Shown: piece by piece, positions 1 through 64,000 of the stretch
Layout of the letters: each line of letters begins with the position of its first letter
Numbering within the stretch: position 1 is the first letter of the stretch
DNA from: an uncultured Nitrospirota bacterium
GTDB lineage: Bacteria > Nitrospirota > Nitrospiria > Nitrospirales > UBA8639
Reading direction: 5' to 3'
Assembly (NCBI GenBank): GCA_937139405.1
Contig: CAKZPV010000017.1
Span: 1-64,000 of the forward strand
Length of the DNA: 64,000 nucleotides
The notes under the pieces: model-generated
Told to the model about the DNA's origin: nothing
Database searches by the model: none
The model's input: only the letters and a program-made list of their open reading frames with translations
Program-made: the position numbers and the translations under genes

Positions 1-2
1 GG

Positions 3-314
3 GGCGCAGAACGCGATATTCATGGGGTGGAAGAAGCCTTCATTCATCCCAATGTGGCGATGACCTTACCCGAGCGCGTGGGGGTGTTGTTTCAACCCGC
101 ACACACCGCCAAAATCTTGTATACCGCGTGGGTGCCGGTAGAGGTCTATCCCACGCCGATTCTGCCAAAACTTGCTCCCTCAACCCTGCGGCCCATCACC
201 GCGACACGTCCACTCAGCACCCAGACTGTCCCGCCAGAATCGAGTCAACAGAGCATTACCGGAAACCTCCACCCCCTGCCCCACGATCCGTTACCCACAA
301 AACCAGAAGCCTAA
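3..314 (+). CDS. Hypothetical protein, C-terminal part (cut by window edge)
   Basis: The frame is open from the first bases of the window and ends at TAA 312-314, so this is probably the 3' end of a longer gene. The visible ~100 residues include a run rich in Val, Leu and Pro (MTLPERVGVLFQPAHT) and a Pro/Thr/Ser-rich tail. I recognise no family. It lies outside the left attachment repeat of the island at 927-10438 and may belong to a neighbouring element at the same tRNA. The upstream start cannot be seen, and the GTG at 27 is probably internal. Confidence 0.4.
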   Translation, partial: GAERDIHGVEEAFIHPNVAMTLPERVGVLFQPAHTAKILYTAWVPVEVYPTPILPKLAPSTLRPITATRPLSTQTVPPESSQQSITGNLHPLPHDPLPTKPEA

Positions 315-376
315 ACAGGTCGACACAGAAAAAAGCATTGTCGCAATACAGGCACTCGGGTACGATACACCCAACT

Positions 377-655
377 ATGCCCACGAAACCGCCTGAATCC
401 ATCAAAATATTAGAAAAAGATCTCAAGCCGCTTCTGGCTTCCTCCCCTCCAATCACGTTTCACATCAGACAATCTGACACTGGCGGGTTTTTTATTGAAT
501 TTACCCATCAAAAGAAGAAATACATCCCTATCACCGTCCGTGGACATGTGCGAATATTTTTGGATGTCAGCCGCCTCATTACCTGGGCCGAATCCATTGG
601 CGTGGCCCGTGTCATCTTGGATGTCACGTTTGACTCATCCTCGACAAAAACCTAA
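377..655 (+). CDS. Small hypothetical protein (92 aa)
   Basis: The ATG at 377 opens a 92-residue product that starts MPTKPPESIKILEKDLKPLL and ends in Ser/Thr/Lys. The frame is open upstream to about 128, but the part before 377 is low-complexity Pro/Ser/Thr and overlaps the previous gene, so I prefer 377. The middle (KKKYIPITVRGHVRIFLDV) looks like a compact alpha/beta fold. There is no signal peptide and no membrane segment. Family unknown. It lies between a truncated gene and the tRNA-derived repeat. Confidence 0.4.
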   Translation: MPTKPPESIKILEKDLKPLLASSPPITFHIRQSDTGGFFIEFTHQKKKYIPITVRGHVRIFLDVSRLITWAESIGVARVILDVTFDSSSTKT

Positions 656-918
656 CCCCTAGCCCACCGCCACACACCAGAAAAGCGCGAAGTCTCAGAG
701 CACAGCCCTGACTACAAAAGAATGTCTGAATTTCACCCCCTCCAGTACCCGTTCTTGGAATATTGCCTTCTGTGCGTGTTCTGTTCGAATTCGGCCCCTT
801 TGTCAACGCATCAACCGCTTCTTAAGACTCTGGTCCTCCTCTTGCGCGTGTTTACCTTTTTAAGCTGCATTCGTGAACAGCCCCCATAGAGAAAAGCCCG
901 TGTTTTCCAAAAAATTTT

Positions 919-973
919 GAGCAGCTGACTCTTAATCAGCGGGCCACAGGTTCGACCCCTGTACGGCCCACCA
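919..973 (+). repeat. 3' portion of tRNA-Lys(CTT), left attachment site
   Basis: The sequence has the end of a D-stem (GAGC), a full anticodon arm (stem GCTGA/TCAGC, loop CTCTTAA, anticodon CTT), the T-arm ACAGG-TTCGACC-CCTGT, the acceptor 3' strand ACGGCCC and an encoded CCA. The 5' half (acceptor 5' strand and most of the D-arm) is missing upstream, so this is not a functional tRNA. Bases 927-974 recur exactly at 10391-10438. The integrase gene starts its 3' end 16 bp away, as is usual for tRNA-targeting tyrosine recombinases. Confidence 0.85.
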
Positions 974-988
974 TTATCTTTCAACCAC

Positions 989-2050
989 TTACGCGTTCAT
1001 CACCCCTTGTTCTGGCACAGGGTGTGATAGATTTGTGATAGCCCCTTCCCGATCTAAGAGATTGACTCCATCTCTCAAACTCTCCGAAGAATGATGCGCA
1101 TAGCGTTGCGTCATCACCGGGGACCGATGCCCTAACAGTGTTTGCACCTGATATAAATCCACCCCGGCCTGCACTAAGCGAGTGGCAAACGTATGTCGCA
1201 GATCATGGAAATGCAGATCCTGGATGTTGGCCGTGTGTAACGCTTTCCGAAAAGCCCGCCTGAGACCATGTCCATCTCGCTTTGTCCCAGCCACGCTCGG
1301 AAAAATGAATCCGGAGGACGTCTCGCACTTCTTCAGTTTCTCCGTCAAGAGGGCTAACACGGTTTCATTGAGGGGAATCGTCCGCTTGTCTCCATTTTTC
1401 GACAGAAGAATGGTGACCGTCCGTCGAAACACATCAACAGCTTCCCAGGTCAACGCGAGTATTTCACCCATTCGCATCCCGGTATGAAGCGCCACAAGCA
1501 CGACCTCCCGCAACCAGTGCGGACAAGCCGACAAAAGGCGCGCTTCCTCGTCCAAACATAACCACCGATCCCGTTTATTGTGCTCCCGTTCGAAGGAGAC
1601 ACGGCTAACAGGATTATCCTTCGCCCATTCCCACTCTTTGATCGCTAAGTTAAAGGCATGTTTCATGAGGGCCAATTCTCGGTTGATCGTCGCGGGCTTC
1701 ACCCCATCCTGATACCGTTTCCCCTTATACTGGACAATGAGTTTCGGAGTTACCTCGACTAAGGTGTACGGCCCGAAAAAGGGGGCGAGATTCTTGAGAT
1801 ACCCTCGTAACGCCCGTTGACTCGCCTTCTTCGGAATATGCTCTTGTTCGTAGCGATCCAACAGTTCGGCCACGGTCCGCTCAACTTCTTCCCCCTGCTC
1901 AAAATATTTGCCTTCAATGATCCGCACATGCACTTTGGAATAGATGGCTTCTGCCAGTTTGCGATCCGTCGTTTCGGTTGATCGACGAATTTGCTTGCCT
2001 TGAAACGTGATATTCATCCACCAGATCCTATGGCGTTTATAGAGCCCCAT
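989..2050 (-). CDS. Tyrosine recombinase (phage-type integrase)
   Basis: Site-specific recombinase of the lambda-integrase family, 353 aa from the ATG at 2050, which has a good ribosome site (AAAGGAGGG). An in-frame start 36 bp upstream is less likely. The N-terminal third is an AP2-like arm-binding region plus a SAM-like core-binding domain. The C-terminal catalytic domain shows the Arg in HTGMRMGE, the Lys in SKNGDKRTIPL, HDLRHTF (H-x-x-R), LLGHRS and the nucleophile Tyr in MTQRYAHH. The set is complete, so it is probably active. It overlaps the end of the upstream HTH gene by 14 bp and lies against the tRNA-derived repeat, so it most likely integrates and excises the island. Confidence 0.95.
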   Translation of the reverse strand: MGLYKRHRIWWMNITFQGKQIRRSTETTDRKLAEAIYSKVHVRIIEGKYFEQGEEVERTVAELLDRYEQEHIPKKASQRALRGYLKNLAPFFGPYTLVEVTPKLIVQYKGKRYQDGVKPATINRELALMKHAFNLAIKEWEWAKDNPVSRVSFEREHNKRDRWLCLDEEARLLSACPHWLREVVLVALHTGMRMGEILALTWEAVDVFRRTVTILLSKNGDKRTIPLNETVLALLTEKLKKCETSSGFIFPSVAGTKRDGHGLRRAFRKALHTANIQDLHFHDLRHTFATRLVQAGVDLYQVQTLLGHRSPVMTQRYAHHSSESLRDGVNLLDREGAITNLSHPVPEQGVMNA

Positions 2051-2378
2051 GGGTCCCTCCTTTCGCTGAAGGGCTCGATTGGCCATCTGGTTTCCCGTGT
2101 CCGGCAGTATAGACCTGGGCTTTCACCCGAGCAATGAGGCGATCGAGATCAATGGCCTTTGGGCTGAGGCCCCGACCTCGTTCGGGAGTTCTTCTCGAAT
2201 GCTCCCGGAATTGTTGAAGCCACGAATAAATCTCTTGTGCGTCAAAACGAATGAGTCTATGAATGTGAAGCGCGGGAATTTTTCCCTGCGCTACCCAGGC
2301 ATAGAGAGTCGAGGGCTTGATCTGTAAATAGGCGGAAAGGGTGGGGATCGTCCACAGACGAAGGGATGGCTTGGGCAT
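2037..2378 (-). CDS. Excisionase-like helix-turn-helix DNA-binding protein
   Basis: A 113-residue protein from the ATG at 2378, with an upstream AGGAAGGAG. Residues ~5-60 match the MerR/excisionase-type HTH_17 fold: a start like LWTIPTLSAYLQIKPSTLY, the recognition helix, then VAQGKIPALHIHRLIRFD and EIYSWLQQ. The rest is basic and probably disordered. It is translationally coupled to the integrase (14-bp overlap), the usual arrangement for a recombination directionality factor, although it could also be a plain repressor of the pair. Confidence 0.8.
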   Translation of the reverse strand: MPKPSLRLWTIPTLSAYLQIKPSTLYAWVAQGKIPALHIHRLIRFDAQEIYSWLQQFREHSRRTPERGRGLSPKAIDLDRLIARVKAQVYTAGHGKPDGQSSPSAKGGTHGAL

Positions 2379-3329
2379 AGTAAAACGACTCCTTCCTGAG
2401 TGCCCGCCTACCCAAGAAGACACATTCATACATTAATAAGTATAATAAGCTAGATTATTATACTTTACGTATATTCAAGTATGTCAAGAGGAAAGCCCAT
2501 GGCTGAACAATTTCTCGTTCCACATCCACACGATATGCATCCAGGGAATACAATGGCGATCTCCAGGAAATGAGTAAAACACACCAGAGATTCGAGGGAA
2601 GAGAAACTGAAAGATTTCAGAGCAGACTCTGGGAGAATCCAAGAGCAATATCCACAAAACCCTTCTGGTTTAGCAGCATAGTTGTGGGCCGTGAGAACCT
2701 AGCACGAGTTATTAATTGAGAATCTGTTTTAGGGGAGGGTTTTTATTCATGAGAGCAGAGAAACAATCAGAGAGAAAACTATGACCAGGGAAGGTTTCCT
2801 CAGAAAAACGAAATCATATGGAGAGTTCCAGATTTTTTTTGAAATAATACACTCGGGAATATTAGAGCCCTATTTTTTGGAGTCATAAGAAATAGTTCTT
2901 AAATTGGGTAGTTTTCGATGAGTAGAAAAAAAAACGTTTTTGGAAAAATCCTCTTGTGGGGAAGGATAAAACCGCTTTTCTCGTTTCTACTTTGAGGAAA
3001 ATGGGTCAATAAAACTATATACAGATTGTACTGGACCTGGTTGCATCGATTCAAAAACCTGCGTACCCGTGGGGCTGTCCACACATAACCGTTATTCAGG
3101 AAATTTGATCTACATAGGCAAGGATCATAAAAGAATCTTATAGTGGGAGAAGCAGAATAGAAATGGAAAAAATAAAATCTCGTTAAAAATTTTCCTTGTC
3201 CCACACTGCACCTGTCCAAGAATTTTGATTTAGTTTAAAAAAAAAGTTATTTTCTCTAGGCCTTTCTCTAAAAAAGAAAATTTTTCCACTTTTCTTATTG
3301 TTTAGTTTTTATGTATTGAGAGGTTCTCA
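2379..3329. other. Intergenic region upstream of the integrase pair
   Basis: This ~950-bp stretch is visibly AT-rich with many A and T runs, above all at 2820-2960 and 3230-3300. I see no convincing coding frame; a frame at 2899-3219 reads low-complexity Phe/Tyr-rich sequence. It probably holds the divergent promoters of the excisionase-like gene (leftward) and the zinc-ribbon gene (rightward). Confidence 0.4.
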
Positions 3330-4772
3330 ATGGATGAAACCAAAGTATGTCCCGAAAGGCCAAACTTTTGCATTGCATGTGGGGAGAAGCTTGAACCTAG
3401 TGAAAGTTTCTGCACCCAATGTGGGAAGGCAGTCCCTCAACGCACACAAGGCCATGAGAAAAAGGTTGAACCACAAAATAAATTTTATCGGAATAATCCA
3501 ACGACGACCAACAAGGCAATACAGGAGATATATGAACAACAGCTTTCTCCACTTCAAGCCAATATTGTCGATTGTTGGCACGCGATGACTCAACTACACG
3601 GGTCAGTTTACACCTACCCCAATATCCCTGAAGGAATCTTCGATGATATTGAGGCCAATATTGAGCCTTTTGATGAAAATGAACCTATTGTAGGCGTCCA
3701 AAATAACACCCTGCTGAGCTCTACTTTGGATGGGGCAGTCTTCACCACAACAGGTGTCTATTGGAAAAACCGGGATGGGCACCATGGGCGTATCCGCTAC
3801 ACGGATATCCTATCCGAAGATGTTGTCTTTGAACTCTCAACACTCGGGGCAACCAAATTTTTTGTAACAGAAACCCAGTACATAGAGTTAGAGTTGCTTG
3901 ACGACCCAGACACCCTGAAAAAATTGGTCTCTTTCGTTCGCAACGCGGCGTCACTTTCACATCAAGCTTTTCCTGGCAAGTGTGAGAAATTTGCTTTAGC
4001 TTCGAGTGCAAAGGTAAGGAATAATGAGACGAAAATTGAAACACAAAATGGTGAATTCCACCACGAACCTGAACTGGAGAAAAAAGACAACGGAAATAAT
4101 AATACTAGTTGGTCAACAAATAAGCACTTAATACAGTGGCTAGGTATTGGTCTTTTTGGTGTACTTATTCTTTTTTGGCCCTTTTCTAAACCTCCGGTCA
4201 TTCTGCTTGGTTTAGGCCTTGTGTATATAGTGTACCTAATGATTTCGATGTTTAAAGATGATGTAATGCATCGTTTCGCAACAGAATCGCAAGTCATTCC
4301 CTTTCATTGGTTTGACCTTTTTTCAGCTGGTATGCGTGGGGTGACTGACTTTGTTGAATCGGTAAAGATTTGGTTTGCTGTAGTAATTTTCTTCATAGTC
4401 CTATTTGCAATAAAGGGCCATTCTTTTAGAAGTAACTTTTCTTTTTTATTTTTTTTCACTTTAATCACGGTTTTAACTGTTATTCCCTTATGTGTGGTCC
4501 CTTATAGTGTTGGTAAATATTCTCGGAAAGTAGCTCAAAGTATATTTACAAGAGAGTTTGGTTTTTCTGCAGGAGGAACAACAATATTTTGTTTTCTCGT
4601 TTCCCTGCCTATATTTTTCCTGGTGATCCCATTGGTTCTTAATCTACTTAGTAGTTATTCAGGGGAACCAACTCCAGTGGATTTATTAAAATTCTTCAAT
4701 CAATTGGGTTGGGGAGGTGCCACTGTGATTTCAGCAATCGCTTTCTTTTTTGGAAGATATCTGGGGGATTAA
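3330..4772 (+). CDS. Zinc-ribbon membrane protein with a PH-like middle region
   Basis: 480 aa. Residues ~10-36 form a four-Cys zinc ribbon (CIACGEKL, then CTQCGKAV). Residues ~105-205 look like a bacterial PH/YokE-type domain (VGVQNNTLL, GVYWKN, IRYTDI). After a hydrophilic linker with acidic and Asn runs, the C-terminal half carries about five hydrophobic segments from residue ~272 to the end. The product is therefore probably an inner-membrane protein with a cytosolic sensing head. Function unknown; zinc-ribbon plus membrane architectures occur in stress and defence proteins, but nothing here proves that. Next gene 54 bp downstream on the same strand. Confidence 0.75.
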   Translation: MDETKVCPERPNFCIACGEKLEPSESFCTQCGKAVPQRTQGHEKKVEPQNKFYRNNPTTTNKAIQEIYEQQLSPLQANIVDCWHAMTQLHGSVYTYPNIPEGIFDDIEANIEPFDENEPIVGVQNNTLLSSTLDGAVFTTTGVYWKNRDGHHGRIRYTDILSEDVVFELSTLGATKFFVTETQYIELELLDDPDTLKKLVSFVRNAASLSHQAFPGKCEKFALASSAKVRNNETKIETQNGEFHHEPELEKKDNGNNNTSWSTNKHLIQWLGIGLFGVLILFWPFSKPPVILLGLGLVYIVYLMISMFKDDVMHRFATESQVIPFHWFDLFSAGMRGVTDFVESVKIWFAVVIFFIVLFAIKGHSFRSNFSFLFFFTLITVLTVIPLCVVPYSVGKYSRKVAQSIFTREFGFSAGGTTIFCFLVSLPIFFLVIPLVLNLLSSYSGEPTPVDLLKFFNQLGWGGATVISAIAFFFGRYLGD

Positions 4773-4826
4773 TCAGTCTAGCCCAACAATGGATGATCGA
4801 CAATGAAAAGTTAAGGGAAAAATTTT

Positions 4827-5525
4827 ATGAAACTGGCTCGGAATATGTCTTTCAAAGTTGTATTTGTTTCCATCATTTTTTTATGTGTTAACGTTTACGC
4901 TGAAGACCTTCGATTAGCGGATCAGCAATATATAGATCCCAAGGGATTTTTTACGATCGTTCCCCCGGATGGGTGGAGCAAAACTGAATATCCGCAAGAC
5001 CCGCGGGGAAAGGTTGCCTTTCTGACTGCCGGGGATCACGTGGATTTGCGGGTGTTGGTCAATGCAGTGGAATTTTCCACATTAGAAGACTTAGTCTCCT
5101 TCTGTCAGAATGTAGAAAAGCGCCTGGGAATAAATACTCATATCAATAGGACTACATTTGATGGAAGACCTGCGGTTCAACGAACATTTACTATGAAAGG
5201 GTCAAAATTCCTCTATTACGATTTTTTAATAGGCAATGTTGATCATAACCTGGCCTACAGTGCCCCTGTGGGTAGCTATGAAAAATTCCTCTCGCTTATA
5301 TCTAAAAGCCTGGAAACCTATGAACCCGCGGTCAAGGTTGTTTCTGACAGAGTCGGTGATCAGCATCTGATCGCGAAGAAAAAGCGACTGACAGAGTTAA
5401 TGCTAGAAAACGGCAACTACGATCTGGCAATCCATTATGCGGACGAAGGACTGAAAATTGACCTCGATAATAAAACGTTGCACGAGCTACGCATTCGAGC
5501 AGTAAGCAAAATGAAGGGGAAATAG
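4827..5525 (+). CDS. Secreted protein with PsbP-like fold and short helical tail
   Basis: 232 aa with a Sec signal peptide (basic MKLARNMSFK, hydrophobic core, cleavage probably after NVYA). An AAGGGA site precedes the ATG. Residues ~35-170 resemble the PsbP/PspC-like alpha/beta sandwich of many exported lipid- or ligand-binding proteins (GFFTIVPPDGWSK). Residues ~190-228 could be one tetratricopeptide-like hairpin (NGNYDLAIHYADEGLKID). It follows the membrane zinc-ribbon gene and precedes another exported protein, so the three may form one transcription unit. No enzymatic motif is visible. Confidence 0.65.
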   Translation: MKLARNMSFKVVFVSIIFLCVNVYAEDLRLADQQYIDPKGFFTIVPPDGWSKTEYPQDPRGKVAFLTAGDHVDLRVLVNAVEFSTLEDLVSFCQNVEKRLGINTHINRTTFDGRPAVQRTFTMKGSKFLYYDFLIGNVDHNLAYSAPVGSYEKFLSLISKSLETYEPAVKVVSDRVGDQHLIAKKKRLTELMLENGNYDLAIHYADEGLKIDLDNKTLHELRIRAVSKMKGK

Positions 5526-5647
5526 TACTTCCTAATAACTGTCTGCTTGACTGGGGAGCCTGCTTCTGAACTGCAACTTGCACGGCATGAATGAAAATAC
5601 ACATAAGATATAGAGGTAGCTCCCTGGCAAAATACAGATGGGGAAAA

Positions 5648-6913
5648 ATGAGCCTTCCCCATAGACTAAGTTTTGTCATACTCGGAGGGTTTTGGGGGGT
5701 GCTGCTGATTCTGTGCACCGAATTAGCACTGGCCCAAGATCCACCTATATATACATTTTCCTATTCCATTTCTCATGATGACCTAGCATTTTCAAAGCAA
5801 ATTCCTCTTGAAAAGCATTTGACAGAAATACTGGAAAAAGCAGGTTTTGAAATTGCCACCCAAGAGGAAATACCGTCTGATCTTGCATTGGGAATAGAGG
5901 TGCGAGGAATTCCGGTGGGCGCCAGTTATAGGGTTATGTTTGAAGAGGGAACCCTATACACTGGGGCTGAAATTCAAGGAACCATTTCTGGCGAATCATC
6001 AAAATCAAAAGTCTTGGAAAAACCATTTTCTGGGAGAATAGCCCCGCCAAGTAGAATAGAATTTACCTCTTATTTGGGCATGTCCTCAATTTATGAAACC
6101 GGTTACATAAATAAAAAAAATGCACCCTTTCCAAAGGCATGGGCCATCTCAGATTTTTGGAATGTTTTGGGAAGAATTATTGGAAAGACGCTTGGTAGGA
6201 ATGCCTCTATTTCATTTTGGATTGGCGTGATTCAAGCAACCAGTCTTGAATTAGGTGAGAAGGCAACTATTGGGCTAAAGGAAATTGGGCCTAAGACCGT
6301 TCCAAGTTTAATACCACTTTTTGATTCTCCCTATCGGGAACGAGCACTTACGACGATTTATCAAATAGGCAAACCCGCTGTCCCATATCTAATTTCTGGA
6401 CTTGAAAAAAATAATATTCCTATTCAGATGGGAATTGCTGACGCATTAGGACGTATTCAAGATCCAAAAGGCATTCCAACCTTAACGAAACTATCGACCA
6501 ACCGTGATCCTACAGTACGAGCCATGGCCATTAAGGGGTTAGGAGAAATTAGGGCTACGGAGGTTATCCCTTTATTAAGAAAAGCATTAAAAGACCCAGA
6601 TCCTGTTGTCCAGAGTAATGCAGTAACGGGGATAAAAAACTTTGGGAGCAAGGGTCTTGATATATTAATCAATGAGCTTCACGTGGAAAATTATGACCAT
6701 CTTAAAACTGTAGCCAATGCCCTTGGTGATATGGGTCAAAAAAAGGCCATTAGGCCGTTAATTGAAACGTTAAAAACACTGAACAAACAAAGTAGCGTAC
6801 CGAATTTTTATCGTACACCTATCCTAGAGGCTTTAAAAAACCTTTCAGGCCAGGATCTTGGTGTAAGTTCTAAAACTTGGTTAAGGTGGTGGGAATCTGA
6901 AGGACAATTTTAA
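5648..6913 (+). CDS. Exported HEAT-repeat protein
   Basis: 421 aa from the ATG at 5648; an upstream in-frame ATG at 5591 would add 19 residues ahead of a normal signal peptide, so I prefer the later start. The signal peptide ends near ELALAQ. Residues ~30-200 are unassigned. From ~205 onward there are five or so HEAT/PBS-lyase-type repeats (ADALGRIQDPKGIPTL, IKGLGEIRATEVIPLL, ANALGDMGQKKAIRPL), ending in KTWLRWWES. HEAT repeats make a curved protein-binding scaffold, here probably periplasmic. The partner is unknown. Confidence 0.8.
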   Translation: MSLPHRLSFVILGGFWGVLLILCTELALAQDPPIYTFSYSISHDDLAFSKQIPLEKHLTEILEKAGFEIATQEEIPSDLALGIEVRGIPVGASYRVMFEEGTLYTGAEIQGTISGESSKSKVLEKPFSGRIAPPSRIEFTSYLGMSSIYETGYINKKNAPFPKAWAISDFWNVLGRIIGKTLGRNASISFWIGVIQATSLELGEKATIGLKEIGPKTVPSLIPLFDSPYRERALTTIYQIGKPAVPYLISGLEKNNIPIQMGIADALGRIQDPKGIPTLTKLSTNRDPTVRAMAIKGLGEIRATEVIPLLRKALKDPDPVVQSNAVTGIKNFGSKGLDILINELHVENYDHLKTVANALGDMGQKKAIRPLIETLKTLNKQSSVPNFYRTPILEALKNLSGQDLGVSSKTWLRWWESEGQF

Positions 6914-7447
6914 AAACCTACAATTTATCAAGTCATGCTCTTGAGATAACCTTATTCGATTTTTAACGATCAGGTTTTTGTCTGCCCTTTCTTTCTGTCG
7001 ATTCCAAGTCTTATTTTTCAAGTCTAATACCATAATGGAATCCAATACTTTGCTCCTAACATTCCTTAACGTACGATATTGTCCGTTCTATGGAACGCCC
7101 TCAGTTGATCTATCCTGATCTCCAGCTTAACCCATCTGAAAATGGGGTCGAATTATCACCAAACAAAGCCCACGTGAAGGCCATTTTAAAAGCCCAATAA
7201 GCTCACGCATGTTTAAGCACCAGACTTACGCATAAACGGTACCGCCTGTGGAAAACCCCAGTGAATACAAGATGTTATCCACGCATAAACGGTATCACTC
7301 ACTCTATATACCTATAATCCCCTATAATAAATACTCCTGTAGCTGTTCCGCGAAATGTGTGGAACAATTTCACCTACCCTCCGCTCGCAAGCTCGCTCCG
7401 CCCCGCGCGAAGACGCGCGGCCTTAGAAAAAGTGAATCCAGCCAAAA
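6914..7447. other. Non-coding stretch with paired DnaA-like boxes and iterons
   Basis: No credible gene. Two copies of ACGCATAAACGGTA lie at 7228-7241 and 7281-7294. TGTGGAAAA (7248-7256, complement of TTTTCCACA) and TTATCCACG (7275-7283) resemble DnaA boxes in opposite orientations. An AT-rich tract (7300-7335) follows. The arrangement resembles a small iteron-type replication origin, but only two iterons are present and no replication initiator gene is seen nearby. Confidence 0.4.
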
Positions 7448-7957
7448 GGCTGGATAAGCATTTTGAGATAGAAAGAAAATGTGCTGGAAAAAGAACTGCG
7501 CATTTTATAGGTGATGCGAATGGTGCAGATAAAGCCATGCAAACGTATTTAGCAGATCGAAGGTATAGACAGGCAACAGTATTTCGTGCTGGCTCGGAAT
7601 GCCGTAACAATATTGGTCAATGGGAAACCCGGTATATTGAAATGAACGGATAGGAAAAGAATTTTGCGTTCTACGCTGCTAAAGACAAGGCCATGATCGA
7701 GGAAGCTGATTATGGCTTGATGTTATGGGATGGTGTAAGCAATGGGGACGCTGAATAATGTATTGAATCTTGTTGAACGCGGAAAACAAGTCGCGGTGTA
7801 TTTTTCCCCACAAAAAGAATTTCTCACCATCCAGTCATGGGATGATATCAAAGCACTCCTTTCAAAATGCCTTCCAGAAAACATTCGTAGCTTTGATAAT
7901 AATATTGGTCTTTCGAAAAAGGTTGATGCACCCTCACGTCAGTTAAGCTTTATTTAG
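7448..7957 (+). pseudogene. Broken SLOG/nucleotide-binding-like gene
   Basis: Three pieces read as one protein: a segment with IGDANGADKAMQTYLADRRY and CRNNIGQWETRYIE, then after an in-frame TAG (7651-7653) NFAFYAAKDKAMIEEADYGL, then after a frameshift near 7741-7750 GTLNNVLNLVERGKQVAVYF. I know this order (IGDANG-x-DKA, CRNN-x-G-x-W, KDKAM, DYGLM-x-WDG, SKGTLNN) from a Rossmann/SLOG-like family of small bacterial proteins. The N-terminal strand is also missing. The gene is therefore dead by at least one stop and one frameshift unless both are sequencing errors. Confidence 0.7.
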
Positions 7958-7983
7958 CTTCTCCATTTTCATGGTATAAAACG

Positions 7984-8214
7984 CTAATTATTCGAATACA
8001 GTCTTTGATGAAGGTCGTTGACGGCATCAACGAAATTCTCAAATTGTTCTTTGTTGTCAAACTCTGCGATTGAACCCGTATACGCGGCACCCACTGAGCC
8101 AATTCTTACTTCTGGTACTCCATGATTATCAACAACCTCAACCTGACATTTAGACCGATTACCTTTATTGTCATTGGCAGTTACTTCTTCATCAAAAAAG
8201 ATTAGCGCTCCCAT
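7984..8214 (-). CDS. Small hypothetical protein (76 aa)
   Basis: The ATG at 8214 has a strong ribosome site (AAAGGAGGT) ideally spaced; a GTG six bases upstream lies inside that site. The product is acidic and soluble (MGALIFFDEEVTANDNKGNR at the N-terminus), with predicted strands then an amphipathic C-terminal helix (QFENFVDAVNDLHQRL). I recognise no family. It is the last of three leftward small genes and is likely co-transcribed with them. Confidence 0.6.
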   Translation of the reverse strand: MGALIFFDEEVTANDNKGNRSKCQVEVVDNHGVPEVRIGSVGAAYTGSIAEFDNKEQFENFVDAVNDLHQRLYSNN

Positions 8215-8241
8215 AAGCACCTCCTTTAATAAGCAAACAAT

Positions 8242-8673
8242 TTAAATTTTCTTTTTCGCGGCACCGTGGCCTTGGTGCTTTGAAAGAGGTTCCTTGCATT
8301 CATGTTCAATTGTTCCTGTTTCAGGATTTGTAACGGTCTCGTGATATAAATCATTTTTGCGGTCAATGATTCGGCTCAGTTTTTTCCACATGCCGGTCTT
8401 ACGGTGAAGATCATCACCATGAATCTGCTCTAAAACGGGTCTTTTTTTACCATCCTCTCTTCCTTTGAGACCTAATTTATCCCTGATGCCAATTGTTTCC
8501 TGAACCGAAACGTGAATCACACGCAGTGATGATCCGCAATGCGGGCATGGAGTTTCTTCAACTGAGTCGTCGCAAGACCCGCAAACGGAAGACTGTGTTG
8601 ATTCAGGCATTGAGAATTTATTTCCGCCGGTTATAGGGACTTTGATTGGTTGGTTTGAGGGAAATCCCTTCAT
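8242..8673 (-). CDS. Zinc-ribbon hypothetical protein
   Basis: 143 aa from the ATG at 8673, or 122 aa from the ATG at 8610; neither has a clear ribosome site. CGSCDD and CPHCGSSL (about 13 residues apart) make a treble zinc-ribbon-like Cys4 site. The C-terminal part is Lys/His-rich and ends KKKI. Similar proteins occur as cargo in proteobacterial islands, with no known function that I can cite. With the longer start it overlaps the next gene by 56 bp. Confidence 0.6.
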   Translation of the reverse strand: MKGFPSNQPIKVPITGGNKFSMPESTQSSVCGSCDDSVEETPCPHCGSSLRVIHVSVQETIGIRDKLGLKGREDGKKRPVLEQIHGDDLHRKTGMWKKLSRIIDRKNDLYHETVTNPETGTIEHECKEPLSKHQGHGAAKKKI

Positions 8674-8821
8674 CGCTGGCCTTTGAATACACAGAGTCTG
8701 GAGTACGACCCAGTTTGAAGCCCATCACACGGGTTGGTGTGTTTTCTTTCGCTAGGGTTTTGAGCTCTTTGACGTCTTTCGGAGTCCAGGATTTTCCGTG
8801 GTTGGGGGGTGTTTTGGCCAT
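8618..8821 (-). CDS. Small SANT/Myb-like DNA-binding protein
   Basis: 67 aa. The sequence NHGKSWTPKDVKELKTLAKE followed by TPTRVMGFKLGRTPDSVYSKASDEG is the helix-turn-helix pattern of short SANT/Myb-like bacterial proteins: a Trp-anchored first helix and a K/R-rich recognition helix with LGRTPD-V-S-A. The tail is basic. The start ATG is at 8821. It may regulate the leftward cluster or the island; the target is unknown. Confidence 0.65.
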   Translation of the reverse strand: MAKTPPNHGKSWTPKDVKELKTLAKENTPTRVMGFKLGRTPDSVYSKASDEGISLKPTNQSPYNRRK

Positions 8822-8954
8822 GATGGCTCCTTTCGCATAACGTGAGTGATGTACAATCCTGCTGTTATTTCCAGATAACTACACTTAGGTAAAAGTCAAG
8901 AGTGGTGAGCGTCGGTAAATTGGTCTTGCCCAACACAGGTGCCAAAACGTCCAT

Positions 8955-9224
8955 ACTCTCAAATAGGGTATACCTCAATTGAGACCCATTTTAGGCGTCC
9001 TGCTCTTTTCCTAAAACCCGCCTCACATATTATCGTGACTTAAAGAACATCTATAGTCTCCATTTAATTACCCCTGTGATAATTTTGTGATAAACAATTC
9101 CGGAAAGAATAGAATTCATAAGAGATATGGAAATAATAGAAACCCTACATACTTGTTGTTTCTTGATAAAAAGGGAAACCAGAGGTCAATCAAGCCCTTA
9201 GCATTGCTGTGAGATTTCGACTCT
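8955..9224. repeat. Island right-terminal repeat, internal copy
   Basis: About 270 bp with high identity to 10126-10396, beginning ACTCTCAAATAGGGTATACC and running through CCTGTGATAATTTTGTGATA to the last shared bases GACTCT. The match stops exactly at the first six bases of the 48-bp attachment core (GACTCT), after which this copy diverges. It therefore looks like the former right end of an island copy whose attachment site was lost. A leftward reading frame (9322 to 9116) crosses the junction, consistent with an insertion or deletion there. Confidence 0.75.
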
Positions 9225-9570
9225 GTCCCAGAATCCGTTGCAAAATTCTTTGATGGATATTTAGGTTTCATACCGTACATTTTTACACCAATACGTGTAG
9301 TGCCATCTTGTGAAAAAAACAAAGCAACGCCTTGGCGTTTCCCTGCTTTCGTTTCATACTTTCAGGATGAATGTGACTGCGTCATTTTATAAAGCGGCCA
9401 AAATCCCGCCCCGGCGTCACGGGTATAAATTCAAAAACCCGAAATTCCTGCCACGCATCAAAAGCAATCGACGCTATAAAATCCCAAAGCCGAAATGGGC
9501 GAAATAAGGCCTGCCTCTTTTGCTCATATATTGCTCATTGGCCTTCCAATAGTCTCAAATGAGGCTTGCT

Positions 9571-10035
9571 TCACTTCCACATTTCAAACTTAAGAAATGG
9601 GGAAAATCGAACCTTTAGCTCTGGCAACTGCTCGGTAAGCCACTTTAATGTTTTACTTCGTTCGCCAGTCAAATGACTTCGTTCATCACCAACAGATAGT
9701 GGTCGCATGGTTTCTCCGTCCGTGTGTAGCTTCAGACCCCTCTTGTATATTTCTTCAAGATATTCTGTAACTTCATCACCAAAGAGAAAGGATGCCTCAC
9801 CTATAGCGGCCCTGTATTCCCAAAGCGGATCGAGGGTTTTAAGGTCACCGTCACGGAGAATATGACTTAGGAAGGTTCGCGCCCCTGCAAAAACCGTAAA
9901 TCTTTTTTCGAAAAGATCGAGTTTGAATTTTTCACGGCTTAAACGAAATTGTTGAAGGCTTGTCCATGCGGCAAAGCAAGCTAAAACAATCGTTGCGAGC
10001 TTCCAGAAATCTAACCACGCCCAAAAATCAGCCAT
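9571..10035 (-). CDS. Single-pass membrane hypothetical protein
   Basis: 154 aa. One N-terminal membrane helix (residues ~8-27, WLDFWKLATIVLACFAAW) is followed by a cytosolic charged domain with FEKRFTVFAGARTFLSHILR and FLFGDEVTEYLEEIYKRGLK. This plan (one N-terminal helix, then an R/E/K-rich helical domain with FG-E-V) is common among unassigned accessory proteins of Gram-negative genomes. It sits between the two copies of the terminal repeat, so it may be cargo of the outer sub-element only. Confidence 0.65.
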   Translation of the reverse strand: MADFWAWLDFWKLATIVLACFAAWTSLQQFRLSREKFKLDLFEKRFTVFAGARTFLSHILRDGDLKTLDPLWEYRAAIGEASFLFGDEVTEYLEEIYKRGLKLHTDGETMRPLSVGDERSHLTGERSKTLKWLTEQLPELKVRFSPFLKFEMWK

Positions 10036-10086
10036 AATTACCCCTTGGTTACTCTCAAATAGGGTCCACCCGAAAACCGACTTTCA

Positions 10087-10109
10087 AAACCCGCATGTTC
10101 AGCGGGTTT
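10087..10109 (+). terminator. Hairpin, possible intrinsic terminator
   Basis: AAACCCGC (10087-10094), a 7-base loop, then GCGGGTTT (10102-10109) followed by TTCTTGT gives an 8-bp stem with a modest T-rich tail; the leftward strand also ends in TTTT. It lies upstream of the leftward 154-aa gene and may insulate it. Confidence 0.45.
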
Positions 10110-10125
10110 CTTGTCTAGGTGACAG

Positions 10126-10396
10126 ACTCTTAAATAGGGTATACCTTAATTGAGACCCATTTTAGCCGTCTTGCTCTTTCACTAAAACCCGCCTCACATA
10201 TTATCGTGACTTAAAGAACATATATAGTCTTTATTAATTAACCCTGTGATAATTTTGTGATAAAAAAATCCGGAAGGAATAGAATTCATAAGAGACATGG
10301 AATTAATAGAAAACCTACAAACACTTGTTGTTTCTTGATAAAAAGGGAAACCAGGCGGTAATCAAGCCCTTAGCTTTTTAGTGACATTTTGACTCT
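10126..10396. repeat. Island right-terminal repeat, outer copy
   Basis: Second copy of the sequence at 8955-9224, with scattered substitutions and short indels. It runs directly into the intact 48-bp attachment core (10391-10438). No gene lies inside. It carries the TGTGATAATTTTGTGATA tandem motif, which could be part of a recombinase arm site. Confidence 0.75.
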
Positions 10397-10438
10397 TAAT
10401 CAGCGGGCCACAGGTTCGACCCCTGTACGGCCCACCAT
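10391..10438 (+). repeat. Right attachment site (tRNA-Lys 3' end duplicate)
   Basis: Exact copy of 927-974: from GACTCTTAATC of the anticodon arm through the T-arm to the encoded CCA and one more T. The 5' anticodon-stem bases and everything before are absent, so it is only the duplicated core. It marks the right boundary of the island; ordinary operons begin about 270 bp later. Confidence 0.85.
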
Positions 10439-10708
10439 CTATCTTAGACTTGGGAAATGACATGTCCCTCCTATTCGCAACGACAGGATTTCTCTCAAAG
10501 AGAGAAATCACGGAAGTAAATTGCCCAACAATTCCTAAGTTATGATACTGGCCAATTGGATCACAATTCTTTCAATACCTTCATCTCCTAGATCGTCCGC
10601 GCCAGCACCCCGTTCGGGGCAAAGCCTGTTTTAAACCTGTTTCTGGAAGTTGGGCGACTGCGTTTCCCTATATTTCATCAGCGGGTTTTGAGTTTTTTGA
10701 CCATACGC

Positions 10709-11479
10709 CTATTCAGCCAGTTCCGCGCCAAGCCAGACCCATGCCTCACTTTCTTGATCCTTTGAAAAGGTTCGCATATCCATATCCTCAGAGGCAGGAT
10801 TTACGGTCTCGATGATCTTACGTATCCAGTCAGGCGCACCCACGATAGCGTAGCGCTCGACTTTTTTCATGGCGGCAAGCTTCATCGAAACCAAGCCACT
10901 TTGCATGAAAATCATCGGATCGAAGCCGCCGAAATGCTTAATCCGGTTGAGCAATCGCACCTTCTCGTGGTGCTCCAAGAAAGTCGTGAATTTTTTGATG
11001 ACCCCAGGCATTTCCTTCGCCGAAATTACGCCGTTGATCTCAAAGGCGCAAACATCATCCTTTGAGGTAGGGAGAAACCGAAAAGCTGGGGGTTGGGATT
11101 TTGGCACTTCCGGCAGCTCCGCTGCCCACTTCATGGCCTGATCGCTCTGATCGGATGTGAACACCGTCATCTCCAAGGTCGGCAAGAGAGGATGTATGAA
11201 GTTGATAATGGCTTGTGGCCATTCCTTGTCCGACACAAAGGCGAAGCGGCTGAATTGTTCGATATGGCTGAGAAGTTTCAGATCGGCCTTCGTGCCTGCA
11301 ATGAGGGCATCGGCGTTCATGTCTGACAAACCAGTGAAATCTACCAACATATTCATGTGCGCATGCTTTTTCAACTTGTCTTCCAGGATGGGCTTGTACT
11401 GTTTGATGTCGTCACCGGTGAGTTTATCGCTGAGGTGCATGGCGAGCACGTGATCTGGTGCCGTGAGTTGTTTATACAT
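10709..11479 (-). CDS. Two-domain SpoIIAA-like (STAS-fold) protein
   Basis: 256 aa from the ATG at 11479 (AGGAGG eight bases upstream). Two tandem SpoIIAA-like units are visible, residues ~5-125 (MHLSDKLTGDDIKQYKPILE, MLVDFTGLSD, FAFVSDKEW) and ~140-255 (FEINGVISAKEMPGVIKKF, YAIVGAPDWI). Proteins of this DUF3478 type are cytosolic, and single-domain ones are common; the function is unsettled. The GbsR-type regulator 101 bp upstream is on the same strand and probably controls it. Confidence 0.8.
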   Translation of the reverse strand: MYKQLTAPDHVLAMHLSDKLTGDDIKQYKPILEDKLKKHAHMNMLVDFTGLSDMNADALIAGTKADLKLLSHIEQFSRFAFVSDKEWPQAIINFIHPLLPTLEMTVFTSDQSDQAMKWAAELPEVPKSQPPAFRFLPTSKDDVCAFEINGVISAKEMPGVIKKFTTFLEHHEKVRLLNRIKHFGGFDPMIFMQSGLVSMKLAAMKKVERYAIVGAPDWIRKIIETVNPASEDMDMRTFSKDQESEAWVWLGAELAE

Positions 11480-11580
11480 AATGAGTTCCTCCTGATGATT
11501 AAGGTATATATGAATCGTTTCCCCGATACTTTGATGTGTAATAACGCATATGCACCCGATTAAGTTCTCTTCACATGGTT

Positions 11581-12057
11581 CTATTTTTCAACTTTTTCGG
11601 CAGTCATCATCCCTTCGGTCCGTTCGATCATGCCACCATAGAATGAGGCGAGTTCATCCAGGCGCGCCTGTGCTTCTAGCCAGTCATTCGGCAATTTCCC
11701 TTTCGCCTCACCAACGACTTCTCGGGCTTTGTACAAGCGGGCGAGTGACCCTTTGAGTAGCTCGACATATGGCTTCCGCCGGATTTGAAAATAATCCTGT
11801 CGTTCCCCAGGCCGTGTGACACGTTCGATCACACCGAGGTTCTCCAACAACCGGCTGTTGGTACTGATACTGCCCCGGCTAACTTGAAGACGTTCCGCAA
11901 GCTCTGCAAAGCTGAAAGGGCCGCCATAGATCACCAAGAATCCCATGATCCTTCCCGCAATTCGCGGCATCCCTTCGGCTTGAGCTACTAAGCCTAGTCG
12001 CTCGATAAAGGTTCCCACAGTCTGATCAATTTCTTGTCGTTTCGATTTTTTCTTCAT
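11581..12057 (-). CDS. GbsR/MarR-family transcriptional regulator
   Basis: 158 aa winged-helix protein. The segment GMPRIAGRIMGFLVIYGGPF followed by FAELAERLQVSRGSIS and LLENLGVIERVTRPGERQ is the characteristic N-terminal core of the GbsR branch (PadR/MarR-like, ligand-responsive). The C-terminal helices would make the dimer. A perfect 7-bp inverted repeat lies 27-47 bp before the start (12084-12104), suggesting autoregulation. The ligand is not predictable; a membrane stress or quaternary-amine signal is possible from the family. Confidence 0.85.
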   Translation of the reverse strand: MKKKSKRQEIDQTVGTFIERLGLVAQAEGMPRIAGRIMGFLVIYGGPFSFAELAERLQVSRGSISTNSRLLENLGVIERVTRPGERQDYFQIRRKPYVELLKGSLARLYKAREVVGEAKGKLPNDWLEAQARLDELASFYGGMIERTEGMMTAEKVEK

Positions 12058-12083
12058 ACCAATATTATCTATCTTTTAATACG

Positions 12084-12104
12084 TTTAGTTAATACTGAAC
12101 TAAA
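12084..12104. promoter_or_regulatory. Candidate operator of the GbsR/MarR-type gene
   Basis: TTTAGTT, seven bases, AACTAAA: a perfect 7+7 dyad immediately upstream of the regulator start and inside an AT-rich promoter-like stretch. Its spacing suits a winged-helix dimer. Assignment is by position only. Confidence 0.5.
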
Positions 12105-12257
12105 TAAACATTATATGTGCTACACAAATATTTCCCAACCGCACTGTTGTCGTCTGATCCATAAACACTTCTAACCTTCTTATCACTCTTGTCACTCTCA
12201 TCCCGTACCATTGAAAAATGTCCCGAAATAGGTTTTTATCAAATGAAAATTTTATAA

Positions 12258-12998
12258 GCCCTTCACTGGGAAGGACTTTTCTACATCAAGCCAACTGACT
12301 GTTGATCAATGAGTCTCTCCCACATGGTCCCCTTTTAAACCTTATCGCATAGAAAAGGCTTTGCCCTACCATGAGCATTCGTCCTCGTAGGGCCACAATT
12401 CATGTAGGCAGGCGGTCTTAGAATTTCAGCAAACCGTCCAATGCCTTTCCCTATATTTTACATTTAGGAAAATGGGAAAAAAGCGGAGAGGGCAAGACAA
12501 ACCAGAAGACCGCGCGAAGGCCTTGAGAGCAACCCGTGAGAAACAGCTGATTCGATTTTTTACCCATACGAAATTTTTCCATCCTTCTCAACCGTGCAAT
12601 CGTACACCATCACCACAGAGCGAATTCGCACAACACCTGCAAACTCCGATATCCCAATCTCTCGAAAGAGAATACCGTCAAAGAAAACCTTTCGATTTCT
12701 CAACGTCTTCGAGAAATTGGAATAATAACAGTTGCATGAGAAAGCCAAGGAATACATCTTGCATTTTCAAGATTGCAAAATGAACAATGAATACTCTTTT
12801 TTAAATAGTCATCCACGGCATCATTGTGGTTGTGGTCCTGGTTAGTTAGTATTCCTCAAGAAAGCAATCAGAGACGTTTATACCGTATGTGTCCGGGCTC
12901 CGCGAGAAAAACCTGCGTCCCTTCTGTCGAACATAGAACGCTTGTTCCGCGTTCCTCAAAAATCTGGCTCTCACTCGACTAAGCCATTTGGGGCGAAG
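12258..12998. repeat. Large direct duplication, copy A
   Basis: About 740 bp closely matching 13674-14424, from GGGAAGGACTTTTCT through GCGGAGAGGGCAAGACAAACC, the segment ending in AATACCGTCAAAG, and TATGTGTCCGGGCTCCG, to ACTCGACTAAGCCATTTGG. The first part belongs to the dispersed intergenic repeat family. It contains the dead copy of the small membrane peptide gene. The two copies flank the CBS gene. A rightward frame inside copy A (12472-12783) is not conserved in length in copy B. Confidence 0.8.
12787..12936 (+). pseudogene. Dead copy of the 50-aa membrane peptide
   Basis: The frame beginning MNTLF meets TAA at codon 6 and TAG near codon 21. Read through both, the tail KQSETFIPYVSGLREK matches the intact peptide at 14210-14362 in the same frame. 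One codon is also deleted relative to copy B. The copy is therefore inactivated by point changes after the duplication. Confidence 0.7.
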
Positions 12999-13082
12999 GA
13001 AGCAGCTGTCTGTACTACCGATCTAGTCATCGCCTGTTTTCTATGTGGATCGAGTTATCAACGAAGATGAAGGAGGTCTCTC

Positions 13083-13475
13083 ATGCTATCTGAAATCATG
13101 CAAACAAGCTTGAAAACAATCCCCGCAGATACTCCCATCGTTGGCGTGGCCGAAAAAATGCGGCAAGAAAAAATAAGTGCGTTGTTAGTTGAACGAGATG
13201 GCTCGTTCATTGGACTTCTCACTGATACCGATATTGTTCGGCAGGGATTGGGGGGCGAGATAAATCTGGATCACACCACAGCGGAACAACTGCTAACCAC
13301 CACATTGCCTTCCATACAAGTGACCAAAACTTCTCATGAGGCGTATGACATGATGGGCGATCTCGGCGTTCGTCATTTGGTCATCTGTGATGGGGATAAG
13401 ATTGTCGGGATGGTATCAATGCGTGATCTTCTTTCTTACCTAAAAAGTTTTGAACCCAAAATTGGGGTGGATTAA
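13083..13475 (+). CDS. CBS-domain pair protein
   Basis: 130 aa, ATG at 13083 behind GAAGGAGGT. It is a stand-alone Bateman module: CBS1 at residues ~7-60 (IPADTPIVGVAEKMRQEKIS, GLLTDTDIVRQGL) and CBS2 at ~73-125 (HEAYDMMGDLGVRHLVICDG, GMVSMRDLL). Such modules bind adenosine nucleotides and often sense energy charge or tune a partner. No partner is encoded next to it. Both flanks are the duplicated sequence, so it may have been carried between two repeat copies. Confidence 0.9.
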   Translation: MLSEIMQTSLKTIPADTPIVGVAEKMRQEKISALLVERDGSFIGLLTDTDIVRQGLGGEINLDHTTAEQLLTTTLPSIQVTKTSHEAYDMMGDLGVRHLVICDGDKIVGMVSMRDLLSYLKSFEPKIGVD

Positions 13476-13673
13476 AAAATTGAGATCTGCACTATTCTTT
13501 TATAAGTTTCTTTTCTAAACTCATCGTAAGGCTGTGTACTTTCCAAAATTTTGTATATACAGTCCAGCGGCTATCCGTATAGCCAAAAAACCCACTCGAC
13601 CTTCTTGTCATTCCAACCCAAGCCATGCGAACAGGTTCCACAACAGGCTTCCCTCAATCGGGTCTGATAAGGA

Positions 13674-14424
13674 AAGCTTTACGGGAAGGACTTTTCTCCA
13701 ATAGGCCAACTGACGGTTGATCAGGGAGTCTCTCCCACTTGGTCCCCATTTAAGCCTTATCGCGTAGAAAAGGCTTCGCCCTTATCATTAGCATTCGTCC
13801 CCGTAGAGCCAAAAAATTCATGTGAGCAGGTGGTCTTAGAATTTCAGCAGGCCATTCAATGCCCTTTCCCGACAAATTGCACTTAGGAAAGTGAAAGAAG
13901 AAGCGGAGAGGGCAAGACAAACCAGAAGACCGCGCGAAGGCCTTGAGAGCAACCCGTGAGAAACAGTTGATTCGATTTTTTTACCCATACGAAATTTTTC
14001 CATCCTTCTCAACCGTGCAATCGTACACCATCACCACAGAGCGAATTCGCACAACACCAGTAAACTCCGATATCCCAATCTCTCGAAAGAGAATACCGTC
14101 AAAGAAAACCTTTCGATTTCTCAACGTCTTCGGGAAATTGGAATAATATCAGAGAACTGAGATAGCGAAGGAATACAGCTTGCACTATCCTATGAGTTCA
14201 AGGTGACCTATGAATCCTATTTTTGATTTAATCGTCATTGGTCTCATGATGGCCATAATCCTGGTGAATTTATATTTTCCTAGAGAGCAATCAGAGACAT
14301 TTATGCCGTATGTGTCCGGGCTCCGTGAGAAGAAATCTGTTTTCCCTTCCGTCGAACAATAGAAGGCTTGTTCGTTCTCCAACAGCAGTCCATCTCTCAC
14401 TCGACTAAACCATTTGGAGCAAAT
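13674..14424. repeat. Large direct duplication, copy B
   Basis: Partner of 12258-12998. It keeps the intact 50-aa peptide gene at 14210-14362. The sequence just before (13560-13660) also resembles other members of the dispersed intergenic family (AACAGGTTCC). Confidence 0.8.
14210..14362 (+). CDS. 50-aa single-pass membrane peptide
   Basis: ATG at 14210 with AAGGTGA five bases upstream. The N-terminal half is one hydrophobic helix (residues ~4-23, IFDLIVIGLMMAIILVNLYF), followed by a polar tail with PREQSETFMPYVSGLREKKS. It is a plausible small inner-membrane peptide. The duplicated copy at 12787 keeps the tail sequence but has stop codons. That conservation of tail residues (SETF-PYVSGLREK) supports past coding function. 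Function unknown. Confidence 0.55.
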   Translation: MNPIFDLIVIGLMMAIILVNLYFPREQSETFMPYVSGLREKKSVFPSVEQ

Positions 14425-14652
14425 GAGGCTTCTATGTGGCTATCGTCACCAGTGATCCTGTTGGGCATCGACTGTTGAGTCAAATGACGTGCTATTTTGG
14501 TAGTCAGTCTTTTGCCCTCATTGGTCTAGTTCTGAAATCAGACGTTGTTTCAGAGTTCCGGTTAGCCGGTCTGGCTTTTCTTCTGTTAGACCCACGACCT
14601 AGCCATCTTTTTCACTAATCAGGGTGGCGTCTGATTTCTCAATAAGATTATC

Positions 14653-14680
14653 GATGGGTGGGGCGGCGGCCCTACTCATC
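14653..14680 (+). promoter_or_regulatory. Hairpin in the leader of the LCIB-like gene
   Basis: A 12-bp stem (14653-14664 with 14669-14680, two G-U pairs) around a GGCG loop lies 49 bases before the carbonic anhydrase start. It has no T-run, so it is not an ordinary terminator. It could affect mRNA stability or translation. The rest of 14425-14729 shows nothing else I can name. Confidence 0.35.
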
Positions 14681-14729
14681 CTGCATCACAACGAATTACG
14701 CACCAACGTAAGAAGGGGGAAGCAATCCC

Positions 14730-15881
14730 ATGTATTCTGCGAATATTGATATACAAGGTGCCTTAGATGATTTTGTTCTCGAAGGTACCACGTTTCCCTA
14801 CAACGATTTTGTCGCAAGGCTGTACAACTTTTGTCGATCGCAAGGCTTCGAACCTGGGAAGATTTTACCGTCACGGGCCTTTTGTTCTGATGAAACCCAA
14901 GGGTATCCCAGCATTCTGATCGCCAAACATTTCGGAGCCTTCCCGTTTAACCATGGAAGAGTCGGTGGCATTATTTCGACCGACCGGCATAGTCCGCATG
15001 CACACCATGGGAAAGACTTGCTGATCATCCATGCCAGTCATGTGGGGTACGATCCAGAAAACAGTACTTTTGGAAACTACCATCGGTGGCATACGGAGTA
15101 TTTCGAGACCACACCGACCTGTGGCAAAATCGACAGTGTGCTTGAGTGGTACGTCAGACAATATGCCTTTGCCAAAGACAACATCTTTCTCCATCGTCAG
15201 GATAATGACCTGCTGGTCACCATTAACAACCAAATCTTGAATGAGAACAAGAAAGAGGGTTTATTTCTCTACCTAGACAAATTTATCGCTGTAGGAAACC
15301 ATGGGGAGTCTCATCCATGCAAATCCTACAGCACATCTAAATGTTACGTGGCCTGCCCAGAACTTCCTGAGCTTCTGGGAGAGGCCGCATGGCCGAGCAA
15401 GGGGTGTGAACCCATTGGTGAGAGGCTTCTCCCTCAACTGTTTGGTTTCAAACGGCATATTTCTGGGGATCCGGAAACCCATGGACTTCTTGAGGAGAAT
15501 CTGATCCACCCTATGCCCTGGATCGTTTCCTCAACATCCCCTCTGCTCACCGCAGCCCAAGCCAACACGCAGGTCGAGTTTGACCGCACCTACCGAACCT
15601 TAGTCAATGGCGACGCCTATCGTGGGAAGCGACTGATATTTATCTCCGGTCTGAATGTCGACATTTCTCCTCATCAAAACCAAGCGTTCCCGTCGACAAC
15701 CTTTGTGCCATGGGCGGCATTTATTCAAGAGCAGAATGGGAAATGTGTTGTCCTAGAACAGCGGGACATCGTGGACCGACTGCGTGAACAACATGAACAC
15801 AATCCTGATGAAGTGGACCTTGAGAAAGCGATTCAGCAAATGAAAGGCCTCGAGGAAATCACGATCAAGCTTGTCGATTAA
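14730..15881 (+). CDS. LCIB/C-type (beta-like) carbonic anhydrase
   Basis: 383 aa, ATG at 14730 behind AAGGGGGAAG. It resembles the LCIB family of algal CO2-concentrating proteins and their bacterial homologues, which have a beta-carbonic-anhydrase-like zinc site. Candidate ligands are Cys52 (FCSDETQG), His104 (IIHASHVGYD) and Cys131 (TPTCGKID), with Asp54 next to the first. The spacing follows the Cys-His-Cys order of that family (C-x-D-E, then HSP-K-LL-x-H, then C-G). The classic C-x-D-x-R arginine is not obvious, so activity needs care. It lies upstream of a Dab pump in a likely autotroph, which suits a CO2/bicarbonate role. Confidence 0.8.
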   Translation: MYSANIDIQGALDDFVLEGTTFPYNDFVARLYNFCRSQGFEPGKILPSRAFCSDETQGYPSILIAKHFGAFPFNHGRVGGIISTDRHSPHAHHGKDLLIIHASHVGYDPENSTFGNYHRWHTEYFETTPTCGKIDSVLEWYVRQYAFAKDNIFLHRQDNDLLVTINNQILNENKKEGLFLYLDKFIAVGNHGESHPCKSYSTSKCYVACPELPELLGEAAWPSKGCEPIGERLLPQLFGFKRHISGDPETHGLLEENLIHPMPWIVSSTSPLLTAAQANTQVEFDRTYRTLVNGDAYRGKRLIFISGLNVDISPHQNQAFPSTTFVPWAAFIQEQNGKCVVLEQRDIVDRLREQHEHNPDEVDLEKAIQQMKGLEEITIKLVD

Positions 15882-16684
15882 CAGCCTGATGAATGATTGA
15901 TGAGTTACTCCCACCTTTAAAAAAAGCCACATCAAAACTTAATGACTAGGGCGACCATTGCTCCCATCCCCGGGCTCAGGTTAGGTCCCCCAACGGAATA
16001 CTGGATTCAGAACAAGGCTTGACGTGGATTTGTTTAGGTACGTTGCTAGAAAATTCCCAATCTTAGCAGGCAACCTCCAGGCTCCTTTTGTCTCTTTCAA
16101 GGTGTCTTTAAGGCAAGGGAAGGCCAACCAATGAAAACACAAGGAATATTAGTAACAACTACCTTAGCCCGTTCCCACCAATACTCGACCTCTCCAAATA
16201 TATTGAGAAGCAATTGGGAAATGATAGACTAAAAGCAAGTTCTTCTGTGGTAAACCGGTTCTCAATGATTGGCTTAAACAGAAATCTAAACAACGAGTTA
16301 GTCAAACAAGATCGATCATCCTAACGAATCGATTGTCGGAGAGATTTTTCCTTGCAGGCCCACTGACCGTAGCGCAGAAGGACTCAATCCTCATTTTCGA
16401 TCAGCAACTCCGTTGAGTACGCCAAAGACCACGGGACGATTCAACCATAGGTGAGAGAGAGGCGCTCAATTTTCCCTCGATAGAATCTTGACAATCGAAC
16501 TCGATACGGATGAGCTATGGGTCAAATGCGGTACTTCCTGCGACTCTGGCGACCACTTCATCTTAGATGTCAACTTTCAACCTACATACAGGCTGAAAAC
16601 TGACATCTAATTGTATCGTTCAGAATCCACCAATCAATTTTACAAGATTTTGGAGAGTCACCGTTCAGTGAGGTAGGAGTTTCG
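15882..16684. other. Intergenic region with a dispersed repeat copy (E)
   Basis: No gene is visible in these ~800 bp between convergent genes. From about 16330 the sequence belongs to the dispersed family (AGGCCCACTGACC, then CCAAAGACCACGGGACGATT). Its last part (16490-16660) aligns without gaps to 30230-30400 and carries the conserved hairpin at 16563-16610. Confidence 0.6.
16563..16610. repeat. Conserved hairpin of the dispersed repeat (copy E)
   Basis: A 21-base arm starting TTAGATGTCA pairs with a 21-base arm ending TGACATCTAA at 18 of 21 positions, around a loop of about 6 bases. The same structure, with different loop and mismatches, occurs at 30303-30351. No T-run follows either arm. 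Confidence 0.75.
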
Positions 16685-17584
16685 CTATCGAAAAAGGGTT
16701 TCCTTTGCGGTTTGTGAAATCGCTAGAACAGCAGGGTGTTTGATCCGGCGCTCCACAGTTATGCCATAAAAACGTTCCGTGAGACCTGGAACGTGACCGA
16801 CGGTTCGCACTTGATATTGGCGGGTAATTTCTTTCGCAACCACAGAGGACCCTGGAAATAAGCCATGCCCCTCTTGTCCAAACGCTTTCATCGTCGCTCC
16901 ATCTTCAAACTCTCCGACAATTACTGGGTGGATAAGTTGCTTTCGAAACCATTCTTCCATACCACGCCGTAGAACCGAATTGTTTGTCGGTAAAAGAAAC
17001 CGTGCTCCATCCAATGAATGGGGAAACTTCCGGCGATATTGTCGAGCCAAACGTTCCGTCCCAAAGATCGTGACACCTGTTTCTCCGAGTAAATGACTAT
17101 GGGCCTTGATACTTACAGTGGGAGGCACTGGTGCATCGGTGATCACAATGTCTAGCGTATGAAGTGCGAGTTCCCCAAGAAGTCGCTCTAATCGTCCTTC
17201 CCAACAGACAACCTTGATATTCTCAAATTTTTCGAACGCGACTTTTAATAGTTTATAGGCCACCATTTTAGGGACAACTTCAGCTATTCCCACAATGAGG
17301 CGAACCGGGTGAGTGGACTCACGGCCCTTCAAGGTGTTGGTCAATTCCTGCCCAAGAGTAAAAATTTCCTCAGCATACCGGTACACCTCCCGTCCCACAT
17401 CAGTAAGGACCAGTTTTCTCGCTGTTCGAGTAAACAATTTCTCACCAATAGCGTTTTCAAGAACGCCAAGCTGAGCGCTTAGTGCTGGCTGCGATAGAGT
17501 AAGCACCTCGCATGCCTGCTTGATAGAACCCTCGCGAGCAATGACCCAGAAATACTGCAAATGATGATAATTAAGCCAGTTCAT
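16685..17584 (-). CDS. LysR-type transcriptional regulator, NhaR-like
   Basis: 299 aa from the ATG at 17584; an in-frame upstream start adds six residues. The N-terminal winged helix starts MNWLNYHHLQYFWVIAREGS, the signature opening of the NhaR branch, followed by LTLSQPALSAQLGVLE and LFTRTARKLVLTDVGREVYR. The C-terminal ~200 residues are the substrate-binding co-inducer domain. NhaR-type proteins answer sodium or alkaline stress in Enterobacteria; here the position beside an ion-coupled bicarbonate pump suggests control of dab genes, an inference. The adjacent rightward receiver gene is divergent. Confidence 0.85.
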   Translation of the reverse strand: MNWLNYHHLQYFWVIAREGSIKQACEVLTLSQPALSAQLGVLENAIGEKLFTRTARKLVLTDVGREVYRYAEEIFTLGQELTNTLKGRESTHPVRLIVGIAEVVPKMVAYKLLKVAFEKFENIKVVCWEGRLERLLGELALHTLDIVITDAPVPPTVSIKAHSHLLGETGVTIFGTERLARQYRRKFPHSLDGARFLLPTNNSVLRRGMEEWFRKQLIHPVIVGEFEDGATMKAFGQEGHGLFPGSSVVAKEITRQYQVRTVGHVPGLTERFYGITVERRIKHPAVLAISQTAKETLFR

Positions 17585-17808
17585 TTTGTGTAGACTATAC
17601 ATTTATAAATTAAATGAATCAATTTAATATTATGTATTTGTTTATGTCAGAAAGCCCTTGTACCGTAACCATCAAGATAGGTTACAGGAAAATTTTGTAT
17701 CCTCGAGGGCACGAAAGCGTAGACTCACCAGAAAGAGTGGTAGGGCCGTGCTATCATGGCAAATTGAAAGAGAAACGGTGGCAAGATCTTTTTGTTGGTT
17801 TTTTGTAG

Positions 17809-18195
17809 ATGAAGTATATGAAAAAACGGAAACCTCGAAATTTAGATGTTGTGGTTGCGGAAAAGAATGCTGAGGGCCGTCTCTACTCATGCAGTTTAGT
17901 CGCTAGCTTGAATTGCGTGGCCATCCCAACCAGTTCGAGCTTGGATACAATGAAAGCAATCACACAGGGGAAAGTTGCCCTTGTGTTGTTGGACGTGGAT
18001 TTGGCATTGCCCGATAGAGAGAGTATTCTTCATGAAATTCGACAAGTTGATCCCTTGCTGCCGGTTATCATGATGAGTGAAGCAATGGCTCCTGCTTTGG
18101 CTAGGCGGTTAGGAGACCGTGGGGCTCAAGGCTTCCTGGTGAAACCAATTCAACGGGACCAGTTAGCGGTCACGTTGTTTCGGTATCTTTTGTAA
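17809..18195 (+). CDS. Stand-alone receiver-domain protein, atypical
   Basis: 128 aa. A CheY-like fold with the phospho-acceptor region LVLLDVDLALPDRESIL and the conserved Lys in FLVKPIQR, but the usual N-terminal acidic pair is VVVAEKN (one Glu) and the Thr/Ser-Gly switch is SEAMAP. It may therefore be phosphorylated poorly or act as a pseudo-receiver. There is no output domain. The GTG/ATG choice near 17809 is uncertain, but the fold starts soon after. Confidence 0.7.
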   Translation: MKYMKKRKPRNLDVVVAEKNAEGRLYSCSLVASLNCVAIPTSSSLDTMKAITQGKVALVLLDVDLALPDRESILHEIRQVDPLLPVIMMSEAMAPALARRLGDRGAQGFLVKPIQRDQLAVTLFRYLL

Positions 18196-18343
18196 TTCTG
18201 AAAGTGATCGTCGGAGATGTTGGAATAGGCCAGGCAACACATTCAACAACTGAACGCTCAGCGTGTAGACTTGTTGCCTCTTGCCCCTTGGTTGTATGGC
18301 CGGGCTTTATTAACTGTTTTTGAATATTATCAGAAGGTGTCAC

Positions 18344-19171
18344 ATGAATGATTTCGTAAATTCTAGGTTTGCTCTGCTTTTCACCTGCTTCTTTTGGGCT
18401 TGGGTTATTTTTCCCTCGACCGCTGGGGCGGAATCCTCATCTTCTCCACCTCAATTTACTGGTGAAACAATAGAATCTTCTGATGTGTTTCCTGACCCCG
18501 AGGTTCATTGGCGGGCTCATGCTCAAGCGGAAGATCTGTTTAAGACGTGGAACTTTGATCAGGAGCCAATTGGCGGACTCCCTACTGGATTCTCAGCGGG
18601 AAGCAACCAAAAGGAGTCAACAGGGAAATGGAGTATCGAGGCTGATCCACAGGCCCCCAGTACTCCTCACGTCATGACGCAAACACATTCCTGCCCACAA
18701 GAAGACTGCTTTCAAGTATTGCTATCTGACACGGGAAATCTGAAGTTACCTGATATCGTCGTCAGCATTCATGAGGTATCTTCTGGAGAAGGGGGTGAAG
18801 CGGGAATCGTATTAGCGGCTCAGGACCATCAGAATTTTTACGCGGTGACCGTGAATCTCAACACTAACGAGTTGAGCACGTACCGAGTACAAGATGGAAA
18901 ATCGATTTTACTTGGAAAAGGTTCCGCGCAACCAAAGCCGGGGGCATGGCATGTCCTGCGGGTTCAAGTCGTCAACTCAGGTCACGTGGATTTCCCTCGT
19001 TTGGAATTATACTTGGACGGGTGGGAAGTACCGATGCCCGAGGTGTATGCGATCCAAGGAGCGGGCAGAATTGGCGTGATAACCAAGTCGGAGATGATTG
19101 CCAAGTTCGACGGACTCCGAGTCATCGAAATGGTAGCCAATCGTACGTTTTCTAAGCCTGCTGCCTATTAA
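18344..19171 (+). CDS. Secreted concanavalin-fold protein
   Basis: 275 aa from the ATG at 18344, with GAAGG upstream. The signal peptide ends near STAGA. The mature protein has one beta-sandwich of the LamG/DUF1080-type (LFKTWNFDQEPIGGLPTGF, GGEAGIVLAAQDHQNFYAVT, WHVLRVQVVNSGHVDFPRLE, YLDG, AGRIGVITKSEMIAKFDGLR). These domains bind or process carbohydrates, but no catalytic motif is visible. It lies between the receiver gene and the dab cluster and may be in the same transcription unit. Confidence 0.75.
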   Translation: MNDFVNSRFALLFTCFFWAWVIFPSTAGAESSSSPPQFTGETIESSDVFPDPEVHWRAHAQAEDLFKTWNFDQEPIGGLPTGFSAGSNQKESTGKWSIEADPQAPSTPHVMTQTHSCPQEDCFQVLLSDTGNLKLPDIVVSIHEVSSGEGGEAGIVLAAQDHQNFYAVTVNLNTNELSTYRVQDGKSILLGKGSAQPKPGAWHVLRVQVVNSGHVDFPRLELYLDGWEVPMPEVYAIQGAGRIGVITKSEMIAKFDGLRVIEMVANRTFSKPAAY

Positions 19172-19313
19172 ACACAGACCATTGAGGTCGTTCTGATTGG
19201 AAGAGGGCAATGTGGGGCAATGGAGGACAGGCGTTCAATGATTCTGAAAGGAATTTGTTGTGAGCTGCAGGACAACTGTCACTCCTGTTTACCTTACGCG
19301 TTAGAGGAACATC

Positions 19314-19580
19314 ATGAAAAGCTCGACAGAAAGCCTACCCATTAAGATCCCTCGCGTAGGTATTTTCACGGGAAGCAGAAGTGACTGGGGTATGATGCGT
19401 CCGGCCAGCGTAATATTGGACGAACTCGCGATTGCCTCAGACGACCAAGAAGAAGGTGTGGCAGTGGAATTATCAAATTTGGAGGAATACTTGGCGTTAT
19501 CCTCCTCCTTTTGTTCAGCCGACTTTTTCTTAAAAGATACGCTTGGGTTCTCTCAACCTTTCGGGGAGATTCCTTCGTGA
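19314..19580 (+). CDS. PurE-like leader ORF coupled to dabB
   Basis: 88 aa, ATG at 19314 after GAGGAAC. Residues ~13-42 match the N-terminus of PurE (N5-carboxyaminoimidazole ribonucleotide mutase / AIR carboxylase): IPRVGIFTGSRSDWGMMRPA with the GSxSDW phosphate-binding loop, then LDELAIA. The rest (acidic, then SAHR-less) does not match, so the PurE core and active-site His are missing. It is not a working PurE. Its TGA overlaps the likely GTG of dabB (GTGA), which suggests coupled translation and argues that the frame is still used. It may be a degenerate fragment or a small regulator. Confidence 0.55.
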   Translation: MKSSTESLPIKIPRVGIFTGSRSDWGMMRPASVILDELAIASDDQEEGVAVELSNLEEYLALSSSFCSADFFLKDTLGFSQPFGEIPS

Positions 19581-21277
19581 CGTTGTTCTTCGCGATTCTC
19601 GTCCCGATTTTACCTCTGGCTTCTGGAATGATCCTCGGTCTTTTCGGGAGACATCTGGGAGAAAAGAGTTCTAAGGTGGGAGTCTCAGCGCTGACTCTGG
19701 CATTTCTTGCTTCTCTCTGGATGCTCTACGCAGTCAGTGTAGACGGACCCATTCAGATCATATTTCATCCTTTCTCTTCTGGACCAAATAACTGGTTACA
19801 ATTCGGATTGTTCATCGATCGTCTGAGTGCGGTCATGATGGTATTGATCACGAGTGTCAGCACAGTGATTCACGTGTATTCCATTCGCTACCTCCAAGGG
19901 GATCCTGGTTATGCTCGATTTTACGCCCTACTGGGTTTCATGACTTTTGTCATACTTTCTCTTGTTTCCAGTCCAAACTTGTTCATGTTGTTTGTGTTCT
20001 GGCAATTACTCAGTTGGGCATTGTATCTCATTCTTGCGTTTAATTATTCTCATCCTCCAGCCTATCAGAATGCATTTAAAACATTTTTTGTCCATCGAGT
20101 CGGAGATGTCAGTTTTCTGTGTGGTCTCTTTTTGACTTTTAAGTATTTCGGCACACTTGAGTTTACTGAACTCTTCCAACGGGCCTCAGAACACACTCAA
20201 ATGATTTCGTTATTGCCAGGAAATATATTCGATGTCAGTGCGGTTACGGTGATCACGTTATTGATTTTTGTGGGCGCGATGGCCAAATCAGCTCAATTCC
20301 CTCTACATGTGTGGTTACCTGACACCATGGATGCGCCTACTCCAGTGTCAGCCCTTATGCACGCAGGCATTATCAATGCCGGTGGATTTTTATTGAATCG
20401 ACTAGCACCTTTTTACGCCCTCTCACCAACGACGCTTCACATTGTGTTTGTGGTTGGCGCCCTGACGGTTCTACTTGGTGCCTCCATGATGCTCGTACAA
20501 AATGACATCAAGAAAACCTTGGGGTTTTCCACCATGGGTCAAATGGGCTACATGATTATGGAATGTGGGCTTGGGGCTTTTGCGCTGGCGATCTTTCATC
20601 TAATCGCACACGGTCTTTTTAAAGCAACATTATTTCTGGGAGCAGGACAGGGCATTCATGCGGCACGGGATGAGCCAAAGTTCCCGGCTTCGTCTGCGCA
20701 CGAACCCGTGAGACCCCCAACTCAACTAACCTGGGTTACCGGTTTAATCCTCACGTTGATTATGCCACTAATTATTCTCATGGTGGCCCATGACATGTTG
20801 AATGTCCCTTTACAAGATGCCCATGGAGCGATCATTTTTCTCTTTTTTGGTTGGGTGACGGCGTCTCAAGCCATGTTTAGTTTATATCGCCTTCATGCGG
20901 TAGCCTCCTGGAAAGTCGCAAGCGCGATGATCGGCACTTTATTTTTCATCGGGTTTATCTATCTGTGGGCCGGTGAGGCATTTACACATTTCCTGTATCC
21001 CGATCGAGGTGTGGCTGATGGATTTTTCATGTCTGCGTCGCTCAATCCTCAAGTGTTTGATACGCTTGTCTTGATTGCCACCCTACTCATTCTTTTTGGT
21101 TGGGTCATTGTCTATACCAATACCAAGGGGCAAACAATACTGAATACGAATTGGCTTCTTACTATTCGGAAACAACTGTATATCCTTTTGATTAATCGTT
21201 TTTATATAGATCTTGTGTACCTGCGATTGGGCAATAGCATATTGCGCTGGGCTCAAAAAATAGCCCATCGTTATTGA
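19577..21277 (+). CDS. dabB: DabB: proton-channel subunit of the Dab carbon pump
   Basis: 566 aa from the GTG at 19577, with GGGGAGA seven bases upstream; longer in-frame TTG starts are inside the previous gene. It is a NuoL/MrpA-type antiporter protein with about 14 membrane helices and the hallmark FPLHVWLPDTMDAPTPVSAL and HAGIINAGGFLL. With DabA it forms an energy-coupled CO2-hydrating bicarbonate uptake complex in the inner membrane (Halothiobacillus DAC/DAB family). Position before an antiporter-like gene and dabA supports this. The charged residues of a proton path look retained (Lys in AMAKSAQFPLH). Confidence 0.9.
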   Translation: MTLFFAILVPILPLASGMILGLFGRHLGEKSSKVGVSALTLAFLASLWMLYAVSVDGPIQIIFHPFSSGPNNWLQFGLFIDRLSAVMMVLITSVSTVIHVYSIRYLQGDPGYARFYALLGFMTFVILSLVSSPNLFMLFVFWQLLSWALYLILAFNYSHPPAYQNAFKTFFVHRVGDVSFLCGLFLTFKYFGTLEFTELFQRASEHTQMISLLPGNIFDVSAVTVITLLIFVGAMAKSAQFPLHVWLPDTMDAPTPVSALMHAGIINAGGFLLNRLAPFYALSPTTLHIVFVVGALTVLLGASMMLVQNDIKKTLGFSTMGQMGYMIMECGLGAFALAIFHLIAHGLFKATLFLGAGQGIHAARDEPKFPASSAHEPVRPPTQLTWVTGLILTLIMPLIILMVAHDMLNVPLQDAHGAIIFLFFGWVTASQAMFSLYRLHAVASWKVASAMIGTLFFIGFIYLWAGEAFTHFLYPDRGVADGFFMSASLNPQVFDTLVLIATLLILFGWVIVYTNTKGQTILNTNWLLTIRKQLYILLINRFYIDLVYLRLGNSILRWAQKIAHRY

Positions 21278-21293
21278 AACACGACCTATACCC

Positions 21294-22535
21294 ATGTTGA
21301 ATGTAGAACATTTTCTTCCAGTAATTATCGCTTGTCTTCCCCTCCTTCTGGGAGTAGTGGGAAAAGTTTCACGAATGTCGTTTGCTCCCTTTCAGGCTAT
21401 AGGATTAATGACGATTGGCGGAATAGGCGGGGGGCTGGCCTATATGCAGTCTGCGTTTGAGACAGACCCATCACGCATGTTTTTAGCCGTCGCGGTTCTT
21501 CTCTCAGGTTTTTGTGTCATTTTCCCCCAAAAGGAAACGAAACATTCCTCAATTCATTGTGCTTCAATTATGATAGTTCTAGGGTTGAGCCTAGGTGCCT
21601 TACTAAACCAGGGACTGCTCAGCAGGATTTTTCTGAGTGGTCTCTTAGTCTATGCCGCTGTTTCCCTTCTTCAAGCGAAACACCGTTCCCCTCGAGCAAT
21701 AATTACCCTTCTCCATATCGCTGTTGCTAGCATCATCTCTTTGGGCTCCAGCTTCGGTGGTCAGACCTTCCAGATACTGGTGAGTCTGTTCCTGGCCATG
21801 ACGTTTTTGCCACTAACCCCTTTCCATCTTCCATTCGTGAGCACGGTTGGAAGTGCGAAAGGGCCACTTTCGAGTTTTTGGATTGTCGTATGGCTAACTC
21901 TCGGACTTGCTGAATTGCACATGATTCAATCCTCATTAACGACTGAAGGACTCTTTCCTCTGCACCTACTAGCTTTAGGGAGCGCAGTCTATGCTTCTTT
22001 ACTATGTCTGGGACAACAACATTACAATCAATTTGTTGCCTCTGCCACCGTGGCTCATGTGGCATTGATCTGGGGGCTGATTGACGTGTTCCCGGACTTT
22101 CCCGGATGGGGAATTCCGTTTGGTGTAACTGTGGCATTCGTGATGAGTGGCCTCTGCATCACGTTTTCATTTGTTCGACAGCGCTACGGATGGCAAATCT
22201 TTGGAAAGCTTCCTGGACTTGCTTCTCCAATGCCGCGCTTTGGAACAGTGATGATTCTTCTGGTGAGTTTCGCCATGTTGCTCCCTTTGTTCCCAACATT
22301 TTCAGGATTGATTCCTATGACAACCGTTGTGACTCAGGATAGAGGATTCACCATGATGTTAATTACATTTGTTGTGGTTTGGTTGGTGGGCGGATGGTAT
22401 TTTTCACAAATGCTTCATCAAACCGCCTTTGGAGCGGCGCGCGCAAACATACCGTATACGGATTTGCGGATACCAGAAATCGTCGCGGTATCCGCTCTAC
22501 TCTTAGGTGCAACCTATAGTGGAGTGTTTCACTAA
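21294..22535 (+). CDS. Second antiporter-like membrane subunit of the Dab cluster
   Basis: 413 aa with about 12-13 hydrophobic segments. LPLTPFHLPFVSTVGSAKGP matches the region where NuoM/NuoN proteins carry FP-H-WLP-AH, but the Trp and following motif are altered. It starts 16 bp after dabB and ends 48 bp before dabA, so it is almost certainly part of the same complex. The usual two-gene Dab systems lack such a subunit. Whether it still carries a proton path is unclear, because the conserved charged residues of that family are sparse here. Confidence 0.8.
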   Translation: MLNVEHFLPVIIACLPLLLGVVGKVSRMSFAPFQAIGLMTIGGIGGGLAYMQSAFETDPSRMFLAVAVLLSGFCVIFPQKETKHSSIHCASIMIVLGLSLGALLNQGLLSRIFLSGLLVYAAVSLLQAKHRSPRAIITLLHIAVASIISLGSSFGGQTFQILVSLFLAMTFLPLTPFHLPFVSTVGSAKGPLSSFWIVVWLTLGLAELHMIQSSLTTEGLFPLHLLALGSAVYASLLCLGQQHYNQFVASATVAHVALIWGLIDVFPDFPGWGIPFGVTVAFVMSGLCITFSFVRQRYGWQIFGKLPGLASPMPRFGTVMILLVSFAMLLPLFPTFSGLIPMTTVVTQDRGFTMMLITFVVVWLVGGWYFSQMLHQTAFGAARANIPYTDLRIPEIVAVSALLLGATYSGVFH

Positions 22536-22583
22536 CATGACAGTCTTCTTAAACCTTTTTTAGAGATTAGCGACCCACAAGCC

Positions 22584-25500
22584 ATGCCAATGCTCGACGT
22601 TAAAGAACAGGTTGTCCCCCAAGATTTTCAGCGGATGGAATTACGGTCACTCGTGAATCTTGCGGGTGAACCCATCTCCCATTACTGGCCGATGAAAACG
22701 TTCATCCATCACAACCCCCTTCATGGGTTGGAACATTTGTCATTTGATGAAGCCATCAAGCAAGGTACACGGTTTTTTGGAGGTGAGGGCTATCTTTCTA
22801 ATACAGAATATCGGAATTACTTTAAACAAGGCCGAATATCTGAAGAGTCCATTAATGAAGCCATAAAGGATATATCGGAAAATGCGATGATCACCATTGG
22901 TGATCGAAAACTCTCTCATCTGGAAGTCCTGCGAACCATCCTCATTCACGGCACCGGAAAAGTTTCGGCGGATGTGAGTTCAGCGATTTTACAACCATTT
23001 CTCAATCAACCAGATATAAAAAATCTCGTCGAGAAAGTACAAGAAATTTCAAAGAGGAACGAACGAACGGATTCCTTGAGTGGTCATGCGAGTCAAGAAC
23101 TCGAAAAACTGGCGTCAGAGTACACAATTGGAGAATGGTGTGACCGGACTCTTGGCACGAAAGTACAGGAGCAAGTTAACGGCGAAGTCATCAAATGGTG
23201 TGGAGGGTTTCTCGATGAAGGACATGCGCCGTGGTCTATGCCATTGCGAAAGAAAACCTTTTATGGTGGATGGAAAGATTTGGCGCAGGAAGATATGTCT
23301 GGTTCATTGTTGGGTATTCAGGAGTGGAAAAATAAAATCCGCAATTTGCCCGATAGACCAGAAGATGCTGTATTGGAAAGCTTAACAGTCCTCGCAATTC
23401 CCAAAGCATTGTGGAGTGACTATTTCACGCTACAGATGGCCCAATTGTCAGGATGGACGGGTTTCATCAAATGGCGGTCGGAACAACAAGACTATGAGTG
23501 GCAACGCGCCTTTCCAATTGACCTTGTCAAGTACATGGCTGTCCGTCTTTTTTATGAACGGGAATTAGTCACATTGGCATGCCAAGATAAACTCGCAATT
23601 CCCGGCACCTATGCTTCGATTCGGTCTTACCTGAACAATCATCCTTTGGGGTATGGGCTCTACAAAGAATTCCAAACGCGAGGGTTGCCGGAGGAAATGC
23701 TAGACCAACTGGATCTGTCATTATTCCTAAAGGCTCCCCTGAACGTTGAAGCCCTCGAGCAATGCGATACAGAGTTGCTTTCAAAATGGGAAAGTATTAG
23801 GCACCAGCAAGAGACTGATGGCCAAGCCTTGATTCTCTTACACATAGCCGAATCATTGAACGTCTCTATACAGGATTTACTGAAGAGTACTCCTGGCACC
23901 TTAGAAACCTTGCTCGATTGGGTCGAGCAGTTCCCAGAATCACAGCATGGGCCCAGCTGGCTCAAGGCCTTTGAGGCTAGCTACCTCAAAGGATTTGTGA
24001 AACAGATTTCCCCAAACCTTCAGGAATTGTGTAAGAGCGATGCACTTGAGGAACTGCCTCCAGAATCGCGGCCATTGGCTCAGGCCATGTTTTGCATTGA
24101 TGTCCGTTCCGAAGGATTTAGAAGACATTTCGAAGAAATCGGTGGAAATGAAACATTTGGGTTCGCTGGCTTTTTTGGAGTCCCCCTCTGCTATCAAGGA
24201 TATACGAGCGAGCAGCAAACAGATCAATGTCCAGTTCTTCTGAAACCCAAACACGTCGTGAAAGAAATTCCTCGCGCGTATCAGGGGAAGGCGGCCGAAA
24301 AATTTTTAGAGCGTCATCAACTCGCCAAAACAGGTCATACGCTACTACATGATCTGAAAGAAAACGTGATTACTCCGTATGTCATGGTCGAAGCGATTGG
24401 ATGGTTCTTTGGGTTCAAGCTATTCGGTCAAACGCTGCACCCTCAATGGTTCAAAATTTTCATCTCCTGGATGAAAGAGCGTGTGGCTATTCCCATAGGA
24501 ACCACACTCACCGTGGACAAAATCCGGCAGGAAGAGGCACAGGAAATGGTAGCGTCTGAACACCGGGCAGCTATTTATCGACAGTTGATAGAACGATATG
24601 GTCGGCAGAGCACCGCTGTCCCTCATGACCAGGTTGAGCGTCTACGGAAGTTAGCGCTGAATCAAATTCAATCAGACAGTCATGAAAATGAAGAACTGTA
24701 TCGATTGCTACGGTGGACCGAATCTGACCTTGAACAATTCATTCGAGTACTCAGACGAGATTTTAATTTGCATGAGCGAGACGTGGCTCGTCGGATGCAC
24801 CGGATCACACAAACAGGGTTTACGGTAACTGAACAGGCCCACTTTGTGGAAACGGCTCTAAGGATTTTAGGATTCACCAAAACATTTGCCCGGCTCGTTT
24901 TGCTTTGTGCACATGGCAGCAGCTCGGATAACAACCCCTACGAATCTGCATTGGATTGTGGAGCTTGTGGTGGAAACCATGGGAACTCAAATGCACGGGC
25001 CCTTGCTGTGATGGCCAATAAACCACAGGTTCGACAAGCCCTGGCTCAGAAAGGTATAGCGATTCCAGCAGATACACATTTTCTTCCTGGCCAACATGAT
25101 ACGACAACTGATGAAGTGACACTCTTTGATTTGGAGGAGGTCCCGGCCACACATCGAAAAGATTTGCTCAGACTTCAACAAGACCTCCAAGAAGCCGGAG
25201 AAAGAAATAGTCGAGAACGGCTAACCCGGTTTCCAGACGAGGCTGTCACGAATGGAGACTATAAAGCATTACCGCGAACCAAAGAACGAAGCGTGGATTG
25301 GTCGCAGGTTCGACCAGAATGGGGACTGTCTCGGCATACAGCCTTCATCGTGGGGCGGCGTCTGTTGACGCAAGGGATTAATCTTGAAGGTCGGACGTTT
25401 TTGCACTCCTATGATTATTTACAAGACCCAAACGGAAAATACTTGGAAATTATTATGACGGCCCCGATGATCGTGGGGAATTGGATCAATATGGAGCATT

Positions 25501-25835
25501 ATTTTTCTACCGTCGATCCCATGGTCTATGGGAGCGGGAGCAAGGTGTACCATAATGTCGTGGGTCGCGTAGGCGTGATGTACGGCTCGCAGAGCGATCT
25601 GTGTGTTGGGCTCCCAGTCCAAACGGTCTTTGATGGTGAGACCCCTTACCATGAACCTATGCGATTGTTCGTCATCCTTGAAGCCCCACTAGAAAGGATT
25701 TCATCCATCATTGCACGGCATGATATCTTGCAACGCTTGACGGGCAATCAGTGGATTAATATTGTTGCCTTAGATCCCGTCACGATGGAATTTTTCCTCT
25801 TTCGATCACCGGATGATTGGCAACTTATTCATTAA
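22584..25835 (+). CDS. dabA: DabA: carbonic-anhydrase-like subunit of the Dab pump
   Basis: 1083 aa DUF2309/UPF0753 protein. Zinc-site residues can be placed: Cys504 and Asp506 in MFCIDVRSEG, His777 in CAHGSSSDNNPYE and Cys792 in ALDCGACGG. The 15-residue His-Cys spacing equals that known for Halothiobacillus DabA (H524-C539), but the stretch from the first Cys to His is about 100 residues longer (273 versus 173) and the N-terminus about 150 longer. It is cytosolic and acts with DabB to trap CO2 as bicarbonate. The start may be the ATG two codons downstream. Confidence 0.95.
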   Translation: MPMLDVKEQVVPQDFQRMELRSLVNLAGEPISHYWPMKTFIHHNPLHGLEHLSFDEAIKQGTRFFGGEGYLSNTEYRNYFKQGRISEESINEAIKDISENAMITIGDRKLSHLEVLRTILIHGTGKVSADVSSAILQPFLNQPDIKNLVEKVQEISKRNERTDSLSGHASQELEKLASEYTIGEWCDRTLGTKVQEQVNGEVIKWCGGFLDEGHAPWSMPLRKKTFYGGWKDLAQEDMSGSLLGIQEWKNKIRNLPDRPEDAVLESLTVLAIPKALWSDYFTLQMAQLSGWTGFIKWRSEQQDYEWQRAFPIDLVKYMAVRLFYERELVTLACQDKLAIPGTYASIRSYLNNHPLGYGLYKEFQTRGLPEEMLDQLDLSLFLKAPLNVEALEQCDTELLSKWESIRHQQETDGQALILLHIAESLNVSIQDLLKSTPGTLETLLDWVEQFPESQHGPSWLKAFEASYLKGFVKQISPNLQELCKSDALEELPPESRPLAQAMFCIDVRSEGFRRHFEEIGGNETFGFAGFFGVPLCYQGYTSEQQTDQCPVLLKPKHVVKEIPRAYQGKAAEKFLERHQLAKTGHTLLHDLKENVITPYVMVEAIGWFFGFKLFGQTLHPQWFKIFISWMKERVAIPIGTTLTVDKIRQEEAQEMVASEHRAAIYRQLIERYGRQSTAVPHDQVERLRKLALNQIQSDSHENEELYRLLRWTESDLEQFIRVLRRDFNLHERDVARRMHRITQTGFTVTEQAHFVETALRILGFTKTFARLVLLCAHGSSSDNNPYESALDCGACGGNHGNSNARALAVMANKPQVRQALAQKGIAIPADTHFLPGQHDTTTDEVTLFDLEEVPATHRKDLLRLQQDLQEAGERNSRERLTRFPDEAVTNGDYKALPRTKERSVDWSQVRPEWGLSRHTAFIVGRRLLTQGINLEGRTFLHSYDYLQDPNGKYLEIIMTAPMIVGNWINMEHYFSTVDPMVYGSGSKVYHNVVGRVGVMYGSQSDLCVGLPVQTVFDGETPYHEPMRLFVILEAPLERISSIIARHDILQRLTGNQWINIVALDPVTMEFFLFRSPDDWQLIH

Positions 25836-25865
25836 TACTTCTTTGTTGAGGAGGATCGAAACATT

Positions 25866-26201
25866 ATGAGCACCATGAAACTTTATCCAATGAAAGAAAT
25901 AAAAATCATTATTGAAGGGGAACACCTTCACTTCGTCACAGACGTGCTTGATCGAATCAAAGCCAGCGGATATACGATTTTCAGTAATATCTCCGGCAAA
26001 GGACAACACGGGTTCCATGAAGGGCATCTCATGTTTAATGACACGAGTAGCTTGCAAATGGTCTTAACGGTCATTCCTGAAGAAAAGCTGGAGCCAATTC
26101 TTTCAGGGCTCAAACCATTTTTGGAGCGTCACTCAGGTAGTCTCTTTGTGTTAGATGCCTGTGTCCTCAGAAAAGATCACTTTGATTCAGCAGAATCATA
26201 G
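25866..26201 (+). CDS. PII-like regulator of the Dab cluster
   Basis: 111 aa, ATG at 25866 with AGGAGG upstream. A ferredoxin-like PII-type fold is suggested by KEIKIIIEGEHLHFVTDVLD, GYTIFSNISGKGQHGFHEG (a T-loop-like glycine stretch) and VLTVIPEEKLEPILSGLKPF. Homologues (carbon-associated PII, SbtB-like) commonly sit after dabA or bicarbonate transporter genes. Such trimers bind adenine nucleotides and bicarbonate and gate the transporter. Here it is 30 bp after dabA, so a DabA/B controller is the likely role. Confidence 0.85.
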   Translation: MSTMKLYPMKEIKIIIEGEHLHFVTDVLDRIKASGYTIFSNISGKGQHGFHEGHLMFNDTSSLQMVLTVIPEEKLEPILSGLKPFLERHSGSLFVLDACVLRKDHFDSAES

Positions 26202-26725
26202 GCGCATATTATTTCCTGAACTCCTTAATTTCCAAGAAGAATTAGTCTCCTCGACAGAATTGCAAGGAAACCAGAATTGAGCAGACCTGACGTGGGGACT
26301 ATCAACACATCCAACTCTGGCAGTCGTGCATGTCCTTCACAACTAATCAGCCGCACCGTCTAGTAAAAATCCAAGTTGTGCAGTTGTCGACCTGCCCAAA
26401 CAGGTTCTAAGCCAGGTTTCCCGAGTATTACGGACTAGCTCTGCATATGGGAAAATTGGCTTTCTCCAAGAGAGGCCTACTACTTCCATAGCAGCTGCTC
26501 CGTCCCTTAGTAGATTTCACACAGAGGTTATTATTCAGACTCTGGCGTTCAGGTCGGGATACAAAAAAACGAGAGGAAGACGGGGAAAAAGATCCACCGG
26601 CACACGCATGGAACTCCCCACAATGTGGTGTGGCGATCACATTGTCTGAAATTGTTTCAACCACCAATAACTGCATGACTAGGCATTCGCCACGTACAGG
26701 AGATTCTCAAGTTTTTTTGGGATCC
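26202..26725. other. Intergenic region with dispersed repeat copy (G)
   Basis: No gene. 26330-26490 aligns with 57300-57470 (AAAATCCAAGTTGT, CTGCCCAAACAGGTTCT) and with the central part of other copies (TTTCTCCAAGAGAGGCCTAC). It separates the Dab cluster from the convergent thiol peroxidase. Confidence 0.55.
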
Positions 26726-27385
26726 TTAGCCTTTTTCGTTGACCAAGGAACGCGCAACTTGAAACGCTTTCTCCATATCTGGCATGTGACCTAAGTCAGG
26801 CGTCACTTGGAGATGTCGAACGACATTCTGCCCGTCCACGACTAGGACGGCCCGCGCTAAAACATGCGGACCTTCAAGAAGAAGCCCGTGAGTTTTTCCG
26901 AATTCCCCACCACGAAAATCGGATAAAAATTTCACGTTATTGATGTCCGCGCCCTTCGCAAATCGATCTTGTGCGAATGGGGTATCCACACTAATGGTGA
27001 TGAGTTTCACTTGTTGATCTAACCCCTGATTTTTCTCACTCAGATAATGCGTCTGTTGCTCACAGACGGTCGTGTCAAGTGAAGGGACCACATTGATGAG
27101 CCGAACGGATCCACCGGTGTCGGTGACATCGATAAGCGATAAATCTCCTTTGGCCAAGTTGACGGATCGCAGTGTATCGCCAACCTGAATGGGCATACCG
27201 CTCAATGGTAACGGACTGCCTTTAAATTGAATGGTCGAGCCTTGACCTGTATTCGCAGAGGTGGTGTCAATCTGAATATCTTTATACGTAAACCCTTGTT
27301 CGGAATGACGACCTAACCCCGTGCAACTTGCCAAGACAGGTGAAATGCAAATGAGGACGATCCAAATAAACGGCTTAGTCAGCAT
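26726..27385 (-). CDS. tpx: Lipoprotein thiol peroxidase (Tpx family)
   Basis: 219 aa from the ATG at 27385 (AAGGAG seven bases upstream); upstream in-frame starts are unlikely. The signal ends in a lipobox, VLASC, so the protein is probably membrane-anchored. The peroxiredoxin core shows VPSLDTTVCEQQ with the peroxidatic Cys, DTPFAQDRFAKG, and VKFLSDFRGGEFGKTHGLL. Where E. coli Tpx has the resolving Cys (SRFCG) this protein has Ala, so it should work as a 1-Cys enzyme with an external reductant. It would protect the periplasm from peroxides. Confidence 0.9.
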   Translation of the reverse strand: MLTKPFIWIVLICISPVLASCTGLGRHSEQGFTYKDIQIDTTSANTGQGSTIQFKGSPLPLSGMPIQVGDTLRSVNLAKGDLSLIDVTDTGGSVRLINVVPSLDTTVCEQQTHYLSEKNQGLDQQVKLITISVDTPFAQDRFAKGADINNVKFLSDFRGGEFGKTHGLLLEGPHVLARAVLVVDGQNVVRHLQVTPDLGHMPDMEKAFQVARSLVNEKG

Positions 27386-28020
27386 AGGAAGTCTCCTTAC
27401 TTGAGAACGTATACATGAGAACAGTGTTTTTTGATTTGTCACATAATCCATCAAGGCCTAAAGTAAAGAAGAGCCATGCCTTGGTCAAGACAGGGAGTTT
27501 TTCAGAGCCTAAGAAAATTTCTTCGTATCAAAAATATGGCATCTCGAACCATAGAATATGCTGGAAAAGTGTAAACGCCCACTTACAACCCAAAACGGAT
27601 ATACAGTTCGCTCAAATTTTTGAGCAAAATTAAACATGAAATATCAACGGAAAGCCATTTTCCTATAACGGTCTTGAATGCCACCTCCACCGCGCAAACC
27701 CTAATCCCCCATTATACATTCGCGAACTTTCCCGTACGGTCATAAAACTCATCAAGCACCAACTTCCAAAAATAATGAACCATCCTCAGAAGCCGTAAAG
27801 GGCGATCGATTTTAAATAAGCCTATTCTCACGCTGACACAGTCTGATCTCAAGTAAAACATAATTGTGTTTCATCACGGGAATCAGTCGAAGGAGCACAA
27901 TACTCCCCCTTCATTGAAAACAAAGAGAAAATTTTCATTCTCCTCCTTGGCTCAAACCTTGCTCTAGCCTTGTTTTGAGATGCAAAGAATGCTTTTTCTT
28001 ATTTAACAAGGAGAATTATC
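27386..28020. other. Intergenic region between tpx and a secreted protein
   Basis: About 630 bp without a convincing gene. A perfect 7-bp palindromic hairpin (GCTCAAA-TT-TTTGAGC) lies at 27610-27625. Nothing else is recognisable; the promoter of the rightward gene should lie near its right end. Confidence 0.4.
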
Positions 28021-28869
28021 ATGAAGACCCACACCTCTCTCACAACATTGAGTATGGTGGTTCTTACCGCCTGGATGGGGTCTACGGCCTTAGCGGCCCC
28101 CGCCCAAAGCAACATCACCCCTCCTGTATTCCTCCCAGCTGGCGACATGGCCCTTCCTGCCAATGCCAAAGCAGGGAAATGTTATGCGCGAGCATTTGAA
28201 GACCCGAAATACCGAACTGAGACCGAAGAAGTTCTTAAGAGACAAGCGTCGGAACGGATTGAACTCATCCCCGCTCAGACCGAGATGGTAAAACAACAAG
28301 TCCTGGTCCGGGCCGCGTATGAACGGGAAGACATTATTCCAGCCCAGTTCGATACGGTTACCGAAAAAATTCTCGTTAAACCTGCCACGACCCGTTGGAA
28401 AAAAGGCCGAGGATTAGTGGAAAAGGTCAATAATTTTACGGGTGAAATCATGTGCTTGGAAGAAGTCCCTGCTGAATACAAGACCATTACGAAGCAGGTC
28501 GTCACCGCGCCAGCATCGAAAAAACTCGTACAAGTCCCCGCCGAGTATAAAACCGTGATGGTCAATAAAGTGATTGCGCCAGCTCGAGAAAACCGAATTC
28601 CTATCCCCGCTCAATATCAAACTGTGACGAAAACGGTAAAAGAGTCTGAAGGGAAGATGGTGTGGCAAGAAGTGTTGTGTGAAACCAACGCACCAGAATT
28701 AGCAAAAAAGACGCCGGCCTTCACGAACATTCATGCTCAGCCCAGTTCCGCTTCTCTAGTAAAGGGGTCGACGCAAGATGCAGGAAAGAAAAATTGGTTC
28801 TTTCTCTGGGACTATGACGAGTTATTTGACAACGGGAATTGGGTGAGAGCTGATCGCGGCATATTCTAG
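28021..28869 (+). CDS. Secreted protein with PA[EQ]YxTV repeats
   Basis: 282 aa; ATG at 28021 after AACAAGGAGA. Signal peptide cleaves near ALAAP. After CYARAFED the chain is a series of about five related segments with IPAQTEMVKQQVLVRAAYER, IIPAQFDTVTEKILVKPA, VPAEYKTITKQVVTAPAS, VPAEYKTVMVNKVIAPAR and IPAQYQTVTKTVK. This beaded, Pro-rich, Thr/Val-rich pattern is typical of cell-envelope proteins that may pair with OmpA-like domains. No OmpA domain is present here. An intrinsic terminator follows at 28905. Confidence 0.75.
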   Translation: MKTHTSLTTLSMVVLTAWMGSTALAAPAQSNITPPVFLPAGDMALPANAKAGKCYARAFEDPKYRTETEEVLKRQASERIELIPAQTEMVKQQVLVRAAYEREDIIPAQFDTVTEKILVKPATTRWKKGRGLVEKVNNFTGEIMCLEEVPAEYKTITKQVVTAPASKKLVQVPAEYKTVMVNKVIAPARENRIPIPAQYQTVTKTVKESEGKMVWQEVLCETNAPELAKKTPAFTNIHAQPSSASLVKGSTQDAGKKNWFFLWDYDELFDNGNWVRADRGIF

Positions 28870-28904
28870 AAAATGTCGAGCCCTTTTATCCGAGGATAAA
28901 AATG

Positions 28905-28938
28905 AAAAAGGCTGTCTCTCCCAAGAGGCAGTCTTTTT
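28905..28938 (+). terminator. Intrinsic terminator after the repeat-containing secreted protein
   Basis: A 15-bp arm (28905-28919) pairs, with G-U wobbles, with 28924-28938 around a 4-base CCCA loop. The right arm ends in TTTTT. Position 36 bp after the stop fits termination of that gene. Confidence 0.8.
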
Positions 28939-29145
28939 CAGCCGACGGATAGAAGGAAATGAAGACAAGTGGGTCGGTAATATTCTGTGGTAGAGCAAGA
29001 AAAACGACGAAATTATGAAAATGAAGGATTCCTGGTATCAGAAGTCAGAGCTGGTATCCACAACAGAGAAAAACAGGATAATGGGAGTCCTCAAGAAAAA
29101 AAGATAGACCACTGAAAATTTCTTCCCAGAAAAAAAAAGAAAACC

Positions 29146-29562
29146 ATGAATACACGCTATTTCATCTTCTTCTGGCCTACTCTGGTATTCAGCAGTATGA
29201 TCGTGTTGGGTTTGTTCGAAACCAAGAGTATGGCCGAAGGCAACACATTGATTCTTCAACCGTTGCCCATCAAGGGGCTCAAGCATGCGGGCCAGGTCTC
29301 GAAAGATGTCATGAAAGTCAGTGACCTGGAGAAGGCTAATCTAGGCCGATTCGTCAAGGAGACCAACGGCGATGGGCGAGATTATATTGAGCCAGTAAAG
29401 AAACCTTTCGGAACCATCGGATCAGTCACACGCAAGACAACAGTTGAAAGCCACGTAACAACGAAGCCCGCGACCAAGAGTCAAGCTGTTAAACCCCACG
29501 GTCTCCGTAAAAAATTAATGCTTCTGTTTTCGTTATACCTGCACGAAAAGAAATCAGAATAG
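29146..29562 (+). CDS. Small secreted basic protein
   Basis: 138 aa. The N-terminal segment (residues ~5-28, IFFWPTLVFSSMIVLGLFET) is a signal peptide or anchor, with cleavage perhaps after SMA. The mature part is Lys/Thr-rich (GLKHAGQVSKDVMKVSDLEK, KKPFGTIGSVTRKTTVES). No domain is recognised. Weak ribosome site. Confidence 0.5.
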   Translation: MNTRYFIFFWPTLVFSSMIVLGLFETKSMAEGNTLILQPLPIKGLKHAGQVSKDVMKVSDLEKANLGRFVKETNGDGRDYIEPVKKPFGTIGSVTRKTTVESHVTTKPATKSQAVKPHGLRKKLMLLFSLYLHEKKSE

Positions 29563-30495
29563 GCCACGCCTGAAAGAGCTAAGGGGAAGGACCCAACGCC
29601 CGAGAACGCCAATCGGAATGCATCACACATCATTAGCCAAGAATACTGTTTATCTTGTCATTCTAACTGACTGGCCGCTAAACGGCACAAGCAAATTTTG
29701 GTCTCTGGCCGCCGACCCAGTCTGGTCTAGTAAAAGGCATAACGTGATTTTTTGATGGGTGGTCCCGCTCCTACAGTACAGACATCGCGAACGCTGCTGA
29801 ACTAGCTGCGAAGTAAAAGCTTAAGGGGTGTGGCCCACTATAAGCGAAGGCCTGCTTTTGGCCAAATACAGACATGCAGTTGAACGAAATTGTTAGCTAT
29901 CCCTTCTAGTCATTCATCCGACTTTGAATACTTGAAAATTTCTGGACCGTATGATCAACCAACTTCTCCAACCTTCTGATCATTCAAAGCCCGTTCCATT
30001 CAAACAGGTTCTTCTCAACTAACATCAACGCAATGCCTTCACCGGAAAGGTGTTTTCCTCCGCAGACTCACTGCCTGTTGATTCAGTGGGTCTATTCAAG
30101 CCTCATGTTGAGGATGTGCTTTGAACTCCCCCGCCATACTCTGCTGAGGTTTGGTAGTCCATCAACTACGGGATGACCGTTGAGAGTTATATGCGTAAGT
30201 AATACTACATATAATTTGTTAAAGTTTTGGTCAACGGGACTCGATATGACTGAGAAATGGCCTAGATGAAGTACATCCGGCGCTTCTCACAACCACACTG
30301 TCTTAGATGTCAGCTTTCATCCTCTGTATTAGGTTGAAATCTGACATCCAACGAAATCGACGAACTAGCCGACCCCAACTTTGCAAAAAAATTCATCAGT
30401 TGTCAGAAAGAAAAAATGGATAGTATTGACATGAACCAACGTGTGCTTATCTCGTTCAATTGTCATACATAACAGAACTCTATAAGGGACCAGGA
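29563..30495. other. Intergenic region with dispersed repeat copy (C)
   Basis: No gene in ~930 bp. 29930-30400 is a near complete repeat copy: the TTCAAACAGGTTCT start, TTCACCGGAAAGGTGTTTTCC, the CTACGGGATGACCGTTGAG block and the terminal hairpin at 30303-30351. It lies upstream of the MscS gene, whose promoter could overlap it. Confidence 0.65.
30303..30351. repeat. Conserved hairpin of the dispersed repeat (copy C)
   Basis: Arms of 21 bases pair at 18 positions around a 7-base loop (CTGTATT). The arms keep TTAGATGTCA and TGACATCC, as in copy E at 16563-16610. The flanking 150 bp align to copy E without a gap. Confidence 0.75.
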
Positions 30496-31395
30496 ATGGA
30501 AGAAATCTTGAACACCTCCACAGAATTAGTCATGCAATATGGACTCAGTACCCTCATTCTGGTTCTTATCATCATCATCATTCGAATGGGAATTCATCAC
30601 AGCCTATTCCAGGTTTCGGACCTTCCTGTAGAAAGTCGACGACGATGGGCCGTGACCATTCGAAATATCATGCTGGTTCTTTTCATTCTTGGGATCGGGT
30701 TTATGTGGGCACCACAAATCCAAACATTCGCTGTCTCCTTACTAGCCATCGCCTTAGCTTTAGTGCTCGCCACCAAAGAGATCATTACGTGCATTAGCGG
30801 ATCGATTGTGCGCATGCTTACCAAAGCCTATACATTAGGGGACCGTATTGAGGTTGGAGAGATTCGGGGAAATGTCCTTGACCACAATGCCCTGACAACT
30901 ACCATTTTGGAAATCGGACCTGGCCAAACCTCTCATCAATATACCGGGCGAGCCATGGTCTTCCCGAATAGCTGGATTTTCCAGCATGCCATCACGAACG
31001 AAACCTACACTAAGAAATTCCGTCTACATATTATTACCGTCCCGTTGAGCACGGACGACAACTGGAAATTAGCGCAACAATTACTGTTAAACGCCGCGGA
31101 AGAAGAAGCCGGCCCTTATATTGAAGAGGCTCGGTCCTACTTAAAAAAACTAGAAGGGAAACAATGGTTACATGCCCCATCTGTAGAACCTCGGGTCACC
31201 ATTCAACTACCTGAACCTGGTCGAATCGATCTGTTACTCCGTGTGCCATGCCCTACACAATATCCCTCACGTCTGGAGCAAGCCATCCTGAAAAAATTTC
31301 TTGCAGAATTTCAATTTGCCCCACGCTTTGCGCCAGCTACCAACATCATCGCTTACCCTCTTCATTCATCAGACGTGCCGCTTAGTCAAAACTAA
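30496..31395 (+). CDS. Mechanosensitive ion channel (MscS family)
   Basis: 299 aa from the ATG at 30496 (in-frame TTG at 30460 adds 12 residues). Three hydrophobic segments occur at residues ~15-35, ~55-75 and ~80-105, the last being the pore-like helix LALVLATKEIITCISGS. The MscS beta domain follows (YTLGDRIEVGEIRGNV, GRAMVFPNSWIF). It gates under membrane tension and may release solutes on osmotic downshift. It has no fused sensor domain and no operon partner. Confidence 0.85.
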   Translation: MEEILNTSTELVMQYGLSTLILVLIIIIIRMGIHHSLFQVSDLPVESRRRWAVTIRNIMLVLFILGIGFMWAPQIQTFAVSLLAIALALVLATKEIITCISGSIVRMLTKAYTLGDRIEVGEIRGNVLDHNALTTTILEIGPGQTSHQYTGRAMVFPNSWIFQHAITNETYTKKFRLHIITVPLSTDDNWKLAQQLLLNAAEEEAGPYIEEARSYLKKLEGKQWLHAPSVEPRVTIQLPEPGRIDLLLRVPCPTQYPSRLEQAILKKFLAEFQFAPRFAPATNIIAYPLHSSDVPLSQN

Positions 31396-31854
31396 GCGTA
31401 TACTCCTATCGACCTGTCCTAAAAGGTCTCAAAACCGCTTTGCCCACCCGTGGCGCACCTATGAATTCTTAACCGGAAAAGAATTTTGTCTAGTTGTCTG
31501 ATTGATTTTCTATCAGTGGGACTCAGGAGTTGGCTCATAACGACAATCTCGGCCACGTTCTTTTTGTAGTTGTCCTCATAGTCCTAATTTGCTCCGCAAG
31601 TTTTTCTGACCCGGATTACCAATGTCCATATATTCCACAACATCCTTCTCTCATTGAATGATGAGATATTGATGTTTGCGCACGATAGGCCAGACCGCAG
31701 CTCGTAAGTTTTGGCGACCCGTAAGTTGACGATCTATCATGACTAGTTCTTCTTCTCTACCACGAACTTGACAGCGTTCAGCTTCGCGCGCATTTTATAC
31801 TTTGATTTTTTGTACGTTCCGCTCACGCGAGACCAGAGGACGTTAGAGCTTTCA
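31396..31854. other. Intergenic region after the MscS gene
   Basis: No supported gene. The DNA next to the IS6 relic (31855) is too diverged to assign. Confidence 0.35.
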
Positions 31855-32006
31855 GGGATTGATCGTGCTGTGATCGAGGGAAAAACTCCGTTCGCACATC
31901 AATTCTTCGGTGTCCCGGTAACTGAAGGAGTAGGGGAGATACAAGGAACACTGTGAAGGATCATGCTCTGTTGAAAATGTCGTCGTTTCAAAATTATAGC
32001 GTTCAT
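31855..32006 (-). pseudogene. IS6-family transposase remnant, N-terminal part
   Basis: On the leftward strand the sequence encodes a degraded start MNAIILKRRHFQQSMIL, then after a frameshift SFSYRDTEELMCERSFSLD with HSTIN, which aligns to the N-terminus of the IS6 transposase at 51951 (ISFKGRHFQRDMILQ, LSYRNIEEMMAERGFSVDHS). Only the first ~50 codons remain; the catalytic domain is missing. Confidence 0.75.
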
Positions 32007-32142
32007 GCTAGTCTTCCTTGAAAAAGGCTCACCCTCACACATCAAGCTATTGCGACAGCACCGCCTCTTTTGCCTCAAAACTTAGGTTTATGAAGAAATC
32101 TTCTCGTAAAATTTTTATCATTCTAAATTTTGATCTGATCTC

Positions 32143-35100
32143 ATGATGGATGCGGTTTCTCCCAAGGAGCCTCATTGGGTTTTATTGATTGATCCCAATT
32201 CAGATGTACAATTAGCCTTGACCGATTTTTTAGAGGCTCGCGGCTATCGAGTGCGGTCTGCCCAAAATGGGGCCGATGCCATCAGGGCGATGGATGAAGG
32301 AGTGTTCTTCACCTCAGCTCTTTTGGATCTTGCTTTGCCAGACATGGAAGGGATTGACCTCCTCAAAAAATTGTCTCGCTGTGATCCACACCTGCCTGTC
32401 TTGGTCATCACAGGCCAAGTTGAAATAGATCGAGAGCTCGGGGCTTTTCACCATGGCGTGTTAGCCTTCATCCGAAAGCCTTACAACCGGGAACAATTAC
32501 TCGCCTTGCTTTCACGTGCGGAGGAAGTCAGAAACCTGAACTTCCAAATTGTCGAACTCGAACAAGCCAGGAAGGATAGCGAAGAGCGGTACCAACTCAC
32601 TCTTGACCACATCAATGATGGGGTGTGTCATTTAGATTTATCCGGGAGGGTTAATTGGGCTAATCAACAGGCTACGATACTTTTTCAGCGCCCTTTAAAC
32701 GAAATCATTGGACATTCCTTCCTGAAATTCCTCTCACCAAACGCAGCAGCCCTGGCAGAATCACGACTTGCCGCCATTCGGGCCGGAAACACGGTTCCTC
32801 AGATCGTAGAGTTCCAGGTCGTCCGACCTGACGGAACTGAGAAATGGATAGAGGCCAATGTGAATAATGTCTTTCGGCAGGAAAACGTGATTGGTCGGTT
32901 GCTCATAGGACGGGACATTACTGAGCGCAAACAGACGGAATTGGATCTGAAGGAGCGAAATCGTTTTCTCGAGTTAGACCTTGAGGTGGCCACTGTCATT
33001 GATGTGAATGAAAATATTTCAAACCTCCTTCAGGGATGCACAGAAGCCCTGGTGCAACACCTTGATGCCGCGTTTGCCAGAATTTGGCTCCTAGATGAAG
33101 CCGAACAATTATTAAATCTGTACGCCAGCGCGGGCCTTTATACCCGTATTGATGGCACACACAGCCAAATCCGCGTCGGACAATACAAAATCGGTCTCAT
33201 CGCCGAAGAAGGAAAACCTATTCTGACCAATACCGTCATCGGGGATTCACATGTGCCAGAACAGGAGTGGGCCAAGCGAGAGGGCCTCGTGGCTTTCGCG
33301 GGCTATCCTATGATTCGCAATCAGAAAGTGCTCGGCGTGATGGCGTTATTTGCAAAACACGCCTTAACGGAATTTACCCTAAAAAGTTTGGCCATGGTAG
33401 CCCAACGCATTACCGTGGCTCTTGAACGACAGTTGGCCACAGATGCTAAGAACCATCTTCTCAGATTCAATCAAAACCTTCTAATTTCCGCTGGAGAAGG
33501 AATCTATGGACTAGATCGTTCCGGAAATACCACCTTTGTGAATCCAGCGGCATTACAAATGACCGGGTACGAGAAAGAGGAACTACTCGGTCAATCCCAG
33601 CATGCCATGCTCCATCACTCAAGATTCGATGGTTCCCCCTATCCCCAAGAAGAATGCCCTATCTATTCGGCCTTTAGAGATGGCGCTGTTCATCATATAA
33701 ATACCGAAGTTTTTTGGCGAAAAGACGGGTCGAATTTTCCTGTCCAGTACACCAGCACCCCCACCCGAAACCAACAGGGTGAACTGGAAGGAGCCGTCGT
33801 CACATTTCGTGATATGACCCAGTTAAAGCAAACTGAGGCCGCTATTCTGCAAAGCGAGAAAAATTTTCGAAGCATTTATGAACAGGCACCCATTGGCATT
33901 GCGGTGTTGGACTCAGTCAATGGACGATTCAAGCAAATCAACAAGAAATATTGCGATATCACAGGATACTTCCAGGAGGAGATGCTCAATCTCACTTTCC
34001 AGGAGATTACGTATCCTGATGATCTTCAAGCTAACTTGGATCACATGCAGCAACTCCTGGCTGGTCAAATCAGCAGTTTTCAAATAGAAAAACGATACAT
34101 TCAAAAAAATGGAAAAGTCATTTGGGTCAATCTCACATGTATACCCTTATGGTTGGAAGTCACAGATCCTCCTATTCATATGGCGATGGTTGAGAATATT
34201 TCACAACGGAAGCAAGCAGAAAACGGACTCAAAGAGAGTGAAGAGCGTTTTCGGTTGCTGAGTGAAGCGATTCCACAGCAGGTCTGGACTGCCCTATCTG
34301 ATGGTTCCCTCGATTATGTTAATCAACGAGTCGTCAAGTACTTTGGCTGTTCCTTCGACGAAATCGTCGGCCAAGGGTGGCAGCAGTTCCTACATCCTGA
34401 TGATTTGCCTGGATGCCTGGAACGCTGGACCAAGGCCCGCGACACCCAACAACCCTATGAAGTCGAATTTCGACTGCGGCGTAGTGTCGACCATACCTAT
34501 CGCTGGCATATAGCCCGAGCCCTTCCTGTTCTTAATCAAGAGGGGCAAGTGGTGAAATGGTTTGGGACCAATACGGATATCACCCAATTTAAAGAGTTGG
34601 AAAATCAGGTCCGCCAATCTCAAAAAATGGAGGCGATTGGAACCTTGGCCGGAGGAATTGCCCATGATTTCAATAACATTCTGATGGCGATTACCGGTTA
34701 TGCGGAACTCGCCAAACTTACTGTGACTGGGAATACCTTGGCTCACAAGAATCTGGATGAAGTATTAGTGGCGGGGCAACGAGGAAAAGAATTGGTCCAA
34801 CAAATTTTGGCCTTTAGCCGACAAACCGAGAAGGAACGGCAACCGATTGAGCTCCAATCGGTGGTCAAAGAAGTCTGCAAATTTCTCCGTGCTTCGTTTC
34901 CGGCGACTGTCGAAATTCGACAAAATTTTACGAAAGGAACCACGTTCATTTTTGGAGATCCTATTCAAATGTACCAAGTCGTCATGAACCTCTGTACTAA
35001 TGCCGAACATGCCATGCGGGAACGCGGAGGCCTTCTTGAATTGATGTTAGATCATGTGACTTGTGAAACTAATTGGAGGGGAACACTTACTCAACTAAGA

Positions 35101-35757
35101 GCTGGTCCCTATATACGCCTGACCGTTCGAGATACGGGAGCAGGCATAACTCCAGAAGTGGCGGAACGAATCTTTGATCCATTCTTTACTACAAAGAAGG
35201 TGGGCGAAGGGACAGGGATGGGCTTAGCCGTTGTCCATGGAATTGTGACCAGCCATGATGGTTGCATTGACGTGCAGAGTGAATCTGGACAGGGCACCAC
35301 CTTTACGATTCACTTGCCCGAGATGGAAGCCACAATTCTCAAGGGAGACATCAAACCCATAGTACGAGAATTCCTGATGGGCCAAGGACATATCCTTTTT
35401 GTGGAGGATGAGGAATCCCTCGCAAGGCTGGGGGAGGAGGCCATGAAAGCTTTGGGGTATGAAGTAACAGTGCACACGAGTAGCTTGAAAGCGTTGAAAG
35501 CCTTTTGCGCTGATCCCTTTCGTTTTGATGCGGTCATAACTGATCAAACAATGCCCAATATGACAGGTGAGGTCCTCTCCCGTGAATTGTTAAAAATCCG
35601 CCCTGGTGTGCCCATTATTCTGTGTACCGGGTATAGTCACAGTATGACTTCAGAAAAGGCCAACGCCTTGGGGATTCAAGCTTTTCTATTAAAGCCTCTG
35701 TTGATCAAGGATCTGGGACGAACTCTGCGGGAGGTCCTTAACATCAAAAACGATTGA
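32143..35757 (+). CDS. Hybrid sensor histidine kinase with REC-PAS-GAF-PAS3-HK-REC layout
   Basis: 1204 aa. Order: receiver ~10-130 (Asp in ALLDLALPDMEG ~63, Lys in FIRKPYNR); PAS ~150-265; GAF ~285-430; three PAS ~440-825; dimerisation domain with phospho-His ~841 in LAGGIAHDFNNILMAITGYA; HATPase ~945-1060 (VMNLCTNAEHAM, DTGAGIT, GEGTGMGLAVVHGIV); receiver ~1085-1200 (Asp in AVITDQTMPN). It is soluble by lack of membrane helices. An N-terminal receiver suggests input from another kinase. No response regulator with an output domain is adjacent, so the target is elsewhere. A terminator follows. Confidence 0.9.
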   Translation: MMDAVSPKEPHWVLLIDPNSDVQLALTDFLEARGYRVRSAQNGADAIRAMDEGVFFTSALLDLALPDMEGIDLLKKLSRCDPHLPVLVITGQVEIDRELGAFHHGVLAFIRKPYNREQLLALLSRAEEVRNLNFQIVELEQARKDSEERYQLTLDHINDGVCHLDLSGRVNWANQQATILFQRPLNEIIGHSFLKFLSPNAAALAESRLAAIRAGNTVPQIVEFQVVRPDGTEKWIEANVNNVFRQENVIGRLLIGRDITERKQTELDLKERNRFLELDLEVATVIDVNENISNLLQGCTEALVQHLDAAFARIWLLDEAEQLLNLYASAGLYTRIDGTHSQIRVGQYKIGLIAEEGKPILTNTVIGDSHVPEQEWAKREGLVAFAGYPMIRNQKVLGVMALFAKHALTEFTLKSLAMVAQRITVALERQLATDAKNHLLRFNQNLLISAGEGIYGLDRSGNTTFVNPAALQMTGYEKEELLGQSQHAMLHHSRFDGSPYPQEECPIYSAFRDGAVHHINTEVFWRKDGSNFPVQYTSTPTRNQQGELEGAVVTFRDMTQLKQTEAAILQSEKNFRSIYEQAPIGIAVLDSVNGRFKQINKKYCDITGYFQEEMLNLTFQEITYPDDLQANLDHMQQLLAGQISSFQIEKRYIQKNGKVIWVNLTCIPLWLEVTDPPIHMAMVENISQRKQAENGLKESEERFRLLSEAIPQQVWTALSDGSLDYVNQRVVKYFGCSFDEIVGQGWQQFLHPDDLPGCLERWTKARDTQQPYEVEFRLRRSVDHTYRWHIARALPVLNQEGQVVKWFGTNTDITQFKELENQVRQSQKMEAIGTLAGGIAHDFNNILMAITGYAELAKLTVTGNTLAHKNLDEVLVAGQRGKELVQQILAFSRQTEKERQPIELQSVVKEVCKFLRASFPATVEIRQNFTKGTTFIFGDPIQMYQVVMNLCTNAEHAMRERGGLLELMLDHVTCETNWRGTLTQLRAGPYIRLTVRDTGAGITPEVAERIFDPFFTTKKVGEGTGMGLAVVHGIVTSHDGCIDVQSESGQGTTFTIHLPEMEATILKGDIKPIVREFLMGQGHILFVEDEESLARLGEEAMKALGYEVTVHTSSLKALKAFCADPFRFDAVITDQTMPNMTGEVLSRELLKIRPGVPIILCTGYSHSMTSEKANALGIQAFLLKPLLIKDLGRTLREVLNIKND

Positions 35758-35783
35758 AGAAGCTCTCAGATTTAGATTGGGGC

Positions 35784-35826
35784 ACCCATTTGCACATACC
35801 GTTAAATGGGTAATCTGTTTTTTTTC
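35784..35826 (+). terminator. Intrinsic terminator of the hybrid kinase gene
   Basis: ACCCATTT (35784-35791) pairs with AAATGGGT (35804-35811), then GTAATCTG and a run of T bases. It lies 27 bp after the stop codon. Confidence 0.75.
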
Positions 35827-35936
35827 ATTTTCTATGTCCACTGTCATTGAAAACTTTGGATCCCCTCCGAGCATGACCTGGCGGAACGGCATACTATCCC
35901 CTTCTCCTACTAGCTAGTCTTGAAATAGGTTTTGCA

Positions 35937-36845
35937 CTAGAACCAGGCACGCACACCTACGACGAAACGAATCTGACTAGGATTCCCGCCCTCCTGTCGC
36001 ACAAGCGTAGCAGTGTCTCCAAAACCTCGGTCCAGGGAGCAGCCCACATAGGGTGCGATCTCCCTGCGGATTTCATAGCGCAGGCGAATCCCCCCTTCAA
36101 GGTTGTTGAGTCCCGAACCGGTCGTAAACTTTTTGACTCGTTGAATCGCGGCATTTGTTTCAAAACGAAATTGCAGAATCAATCGTTGACTCAACGAGAC
36201 ATCTTTAGTGGCCGTCAAGCGCGCGGACACATCGCCGCTATAGCTGATGAACAGGGCGGATTGAATTTCGTAATGATACGGGACAAGTCCCTGTAGTCCG
36301 ATTACCGCCAGTCCGCGCGTCACGTTCCGTCCACGAAAGGATTGCGTTTCGAGGCGACCCCCTATCTGAAAATCGTAGTACTGCTGGAAGAAACGGCCGT
36401 AGAGCAGCTGGGAGTCAACATCGTAGTCGGCTTTAAATGCGGTGTTCTGCTGTCCTTCGCTTTTGAACCAGAGGCGGTTATAGTCTCCGCCATACCATCC
36501 TTCGATATCCCACCGGTAATCGGTCGCCTTTCCCGTCCCGCCAATTTTTGGGCGATATTCAAGGATGTTGGCGAGAAAAAAGAAGTAGTTGTGCTCATCG
36601 TCGACTGGATTAGGCCAGCTGGACGGTGGAGAGAACTGGGTTCCTGTGTTCTCACCTCTGGTGGATTCGTCCGCTTGGCCATTGTCCTGCCCTGTTTGGT
36701 GGGCTCCGTAATCCTGGTGAATGTGTTTTTCATTGGTTGGTGTTAGGCCTTGGATGGTTTGTGCAAGAACAACTGATGGGTCAAATTCGAGATTCAGCAG
36801 ATTCATCACAACCAGCAGAAAAATGGCTGGAAGAACCAGATTCAC
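35937..36845 (-). CDS. copB: Copper resistance outer-membrane protein CopB
   Basis: 302 aa from the GTG at 36845, which overlaps the copA stop (GTGA). The signal peptide runs to about VLAQ. The mature part starts with a His/Gln/Asp-rich segment, then a beta-barrel with WDIEGWYGGDYNRLWFKSEG, RLETQSFRGRNVTRGLAVIG and EIRREIAPYVGCSLDRGF, ending in the Phe of VVGVRAWF (an outer-membrane sorting end). CopB proteins work with CopA to bind or export copper across the outer membrane. The Met-rich N-terminal repeats of the classic Pseudomonas CopB are short here. Confidence 0.9.
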   Translation of the reverse strand: MNLVLPAIFLLVVMNLLNLEFDPSVVLAQTIQGLTPTNEKHIHQDYGAHQTGQDNGQADESTRGENTGTQFSPPSSWPNPVDDEHNYFFFLANILEYRPKIGGTGKATDYRWDIEGWYGGDYNRLWFKSEGQQNTAFKADYDVDSQLLYGRFFQQYYDFQIGGRLETQSFRGRNVTRGLAVIGLQGLVPYHYEIQSALFISYSGDVSARLTATKDVSLSQRLILQFRFETNAAIQRVKKFTTGSGLNNLEGGIRLRYEIRREIAPYVGCSLDRGFGDTATLVRQEGGNPSQIRFVVGVRAWF

Positions 36846-38716
36846 GAATTCACCTCTGGATCTTGGTCTGTCACTTCGACGACCCGGAACATCCCCGCCT
36901 CCATATGCAGAAGCAGATGACAGTGAAAGGCCCACCGTCCCGGTGCGTCAACCGTGACCGCTACGGATAATTTCTCGGCTGGTTTGACGATAATTGTATG
37001 CTTCCTTGGGAGGTAATCTGCTGTCCCATTCTCAAGGTACATCCACATTCCGTGTAGATGCAGCGGATGCTCCATCATCGTGTCATTGACGAAGGTGAGA
37101 CGCAGTCGCTCACCGAAACGAAAGTGAATGGGCTCTTTAGCTTCAGAATATTTTTTCCCATCGAAGGACCACATATAGCGCATCATGTGACCTGTGAGAT
37201 GGAGTTCAATTTCACGTTCCGGTTCACGTTGATCGGGGTGTGGTGTGAGACTTTTTAAATCGGTATAGGTCAACACCCGGGAATCTGAATCTTCAAATCC
37301 TATCCCGGGTTCATCCAGGCGTTGTCGCGAATACTCGGCCACCGATTGATTACCGGTACCGTGATGACCTGGAGCGTGTTGAACAGGCGTACTGCCTGGA
37401 ATCTCCGGTTGACGACGTCCATCCACTGCGATGCCAGACTCATCATACATGTCATGCATTTTGGGCTTGCCGTGTTTTCCGGGAACTTTCATTTCCGCAT
37501 GCTTCGAGTGTGCCCCGCTTTTTTGTTCGTGATGGTCCATGTCTGTCATGTCCATGCCTTCCATGTGCATGCCCATGTCAGCCATAGTCCGAAGCGGCCT
37601 AGGGCGTCGGGGAGGAAGGGGAGCAGTCATGCCTTCTCGAGGAGCGAGTGTTCCCCGTGCATAGCCGCTTCGGTCCATTGTCTCGGCAAAGAGGGTGTAG
37701 GCCTGATCCGCGTGGGGTTGCACGATCACATCGTAAGTTTCCGCCGGTCCGATACGAAATTCGTCCACCACAATGGGCTGTACGTTTTGACCATCCGCCT
37801 GTACAACAGTCATCTTGAGGCCTGGTATACGCACGTCATAGAAAGTCATAGCCGCAGCTGCAATGAAGCGTAGACGCACCCGTTCGCCTGGTCGAAAAAA
37901 CCCAGTCCAGTTTTGCTCGGACGCCAAGCCGTTCATCAGAAACGTATAGGTGTAGCCGGTGACATCTGCAAAGTCTGTGGGATCCATCCGCATTCGATCC
38001 CACATAAAATAGTTCTGCAATGCAGCCCCAAAACCTATTCGTGACACGTCGGAAAAGAATTCGGGTGTGGCACGCTTCTGGAAGTTATAGTAATCGCTTT
38101 GCTTTTTGAGATTGGCGAAAACCGATTCCGGCGATTCGAACGTCCAATCTGAAAGCACTACGACATAATCTTGGTCATAATGAAACGGCTCCGGCTCAAT
38201 AGAATCGATGATGAGTGGCCCATAGACCCCTAATTGTTCCTGCAAACCTGAATGACTGTGGTACCAATACGTCCCACTTTGCTGTATCGGGAAGCGATAG
38301 TTAAAGGTAGACGCAGGCTTGATGCCGGCAAAGCTGACGCCGGGCACCCCGTCCATGTCAGGAGGAAGGATCAAGCCATGCCAATGAATGGAGGTGTCTT
38401 CTTTCAACCTGTTGGCGACGTTGAGTGTGACGTCATCGCCTTCCTGCAACCGAATTAAGGGCCCCGGCAAGGTCCCGTTTATGGTTTTTGCTATCCCGAG
38501 TTGCTCTCCGATTTGAAACGGCGTCTCATCGATAACTAAATCTATGATCTTTCCGCGTAATTCTGAAGTGGCGAACAGACCTCTCGCAGGAGGGCTTGCC
38601 CAGGAATATGATGGAACGAGGCGAGCCATGGTGGCTATCATCCCCAGTGCACCAACCCCTTGCAGCAACGCACGCCGTGTTACTCTGGTGTCCTGTCGGT
38701 CTCGGTTAAAGCTCAT
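36842..38716 (-). CDS. copA: Periplasmic multicopper oxidase CopA
   Basis: 624 aa from the ATG at 38716. A twin-arginine signal (TRRALLQGVGALGMIATMAR) exports a folded enzyme. Copper ligands are in HWHGLILP, WYHSHSG, HPLHLHGMWMYLENG and HCHLLLHMEAGM, so type 1 and type 2/3 sites are complete. Between them is a Met/His-rich region (MADMGMHMEGMDMTDMDHH) that could bind extra copper. CopA oxidises Cu(I) and related substrates in copper resistance. It is the first gene of a leftward copA-copB pair. The longer upstream GTG start (38746) is unlikely. Confidence 0.95.
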   Translation of the reverse strand: MSFNRDRQDTRVTRRALLQGVGALGMIATMARLVPSYSWASPPARGLFATSELRGKIIDLVIDETPFQIGEQLGIAKTINGTLPGPLIRLQEGDDVTLNVANRLKEDTSIHWHGLILPPDMDGVPGVSFAGIKPASTFNYRFPIQQSGTYWYHSHSGLQEQLGVYGPLIIDSIEPEPFHYDQDYVVVLSDWTFESPESVFANLKKQSDYYNFQKRATPEFFSDVSRIGFGAALQNYFMWDRMRMDPTDFADVTGYTYTFLMNGLASEQNWTGFFRPGERVRLRFIAAAAMTFYDVRIPGLKMTVVQADGQNVQPIVVDEFRIGPAETYDVIVQPHADQAYTLFAETMDRSGYARGTLAPREGMTAPLPPRRPRPLRTMADMGMHMEGMDMTDMDHHEQKSGAHSKHAEMKVPGKHGKPKMHDMYDESGIAVDGRRQPEIPGSTPVQHAPGHHGTGNQSVAEYSRQRLDEPGIGFEDSDSRVLTYTDLKSLTPHPDQREPEREIELHLTGHMMRYMWSFDGKKYSEAKEPIHFRFGERLRLTFVNDTMMEHPLHLHGMWMYLENGTADYLPRKHTIIVKPAEKLSVAVTVDAPGRWAFHCHLLLHMEAGMFRVVEVTDQDPEVNS

Positions 38717-39211
38717 ACGTGATCTCTCAGTATTTTCAGGGTACACAAAAAAGTTAGACCTAGGATGATAGCTGTTTATTTCATTATATAGGGGCGTTCT
38801 TCATCTTTGGGAATAGCCTCAACTTCTTTTTTGTCCATTAGTCCTTCCCGAGGCTCGAATCAGATCCCCATTCAAACAGTAACGGAACACCCGATTTGGA
38901 AAAAAGACTGGACCCGTTTTGACTCGTTTTTATGCTGAATACACGCGACAATTTGCTGCGCTTTACCTTCTTTGCCTTTGTCTCAAAGAGCCACGCTTTT
39001 CATAAGTCTCCCGCATTAAAAATATCAGGGGCATCTAACTAGAAATAGATCGTTCAACGACCATATGCCCCTTCTACATAAGCGTTTTCTGGGCGATGGC
39101 TATGTGATAGAATCACGAGTACTGTATGGATATCCACCATCTCGATGCACATAACGTAGTTACAACCCCCTCCCCTGACGTCGGCGTTAATTTCGGAGCT
39201 ATTCTTTCTCC
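38717..39211. other. Divergent intergenic region between copA and the TAXI-like gene
   Basis: About 495 bp. It must hold both promoters, but I see no clear copper box. 38780-38840 is AT-rich. No small gene is evident. Confidence 0.35.
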
Positions 39212-40498
39212 GTGAACTCTTCCTTACTCAAAAGCTCGGGCCTTGCGATTTTGCTTGCATTGGCTGGGTTTCTTCTGGCTTATCAGTTTGTGGAACCGGC
39301 CCCGCCAAAAGTCATAACCCTGGCCACGGGCAGTCCCACTGGCGCCTATCACGCCTTTGGTTTAGCTTTACGCGACATTCTGGCCACCAATGACATTGAG
39401 CTCAAATTACATAATAGTGCCGGCAGCGACGAGAACGCGGCATTGCTCGCCCGGGGAACTGTGGATATCGCATTAATGCAAGGTGGGACACCGCTAGAGA
39501 GCGTGCAGGGAGGGGACCGTCTCCGCGCATTAGCGAGTCTGTATTACGAACCGTTATGGATCTTTCACCGATTAGATCCGGTACCGACCAGGCTAGCGGA
39601 ACTTGATGGGAAACGGGTCAATCGTGGCGCCCCTGGCAGTGGCACACGGAGACTGGCGGATGAATTGCTGACGTTAAACAGCGTGGCGAGTGAAACGTTT
39701 AGTGAATTAGATACGGCTACCGCGAGCCAAGCCCTTCGGGCTGGTAAATTGGATGCGTTATTTATGGTGAGTGGCGAAACATCACCTGAGGTTCAAACCC
39801 TGTTACAAGCACCGGGGATTGCCTTGATGGATCTTCCTCGGGCTAAGGCCTATCATCTGCATCGTCGTTACCTCTCGCCGCTTCAATTACCACCTGGCGC
39901 CATAGACCTCGCCAATGAGCGACCCCCAACAGAACAACAATTGATTGGGGTAACAGCCATGCTCGTGGCCCGTGACGATCTACACCCGGCGTTGGTCGAC
40001 TTGGTGCTGTTATCAGCTCCCAAGATTGTCGGTGGTGACGGACTGTTTCACTCGGCAGGGCAATTTCCATCCGGTCTTTACCTATCCATTCCGTTGGGGA
40101 AAGAAGCCCAGCGTTTTCACAAGCGTGGGCCGTCTTTTCTGCAGCGCTTTCTGCCATTCTGGGCCGCCACGTTGATTGATCGACTGATCGTGATGCTGAT
40201 TCCGCTGGCGGCTCTCGTTATTCCGCTCTTCAAACTCTTCCCACCTCTTTACCGCTGGCGAGTGCGTTCTCGCATCTATCGCTGGTACGACGATCTACAA
40301 CGTATCGAGACACGCCTAGATGTCGGGGATGCCGACCCAAATGAACTCGCTGCTGCAGTGCATGGACTAGAGACAGAAGTTAAACAGGTGGAAACACCGT
40401 TGTCCTACGCTGACCAGCTGTATCACTTGCGCACCCACATCAACCTGGTCCGCACGAGAATCAACCAGATGACTTCTAAGAAGGAACCTACTTCCTAG
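39212..40498 (+). CDS. TAXI-family solute-binding protein with C-terminal membrane anchor
   Basis: 428 aa from the GTG at 39212. An N-terminal signal-anchor (ILLALAGFLLAYQFVEPAPP) leads to a periplasmic binding fold of the TRAP-TAXI type: ITLATGSPTGAYHAFGLALRD, ARGTVDIALMQGGTPLE and GAPGSGTRRLADELL. A second membrane helix (residues ~315-340, LIDRLIVMLIPLAALVIPLF) and a charged cytosolic tail follow. TAXI proteins usually feed a TRAP transporter, but no permease is present here, so a sensing role is possible. Confidence 0.8.
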   Translation: MNSSLLKSSGLAILLALAGFLLAYQFVEPAPPKVITLATGSPTGAYHAFGLALRDILATNDIELKLHNSAGSDENAALLARGTVDIALMQGGTPLESVQGGDRLRALASLYYEPLWIFHRLDPVPTRLAELDGKRVNRGAPGSGTRRLADELLTLNSVASETFSELDTATASQALRAGKLDALFMVSGETSPEVQTLLQAPGIALMDLPRAKAYHLHRRYLSPLQLPPGAIDLANERPPTEQQLIGVTAMLVARDDLHPALVDLVLLSAPKIVGGDGLFHSAGQFPSGLYLSIPLGKEAQRFHKRGPSFLQRFLPFWAATLIDRLIVMLIPLAALVIPLFKLFPPLYRWRVRSRIYRWYDDLQRIETRLDVGDADPNELAAAVHGLETEVKQVETPLSYADQLYHLRTHINLVRTRINQMTSKKEPTS

Positions 40499-40899
40499 AA
40501 TAACTGTCAGTCTAGGCGGTCAAGTCTTTTGTTATTGTTACTACTATGTAACCGATTCGAATAGACAGAGAAAATTCCTGATTCATGAATCACAAAGTAT
40601 AACCGCCACAAATTTCTTTTCAAAAACAGGTCCCATAACAGATTTTTCTCACCCTCACATCGACGCAAAACGTTTACCGGCAAGGGCCTTTCTCCCGCAG
40701 GCCCATTGACTGTTGATGAATGCGGGTTTCTCCATCTCCATTGCCCTCTTACGCCTTTTCTCTGAGTAGAAGCTTTTCGACAACTCATGGGACTTAGTTT
40801 TTGGAAGACAAGGCTCTTCAGAACAGGGTACAGTGCGGATGACGGCAAATGAGAAAGATACTATGAAACATCCTAATTTTTACAGATACGGAGGAGCGA
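40499..40899. other. Intergenic region with dispersed repeat copy (D)
   Basis: No gene. 40560-40790 carries the core TTACCGGCAAGGGCCTTTCTCC, AGGCCCATTGACTGTTGATG and GGTTTCTCCATCTCCATTGC, matching copies A and B. Confidence 0.6.
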
Positions 40900-41430
40900 A
40901 TGGTCGTAACACAAGGTACTCAAGCGAAGCTCGTGCTTATCACATTTTCTTTGCTTGGATTAATGCTTGGTCATGCTTGGGCTGCTGAACTACCAAAAGA
41001 AACTGTACTGCCGCTTGCCTTAGCTACGAAAGCGGCGCATGCCGCCGTGGATAAATGCTTGACTGATGGGTATCGCGTGAGCGTAACCGTCGTTGATCAA
41101 GGAGGGAATATCCGCGCCGTCTTGCGGCAGGATGGAGCTGGACCCCATACGATTGACAGCAGTCGAAAGAAGGCCTATACGTCAGCCAGCATGAAAGAAC
41201 CCACCGCGAAGCTCGCTGAGTTAGTGGCAAAGATGCCAATCGTTCAGGGGCTCCAGCATATGAACGATCATATGCTTCTCCTCGGTGGAGGCCTGCCTAT
41301 CACCATTGATGGTCAGGTGGTCGGTGGTATCGGTGTCGGTGGCGCTCCAGGTGGCCATCTGGATACAGCATGCGCTCAAGCAGGGTTGAATAGCATCGGT
41401 GTCACCGCCAAGGCGGAAGCAGAAAAGTAA
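40900..41430 (+). CDS. GlcG/HbpS-family exported protein
   Basis: 176 aa, ATG at 40900 with GGAGGAG upstream. A signal peptide ends near HAWA. The mature chain is the HbpS/GlcG fold: LALATKAAHAAVDKCLTDGY, VTVVDQGGNIRAVLRQDGAG, SRKKAYTSASM, GLPITIDGQVVGGIGVGGAP. Family members bind heme or cobalamin-like ligands or act as oxidative sensors. A stand-alone gene with no kinase alongside. Confidence 0.85.
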   Translation: MVVTQGTQAKLVLITFSLLGLMLGHAWAAELPKETVLPLALATKAAHAAVDKCLTDGYRVSVTVVDQGGNIRAVLRQDGAGPHTIDSSRKKAYTSASMKEPTAKLAELVAKMPIVQGLQHMNDHMLLLGGGLPITIDGQVVGGIGVGGAPGGHLDTACAQAGLNSIGVTAKAEAEK

Positions 41431-41860
41431 TGTTCTTTGAGCGAAGGGCGAGGAACCTTTTTCGGTGCTGGCCTGAGAACCATCAGATTTCGGCTTAACG
41501 AAACAACTTTGCGCCATCGGCCACCACACCACTGCAAAGCGTTCGCTTGGATAGACCATCGCCCTACTAGCCCACTGACTATGAAGCAGCTGCTCTAGTT
41601 GTTAGTGGACTCTGCATAGGCCAAAGAGATTCAATCCACATTGTGCCATTCTGCTGCTCTGTTTAATCCCTCCAAAAACCACAAGATGACCATTCAGCTA
41701 TAGAGAGATCAGGAGGCTGAATTAGTCTTCAATAGAGTTTTTTCGTGCATTTCCTTTGCAACAGAATTTTTCAACGTAGGAGTTGTTTATTTAATTGAAG
41801 GTGGGAAATGGTGAAGAAAGTGATCTTTCCGACAAGAGTTGCTGCCGGCTCTTGAGAGGA
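41431..41860. other. Intergenic region with dispersed repeat copy (F)
   Basis: No gene. 41480-41720 aligns with copies C and E, including CCCACTGACTATGAAG and AAAACCACAAGATGACC. Confidence 0.55.
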
Positions 41861-41889
41861 AAAGGAGCCGTTTTTCAACGGCTCCTTTT
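41861..41889 (-). terminator. Terminator of the Hsp20 pair
   Basis: AAAGGAGCCG-TTTTTCAA-CGGCTCCTTT forms a strong stem; the leftward strand ends in T bases. It follows the stop of the Hsp20 gene at 41905 by 15 bases. Confidence 0.75.
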
Positions 41890-41904
41890 GGTCTATGGTG
41901 ACAT

Positions 41905-42312
41905 TCAGTTTTCCGTGATTTGAATTTTGCGAGGCTTGGCCGGTCCCACTTTTGGTAGTGTGACGCGTAGCACGCCATGATTCAAATTAGCCTTAATATT
42001 TGCCTGGTCAATGACCTCGGAAAGTTTAAATTGTCGAAAGTATTTTCCTGTGTTGAACTCTTGCACCACGACTTCCTCGTTGTCTGGGACGGATAAAGAA
42101 GGCACACCTGCAAGTGTGAGAGTATCTTCTTGAAGATCAATGCTCACACTATCTGAAGGGACTCCTGGCATATCTGCAACAATTGTTAACGTCTGATCAT
42201 TTTCAAAAATGTCGACGGGTGGAGAAAATACCCGGCCTGGTGTGGTTTGTTCTGATGAAGATTGCACTTCTTGTTTATCTCGGGCTTGAATGTCTTGGGT
42301 TGCAGTCGCCAT
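41905..42312 (-). CDS. Hsp20 small heat-shock protein (second gene of a pair)
   Basis: 135 aa from the ATG at 42312 (AAAGGAGA). The alpha-crystallin domain spans residues ~35-130: PPVDIFENDQTLTIVADMPG, VSIDLQEDTLTLAG, FKLSEVIDQANIKANLNHGV, LRVTLPKVGPAKPRKIQI. The N-terminal arm is short and Gln/Ser-rich. These ATP-independent chaperones hold unfolding proteins. Paralogue of the adjacent gene, 53 bp downstream of it. Confidence 0.93.
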   Translation of the reverse strand: MATATQDIQARDKQEVQSSSEQTTPGRVFSPPVDIFENDQTLTIVADMPGVPSDSVSIDLQEDTLTLAGVPSLSVPDNEEVVVQEFNTGKYFRQFKLSEVIDQANIKANLNHGVLRVTLPKVGPAKPRKIQITEN

Positions 42313-42365
42313 GATTATTCTCCTTTCTTTCTTACAAAAATTTATATCTCTCGTAAAATGCTTCA

Positions 42366-42827
42366 TTAACCATTGACTGAAATTTTTCTGGGCTTCGCAC
42401 TTTCGGCTTTGGGTAGCACAATCATGAGCATCCCATGACGATATTTGGCTTCCACTTTGTCAGGCTCCACATCTGTTGGTAGGTTAAATTGCCGTCGGAA
42501 TTTCCCAGCTTCTCGTTCTCGCCGATGATAGCGGACTTCTTGATTTTCAGACGGAATTCTTCTTTCACCGGCTATTGTCATCGTTCGCCCCGTGACGGAC
42601 ACATCTAACTCGTCTAAAGTCATTCCCGGAATTTCTGATCGAATGTAAAAATTTTCTTGGTCTTGCGTCACATTTAAAAAAGGATAGACGCCCGCTGGGG
42701 AATCCAACCCGACTTGGCTTACCGGAGTGGTGAGAATTTGACTGAGGTCACGTCGTAACCGATCGAATTCTGAAAATCCGTTCAGTTGGTGTTCAAACGG
42801 CCAGCTTTTTACTCGTCGCAGTAGCAT
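42366..42827 (-). CDS. Hsp20 small heat-shock protein (first gene of a pair)
   Basis: 153 aa, ATG at 42827 with AAAAGGAGGG upstream. The alpha-crystallin domain (YPFLNVTQDQENFYIRSEIP, LDVSVTGRTMTIAGERRI, FRRQFNLPTDVEPDKVEAKY, GMLMIVLPKAESAKPRKISV) follows a longer Arg/Phe-rich N-terminal arm (SEFDRLRRDLSQIL) typical of oligomer assembly. Probably the leading gene of a two-Hsp20 operon. No CIRCE element is visible upstream. Confidence 0.95.
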   Translation of the reverse strand: MLLRRVKSWPFEHQLNGFSEFDRLRRDLSQILTTPVSQVGLDSPAGVYPFLNVTQDQENFYIRSEIPGMTLDELDVSVTGRTMTIAGERRIPSENQEVRYHRREREAGKFRRQFNLPTDVEPDKVEAKYRHGMLMIVLPKAESAKPRKISVNG

Positions 42828-42969
42828 GGTTGTTCCCTCCTTTTCTGGTGGCTGTGGTTCTAAAAATTTGAACCGTGTTTTTGTTGAGGTCCTCGCCGTT
42901 AGCCCTCTTCATATTTTCTAATTTGAGAAATAATTTCGAAAAAAGAGATGTCAAGCCCCGCATAAAAAT

Positions 42970-42998
42970 AAAGAGGGGGTCAGATGACCCCCTCTTTG
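42970..42998 (-). terminator. Intrinsic terminator of the 106-aa exported protein
   Basis: AAAGAGGGGGTC and GACCCCCTCTTT form a 12-bp stem with a 5-base loop; the leftward strand continues into TTTATTTTTATG. It separates the leftward 106-aa gene from the Hsp20 pair. Confidence 0.8.
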
Positions 42999-43057
42999 AA
43001 AATTTCTCCTGTTCCTAGTCATGGGTTGGTTGTTGACACGTTTTCTAACGATGATAC

Positions 43058-43378
43058 TCAACTTTCTTCGTTATGTTTGACTTCAGTGGATGACGTTCCC
43101 TCATTCTTCATGAAGTCATGAACAATGTTGGGGCGAATTTCTTTGACCGTATTCACAACCCGGTGATCATCGAACGCGGCCGCGGCTTGTAACGCCTCTT
43201 TCGGTGATGGAGCCGGTTGCCCCGGATCATTCGCAGTCGCCATCCCTGTCACAGGGTCTTTGAATTCGCCCATCGGATAGCCCGGATGCTTAGGGAGCAA
43301 TGCAGGACTACCGAAAGCGAAGGAGCCCATCAACACCACACTCATCACTAAGGCTGTCACTAAAAGAAGTTTTTTCAT
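43058..43378 (-). CDS. Small exported protein (106 aa)
   Basis: ATG at 43378 with AAAGGAGGACG. A Sec signal peptide (MKKLLLVTALVMSVVLMGSF, cleavage near AFGSPA) is followed by an ~85-residue soluble domain with HPGYPMGEFKDPVTGMATAN, PSPKEALQAAAAFDDHRVVN and VHDFMKNEG. No family known to me. Likely periplasmic. Confidence 0.65.
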   Translation of the reverse strand: MKKLLLVTALVMSVVLMGSFAFGSPALLPKHPGYPMGEFKDPVTGMATANDPGQPAPSPKEALQAAAAFDDHRVVNTVKEIRPNIVHDFMKNEGTSSTEVKHNEES

Positions 43379-43433
43379 GATGTCGTCCTCCTTTCATGTT
43401 TCTTTAAGCTAGGAACAGGAGAATCACGCCTAG

Positions 43434-43459
43434 CAGGGCCCACGATATCGTGGGCCCTG
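43434..43459 (+). terminator. Perfect 13-bp palindrome with rightward T-run
   Basis: CAGGGCCCACGAT-ATCGTGGGCCCTG is a perfect palindrome followed on the rightward strand by GGTTTTTTATTTT. Both neighbours point leftward, so a rightward terminator has no obvious gene; the leftward strand has no T-run after the stem. Confidence 0.6.
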
Positions 43460-43470
43460 GGTTTTTTATT

Positions 43471-43644
43471 TTACGCTGCCATCCGCTCAGCTTGTGGGCG
43501 AATGGTACGGGGATCGTGATGTGACTCATTGTGCTTTGGAGCCTCTCCCTGTAAGAGAGTGGTGAGTATGACCATCAGACCCGCCGCGAGACCCAAGACG
43601 GCGACGACGCTTTCCATTAGTCCACTCATAGCTAATTCACCCAT
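43471..43644 (-). CDS. Small single-pass membrane peptide (57 aa)
   Basis: ATG at 43644 with GAAAGGAGGTG, an excellent site, so I prefer it to the in-frame start 45 bp upstream. One hydrophobic helix (residues ~9-29, LMESVVAVLGLAAGLMVILT) is followed by a His/Arg-rich tail (HNESHHDPRTIRPQAERMAA). Unknown function; could be a small regulator of a membrane complex. Confidence 0.6.
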   Translation of the reverse strand: MGELAMSGLMESVVAVLGLAAGLMVILTTLLQGEAPKHNESHHDPRTIRPQAERMAA

Positions 43645-43945
43645 CACATTCACCTCCTTTCTTGTGTTCGTGTGTTGAATATTGTTCATCTGTCTTGCTT
43701 ATTATTTTCAATAATCCTCGTTACAAATAAGTCAAGAGGGGACAAACAAAAAAATTTTGCCTGCACACATTTTAGAAAAAATTATGCGATCTTCTGATTC
43801 AGCGCGTCTTAGCACTGTATGAGAATCTCGTCTCCTTAACCTGTGCTTGAGGCCTCTTATGCCGAGTTACAGCATCGGCCACGACAAGTTGATGTCCAGA
43901 CGTTGGCTACCATCGCCAAACCACCATTTTCCCCACACATTTTTG

Positions 43946-45397
43946 CTATTCTTTCAATTCTAAGATCGTCTTAACTTTTTTGATGAGTTTGTCCTTTACA
44001 GCCTGTTCCCCAAAAGTAGGGTTGGGCAAATCGAAGGTGATACCCCCCTGAGTAATCCGCTGAATGTCCAAAAAGAAGACCCGTTCTTGAGCGCGATTTT
44101 GATTGGGGAATGCCCAAAGATTTTCAAAAAAGTATTCCTTCATTTTTCCAAGATCGTCTTCTCTCCAACGACTGTAGATTAGAAACAGGCTATTTGTCTC
44201 AGTGAGAATGGTATTAATAAACTCGGCAAGTCGCCCTTGGTAGTCTTGTGTTTGCATAGGTAGTCCCCAAAAAGCGGAAAAATGAATCACAATCAAATCT
44301 GGCTTCTGCCGAATAATATAGTCCGAGTCTGTCGAATCCCACTTCTTATCAATTGGGACTGGATCACTATCAAGGTTGATGTCTCGAAGTATGTCTTGAA
44401 TCTGGTGAGAATTAAGTTTTCCTTGTTTCTTTAACTCTTCATCATAAGTTACTAAGGGGCTATCCATTAATTTAATTGTGAAGGGTTTTTGCACATTCGA
44501 AACCATCGTCAATTGTTCTCGTAACCACTGATGCCGAAAATCTTCGAGTCGTCGCTCCCCTGGTTTGGCAATCCATACATGATCCGTGGAAAAGGGTCGT
44601 GGTTTTCTTGTTGGAGAACACACGCTAATCGCCGAAGTCTGGGACACAATGTAGCCGACCTGAGGGGTAAAAAAATCGGCGATACTTCTCCAAAGCCCTG
44701 GATTCTCCGGTGCAGGAAATGCTTTCGTCTCATACGCGCATGCAACTTCGGTTAAATGGTGATCGATTAGCCAATTCTCGTTTAGTGCTTTTAAATAGTC
44801 GTTCCTTTGGAACTCGCTCATGCTTTGGAGAGTTGGATTATCAGAAATATGCTGCGCAACATTCGCGAGATCTGCACCTTGGTTCGGGGCCGCAAGAGCG
44901 ACGATGAGTGGAACATCTATATTTTCGTACAAACTCTTACTTTGCATAGCTTGCCTGACGATAAGATTGCCCAGAGAATGTGCGACAAAATAAATTTTCT
45001 GATATCGACCGTTGGGTGTAGGAGGCAGGATCTTCTTTATCGCCAGTTGACTATTGAGTTGCTTGGCAATGTCAACGACAGATGGCCCATCACCCAGCAC
45101 CGGAGACAAGAAGCCAAAGACGAACACATCAAAATCTGTTAGCTCCTGATCTTGTGTCACGAGTTCGGGCCAATAGACATCACGACTTCCAGTCCAGGTA
45201 TCTTTCGGATCACCGATAGTTCCATGCACAAAAATAAGCGCCTTTGAGTTCCGTTTCGTTGGCTCAGGATCGCGATGAATTTGCACCAGCGTTTCGTGCT
45301 TTGAGGATGCCTGTGTCGACAATGGTTTTAAGACCCAACCCATCAAGATCAGACACACCATCAGCAAAATCGTCGAATTACCTCTACAACATTTCAT
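43946..45397 (-). CDS. Exported alpha/beta hydrolase (PGAP1/SERAC1-like lipase fold)
   Basis: 483 aa from the ATG at 45397 (GGAGGGCG). A Sec signal or anchor at the N-terminus. The hydrolase shows the oxyanion region LIFVHGTIGDPKDTWTG and the nucleophile elbow YFVAHSLGNLIVRQAM (GHSLG-like), then VPLIVALAAPNQGADLA. The C-terminal ~200 residues add an unassigned domain with LIVIHFSAFWGLP. The fold is that of lipases and thioesterases that act on lipid anchors; the substrate is unknown. Confidence 0.75.
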   Translation of the reverse strand: MKCCRGNSTILLMVCLILMGWVLKPLSTQASSKHETLVQIHRDPEPTKRNSKALIFVHGTIGDPKDTWTGSRDVYWPELVTQDQELTDFDVFVFGFLSPVLGDGPSVVDIAKQLNSQLAIKKILPPTPNGRYQKIYFVAHSLGNLIVRQAMQSKSLYENIDVPLIVALAAPNQGADLANVAQHISDNPTLQSMSEFQRNDYLKALNENWLIDHHLTEVACAYETKAFPAPENPGLWRSIADFFTPQVGYIVSQTSAISVCSPTRKPRPFSTDHVWIAKPGERRLEDFRHQWLREQLTMVSNVQKPFTIKLMDSPLVTYDEELKKQGKLNSHQIQDILRDINLDSDPVPIDKKWDSTDSDYIIRQKPDLIVIHFSAFWGLPMQTQDYQGRLAEFINTILTETNSLFLIYSRWREDDLGKMKEYFFENLWAFPNQNRAQERVFFLDIQRITQGGITFDLPNPTFGEQAVKDKLIKKVKTILELKE

Positions 45398-45676
45398 CGT
45401 GCGCCCTCCGTGGGTTTTCAAAGAGGAATGTCATAAAAACGGAAATGGTGGGAACCTATCAACTCTGTCGTCCTAAGGGGCATGACCACTCTACCCAGAA
45501 TTCAGAAAAACTTCAAAGGCTTGCATTGTGACCACGAAAGCGTTCTCATCCGCGTCCGATACATATCATGTTAACTTCCAAAAGTTCGCAGGACTTGCTG
45601 GAAATGTTGAAGGCACAAAGGAGCGATCTCGTAAAGAATTCAATTAGTGAGGTAAAAAGTGTGCTCTATCTAACAT
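45398..45676. other. Intergenic stretch left of the short inverted-repeat element
   Basis: Holds the leader of the leftward hydrolase and no convincing gene; the rightward frame at 45568-45780 runs across the inverted repeat and looks spurious. Confidence 0.35.
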
Positions 45677-45875
45677 ATTTTGGTGAGCGTAGGACAAACC
45701 GGGGGCTAGATGTATCGCCGACAGCCAAGATGATGATGTATCAGGTGAGTTGTCATTCCTCCTGTGAGGTATGCCTTTGAAAACTCAGAGAAAACAACGG
45801 ACCATTTCTCTCGATTCATGAGTGTTGCGGATCGCAAATATTTTTCAGCCCCCGGTTTGTCCTACGCTCCAAAAT
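45677..45875. mobile_element. Short element with ~29-bp terminal inverted repeats
   Basis: The left end (45677-45707) and right end (45847-45875) are inverted repeats, identical apart from one extra base: ATTTTGG(T)GAGCGTAGG, then ACAAACCGGGGGCT. The ~140-bp interior has no coding capacity for a transposase. It is the size and form of a MITE. The right end abuts an IS6 transposase remnant (45874 onward), so the element probably inserted next to or into it. Confidence 0.7.
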
Positions 45876-46142
45876 CCGGCAGTGCAAATATCTGAATAAC
45901 ATCATTGAGCAAGATCATCGACGGATCAAACGAGTGACGCGACCGATGCTCGGCTTCAAAACCTTTGACGCGGCGCAATGCACCTTAGCCGGGATCGAAG
46001 TGATGGCCATGATCAAGAAAGGGCAGATGAAAATTCACGTGAGCCAGGAGCAGACGTTTGCCCACATGTTCTATTCGCTCGCGGCGTAGTCCAATGGGTT
46101 GACGGGTTCTTGTTCGTCTCCCGTTCCTGTTTGCGCCACAAC
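45874..46142 (+). pseudogene. IS6-family transposase remnant, C-terminal part
   Basis: The frame 45874-46089 reads IRQCKYLNNIIEQDHRRIKR, then LGFKTFDAAQCTLAGIEVMA and MIKKGQMKI, matching the last ~70 residues of the element at 52161-52634, including the catalytic Glu in IEQDHR. The right end sequence TTGCGCCACAAC matches the terminal repeat at 52676. The transposase front and left end are missing. Confidence 0.85.
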
Positions 46143-46438
46143 CAGTTAAATTGACAAAACCGTAAAACATAAAACTTCCAACGATGTTCTATTTATTCTG
46201 TTGACAAAATTATTACTATATTCTAACTTTCGTAAGGCACAATACAATGCTTTCTCCAAAAGCCTCTATTCATCTCCGTTTTGAGTAGATTTTTCTCTCA
46301 ATATGCATGCCTTTTGTAGTCTGCATGGGCCAAGCATTTCTTGCCTTATTTCCATTTAAAAAGAATTAATAAATTAAAAAGAAATCTGGCTATTAAAAAA
46401 AATTATCTTTGGCCTTTTAAAAAATAGAGAATATCCAA
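46143..46438. other. AT-rich spacer before the EEP gene
   Basis: Very A/T-rich, with AAAAAGAATTAATAAATTAAAA at its end. It likely holds the promoter of the following genes. No gene. Confidence 0.4.
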
Positions 46439-47818
46439 ATGCTAGGTGCTCCCCTATCGATTCGTGAATTGACTCAGTCTGCAGGATATTTAACCACTCC
46501 ATCGTTCAAACTACGTCAGACTCTTGGGATTCTTAAAGGCAGCATACGCCTTTCACCAAGGAAATTTTCATTTTCACTCATAACTTACAATATGGCACTC
46601 ATTGTTGCACCTGGATCATATAAAGGGACACAACGCAGGGGTGTAATAAAGGAATTAATCAGACAAATCAATCTTACCCGCGCGGATATTGTAGGCCTAT
46701 GTGAGGTATTTGATAACGATGAACGAGAGTATATTCAAAGAAAATGCTTTGAAACTCATCCCTACTACCGTGAAGGGCCTGATGAGGACGACTTCGAATC
46801 CGATGGCGGGTTACTTTTGATGAGCAAACATCCAATCATTTCGTTTCATCAAAGTATATATCGGCAATGTGCGGGAGACGATTGTTGGGCAAATAAAGGG
46901 GTAATCCATATTCGCGTACGGGCAGAACAATGGCCAATGCCTATTGACGTTTTTTTCTCCCATGCACAAGATTTTGGAAGAATTGGAGAATACCGAGAGG
47001 AACTCTATGCACAACTCATTCAATTGGGCTACTTTGTGCAAGCCCACGGGGCCCCTCATACACCCACGTTTATCTTCGGGGATCTCAATATTCCTGCCAG
47101 TGGAAAGCAAGCCTATAATCAGCTATTACAAAGACTCGGAAAACCCATGGATGCTTGGCCAACCAAATATCCCTCGAATAAAGGCCACACAAATATCAGA
47201 GAGAATAATTTCTATGAAAACCCGAAGGAAGATGGTCCAAGAATCAATAATCGATTGGACTATGTTTTAATGAAAGTAGGCTTAACGTTAATTCCCGGAC
47301 TTAAAGATATCCAGATATTAAAATGGGCGCATAGAGGACGACAAATTTCCGATCACTTTGGTCTTCATGCACAATTTGAGAAGCTCGTGGAAATTTCTGT
47401 AAATCTCTCGGAAAAAATTAGCCGAATCGAGGCCGTAATACGCGGAGTACGATGTATCGAAACAACATCTGGTGCAGGTACAGACGAGGTATCTTTCTCC
47501 CTAATGCTTAGTAACAATCATCGTCGCTCCCAAGAATCCGCAACTTCATTTCTCGAAGATATGGATACTGGGTCTTACAACCAAAACATCAATATGAAAT
47601 CTGTATCCCTAAAAGGGGACCCGGGAAAATACATTACAATTGTTGTTTGGGGCATTGAACATGACACAATTGGAAGCGATGAGTTCTATTTGCGATCGCT
47701 GAAGATTTCTCGAGATGACCTGTTATTAAACAAAGAGCGACACTTTACCCGCGTCATGCCTTTTTTAACTAACGGTACCGGTCTGTATGCTATTGAAGTC
47801 CAGATCACTGTTACTTAA
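46439..47818 (+). CDS. EEP-fold phosphodiesterase with C-terminal beta domain
   Basis: 459 aa. Residues ~45-325 are an endonuclease/exonuclease/phosphatase domain: FSLITYNMALIV, IVGLCEVFDN, GGLLLMSKHPI, THIFGDLNIPASG-type FGDLNIPA, and SDHFGLHAQF, the usual metal and catalytic residues (Asn, Glu, Asp-x-Asn, Asp-His). Residues ~330-459 form a beta domain with GAGTDEVSFSLML and WGIEHDTIGSDEFY, like calcium-binding lectin-like modules. No signal peptide. Substrate may be a phospholipid, DNA or phosphorylated metabolite. It heads a row of four rightward genes. Confidence 0.8.
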   Translation: MLGAPLSIRELTQSAGYLTTPSFKLRQTLGILKGSIRLSPRKFSFSLITYNMALIVAPGSYKGTQRRGVIKELIRQINLTRADIVGLCEVFDNDEREYIQRKCFETHPYYREGPDEDDFESDGGLLLMSKHPIISFHQSIYRQCAGDDCWANKGVIHIRVRAEQWPMPIDVFFSHAQDFGRIGEYREELYAQLIQLGYFVQAHGAPHTPTFIFGDLNIPASGKQAYNQLLQRLGKPMDAWPTKYPSNKGHTNIRENNFYENPKEDGPRINNRLDYVLMKVGLTLIPGLKDIQILKWAHRGRQISDHFGLHAQFEKLVEISVNLSEKISRIEAVIRGVRCIETTSGAGTDEVSFSLMLSNNHRRSQESATSFLEDMDTGSYNQNINMKSVSLKGDPGKYITIVVWGIEHDTIGSDEFYLRSLKISRDDLLLNKERHFTRVMPFLTNGTGLYAIEVQITVT

Positions 47819-48077
47819 CAAAGAAGTTTTCTATGTATCAAAAGACGTAAGGAGTACGCTTAAACTGCTCCTTTTATGAAATCCTAAAATGAAATTGCAC
47901 AAATACCTTTCCCCATTTTATTTTGAATAGGAATGCCTAATGTGCAGTTGGGTTGTAGAGGAACCATATCTGTAGCACTAGGATAGTTTTGATTCAGGAT
48001 ATTTGAAATTGTGTATGCCCATAGCTATAACCCAATCCTAATACATTAATGAACTACCAAAGAATTTAGGAGGAAAA

Positions 48078-49064
48078 ATGCCACCACTAAAACCTAGAAG
48101 TAATCCATTTAGCGACGTACAGAAAACCCGCAAACCTAAGGAAGATGAACGAATTTTCTTTGATAAAGATCAAGTGAGATTGGATAATGGACTGAGGTTT
48201 CAAAAAAAGAGAGCTGAGCTTCAAATAGGAGGGTCTGATCCTACGACACCACTAGGTCCAGCAGGAAGACTTGGGATTATGGACCAAGGAAGCGGGGTTG
48301 TTTTCTACCTCAATGCTAGTGGAAAAACTGCTGATGCCATGTTTGGAAATGAGGGCAAACCTGGACGGTTGGCTTTTAAGAATAACGATGGAGTTGAGGT
48401 TGTTGTAATTGACGCGAGAAAACAAGGATTGTTTCTTGGTAATACAGACTTTCCTGGCAATCTTTCTCTTTATAACGAGAAAAAATCTTCATCGGTGAAA
48501 CTGGATGGAAAAAAGGGGGGAATTACTCTTTTCAACGAATCTGAACAACCGACAGTTAAACTTCTTGGAAGTGAGGGGGAAATTACTCTTTTTAACAAAT
48601 CTGGGCAACCGACAGTTAAACTTCTCGGAGGTGAAGGAGACATTCAATTGTTAGGCGCAGATTGTGCCGAAGAGTTTTCTGTGCTTCCCGACGAAGAGAT
48701 AGAACCAGGCTCCGTCCTTGTCATGCAAAATGAAAGTTATCTTACTGCCTGCGACAAGGCTTATGACACCAGAGTTGCTGGTGTTGTGTCGGGAGCAGGA
48801 GATTTCAAGCCTGGTCTTATCTTAGATAAAAAAGCCTCAAAGGATTTGCGTGTGCCTGTAGCACTCATGGGAAAAGTATTTTGTCTGGTTGATGCGAAAC
48901 ACACCCCTATTAAGGTTGGAGACCTTCTCACAACTTCTCCTGTACCGGGGTATGCTATGAAGGCATCTAATCCTTCAAGGGCATTCGGAGCTGTTATTGG
49001 GAAAGCGCTACGGGAACATAGTAAAGGTCAGGGCCTCATCCCAATCTTGGTTGGGCTCCAATAA
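48078..49064 (+). CDS. Fibre- or adhesin-like protein with repeat stem and C-terminal head
   Basis: 328 aa, ATG at 48078 with TTAGGAGGAAA. Residues ~85-195 consist of short glycine/beta repeats, including GEITLFNKSGQPTVKLLGGE and a close neighbour. Residues ~200-328 are a conserved C-terminal domain seen in many tail- and fibre-like proteins: FSVLPDEEIEPGSVLVMQNE, RVAGVVSGAGDF, VALMGKVFCLVDAK, IKVGDLLTTSPVPGYAMKAS. It has no signal peptide. The architecture suggests a homotrimeric fibre, possibly a phage- or contractile-device-derived tip, but no such machinery is nearby. Confidence 0.7.
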   Translation: MPPLKPRSNPFSDVQKTRKPKEDERIFFDKDQVRLDNGLRFQKKRAELQIGGSDPTTPLGPAGRLGIMDQGSGVVFYLNASGKTADAMFGNEGKPGRLAFKNNDGVEVVVIDARKQGLFLGNTDFPGNLSLYNEKKSSSVKLDGKKGGITLFNESEQPTVKLLGSEGEITLFNKSGQPTVKLLGGEGDIQLLGADCAEEFSVLPDEEIEPGSVLVMQNESYLTACDKAYDTRVAGVVSGAGDFKPGLILDKKASKDLRVPVALMGKVFCLVDAKHTPIKVGDLLTTSPVPGYAMKASNPSRAFGAVIGKALREHSKGQGLIPILVGLQ

Positions 49065-49156
49065 GGCAGAGAAAGACAATTTTTTTCCGTTTTTACAGCC
49101 TAACTGTCAAGACACCAATACTTGAAAATATTCCGTTACAAAAAAAGGAGGTTCAA

Positions 49157-49351
49157 ATGTTCACTCTCATCCATAATTACCTAGATAGGCAGAACTTACT
49201 GCAACATGCTGCGGGGCTCGGCACATCAATTCTAACTGCCGAGACTTTCTATAAGTTTCACAGTTTTAGTTTGGAATGTCTTGCGTTTCTAGCAACCTGG
49301 TATGTCGCCGATGGAATCATTCTGGCGGCGTGGAAAAATATGCGGCCTTGA
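49157..49351 (+). CDS. Small membrane protein (64 aa)
   Basis: ATG at 49157 behind AAAAAGGAGG. One or two hydrophobic stretches (residues ~15-30 and ~40-58: LECLAFLATWYVADGIILAA) suggest a short membrane protein or holin-like peptide. No family. Conserved position between the fibre-like and 734-aa genes would be worth testing in relatives. Confidence 0.55.
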   Translation: MFTLIHNYLDRQNLLQHAAGLGTSILTAETFYKFHSFSLECLAFLATWYVADGIILAAWKNMRP

Positions 49352-49552
49352 TCATTCCAAGAGTAGGAGTGCACGGCCTGGTAAAGTACCTTTTAATATA
49401 TTGTGGCAGTAATAAGTACCCTGTGCGTTCATTCAATAAATAATGAGTCGGGAAAATGACTCCATAAATAATAAATTTTAGCTCACTAGGATATCTTTAG
49501 GGCCAGAGGAAATTAGAGCACTATCCCCATTAATTGTTTTTAAGGAGCCAGG

Positions 49553-51757
49553 ATGCCAGTTCTCTTTTTGAAAGCGTTAGGGTGTGAAAACCCAATAATG
49601 GCGACTCTTACGGTCCTTAACCCGGCAGTTAGTCTTACATCTGAAGTACGCTTAGATTTTATTGTTGATGGAATAGCCATCCCTCCGCTAAGGCAAAGAA
49701 TGACAAGAGGGACACAATGGATCCTTAACCGATCTTTTTCATTCCAACAGTCCATTAGGTTAAGACTTTTCTTCGAATTCCATATTGGTGATGCACCCCT
49801 TATCGGCGATATAACTATACGTAGACAATTGACTCATAGGAGAATTACTACGTTCACTAATGAAGGGTCTAAGTATCATCTTTACTATGAAGTGTTTCCT
49901 GATGGCATAGATCGAATGTCCTTTCATCGCTCAAAAAAGATTTGTCTACGACAAATGTTTGGCCGATTGGGTTCAGGTTTTCTTAACAAGGAGCAGCATA
50001 AAAAAATAATTGCAGGCGCTTCGATTTACCTATGCCATGAATTAATAAGCTTAAAAAATATGATAGCTTTCCACAAGCTGCAGGTTGGGAAAAAAGGGCG
50101 TAGCAGGTCAATAAAAGAGTGGATTTTCCTTCATTGTACTCCTTGGGGGGAGGAAACCATGATTCCTATTGAATCGACTCCTCTTCAAACTGCTTTTAAG
50201 GAAACCCCTTTGGCTTCAATGAAGGCTCCAAACTGGCTCACTGTGAAAGATGAAAAAACCTATAGGATATCTGGCTTTCAACATTACAGTTACCAAACAA
50301 AAGAAGACAGCCCTGCGACCCATGAAACATTAGATTGGAACTGGGATCAAATACCCGATCCATCGTTCCTCTATATGCTCGCCTATGGGGCCGAGAGTTT
50401 TAATCCCAAAAGTTCGAATCCCGTGCCAAGGATTCATAATGAATGGGAAACAGGCTCCATGCCTATGCAATGGCGACCATTCTGGGGGGAATATGTGACG
50501 ACCGTAGGTCGGCATGTGTGGGATACTGGGCATCAGCCTATAAAGACCGAAATGCATCCAGTCCATACCATACTTAGAGAACATACTTCGGCCAGCCCCC
50601 TAGGAAAGCCTGGGCAACTGGTACCTGTAAACCGGGCAATTTTAGGAATGGGGTTTTCTGGGGGATTTCCTCACAAGACGCGGGAACGATGGAAGATGGA
50701 AACTGGCCTTACCGACATACCTGATGATATAGACGCAGATCAAACGGATTGCTGGCCCACGGACTTACGACGGCATCCCTTTCGTTTTAAGTTATTTCCA
50801 CCAACTGCGAAACCATCAAAGAATGCCGTGTTGAAATATAAAGTTTCTCTTTGCGAATTTATTCCTTGTCCTTCTTGGGAGAGAGTCAATGATTTTCTAG
50901 ATCTGTGTCAAAATGACGATCCCGAAGAGGGCGATCACCCTATAATCTTGCAACCGCCCTTGCCACGGCTCTCTGCAACGACAATTGCTTCTGGATATGC
51001 TTTTTTTCCAGGAATGCACCTCACCAATTTAGTCAACCCTCCTGATCCCAGGCAATATGCCTTTCAAATTTGGGATAGAACACAACAACTCCCAAGTGGA
51101 TTTCCACCCGAAGTCACTCCAGCTCAATTTCTCCCTCAGATCAGTTTGAAGAATGATCAGTATTTTGATATTGAAGTGGATTTACAACATTCTAAATATT
51201 TGGTTCTCGGATATTATGCCATTATAGAATGTGGATGGAGTGAGACAGGAAAACATCAAATTCACGAATACAGTATTACGTTTGAATCCCTAAGGACGGG
51301 CAAAACCGACAATAATGATTGGCATTTATTTTATGGAGTCAATGGGCAGTGGGGACCACCCTTTTGGACCAATAATAATGATGCTATTGAGTATGGCCAG
51401 GAAATAAGATTTGATCAGAATTTCCAGGTGCGAACGATAGATGATATGCCTCTTGTCATTCGAGATTGCGGAATAGAGTACGATGATGACCTCTTCGGTT
51501 CGAAATTATCAAGCCCGATGACTGGTGCTCAGTATTTGGATAGAGTACAAATCACGGTACCTGGTCCGCTTCCCGACGTCAGTAATAGCCTGGACCATTT
51601 TCAACAAATCAAAAGTCGCTATGCGAAAGAAACCACTGTTTTAAACGAAATTCCTGGAAAAATGCTCCACTTTAAAGTACGAGGTTGGGAAATTCAGGAA
51701 AGTGATGATAAGGAATATCGCCATGAATGGACTATCAAGATAGAAAAGATTCGTTGA
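49553..51757 (+). CDS. Unknown 734-aa protein with H-E-H motif
   Basis: ATG at 49553 with TTAAGGAGCC. No signal peptide and no membrane helix. Around residue ~318 is WDTGHQPIKTEMHPVHT, reminding me of a conserved GH-x(n)-E-x-HP pattern in unassigned bacterial and fungal proteins that could bind a metal. Later parts have beta-rich segments with YDVSLCEF-like and TDNNDWHLFYGVNGQWGPPF. The C-terminus (YLDRVQITVPGPLP, HFKVRGWEIQE) resembles beta-sandwich modules. Function unknown; neighbours are the EEP, fibre-like and 64-aa genes, and it could be a multi-domain exported or structural protein. Confidence 0.65.
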   Translation: MPVLFLKALGCENPIMATLTVLNPAVSLTSEVRLDFIVDGIAIPPLRQRMTRGTQWILNRSFSFQQSIRLRLFFEFHIGDAPLIGDITIRRQLTHRRITTFTNEGSKYHLYYEVFPDGIDRMSFHRSKKICLRQMFGRLGSGFLNKEQHKKIIAGASIYLCHELISLKNMIAFHKLQVGKKGRSRSIKEWIFLHCTPWGEETMIPIESTPLQTAFKETPLASMKAPNWLTVKDEKTYRISGFQHYSYQTKEDSPATHETLDWNWDQIPDPSFLYMLAYGAESFNPKSSNPVPRIHNEWETGSMPMQWRPFWGEYVTTVGRHVWDTGHQPIKTEMHPVHTILREHTSASPLGKPGQLVPVNRAILGMGFSGGFPHKTRERWKMETGLTDIPDDIDADQTDCWPTDLRRHPFRFKLFPPTAKPSKNAVLKYKVSLCEFIPCPSWERVNDFLDLCQNDDPEEGDHPIILQPPLPRLSATTIASGYAFFPGMHLTNLVNPPDPRQYAFQIWDRTQQLPSGFPPEVTPAQFLPQISLKNDQYFDIEVDLQHSKYLVLGYYAIIECGWSETGKHQIHEYSITFESLRTGKTDNNDWHLFYGVNGQWGPPFWTNNNDAIEYGQEIRFDQNFQVRTIDDMPLVIRDCGIEYDDDLFGSKLSSPMTGAQYLDRVQITVPGPLPDVSNSLDHFQQIKSRYAKETTVLNEIPGKMLHFKVRGWEIQESDDKEYRHEWTIKIEKIR

Positions 51758-51893
51758 GCCAAGGTTTCCTTGGCTACCAGCACTTTCTTATTCATCATGA
51801 GTGGGACTGATCTTACTTTGGGTTTCTTCACACGAGGCCTTGAGTGCTAAACACAGGCAAGTTGACGTGGTTTACTAAATCGGGACAACTCAG

Positions 51894-52688
51894 GGTTCTG
51901 TCGCAAATAGCAAGCTATGGTACCATACGCCCTTTTTAGAGGAGAATCTGATGGCTACCATCTCCTTCAAAGGACGCCACTTTCAACGAGACATGATCCT
52001 GCAAAGTATGCGGTGGTACCTCGCGTTTGCACTCAGTTACCGAAACATTGAGGAAATGATGGCTGAACGTGGATTCTCCGTTGATCACAGTACCATCAAT
52101 CGTTGGGTCGTCCAGTACTCTCCACAATTAGACGCGGCCTTTCGATAGAAGAAGAAACGGGTGGGCACCCGCTGGCAAATGGATGAGACATATATCAAGG
52201 TGAAAGGCCAGTGGACATACTATTATCATGCGGTCGATAAACAAGGGCACACCATCGACTTTCTTCTCACAGCCACCCGCGATCGCCAGGCCGCACGGCG
52301 CTTTTTCAAGAAAGCCATCAAACAAAATGCCAAACCAAGTCTGGTCAATATCGATCAGAGCCGCGCGAATACCGCCGGGCTCAAATTGGTGAATTACGAG
52401 GAGAAGGTTCGTATCAAGATCCGTCAATGTAAATATCTGAACAACATCATTGAGCAAGATCATCGACGGATCAAACGAGTGACGCGGCTGATGCTCGGCT
52501 TCAAGAATTTTTATGCCGCGCAATACACGTTAGCAGGCATCGAAGTGATGGCCATGATCAAGAAAGGGCAGATGAAAATCAAAGTGCGCCATGAGCCTTC
52601 GTTCGCCGAACAGTTCTCTCTGCTCGCCGCCTAACTCAGGTGGGTGATGCGGTTCTGTTCGTCTCCCGTTCCTGATTGCGACACAACA
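51894..52688 (+). mobile_element. IS6-family insertion sequence (transposase broken)
   Basis: About 795 bp with short imperfect terminal repeats: left GTTCTGTCGCAA at ~51895-51906, right complement TTGCGACACAAC at 52676-52687 (11 of 12). It holds one transposase reading frame interrupted by a stop. No 8-bp target duplication is visible. Two other partial copies occur at 45874 and 31855. The copy at 45874 has the same orientation. Confidence 0.85.
51951..52634 (+). pseudogene. IS6-family DDE transposase with in-frame stop
   Basis: The frame continues from 51951 (MATISFKGRHFQRDMILQ, LSYRNIEEMMAERGFSVDHS) to 52634, but a TAG at 52146-52148 interrupts it where relatives have a basic codon (CGA TAG AAG AAG). 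The catalytic triad is in WQMDETYIKV, VNIDQSRANT and NIIEQDHRRIKR. If the stop is real the transposase is inactive; ribosomal read-through is unlikely without a known signal. Confidence 0.85.
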
Positions 52689-52780
52689 CTATTAGTGTAT
52701 TGTGAAATTAACGGTGATGCTTGCGGATTGTTCTTTTCGAGGGCAAGAAAGAATTTACGGACAGGAGGCATCTTAATATT

Positions 52781-54637
52781 ATGGAGTTAAATTGGAAAAT
52801 ATCGAAAGCTGTATTAAGCCTGATTTCTTGTGTTGTGTTACTTACGTTACTTATGGCACCGGAAGTGTCTGCGACGATTTTGCGATCGCCAAATGGCGAA
52901 CTACAAGCCAAGAAAGTTCAGATTGGGAAAGTGAGTCATTATCACGTTGCCAATGTTGCAAGTGGGAAGTTTCTCTTTTCCACAACCGCTCAATTTACAA
53001 CACCTAATGATGTTAAGGCCGGCATCTTTAGCCACGATTCTCAGCAATTTGCGGCTGCGTATCACTATGAGCATGACGGGAAATATACCTGGGTGGGAAT
53101 ATGGAATGTAAACTCCGGCCAACGCATTAAAGGATGGGTCACACGAGGATGGGTCCTCCTTCCTAAATTTCCTTTTGAAGTGTTGGATACAATTCTAAAT
53201 CTAAATAAACCGGATCTGTCGAAGGTGGGGATTTCTTTGTTGCCTGAACTGACAGGGTACCCCAGTTGCGTGAAAAGAAAAGGAAGGGAAGGAGAATGTA
53301 CCGCTGAGCAATATGTGACGGAAGAAGAATATGAGGGAATGAGGCACTGGCCCCAAATCATTCCTTGGGGTGGGTTGTGGAATCATGCACCACAGCCGGT
53401 AGCAGGGAGTGCTAAACAATACGAAGAAGAACCTACTGAGACGAGAAAAAGTGCCCAAGCTCTTGCGAGGTCGATCATCAAACATGAGAATCGATTTTTA
53501 TTAGATCTCGAGCCTCCAGAATTTCATCAGCTTTCCAATGAAGCCCAATGGCATGATGCCATCAGAATCATGAAGAAGGTGATTCGCGATTTACGACTAG
53601 AACTTCCTCAGGCGAGCTTGGGATATTGGTCAATTCTTCCTCAAAGTAATTTTTGGGTGCAAGTCCAAAAAGCTAGGCAAGATCTTGTGAGTCTGACAGC
53701 CTCATCATGCGTCAACCCAGCGGATAAAACTGTTGAGTGCGACTACAGGAATTGGAAAAGACAGAACCAGTTGTTTGAATCGTTAGCGAATGAAGTCGAT
53801 ATTGTTTATCCGCGCTTGTACACTGATTACAAAGAAAAATGCCAAGACAATTTTGCCAGGACTTATCCGGCCGCGGATCCAAAGGGCTCTCAAGGTTGTG
53901 CGGCGCCTGCGTCTTCGCCATCCCCGACAACTGACCCAAATGCATGGTTTACCTCACGGCAGGGCTGGCAAGCCTATGCCGAGTCAACCATCCAAGCAGC
54001 CAGAAAGTACAATAAGCCGGTGTATGCCTTTTTATGGCCTCAATTTCGGGAAAATTTCCGCTGTGAAACTCTTGAGAGTGTCTCAAAAACAGTGTACGGC
54101 ATAAAAGTAGATTTGACGTCAAAGTCTCGGTACGAAGCCTTACCGATAGGTATGCGCCAAGACTTTGAGGCTGGGGCATTTGATAAGTTGACATTAACAA
54201 AAGAGAAATTTCAGACCTTGCGGGATAAAGCATCTGTGGAAGATTTTTTTGCGAATAGTTGTCGAGAGCCTGGGAGGGAAGGGCGAATGAATATTCCAGG
54301 AGACTATTGGAGAATGCAGTTGGAGACTGCCTATCGTTTGGCCGATGGTATTGTTATTTGGGATTATGCCTGGGATCCTCCCAATCCGAAGTTAGCTTGG
54401 CAGGAGCTCGTTACATGCGATCAGAATTCCAAACCCCTTTTACCTACAGCACCTGATTATAAAGAACGAGTCACCAAACGCAATCACTGGTGGCATGTGA
54501 CGCTTGAATTTCTCGCAGAGAAAGGTCTTTCGGATTTAGAGGTTCACCAGGCTTGCCAGGAATCTTTGAAGGCCCAGAAAGTCACAGATAATGTTGTTCC
54601 TAACGCGCCTGAGAACTTGAAGATCATTGCAGAATAA
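52781..54637 (+). CDS. Secreted glycoside-hydrolase-like TIM-barrel protein
   Basis: 618 aa from the ATG at 52781 (AGGAGG upstream). Signal peptide ends near EVSATIL. Residues ~40-140 look like a ligand-binding head (YHVANVASGKFLFST). The main domain has FLLDLEPPEFHQLSN, ASLGYWSILPQSNFWVQVQK, DIVYPRLYTDY, VYAFLWPQFREN and GIVIWDYAWDPPNP, a pattern of barrel enzymes with acidic residues at strand ends (hyaluronidase or GH-like). The start lies 93 bp after the IS6 right end, so its promoter may have been replaced. Substrate unknown. Confidence 0.65.
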   Translation: MELNWKISKAVLSLISCVVLLTLLMAPEVSATILRSPNGELQAKKVQIGKVSHYHVANVASGKFLFSTTAQFTTPNDVKAGIFSHDSQQFAAAYHYEHDGKYTWVGIWNVNSGQRIKGWVTRGWVLLPKFPFEVLDTILNLNKPDLSKVGISLLPELTGYPSCVKRKGREGECTAEQYVTEEEYEGMRHWPQIIPWGGLWNHAPQPVAGSAKQYEEEPTETRKSAQALARSIIKHENRFLLDLEPPEFHQLSNEAQWHDAIRIMKKVIRDLRLELPQASLGYWSILPQSNFWVQVQKARQDLVSLTASSCVNPADKTVECDYRNWKRQNQLFESLANEVDIVYPRLYTDYKEKCQDNFARTYPAADPKGSQGCAAPASSPSPTTDPNAWFTSRQGWQAYAESTIQAARKYNKPVYAFLWPQFRENFRCETLESVSKTVYGIKVDLTSKSRYEALPIGMRQDFEAGAFDKLTLTKEKFQTLRDKASVEDFFANSCREPGREGRMNIPGDYWRMQLETAYRLADGIVIWDYAWDPPNPKLAWQELVTCDQNSKPLLPTAPDYKERVTKRNHWWHVTLEFLAEKGLSDLEVHQACQESLKAQKVTDNVVPNAPENLKIIAE

Positions 54638-54873
54638 CTGGTGGAAATAATTCGAAGCTTCTTGGGAATCATCCAATAAGCATCACTTTCATAGGCATTG
54701 TCCACTGATTCCTCATTCATCAACTGGGAGGAAAGACGTTCTGTTTTAACTGTTAGGGGAATCGATCAATCAGAAAACCCGCTATGAGACCTGTCATGGC
54801 GGGTTGGGAAAAAGTAAGAAAGGCAGACGAGCTTTTTGACCATATCCCATGAACCGAATATTTCGGCGACTCT

Positions 54874-54902
54874 TTGACAGCAAATAATTTGTCGATTATA
54901 CT
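54874..54902 (+). promoter_or_regulatory. Sigma-70-like promoter of the arsenic operon
   Basis: TTGACA (54874-54879), 17 bases, TATACT (54897-54902). The likely transcript start falls at or within a few bases of the arsR ATG (54909), so the mRNA may be leaderless. ArsR probably represses here. Confidence 0.65.
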
Positions 54903-54908
54903 GGACAA

Positions 54909-55286
54909 ATGGACATACAAGAAGCCCTAATTGCCTTTGATGCTCTTTCACAGGAAACCCGATTACGTGTGTTTCGCCTATTAGTCGAATTCGGGCCGGA
55001 AGGCGCTGCGGCTGGTGCCCTCCGTGAAGCCGTAGACATTCCTCACAACACGTTGTCTTTCCATTTGTCTCATATGAGCAATGCCAAACTGGTTTCGTCG
55101 CGTCGAAATGGCCGGTCCATTATTTACAGCGCGAATTTCGAGTTTTTTACTAACCTCATTCGGTTCATGGTGGAGGATTGCTGCAATGCTGAAATGGCTA
55201 GTATCCGTGACAGCAAGAAAAAGGGATGCAGCATTATAGAACTGACTCATTGCTGTGAGCCGTCAAAAAAGGAGAAAGCCTCATGA
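54909..55286 (+). CDS. arsR: ArsR-family metalloid-sensing repressor
   Basis: 125 aa winged-helix protein: LSQETRLRVFRLLVEFGPEG, IPHNTLSFHLSHMSNAKLVS, RRNGRSIIYSAN. Cys-rich C-terminus (VEDCCNAEMAS, KKGCSIIELTHCCEPS) probably binds As(III), like AfArsR-type sensors rather than the E. coli N-terminal site. The start lies 7 bases after the -10 box. Its stop overlaps the next gene by ATGA. It would repress its own operon until arsenite binds. Confidence 0.9.
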   Translation: MDIQEALIAFDALSQETRLRVFRLLVEFGPEGAAAGALREAVDIPHNTLSFHLSHMSNAKLVSSRRNGRSIIYSANFEFFTNLIRFMVEDCCNAEMASIRDSKKKGCSIIELTHCCEPSKKEKAS

Positions 55287-55759
55287 AACGTCTTCACATA
55301 CATATCGGCGTTCAAGAATTGGATGAATCCATTCGATTCTACAATACCTTGTTTGGCATAGAGCCAACGAAAACCAAACCCGGTTATGCGAAATGGATGT
55401 TGGACGATCCATCCGTCAACTTTACGATTTCCACTCGTGCTTCTCAGCAGGGAGTGGACCACCTTGGCATTCAGGTCGATGAGGATCACGAGCTCAGTGA
55501 AGTTCGCGATCGTCTTTCTAAAGCTGATATGGCAACGTTTCATGAAGGAGAAACGGTATGCTGTTACGCACGCTCTGATAAAACTTGGGTTCAAGACCCG
55601 TCGGGTCTGCCGTGGGAAGCGTATCGAACGATGGAAGATGCAGAGGCATTTTCCGAAGGGTTAGGGAATCCCGATAGCGCATGTTGTACATCAGAAACAA
55701 AGGGCGAACCTGATTGTTGTGAACCCTCACAAGAAACGGTGGGGTGCTGCGGGTCATAA
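55283..55759 (+). CDS. arsI: ArsI/CadI-type organoarsenical lyase with Cys-rich tail
   Basis: 158 aa glyoxalase-fold protein. MKRLHIHIGVQELDESIRFY, GVDHLGIQVDED, and the vicinal pair in ETVCCYARSDKTWVQDPSGL are the ArsI hallmarks; the Cys pair binds trivalent organoarsenicals and the fold holds Fe(II). The reaction is cleavage of the C-As bond. A tail after residue ~130 adds three more CC pairs (SACCTSE, DCCEPS, GCCGS), unusual and likely metal binding. Overlaps arsC by 16 bp. Confidence 0.85.
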   Translation: MKRLHIHIGVQELDESIRFYNTLFGIEPTKTKPGYAKWMLDDPSVNFTISTRASQQGVDHLGIQVDEDHELSEVRDRLSKADMATFHEGETVCCYARSDKTWVQDPSGLPWEAYRTMEDAEAFSEGLGNPDSACCTSETKGEPDCCEPSQETVGCCGS

Positions 55760-56181
55760 ACGAGAAGAGCTTGACCGTTCTGTTTCTTTGCACGGGCAAT
55801 TCAGCGCGGAGCATCATGGCCGAAGCGATTCTCAATTCAGGAGGCCATCCTGGATTTGCAGCGTTCAGCGCCGGAAGCATACCGACAGGAAAAGTAAATC
55901 ACAAAGCCATTGAGACACTGAAGCATCACGGCATCGAACCCATAGAGCCGAGCAGCAAGTCATGGGATGAATTCACTGATACAAGATTTGATCTGGTGGT
56001 CACCGTATGCGATCAAGCGGCAGGTGAAACCTGTCCTCTCTTTCCAGGCAGTCCGAGAAAACTGCACTGGAGCATACCTGATCCAGCCCATGCCATGGGC
56101 AGTGAAGAAGAAATTAACGCGGCCTTCGACGAAGCCTTCGTCTTACTCCAAACCCGTATTGAAAAAGAACTGTTGCTATGA
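55744..56181 (+). CDS. arsC: Thioredoxin-coupled arsenate reductase (LMW-PTP type)
   Basis: 145 aa from the GTG at 55744. The P-loop [18 protein letters not shown] contains the catalytic Cys and SARS loop. [17 protein letters not shown] holds the second and third Cys of the relay, and HWSIPDPA the Asp of the acid loop. It reduces As(V) to As(III), which Acr3 exports. Stop overlaps acr3 by ATGA. This completes the operon. Confidence 0.92.
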
Positions 56182-57257
56182 GTGAACAATCACCCCTTGG
56201 TGTGTTTGGCCGTTACTTAAGCCTTTGGGTCGGATTGTGTATCCTGACAGGTATTGGGCTGGGCAATGTTTTTTCCTCGCTCTTCCAGGTGGTAGCTGAC
56301 CTGGAATATGCCAACGTCAACGTCATCGTGGCGGTGTTCATCTGGGTGATGATTTATCCGATGATGACGCAAGTGGATTTGTCCAGCTTGAAAAACCTTG
56401 GACGCAGGCCGCGCGGCCTCTGTATTACACTGGTGGTCAACTGGCTGGTTAAGCCCTTCACGATGGCAGCCCTGGGCATTCTGTTTTTTGAGCATGTGTT
56501 TGCCGGTTTAGTAGAGCCTCAGACAGCCAAGGAATATGTTGCCGGAATGATCCTGCTGGGTGTGGCACCATGTACGGCGATGGTGTTTGTGTGGAGCCAA
56601 CTGACGCGAGGTGATGCTGGGTATACGCTCGTGCAAGTATCAATCAATGATCTCATCATGGTGTTTGCCTTTGCCCCTATCGCAGCCTTTTTACTTGGCC
56701 TCACTGATATAGTCGTACCGTGGGAAACCCTACTGCTGTCCGTTGTGCTTTATGTTGTGATTCCTCTAGGAGCGGGATATATGACCAGAAATTTCCTCAT
56801 AAAAAAAGACGGTAACGGAGACACGTTACAACGCTTTGTGAATCACCTTGAGCCGTATTCCATTATTGGTCTACTAGCAACTGTGGTGTTGCTATTCGGC
56901 TTTCAAGCAGAGACTATTCTTGAACAGCCGCTGGTTATCGGACTGATTGCCGTGCCTTTATTGATACAGAGCTACGGCATGTTCTTTTTTGCTTATGGGT
57001 GGTCGTATCTGTGGAACGTCCCACACAACATCGCTGCACCTGCGGCTCTGATCGGTACGTCAAATTTCTTTGAATTGGCCGTAGCTGTAGCCATTAGCGT
57101 ATTTGGCCTCCACTCCGGTGCGGCATTAGCCACGGTGGTCGGGGTATTGGTTGAAGTACCTGTCATGCTGTCATTGGTCGCTTTTGCAAACAGCACAGAG
57201 AAATATTTCATTCAAACAGAATTGCCACGAAAGCAGAATTTGGCAAGCCGGGCATAA
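56178..57257 (+). CDS. acr3: Acr3 arsenite efflux permease
   Basis: 359 aa with ten hydrophobic helices. The Acr3 signature [20 protein letters not shown] and a Cys in [20 protein letters not shown] (the arsenite-binding Cys) and [12 protein letters not shown] are present. It exports As(III) driven by proton motive force. Last gene of arsR-arsI-arsC-acr3; no arsA or arsH is present. Confidence 0.95.
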
Positions 57258-57665
57258 TAACTATTAACACACCGATGTCTCACATTTGTCTTTTTCTTTC
57301 TCAAACCACCAGCGGCGGCGTCCAGTCAAAATCCAAGTTGTACCATTACCAACTTGCCCAAACAGGTTCTCAAACAGATTGTACCCTTGAGGCGCATAAA
57401 CTAAAGCCTTGTAAGAGCTGGCCTTTCATCTAAATGACCCACTGATCCCGTATAAGCTGTGGCTAATTTCCTTGAAAACGAACGCATTAATTTAGCGCTT
57501 CTCTTTAGAGATTTCCCTTTGTTCCTATTCTCAAAAATTGGTCTGGCGATAAGGCCACGTCCGCTTTAGACTGAAAGAAGTAAATTGGGAATTATTTGAT
57601 GAATCGAGTAACCTGTCATTTCGTTAAGTGAGTGAAACAAGGACCCAGACAGTCATGACACCATC
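57258..57665. other. Intergenic region with dispersed repeat copy (H)
   Basis: No gene. 57300-57470 aligns with 26330-26490 (TCAAAATCCAAGTTGTACC, ACTTGCCCAAACAGGTTCTC). A likely promoter for the dehydrogenase lies at the right end. Confidence 0.55.
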
Positions 57666-58706
57666 ATGCTCCAGGTAGAAGCACTCAAGATCAAAGGATT
57701 TGAAAGCGTGGTGGTGGGAAGAGACTCGTCCTCCAATTTACATGCGATCATTGCGGTGCATTCCACCAAGCTCGGACCCTCCTTGGGAGGCATTCGGATG
57801 TGGCCGTATACCAATGAGAAGGAAGCCTTACAGGATGTACTCCGATTAGCGGCGGCCATGACCAAAAAATCCGCGATCTCGGGGTTACAGATGGGTGGCG
57901 GTAAAGCCGTGATCATTGGTGATCCCGGAACAGATAAAACCCGATTATTGCTTCGCTCCATGGGTGAATTCATCGACTCACTTCATGGGAAATATATCGC
58001 AGCCAAAGATTCGGGGATCTTGCCGGAAGATTTAGATATCGTGGCAGAAACGACGAACCACGTGACGGGAACCACTGATAAGCATGGGGGTAGTGGGGAT
58101 CCGTCTCTGGCGACGGCCAAGGGGATTCTCGCGGGGATGCAAGCGGCCTGCAAATTCGTGTTAGGGGCCAATAACCTCCAAGATCGGGTAGTGGCCATAC
58201 AAGGAGTCGGGCAAGTAGGATGGAATTTAGGAAATCTTCTTACTCAACAGGGAGCAAAACTCTTTGTGGCTGACCTCCAACCTTTACGAGTCAAACAAGT
58301 GGAGCGATCTTGGAAGGCTACGGGTGTGCCATTGTCGAAAATCCATCAGATTCAGGCAGACATCTTTGCACCTTGTGCCCTTGGAGGCATATTGAATGCT
58401 CATACCATCCCGCAACTTCGAGCCAAAATTGTGGCTGGCGGTGCCAACAACCAATTTTTGGATGAGGAGCAAGATCCCTATTGCCTCATGAAGAGAAATA
58501 TCTGCCATGTTCCAGATTACATCTTGAATGCAGGCGGGTTGATCCATCTCTATGTGAAAGAAATTTTACATCAGCGACGATTAGCCCCATGGATTTCGAA
58601 TATTGGAAGAACTGTTGAGCAGGTGTTGTCGGCATCTTGCGAGAAACAGCTCCCTCCTTTAATCATGGCGGATCAAATGGCCAAGCAAAAACTTGAGTTT
58701 TCATGA
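57666..58706 (+). CDS. Leucine/valine dehydrogenase-family amino-acid dehydrogenase
   Basis: 346 aa. Glu/Leu/Phe/Val dehydrogenase architecture: catalytic domain with HSTKLGPSLGGIRMW and the Lys in GLQMGGGKAVIIGDP; then Asp in YIAAKDSGILPED; NAD-binding domain with VAIQGVGQVGWNLGNLL and VAGGANNQFLDEE. It would deaminate a branched-chain or related amino acid with NAD. The stand-alone gene suggests catabolism or nitrogen balance. Family assignment is firm; substrate is not. Confidence 0.9.
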   Translation: MLQVEALKIKGFESVVVGRDSSSNLHAIIAVHSTKLGPSLGGIRMWPYTNEKEALQDVLRLAAAMTKKSAISGLQMGGGKAVIIGDPGTDKTRLLLRSMGEFIDSLHGKYIAAKDSGILPEDLDIVAETTNHVTGTTDKHGGSGDPSLATAKGILAGMQAACKFVLGANNLQDRVVAIQGVGQVGWNLGNLLTQQGAKLFVADLQPLRVKQVERSWKATGVPLSKIHQIQADIFAPCALGGILNAHTIPQLRAKIVAGGANNQFLDEEQDPYCLMKRNICHVPDYILNAGGLIHLYVKEILHQRRLAPWISNIGRTVEQVLSASCEKQLPPLIMADQMAKQKLEFS

Positions 58707-58762
58707 AGGGGCTTTCTTCCTTCTAAGTCCGCTCACAGGCTACTCCGGAAAGAAACTCGGAA

Positions 58763-60499
58763 TCACGCAAAGACATCAATGAGCCTCCCGTTCGGTCCGA
58801 GTCGATCGTTCAATGAGTTCTCAGTCTTCGTCGCAAGCGTCACAAGACTCTCGATTAGTCCGTCATCATTCTTCGTCAATGAACCAAACAGCAAATCATT
58901 GACAGAGTTCGGAGCTCTTTGAAGTCTAGCGAGCAAGAGACTCTGGTTAATGCCAGAGTTCGAAACATCCAAAACTTTGTTGGCTGTTGCACGAAAGTCA
59001 AAATTCAATCCAAACCTGCTTCGAAACTCTGGGCCGTTTGTTTGATAAATTTCTCCGAGAAGGTCTTGGAAGTCCTGACGAAGTTTTGTGAGAAATGGTC
59101 CAGCTTCTTTTCCAAACTGCTTTGTATCGAATAAGGGATTAAACTCTTCAGCTACATCCTTAAGAGCTTGAATGACTTCTTTTGCTTGATTCGATGAAAG
59201 CCCATCTTTTGGTTTTCTACTCACCCCTGTTCCTTCTTCTGGAGCATAGGTACCTTCGGTAATCTGAAGAGCCGAGAACAATCCGGTTCCATTGCTATTC
59301 AGCACGAGGGATGATGCGACTTCATTTGAGGTAATAGAAACCCGTTGCCCACTCCCAATCAACGTTGCCGTAACATCAGCCGCAGATGCGGTAATACGAA
59401 CAAGAATATCATTTAAAGAATCCTCTTGTACGTCGATGGCTATAGAGGTTCCGTTGATAAGGAATGACCCGTTTTGCACTGAAGAAAATTGAGCGACCTC
59501 ATCTAAAGGCCGATCGGCATCTCCAAGAGCATCTTGTCCTTGAACTGCAGTGGCACTGTTCAGTTTTGTTGCAGCTAAAAATCCTGACGTATCCGTTCCC
59601 ACTGTGATTGTCGGAGTAGAACCAGACGTTTTCTGCGTGAATAGTACCGACTCCGTACCTCCATCGAACGTGGCTGTCACGCCGGCACTAGACGCTGTAA
59701 TTTTTGCTAGTACGGTGTTAATTGAATCATCTATCGCAACAGAAATGGTGACGCCGTTCACTTCGAAAGACCCAGCTGAAACGGACAATCCGTTTTCAAA
59801 ATTCGGATTATCATTTCGGCTACCATTAAAGGGTTTGGTGGGATCTACAACACTGCCTGTCGCGTCAAATACATCCACGGTAAAAGAATCACCAAACGTA
59901 AGAGTTCCGGAACTTAAGCTCAGCGTCAGACCGTTTTGAAGTGTCACTTGATCGTCAGCTTGATATAAATTGAGGTTGAGAGTTTCTATCAATTGGCTTT
60001 GACTATCTCTAACCTCTAACGTAAGCACAGGAGAAACTCCAACCACTCCTCCTCCGGTGACTTGAAATGTCAAAGTATCCGTTCCATTGTCTCCATCGTA
60101 CACACCTCCAATTGTCGGCAAGCTTGTCGAGCTACCCCCAAACGATGGCCCAAAAGGCGAAAAAGACGTTGAGGTACTATTCACTTCTTCGGTTGAGCTC
60201 AGAGTCGTTGGTGTCGCGACTGTAGTCGTGAGTCCTAAATTGGCGCTAGAAGCTGTATTCGCTGCCTGCGTACCGACTCCACCGCGCCGGACCACGTGTG
60301 ATGTAGGAAGTGGGGTATTGATGGCTTCTAAGGATGCAAGAAGTTTTCGGATCTGTCTTCGGGCAAACACGAGTTGTTCTTGGGTATCAGGAAGTTCCAC
60401 AGGTTCAGAGGGAAGATTTCTCTGTGCCCCTGCACTGAAGTTCACAGAAATTTGGCTGGCCCCAAAAGGATTAGCACTGGTAACAGCATTAAATTGCAT
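58763..60499 (-). CDS. FliD-like flagellin-hook-IN-motif protein
   Basis: 578 aa. Residues ~240-310 and ~335-410 are two flagellin hook IN motifs (GSFEVNGVTISVAIDDSINT and GSFLINGTSIAIDVQEDSLN, each followed by ITAS-A-VTAT). The N-terminus (QFNAVTSANPFG, QEQLVFARRQIRKLLASLEA) and Ser/Thr-rich linker are unlike classic FliD, and the C-terminal part is helical (FRATANKVLDVSNSGINQ). It may be a diverged hook cap or a secreted structural protein. There are no other flagellar genes in the window. Confidence 0.7.
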   Translation of the reverse strand: MQFNAVTSANPFGASQISVNFSAGAQRNLPSEPVELPDTQEQLVFARRQIRKLLASLEAINTPLPTSHVVRRGGVGTQAANTASSANLGLTTTVATPTTLSSTEEVNSTSTSFSPFGPSFGGSSTSLPTIGGVYDGDNGTDTLTFQVTGGGVVGVSPVLTLEVRDSQSQLIETLNLNLYQADDQVTLQNGLTLSLSSGTLTFGDSFTVDVFDATGSVVDPTKPFNGSRNDNPNFENGLSVSAGSFEVNGVTISVAIDDSINTVLAKITASSAGVTATFDGGTESVLFTQKTSGSTPTITVGTDTSGFLAATKLNSATAVQGQDALGDADRPLDEVAQFSSVQNGSFLINGTSIAIDVQEDSLNDILVRITASAADVTATLIGSGQRVSITSNEVASSLVLNSNGTGLFSALQITEGTYAPEEGTGVSRKPKDGLSSNQAKEVIQALKDVAEEFNPLFDTKQFGKEAGPFLTKLRQDFQDLLGEIYQTNGPEFRSRFGLNFDFRATANKVLDVSNSGINQSLLLARLQRAPNSVNDLLFGSLTKNDDGLIESLVTLATKTENSLNDRLGPNGRLIDVFA

Positions 60500-60955
60500 A
60501 ATTTTCTAAGCAAGCGCGACCATTCTCGGTCTGTCCAAACACCCCCTGCGAGTAGAACGTTTGGAGGCAGTCAGTATCAATCATGAATTACGAAAGACAC
60601 CGTAATCAAAAACGAATGTGTTCGAAAGCAGGCAGGGCATCATCAATAACGATGAGACAGGGCGAGTGTGCCGGAGGATTACCACGCACCGTCCCGATGT
60701 TATAGGGAGGCGCACAGGGTCATGAAAAATTCCGGCAATCCCGCTGTCCTATGGACCATGTCCACGTAGACCGGTGACTTTGTGCCCCTATCCTTTCAGA
60801 TAAGGTGACCTTTTCGAAATTCCCGCTCTTTCTATTCGATTATCGGAAGAATTTGGAAAACCCTTGCATGCTAGAGGAACCGACGGTTCCGCTCTATTGA
60901 TTCTAGTTTTTCTTCAACAAGGGACATTTGGAGAGGATAGACAGAGATACGACAC
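60500..60955. other. Intergenic region between FliD-like and KefB-remnant genes
   Basis: About 455 bp; should contain the promoter of the leftward gene. Nothing else recognised. Confidence 0.35.
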
Positions 60956-61777
60956 GTGACATTGGAAAAACTACTCTTATTTTTTCTTCACGAAGTGAAG
61001 TCAGGTTATTTCAGCGCCCATAATCAATCGTTGTTCCTCCGCACTCAATTCTGGCAGTCCTCATCTGTCCGGCCGACCACACTACAGACCTACACACAAC
61101 TGGCAAAGAAAAAGACGGCGACATTTCCTGAAATGAATGTGTTGTTTGCTATTGTTGAAGCGGTGTCCATTCTCGCTCTGATTATCATTGCTGCCAGATA
61201 TATTTTGAATCCCCTCCTCAACATGCTCGTCCGTTTTGGTTCTCCTGAAATTTTTACGGCGACAGCATTGCTGTTGGTCTTGGGTTCCGCTCAAGCTATG
61301 GAGTGGATTGGCTTGTCGATGGCGATGGGAGCCTTCATCGCCGGTCTCTTGCTCGCGGATTCATCGCATCGCCATGAGATTATTACAGAGGTCAAACCCT
61401 TTCGAGGCTTATTACTCGGCTTGTTCTTTCTGTCTATGGGGATGTCGTTACACATGAGCCTCTTACTCGAAACACCGATTCTGTTTGCGGTGGCAGTGGC
61501 AGGGTTACTGACCGTCAAGTTCGTAACCCTTTGGCCCTTGGCGCGTTTATTCGGTGTGTCGGTGAACATCTCTGTTTCCGTGGCATTACTCCTGGCTCAG
61601 AGTGGTGAATTTGCATTAGTCCTCTTTGCCTTAGCTGATGGAATGGGGCTTTTAGAGGAACAAATATTCCAACAGCTTCTTCTGGTGGTTGCCCTGCGCA
61701 TGTTGGCCACACCCGCGTTGGAATACTTCGCCTACAAGAATTTTTTGGCCACCCGTAAAGCTATTACGCCCGGATAG
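60956..61777 (+). pseudogene. Truncated KefB/CPA2 antiporter
   Basis: From about residue 60 the product matches the second half of a CPA2 cation/proton antiporter: VEAVSILALIIIAARYILNP, MEWIGLSMAMGAFIAGLLLA, FRGLLLGLFFLSMGMSLHM, ALLLAQSGEFALVLFALAD. The first five or so helices are missing, and the RCK/TrkA-N domain that should follow is absent. The first 60 residues (FLRTQFWQSSSVRPTTLQ) are scrambled, with only a trace of a transporter sequence. Very likely a remnant, though a partial membrane protein could still be made. Confidence 0.7.
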
Positions 61778-61792
61778 GAAGACTCGTGGTGA

Positions 61793-62161
61793 TCAAGAAA
61801 AAGTCCTCTTGGCTTTCCTTGTCACTCGCTTGATGACGCTTTCTACCTTGCCTAAAGCCTGCCCAACGGCTTTTCCAGCGTCCTTGGCCATGTTCGTTGT
61901 CTTCAACTTGGTCTTCTTGGTTACCGCTTTTACAGTTGATGTACCTTTGCTCACTTTTTTCTTGACCACTTTTTTTGCTTTCACAGCTTTTTTCTTCGCA
62001 GTCTTTTTAGCAACTTTTCCTACCCGAGTGACTTTTTGAGCTGTGGCTTTCTTAGCTTGAGTCGCTTTAGTGGTGACTTTCTTTTTAGCCTGCTTGCCTT
62101 TTTGGCTCACTTTCCGTGAAACCTCTTTAGCTTTCTTTTTAATTGCTGATGATAGGGCCAT
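61793..62161 (-). CDS. Histone H1-like Lys/Ala-rich protein
   Basis: 122 aa. The whole chain is Lys/Ala/Thr/Val-rich (KKKAKEVSRKVSQKGKQAKK, KVAKKTAKKKAVKAKKVVKK) with no Trp, like bacterial histone-H1 nucleoid proteins (HctB/KARP type). It should bind DNA non-specifically. The ATG at 62161 has AGGAGAAGG upstream, directly preceded by five TTGG repeats (complement AACC), see findings. Confidence 0.8.
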   Translation of the reverse strand: MALSSAIKKKAKEVSRKVSQKGKQAKKKVTTKATQAKKATAQKVTRVGKVAKKTAKKKAVKAKKVVKKKVSKGTSTVKAVTKKTKLKTTNMAKDAGKAVGQALGKVESVIKRVTRKAKRTFS

Positions 62162-62173
62162 TACCTTCTCCTG

Positions 62174-62193
62174 TTGGTTGGTTGGTTGGTTGG
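62174..62193. repeat. (TTGG)5 tetranucleotide tract before the H1-like gene
   Basis: Five perfect TTGG units, then TTGA-TTG. On the leftward strand it is (CCAA)5 just upstream of the AGGAGAAGG site at 62164-62172. Such tracts can change length by slippage and alter ribosome-site spacing or promoter geometry. The remainder of 62194-62532 holds no clear gene. Confidence 0.75.
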
Positions 62194-62532
62194 TTGATTG
62201 TTATGTATCATCCTACTCTTGAAATTTTTGTTCTCTTCTCTTCTGAGAACCAAAGAAAATTCATTAAACGAGTTCAAACAAGAGCATTTGTGAAAAGCTG
62301 CATCTCACATGCCCTGCCTGATGAAGTAATGTATAAACCACCACTTATTAATTCTTGGTCGATCAGAAATTTATTGGCGAGTCACAGATTTCATTGGGAA
62401 ATGAATCACAACAGATTAGATGATAACATTCCTGAGCATACAAAACAGTCTTCACTTCTTATGGATTCTCATTGACTATTCGAAAATCAACACCACATCA
62501 TTATTGTTGATGATGATTTCGAGTCAATCGCC

Positions 62533-62784
62533 TTAATTGACCAAATCAGCTTTCCCTCCTGGCTTTTCCAAATCAAGATAGCGAGGTGTTATTTGCCTTG
62601 CATCATCTGAATCGATGTTGATTGTTGCCCTATTCACACTTTCGACCATGCCATAGACGATTCGGTGATTTGGGGAGAGATGGGTAGCGACTGTACTCTC
62701 TTCGAATGTTTCTCCACTTTTCTGTAGAGGCCCCTCACTAACAAAACTCATCGAAGCTCCAGCTACACACAAGCAGAACAACAC
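62533..62784 (-). CDS. Small exported hypothetical protein
   Basis: 83 aa as annotated from the GTG at 62784. The N-terminus LFCLCVAGASMSFVSEG is a short signal-like segment without basic residues, so the true start may be elsewhere. The mature part has HRIVYGMVESVNRATINIDS and QITPRYLDLEKPGGKADL, resembling small exported proteins with an OB-like strand pattern. No firm family. Confidence 0.45.
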   Translation of the reverse strand: MLFCLCVAGASMSFVSEGPLQKSGETFEESTVATHLSPNHRIVYGMVESVNRATINIDSDDARQITPRYLDLEKPGGKADLVN

Positions 62785-63095
62785 CGACCAAGAAAGATGC
62801 TCCGTACAAAACTTTTGTTTCTAAATCATCATTCTCTTCATTCTTCATTACAATATTGATCTTCAGAATGCCAATAAGCGCAGCTCCGGAGCATGCCTAC
62901 ATGACCAATCAACAAATTCTTTTTTGCCTCTGAAAATGTGTGAGAACGGAAAAAGGATACCTCATTGTACATAATGTTCTGGGAAAACCATCATTTGTCT
63001 ATTGGCCATAATCTCGCTGCATTGCTATCAATGAAGCATGCTTATTTGGGATCAAGAAAGACCATGAGGCTATTACATAACTAAGGAGGTGTACG

Positions 63096-63260
63096 ATGTT
63101 AAGTTGGGCCATCACATTTCTCGTTGTTGCTCTGATTGCGGGTGCCATAGGACTAACTGGAGTGGCTGGAACAGCAACGAATATCGCGTGGGTGCTCTTT
63201 GTCGTGTTTCTTATTATTTTCGTGGTTAGCTTGGTAACGGGGCGCGGCCCTTCGACTTAG
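63096..63260 (+). CDS. DUF1328-family small membrane peptide
   Basis: 54 aa, ATG at 63096 with TAAGGAGGTG. The sequence [40 protein letters not shown] and the end [10 protein letters not shown] match the conserved DUF1328 two-helix membrane peptides widespread in Gram-negative bacteria. Function unknown, often stress-associated. Confidence 0.9.
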
Positions 63261-63872
63261 ACAGAATCCTCATGTTCCCATAATTATCTCTCGGACACAC
63301 ATGATTCAGTGAGTTATGGGAATAGGTATATGAATTTCTACGTTTCATGTATTCATTGTGAAAAAGGGAATACGAAAGTAAACCACATGCTTGAGACTGG
63401 AGTAATTTTGTAGATCAGTATTGCAGGAAGCAGAATGAAACGATGATTGGACGACGCCAATATTGAAATTCAATTCTCTTATCGCACCTTGCACTTTTAA
63501 AGAGCCTCTCCGAACTTTAGGACCCCAACAACAAGTCAAGATGAACAGACTATTAAACAAGATTCACATTCTAAAAGCAGAATACTTCATGGCACTTGTA
63601 TCCACATTGACTCATTAAGGGGCTTGTTGAATCTTTCTCGAAGAAACCCAGAAGATTTCAATGCCGCAGGTCTACGAGAACAATCAAACCAATCCATCAA
63701 CAATATTGAGACATAAGACGTTGGGTGAAACAAAACAATATGTCAAAGGAACCCTGAGAGAACTTTCCTTACTCTTATTCCTGACTTTTTAACCCTACGA
63801 TTCTGGGAAGGTACTTTACCAGGTACGTTCGGAAAAGTAGTCCATGAATTTTAATATCCATGGAGTGAACCC
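63261..63872. other. Intergenic region before the MgtC-like gene
   Basis: About 610 bp of A/T-rich DNA with no supported gene. A frame at 63345-63560 (leftward) is short and lacks a ribosome site. A 16-bp inverted match to 49377-49392 lies at 63808-63823 but is at chance level. Confidence 0.35.
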
Positions 63873-64000
63873 ATGAATGAAGAGGCCCTACTTGGGCTAG
63901 ATTGGTATCAAATCTGGCGACATTTATATCATTTGATCATCGCCTTTGTCTTAGCGTTTCCGTTGGGGTGGGATCGAGAAAAGGGATCTGAAAGCGGGGC
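63873..64000 (+). CDS. MgtC/SapB-family membrane protein, N-terminal part (cut by window edge)
   Basis: The 42 visible residues run MNEEALLGLDWYQIWRHLYH, LIIAFVLAFPLGWDREKGS. The LG-x-(E/D)RE motif after a helix is the N-terminal signature of MgtC-like proteins. Members are inner-membrane proteins linked to magnesium homeostasis and F-ATPase control. The gene runs off the right edge. Confidence 0.65.
   Translation, partial: MNEEALLGLDWYQIWRHLYHLIIAFVLAFPLGWDREKGSESG

Follow-up and report, generated by a model that had tools for sequence, protein, structure and literature searches.

A DAB1-type dab operon with a predicted channel-dead NuoM-like middle subunit and an adjacent carboxysome-type PII gene in an uncultured Nitrospirota bacterium

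Positions 19577–26201 of a 64,000-nucleotide stretch from an uncultured Nitrospirota bacterium (contig CAKZPV010000017.1; hereafter the window) hold four genes on the same strand, separated by gaps of 16, 48 and 30 bp. This layout had been described in a first-pass annotation, and both its coordinates and its gaps were reproduced. The genes and features considered here are as follows.

16685..17602, minus strand: LysR regulator of the NhaR family (NhaR equivalog), divergent, upstream of the dab genes
19577..21277, plus strand: dabB, NuoL-like membrane subunit, 566 aa (Pfam Proton_antipo_M/N; match to DabB2, 9rd0_B, at 1e-41)
21294..22535, plus strand: mid, the middle subunit, degenerate NuoM-like protein of 413 aa with 14 predicted helices (NuoM/ND4 profile and model)
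21747..22523, plus strand: half of mid resembling NuoM TM7-14, the part that Proteobacteria and DabB::mid fusions keep
22584..25835, plus strand: dabA, cytoplasmic beta-CA-like subunit, 1083 aa (PF10070; DabA2, 9rd0_A)
24093..24107, plus strand: C504, D506 and R508 of DabA, zinc ligand and Asp-Arg dyad (alignment)
24390..24392, plus strand: E603 of DabA, counterpart of the transmembrane finger Glu444 of DabA2 (alignment)
24501..24818, plus strand: helical insert in DabA at approximately residues 640-745, restricted to the DAB1/CPII clade (spacing survey, predicted helices)
24912..24959, plus strand: H777 and C792, zinc ligands of DabA (H524 and C539 of DabA2; alignment)
25866..26201, plus strand: cpII, carboxysome-type PII-like regulator, 111 aa (P-II PF00543; PDB 5d4l/5d4n)

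Pfam matches were strong for dabB (Proton_antipo_M/N, 2e-58), DabA (PF10070, 2e-267) and the PII-like protein (PF00543, 6e-22). dabB opens with a GTG codon at 19577, upstream of which lies a GGGGAG element; a promoter and terminator scan returned counts near chance. The divergent LysR protein scored 221 bits against the NhaR equivalog (cut-off 219); a LysR gene also lies upstream of dab in loci L034, L035, L036, L040 and L047, and its product is a probable regulator of the dab genes. No match to the RuBisCO large subunit was obtained in the host genome, which is 98% complete, and one ATP-citrate lyase-type citrate-binding domain was detected. Taken together, these two results indicate that the host is probably a RuBisCO-less autotroph running the reductive TCA cycle. 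No carboxysome context surrounds the dab operon within the window.

The window DabA matched DabA2 of Halothiobacillus neapolitanus (9rd0_A) at 1.6e-111 and combines PF10070 with the Cys2-His zinc site and Asp-Arg dyad of the DAC/DAB family. Its C504, D506, R508, H777 and C792 correspond to C351, D353, R355, H524 and C539 of DabA2, all of which are required for growth under CO2 limitation (PMC13144422). These residues are invariant in a 16-sequence DabA alignment, and the pattern is preserved across 126 DabAs; E603 aligns with the membrane-finger Glu444. The zinc-ligand pairs C504/D506 and H777/C792 had been singled out at first pass, along with about 100 extra residues between them and a longer N-terminus, and all three observations held. 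The C504–C792 spacing is 288, compared with 172–220 in two-subunit DabAs, and the first zinc Cys stands at position 504, compared with 351 in H. neapolitanus DabA2. In the first survey, DabAs from loci with mid had spacings of 274–289; for the Mrp-associated DabA that the host genome also encodes, the value is 213. The additional residues lie between E603 and H777, with helices predicted at 649–742; a fold search with the DabA model against a structure library to April 2026 gave no significant match, so the placement of the insert rests on sequence and secondary structure. Phylogenetically, 25 insert-bearing DabAs form one clade (support 0.966), the window DabA falling with those of the DAB1 type. 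The antiporter-like DabB carries a proton path of the DAB2 type: H260, K310, S316, H339, H343 and K347 occur in all 15 DabB homologues compared, and S256 and K235 are retained in most of that set.

Searched alone, the 413-aa mid protein gave no Pfam match. A profile built from 15 family members matched NuoM/ND4 chains at 1e-10, PF00361 was matched by 8 of the 15, and a structure model (m4835af61b746; about 14 helices, mean pLDDT 80) matched the fold of NuoM/NdhD/ND4 chains, with chain D of NDH-1MS ranking first. Direct homology of mid to DabB was considered and rejected, as profile comparison gave a probability of about 1 percent, which places mid nearer to NuoM. The NuoM-like framework and the altered channel motif proposed from the sequence at first pass were both borne out: the residues at NuoM positions K234, K265, H348 and E407 are lost in 15 of 15 mids, while an equivalent of H322 persists in four. 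The TM7 and TM8 lysines and the TM12 acidic or basic residue typical of NuoM-type proton pumping are thus missing, and mid, judged by its sequence, is a NuoM homologue deprived of proton-channel residues. It shares its fold and C-terminal half with NuoM/NdhD/ND4 of complex I and NDH-1MS, but differs from them in the lost channel residues, and the window system has no redox arm. In NDH-1MS, too, a CO2-hydrating module is combined with subunits of the NuoL and NuoM types.

Mid is also the fastest-evolving gene of the operon, with 34% identity to its counterpart in locus L041 compared with 68% for dabB, 64% for dabA and 81% for cpII. Its N-terminus is eroded in several lineages, giving forms of 358 aa and 248–265 aa, and its frame is broken in some relatives (G019, G028, G016). 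The 248–265 aa form is the DAB1 middle protein of Proteobacteria, to which mid is homologous (hhalign probability 98.8, E 4e-17); it occupies the same position in Halothiobacillus, Acidithiobacillus, Igneacidithiobacillus and Thiomonas and spans the TM7-14 half only.

The first-pass annotation held that the described Halothiobacillus-type pump needs DabA and DabB only. This does not hold for DAB1 of H. neapolitanus, which has been described as a three-subunit DAC consisting of hneap_0907 (DabA1), hneap_0908 and hneap_0909 (DabB1) (PMC13144422). Moreover, dabAB1 together with the interstitial gene, assigned by the authors to the mrpA family PF00361, complements carbonic-anhydrase-free E. coli (PMC7714395). 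For DAB2, one-way CO2 hydration driven by the proton-motive force is supported, with the DabA finger lying in the proton path of DabB (PMC13144422). In our comparisons Halothiobacillus sp. 15-55-196, whose DabA2 is 92% identical, stood in for H. neapolitanus. It carries dabB, a 248-aa gene, dabA (1046 aa) and CPII in this order, and its dab genes lie close to what are presumably carboxysome-region genes, going by neighbour identities that we read from the sequences. The dabB–mid–dabA–cpII order with a homologous mid recurs in Halothiobacillus (L153) and Acidithiobacillus (L154), and dabB–mid–dabA with the DabA insert of about 100 residues is common to Halothiobacillus, Acidithiobacillus and Thiomonas relatives.

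Given the published DAB1 and the matching order in Halothiobacillus sp. 15-55-196, the window operon is, by gene content and sequence, a DAB1-type member of an already known architecture, with an interstitial membrane gene homologous to that of Halothiobacillus-type DAB1. The proposal of a three-subunit variant accompanied by a PII-like protein was upheld by this gene set and by the CPII match. With H. neapolitanus DAB1 it shares the three subunits, the gene order, a long insert-bearing DabA, an adjacent CPII and a homologous mid (surrogate L153), whereas that system lies in a carboxysome/cbb region of a Calvin-cycle organism and has a half-length mid of 248 aa rather than 413 aa. With H. neapolitanus DAB2 (PDB 9RD0) it shares the DabA zinc site, the finger Glu and the DabB proton path; DAB2, however, has two subunits, without mid or DabA insert, and no CPII adjoins it in the surrogate locus (L053/L158). 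Among DAB structures, the PDB copy searched contained two-subunit DAB2 only.

Relatives were surveyed for dabB-x-dabA triplets, as had been proposed at first pass. Mid-like genes were found in 36 of 60 relatives, and the dabB–mid–dabA–cpII order was conserved across 19 relative loci (L034–L052, some cut by contig ends), which argues that the arrangement is not due to chance. When sampling across the phylum was widened, 106 of 246 genomes contained DabA, and insert-bearing DabA loci showed three states, with mid separate, fused to DabB or absent. Mid is fused to the C-terminus of DabB in L186, L194, L196, L204 and L206 (mid profile E 4e-60 to 4e-78), and L203, cut by a contig end, was counted as a sixth fusion locus. 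In the insert-type clusters L183, L189, L190, L191, L193 and L211, dabB directly precedes dabA without mid; at least five of these six genomes hold a second copy that contains mid (L218, L223, L224, L225, L226). In L207 and L208, dabB and dabA are 1.3 kb apart, and no mid was recognised in the intervening stretch. DabAs of the mid-less clusters and orphan DabAs group as one clade in the wider, trimmed DabA tree, where deep branches are weakly resolved.

Two objections anticipated by the first-pass annotation can be weighed on this basis. The natural DabB::mid fusions speak against the first, that mid has no surface in contact with DabB, and they are indirect evidence that the proteins form one complex. 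The second, that mid is dispensable and randomly placed, stands in part: as a recognised separate gene mid always lies between dabB and dabA, which speaks against random placement, and the mid-less insert-type clusters together with the broken frames suggest that mid may be dispensable. Mid could accordingly be read as a relic in the course of being lost, with DabB and DabA alone forming the pump, and its rapid evolution and N-terminal erosion agree with such a fate. We nevertheless consider this unlikely, because mid has been retained between dabB and dabA in at least two phyla, has been fused to DabB in six loci, and persists in a second copy in at least five of the six genomes with a mid-less cluster. 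Furthermore, Schmid et al. (2021) are said to have described one-, two- or three-subunit complexes in which every subunit is needed, the three-subunit ones included.

The first survey had suggested that the DabA insert is tied to mid, and this was rejected once the mid-less insert-type clusters were found. The insert co-occurs with CPII and not with mid: of 49 insert-bearing DabA loci, 43 have CPII no more than 2.6 kb away, compared with 1 of 104 loci without the insert, a few loci being represented twice in this count. The six insert loci without CPII in that range comprise L034 and L217, which run off their contigs, L155, where CPII is 3.8 kb away, and three orphan DabAs; conversely, L168 has CPII and a DabA without the insert. 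Since insert-bearing DabAs are close to a single clade, this co-occurrence is an association rather than independent proof of a functional link, and it may be inherited rather than functional. The 111-aa PII-like protein matched the PDB 5d4l/5d4n family at 4e-34 over residues 1–103, and its sequence thereby resembles the carboxysome-operon CPII (PDB 5D4L-5D4P, 5DRK, 5DS7). It differs in context, as cpII is here a neighbour of dabA and the host genome gave no RuBisCO match. We take the 5D4L/5D4N family to be the CPII of Thiomonas, which according to Wheatley et al. (2016) reportedly binds adenylates and bicarbonate. Going by this match, nucleotide control by CPII is plausible.

Considering all of the above, the operon probably encodes a DAB1-type, DIC-accumulating complex of three subunits with a CPII regulator, in which mid serves as an inert scaffold beside DabB. 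DabB would conduct protons down the proton-motive force and drive DabA, and DabA, a zinc beta-CA-like subunit with the finger E603, would hydrate CO2 in one direction so that bicarbonate accumulates; we infer this shared mechanism from the catalytic and proton-path residues held in common with DAB2. Mid would most likely be an inert membrane scaffold, placed as NuoM is beside NuoL, and this role fits best with its lost proton-path residues, fastest evolution, N-terminal trimming and fusions to DabB. CPII would probably tune the complex in response to levels of bicarbonate or adenylates, and may act through the helical DabA insert with which it co-occurs. The activity of the window operon, the scaffold role of mid and the docking of CPII are all what we infer from these comparisons.

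Alternatively, mid could be a second working translocator of protons (or Na+), moving more ions per CO2 than DAB2. Its NuoM-like fold of about 14 helices would allow this, and DabA clusters with multiple antiporters exist elsewhere; yet the uniform loss of four channel residues, with H322 kept in so few mids, the lack of the N-terminal half of the antiporter fold in the proteobacterial mid and the broken frames make such a role improbable. Least credible of all is that the operon encodes not a CO2-hydrating pump but an MpsAB-like symporter of Na+ and bicarbonate, or an antiporter put to a new use: the NhaR-like regulator upstream and the Na+ use argued for MpsAB (PMC13144422) point that way, but DabA has the zinc site and finger Glu of DAB2, which is Na+-independent, DabB has the DAB2 proton-path residues, and the CPII and DAB1 context also speaks against it.

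Within the preferred scaffold model, a more specific version can be put forward only tentatively: the DAB1/CPII-clade pump would combine a working NuoL-like channel with a proton-dead NuoM-like scaffold, and the insert would dock CPII as an on/off switch of CO2 hydration. If true, a PII-type protein would here switch a CO2-hydrating pump directly, outside carboxysomes and in probable reductive-TCA autotrophs. The kind of system is already known, and its interest lies in the DabB::mid fusions, the mid-less paralogues, the channel-dead mid and the association of insert and CPII. DAB complexes are candidates for engineered carbon fixation. Their poorly understood third subunit gains a concrete reading as an inert NuoM relative beside DabB, for which the natural fusions and mid-less paralogues are available as test material, and the DabA insert can be named as a specific site at which CPII control may act. 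Because the host of this DAB1–CPII set gave no RuBisCO match, the set is apparently not solely a carboxysome accessory.

An LCIB-type carbonic anhydrase was also considered as a conserved partner of dab and rejected, being present in only 4 of 21 genomes; in three of the genomes (G004, G007, G011) its gene and the dab genes are on different contigs.

Three relatives carry a disrupted copy of the NuoM-like middle gene, which was found split by a frameshift or interrupted by an in-frame stop codon in genomes G019 (loci L022/L052), G028 (L017) and G016 (L019). The adjoining dab genes appear intact where read, and the disruptions may reflect either decay or sequencing error. In insert-type clusters that lack the middle gene, so that dabB directly precedes dabA, a conserved gene pair is located directly 3' of cpII, the gene of the PII-like regulator CPII; one product has ~670 aa, and the other, of ~466 aa, resembles response regulators:

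L190, 7078-10477, gene pair
L193, 9244-12646, gene pair
L189, 2647-6162, gene pair

Three surveyed loci hold an orphan DabA gene of the insert type, for which no dabB was found nearby; these genes form a single clade in the tree:

L190, 16951-19901, orphan dabA
L193, 13965-17441, orphan dabA
L219, 5959-9195, orphan dabA

Locus L168, encoding a two-subunit DabA without the insert near a CPII gene, was the sole such case in the survey. The host genome itself encodes a second DabA:

L033 (contig C37), 6817-9840, DabA without the insert

A SulP-type transporter gene lies upstream of it and Mrp-type antiporter genes downstream; in DabAs of this kind, the residue check revealed Asp in place of the finger Glu (E603 in the window DabA) in 4/4. 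A separate DabA class of 1063-1215 aa (L159-L167, with exceptions, L173, L174, L176, L178 and L209) adjoins a DabB-like gene and at least two ~500-aa NuoM/MrpD-like genes, and all 13 members checked lack the finger Glu.

Two further genes of the window were annotated:

14730-15881, + strand, LCIB_C_CA-type (beta-CA-like) protein, Pfam match barely above cut-off
28021-28869, + strand, secreted-looking 282-aa repeat protein

The repeat protein had no match in Pfam or NCBIfam. The LCIB_C_CA-type gene, ~4 kb upstream of dab, is patchily distributed among relatives and lies off the dab contig in genomes G004, G007 and G011.
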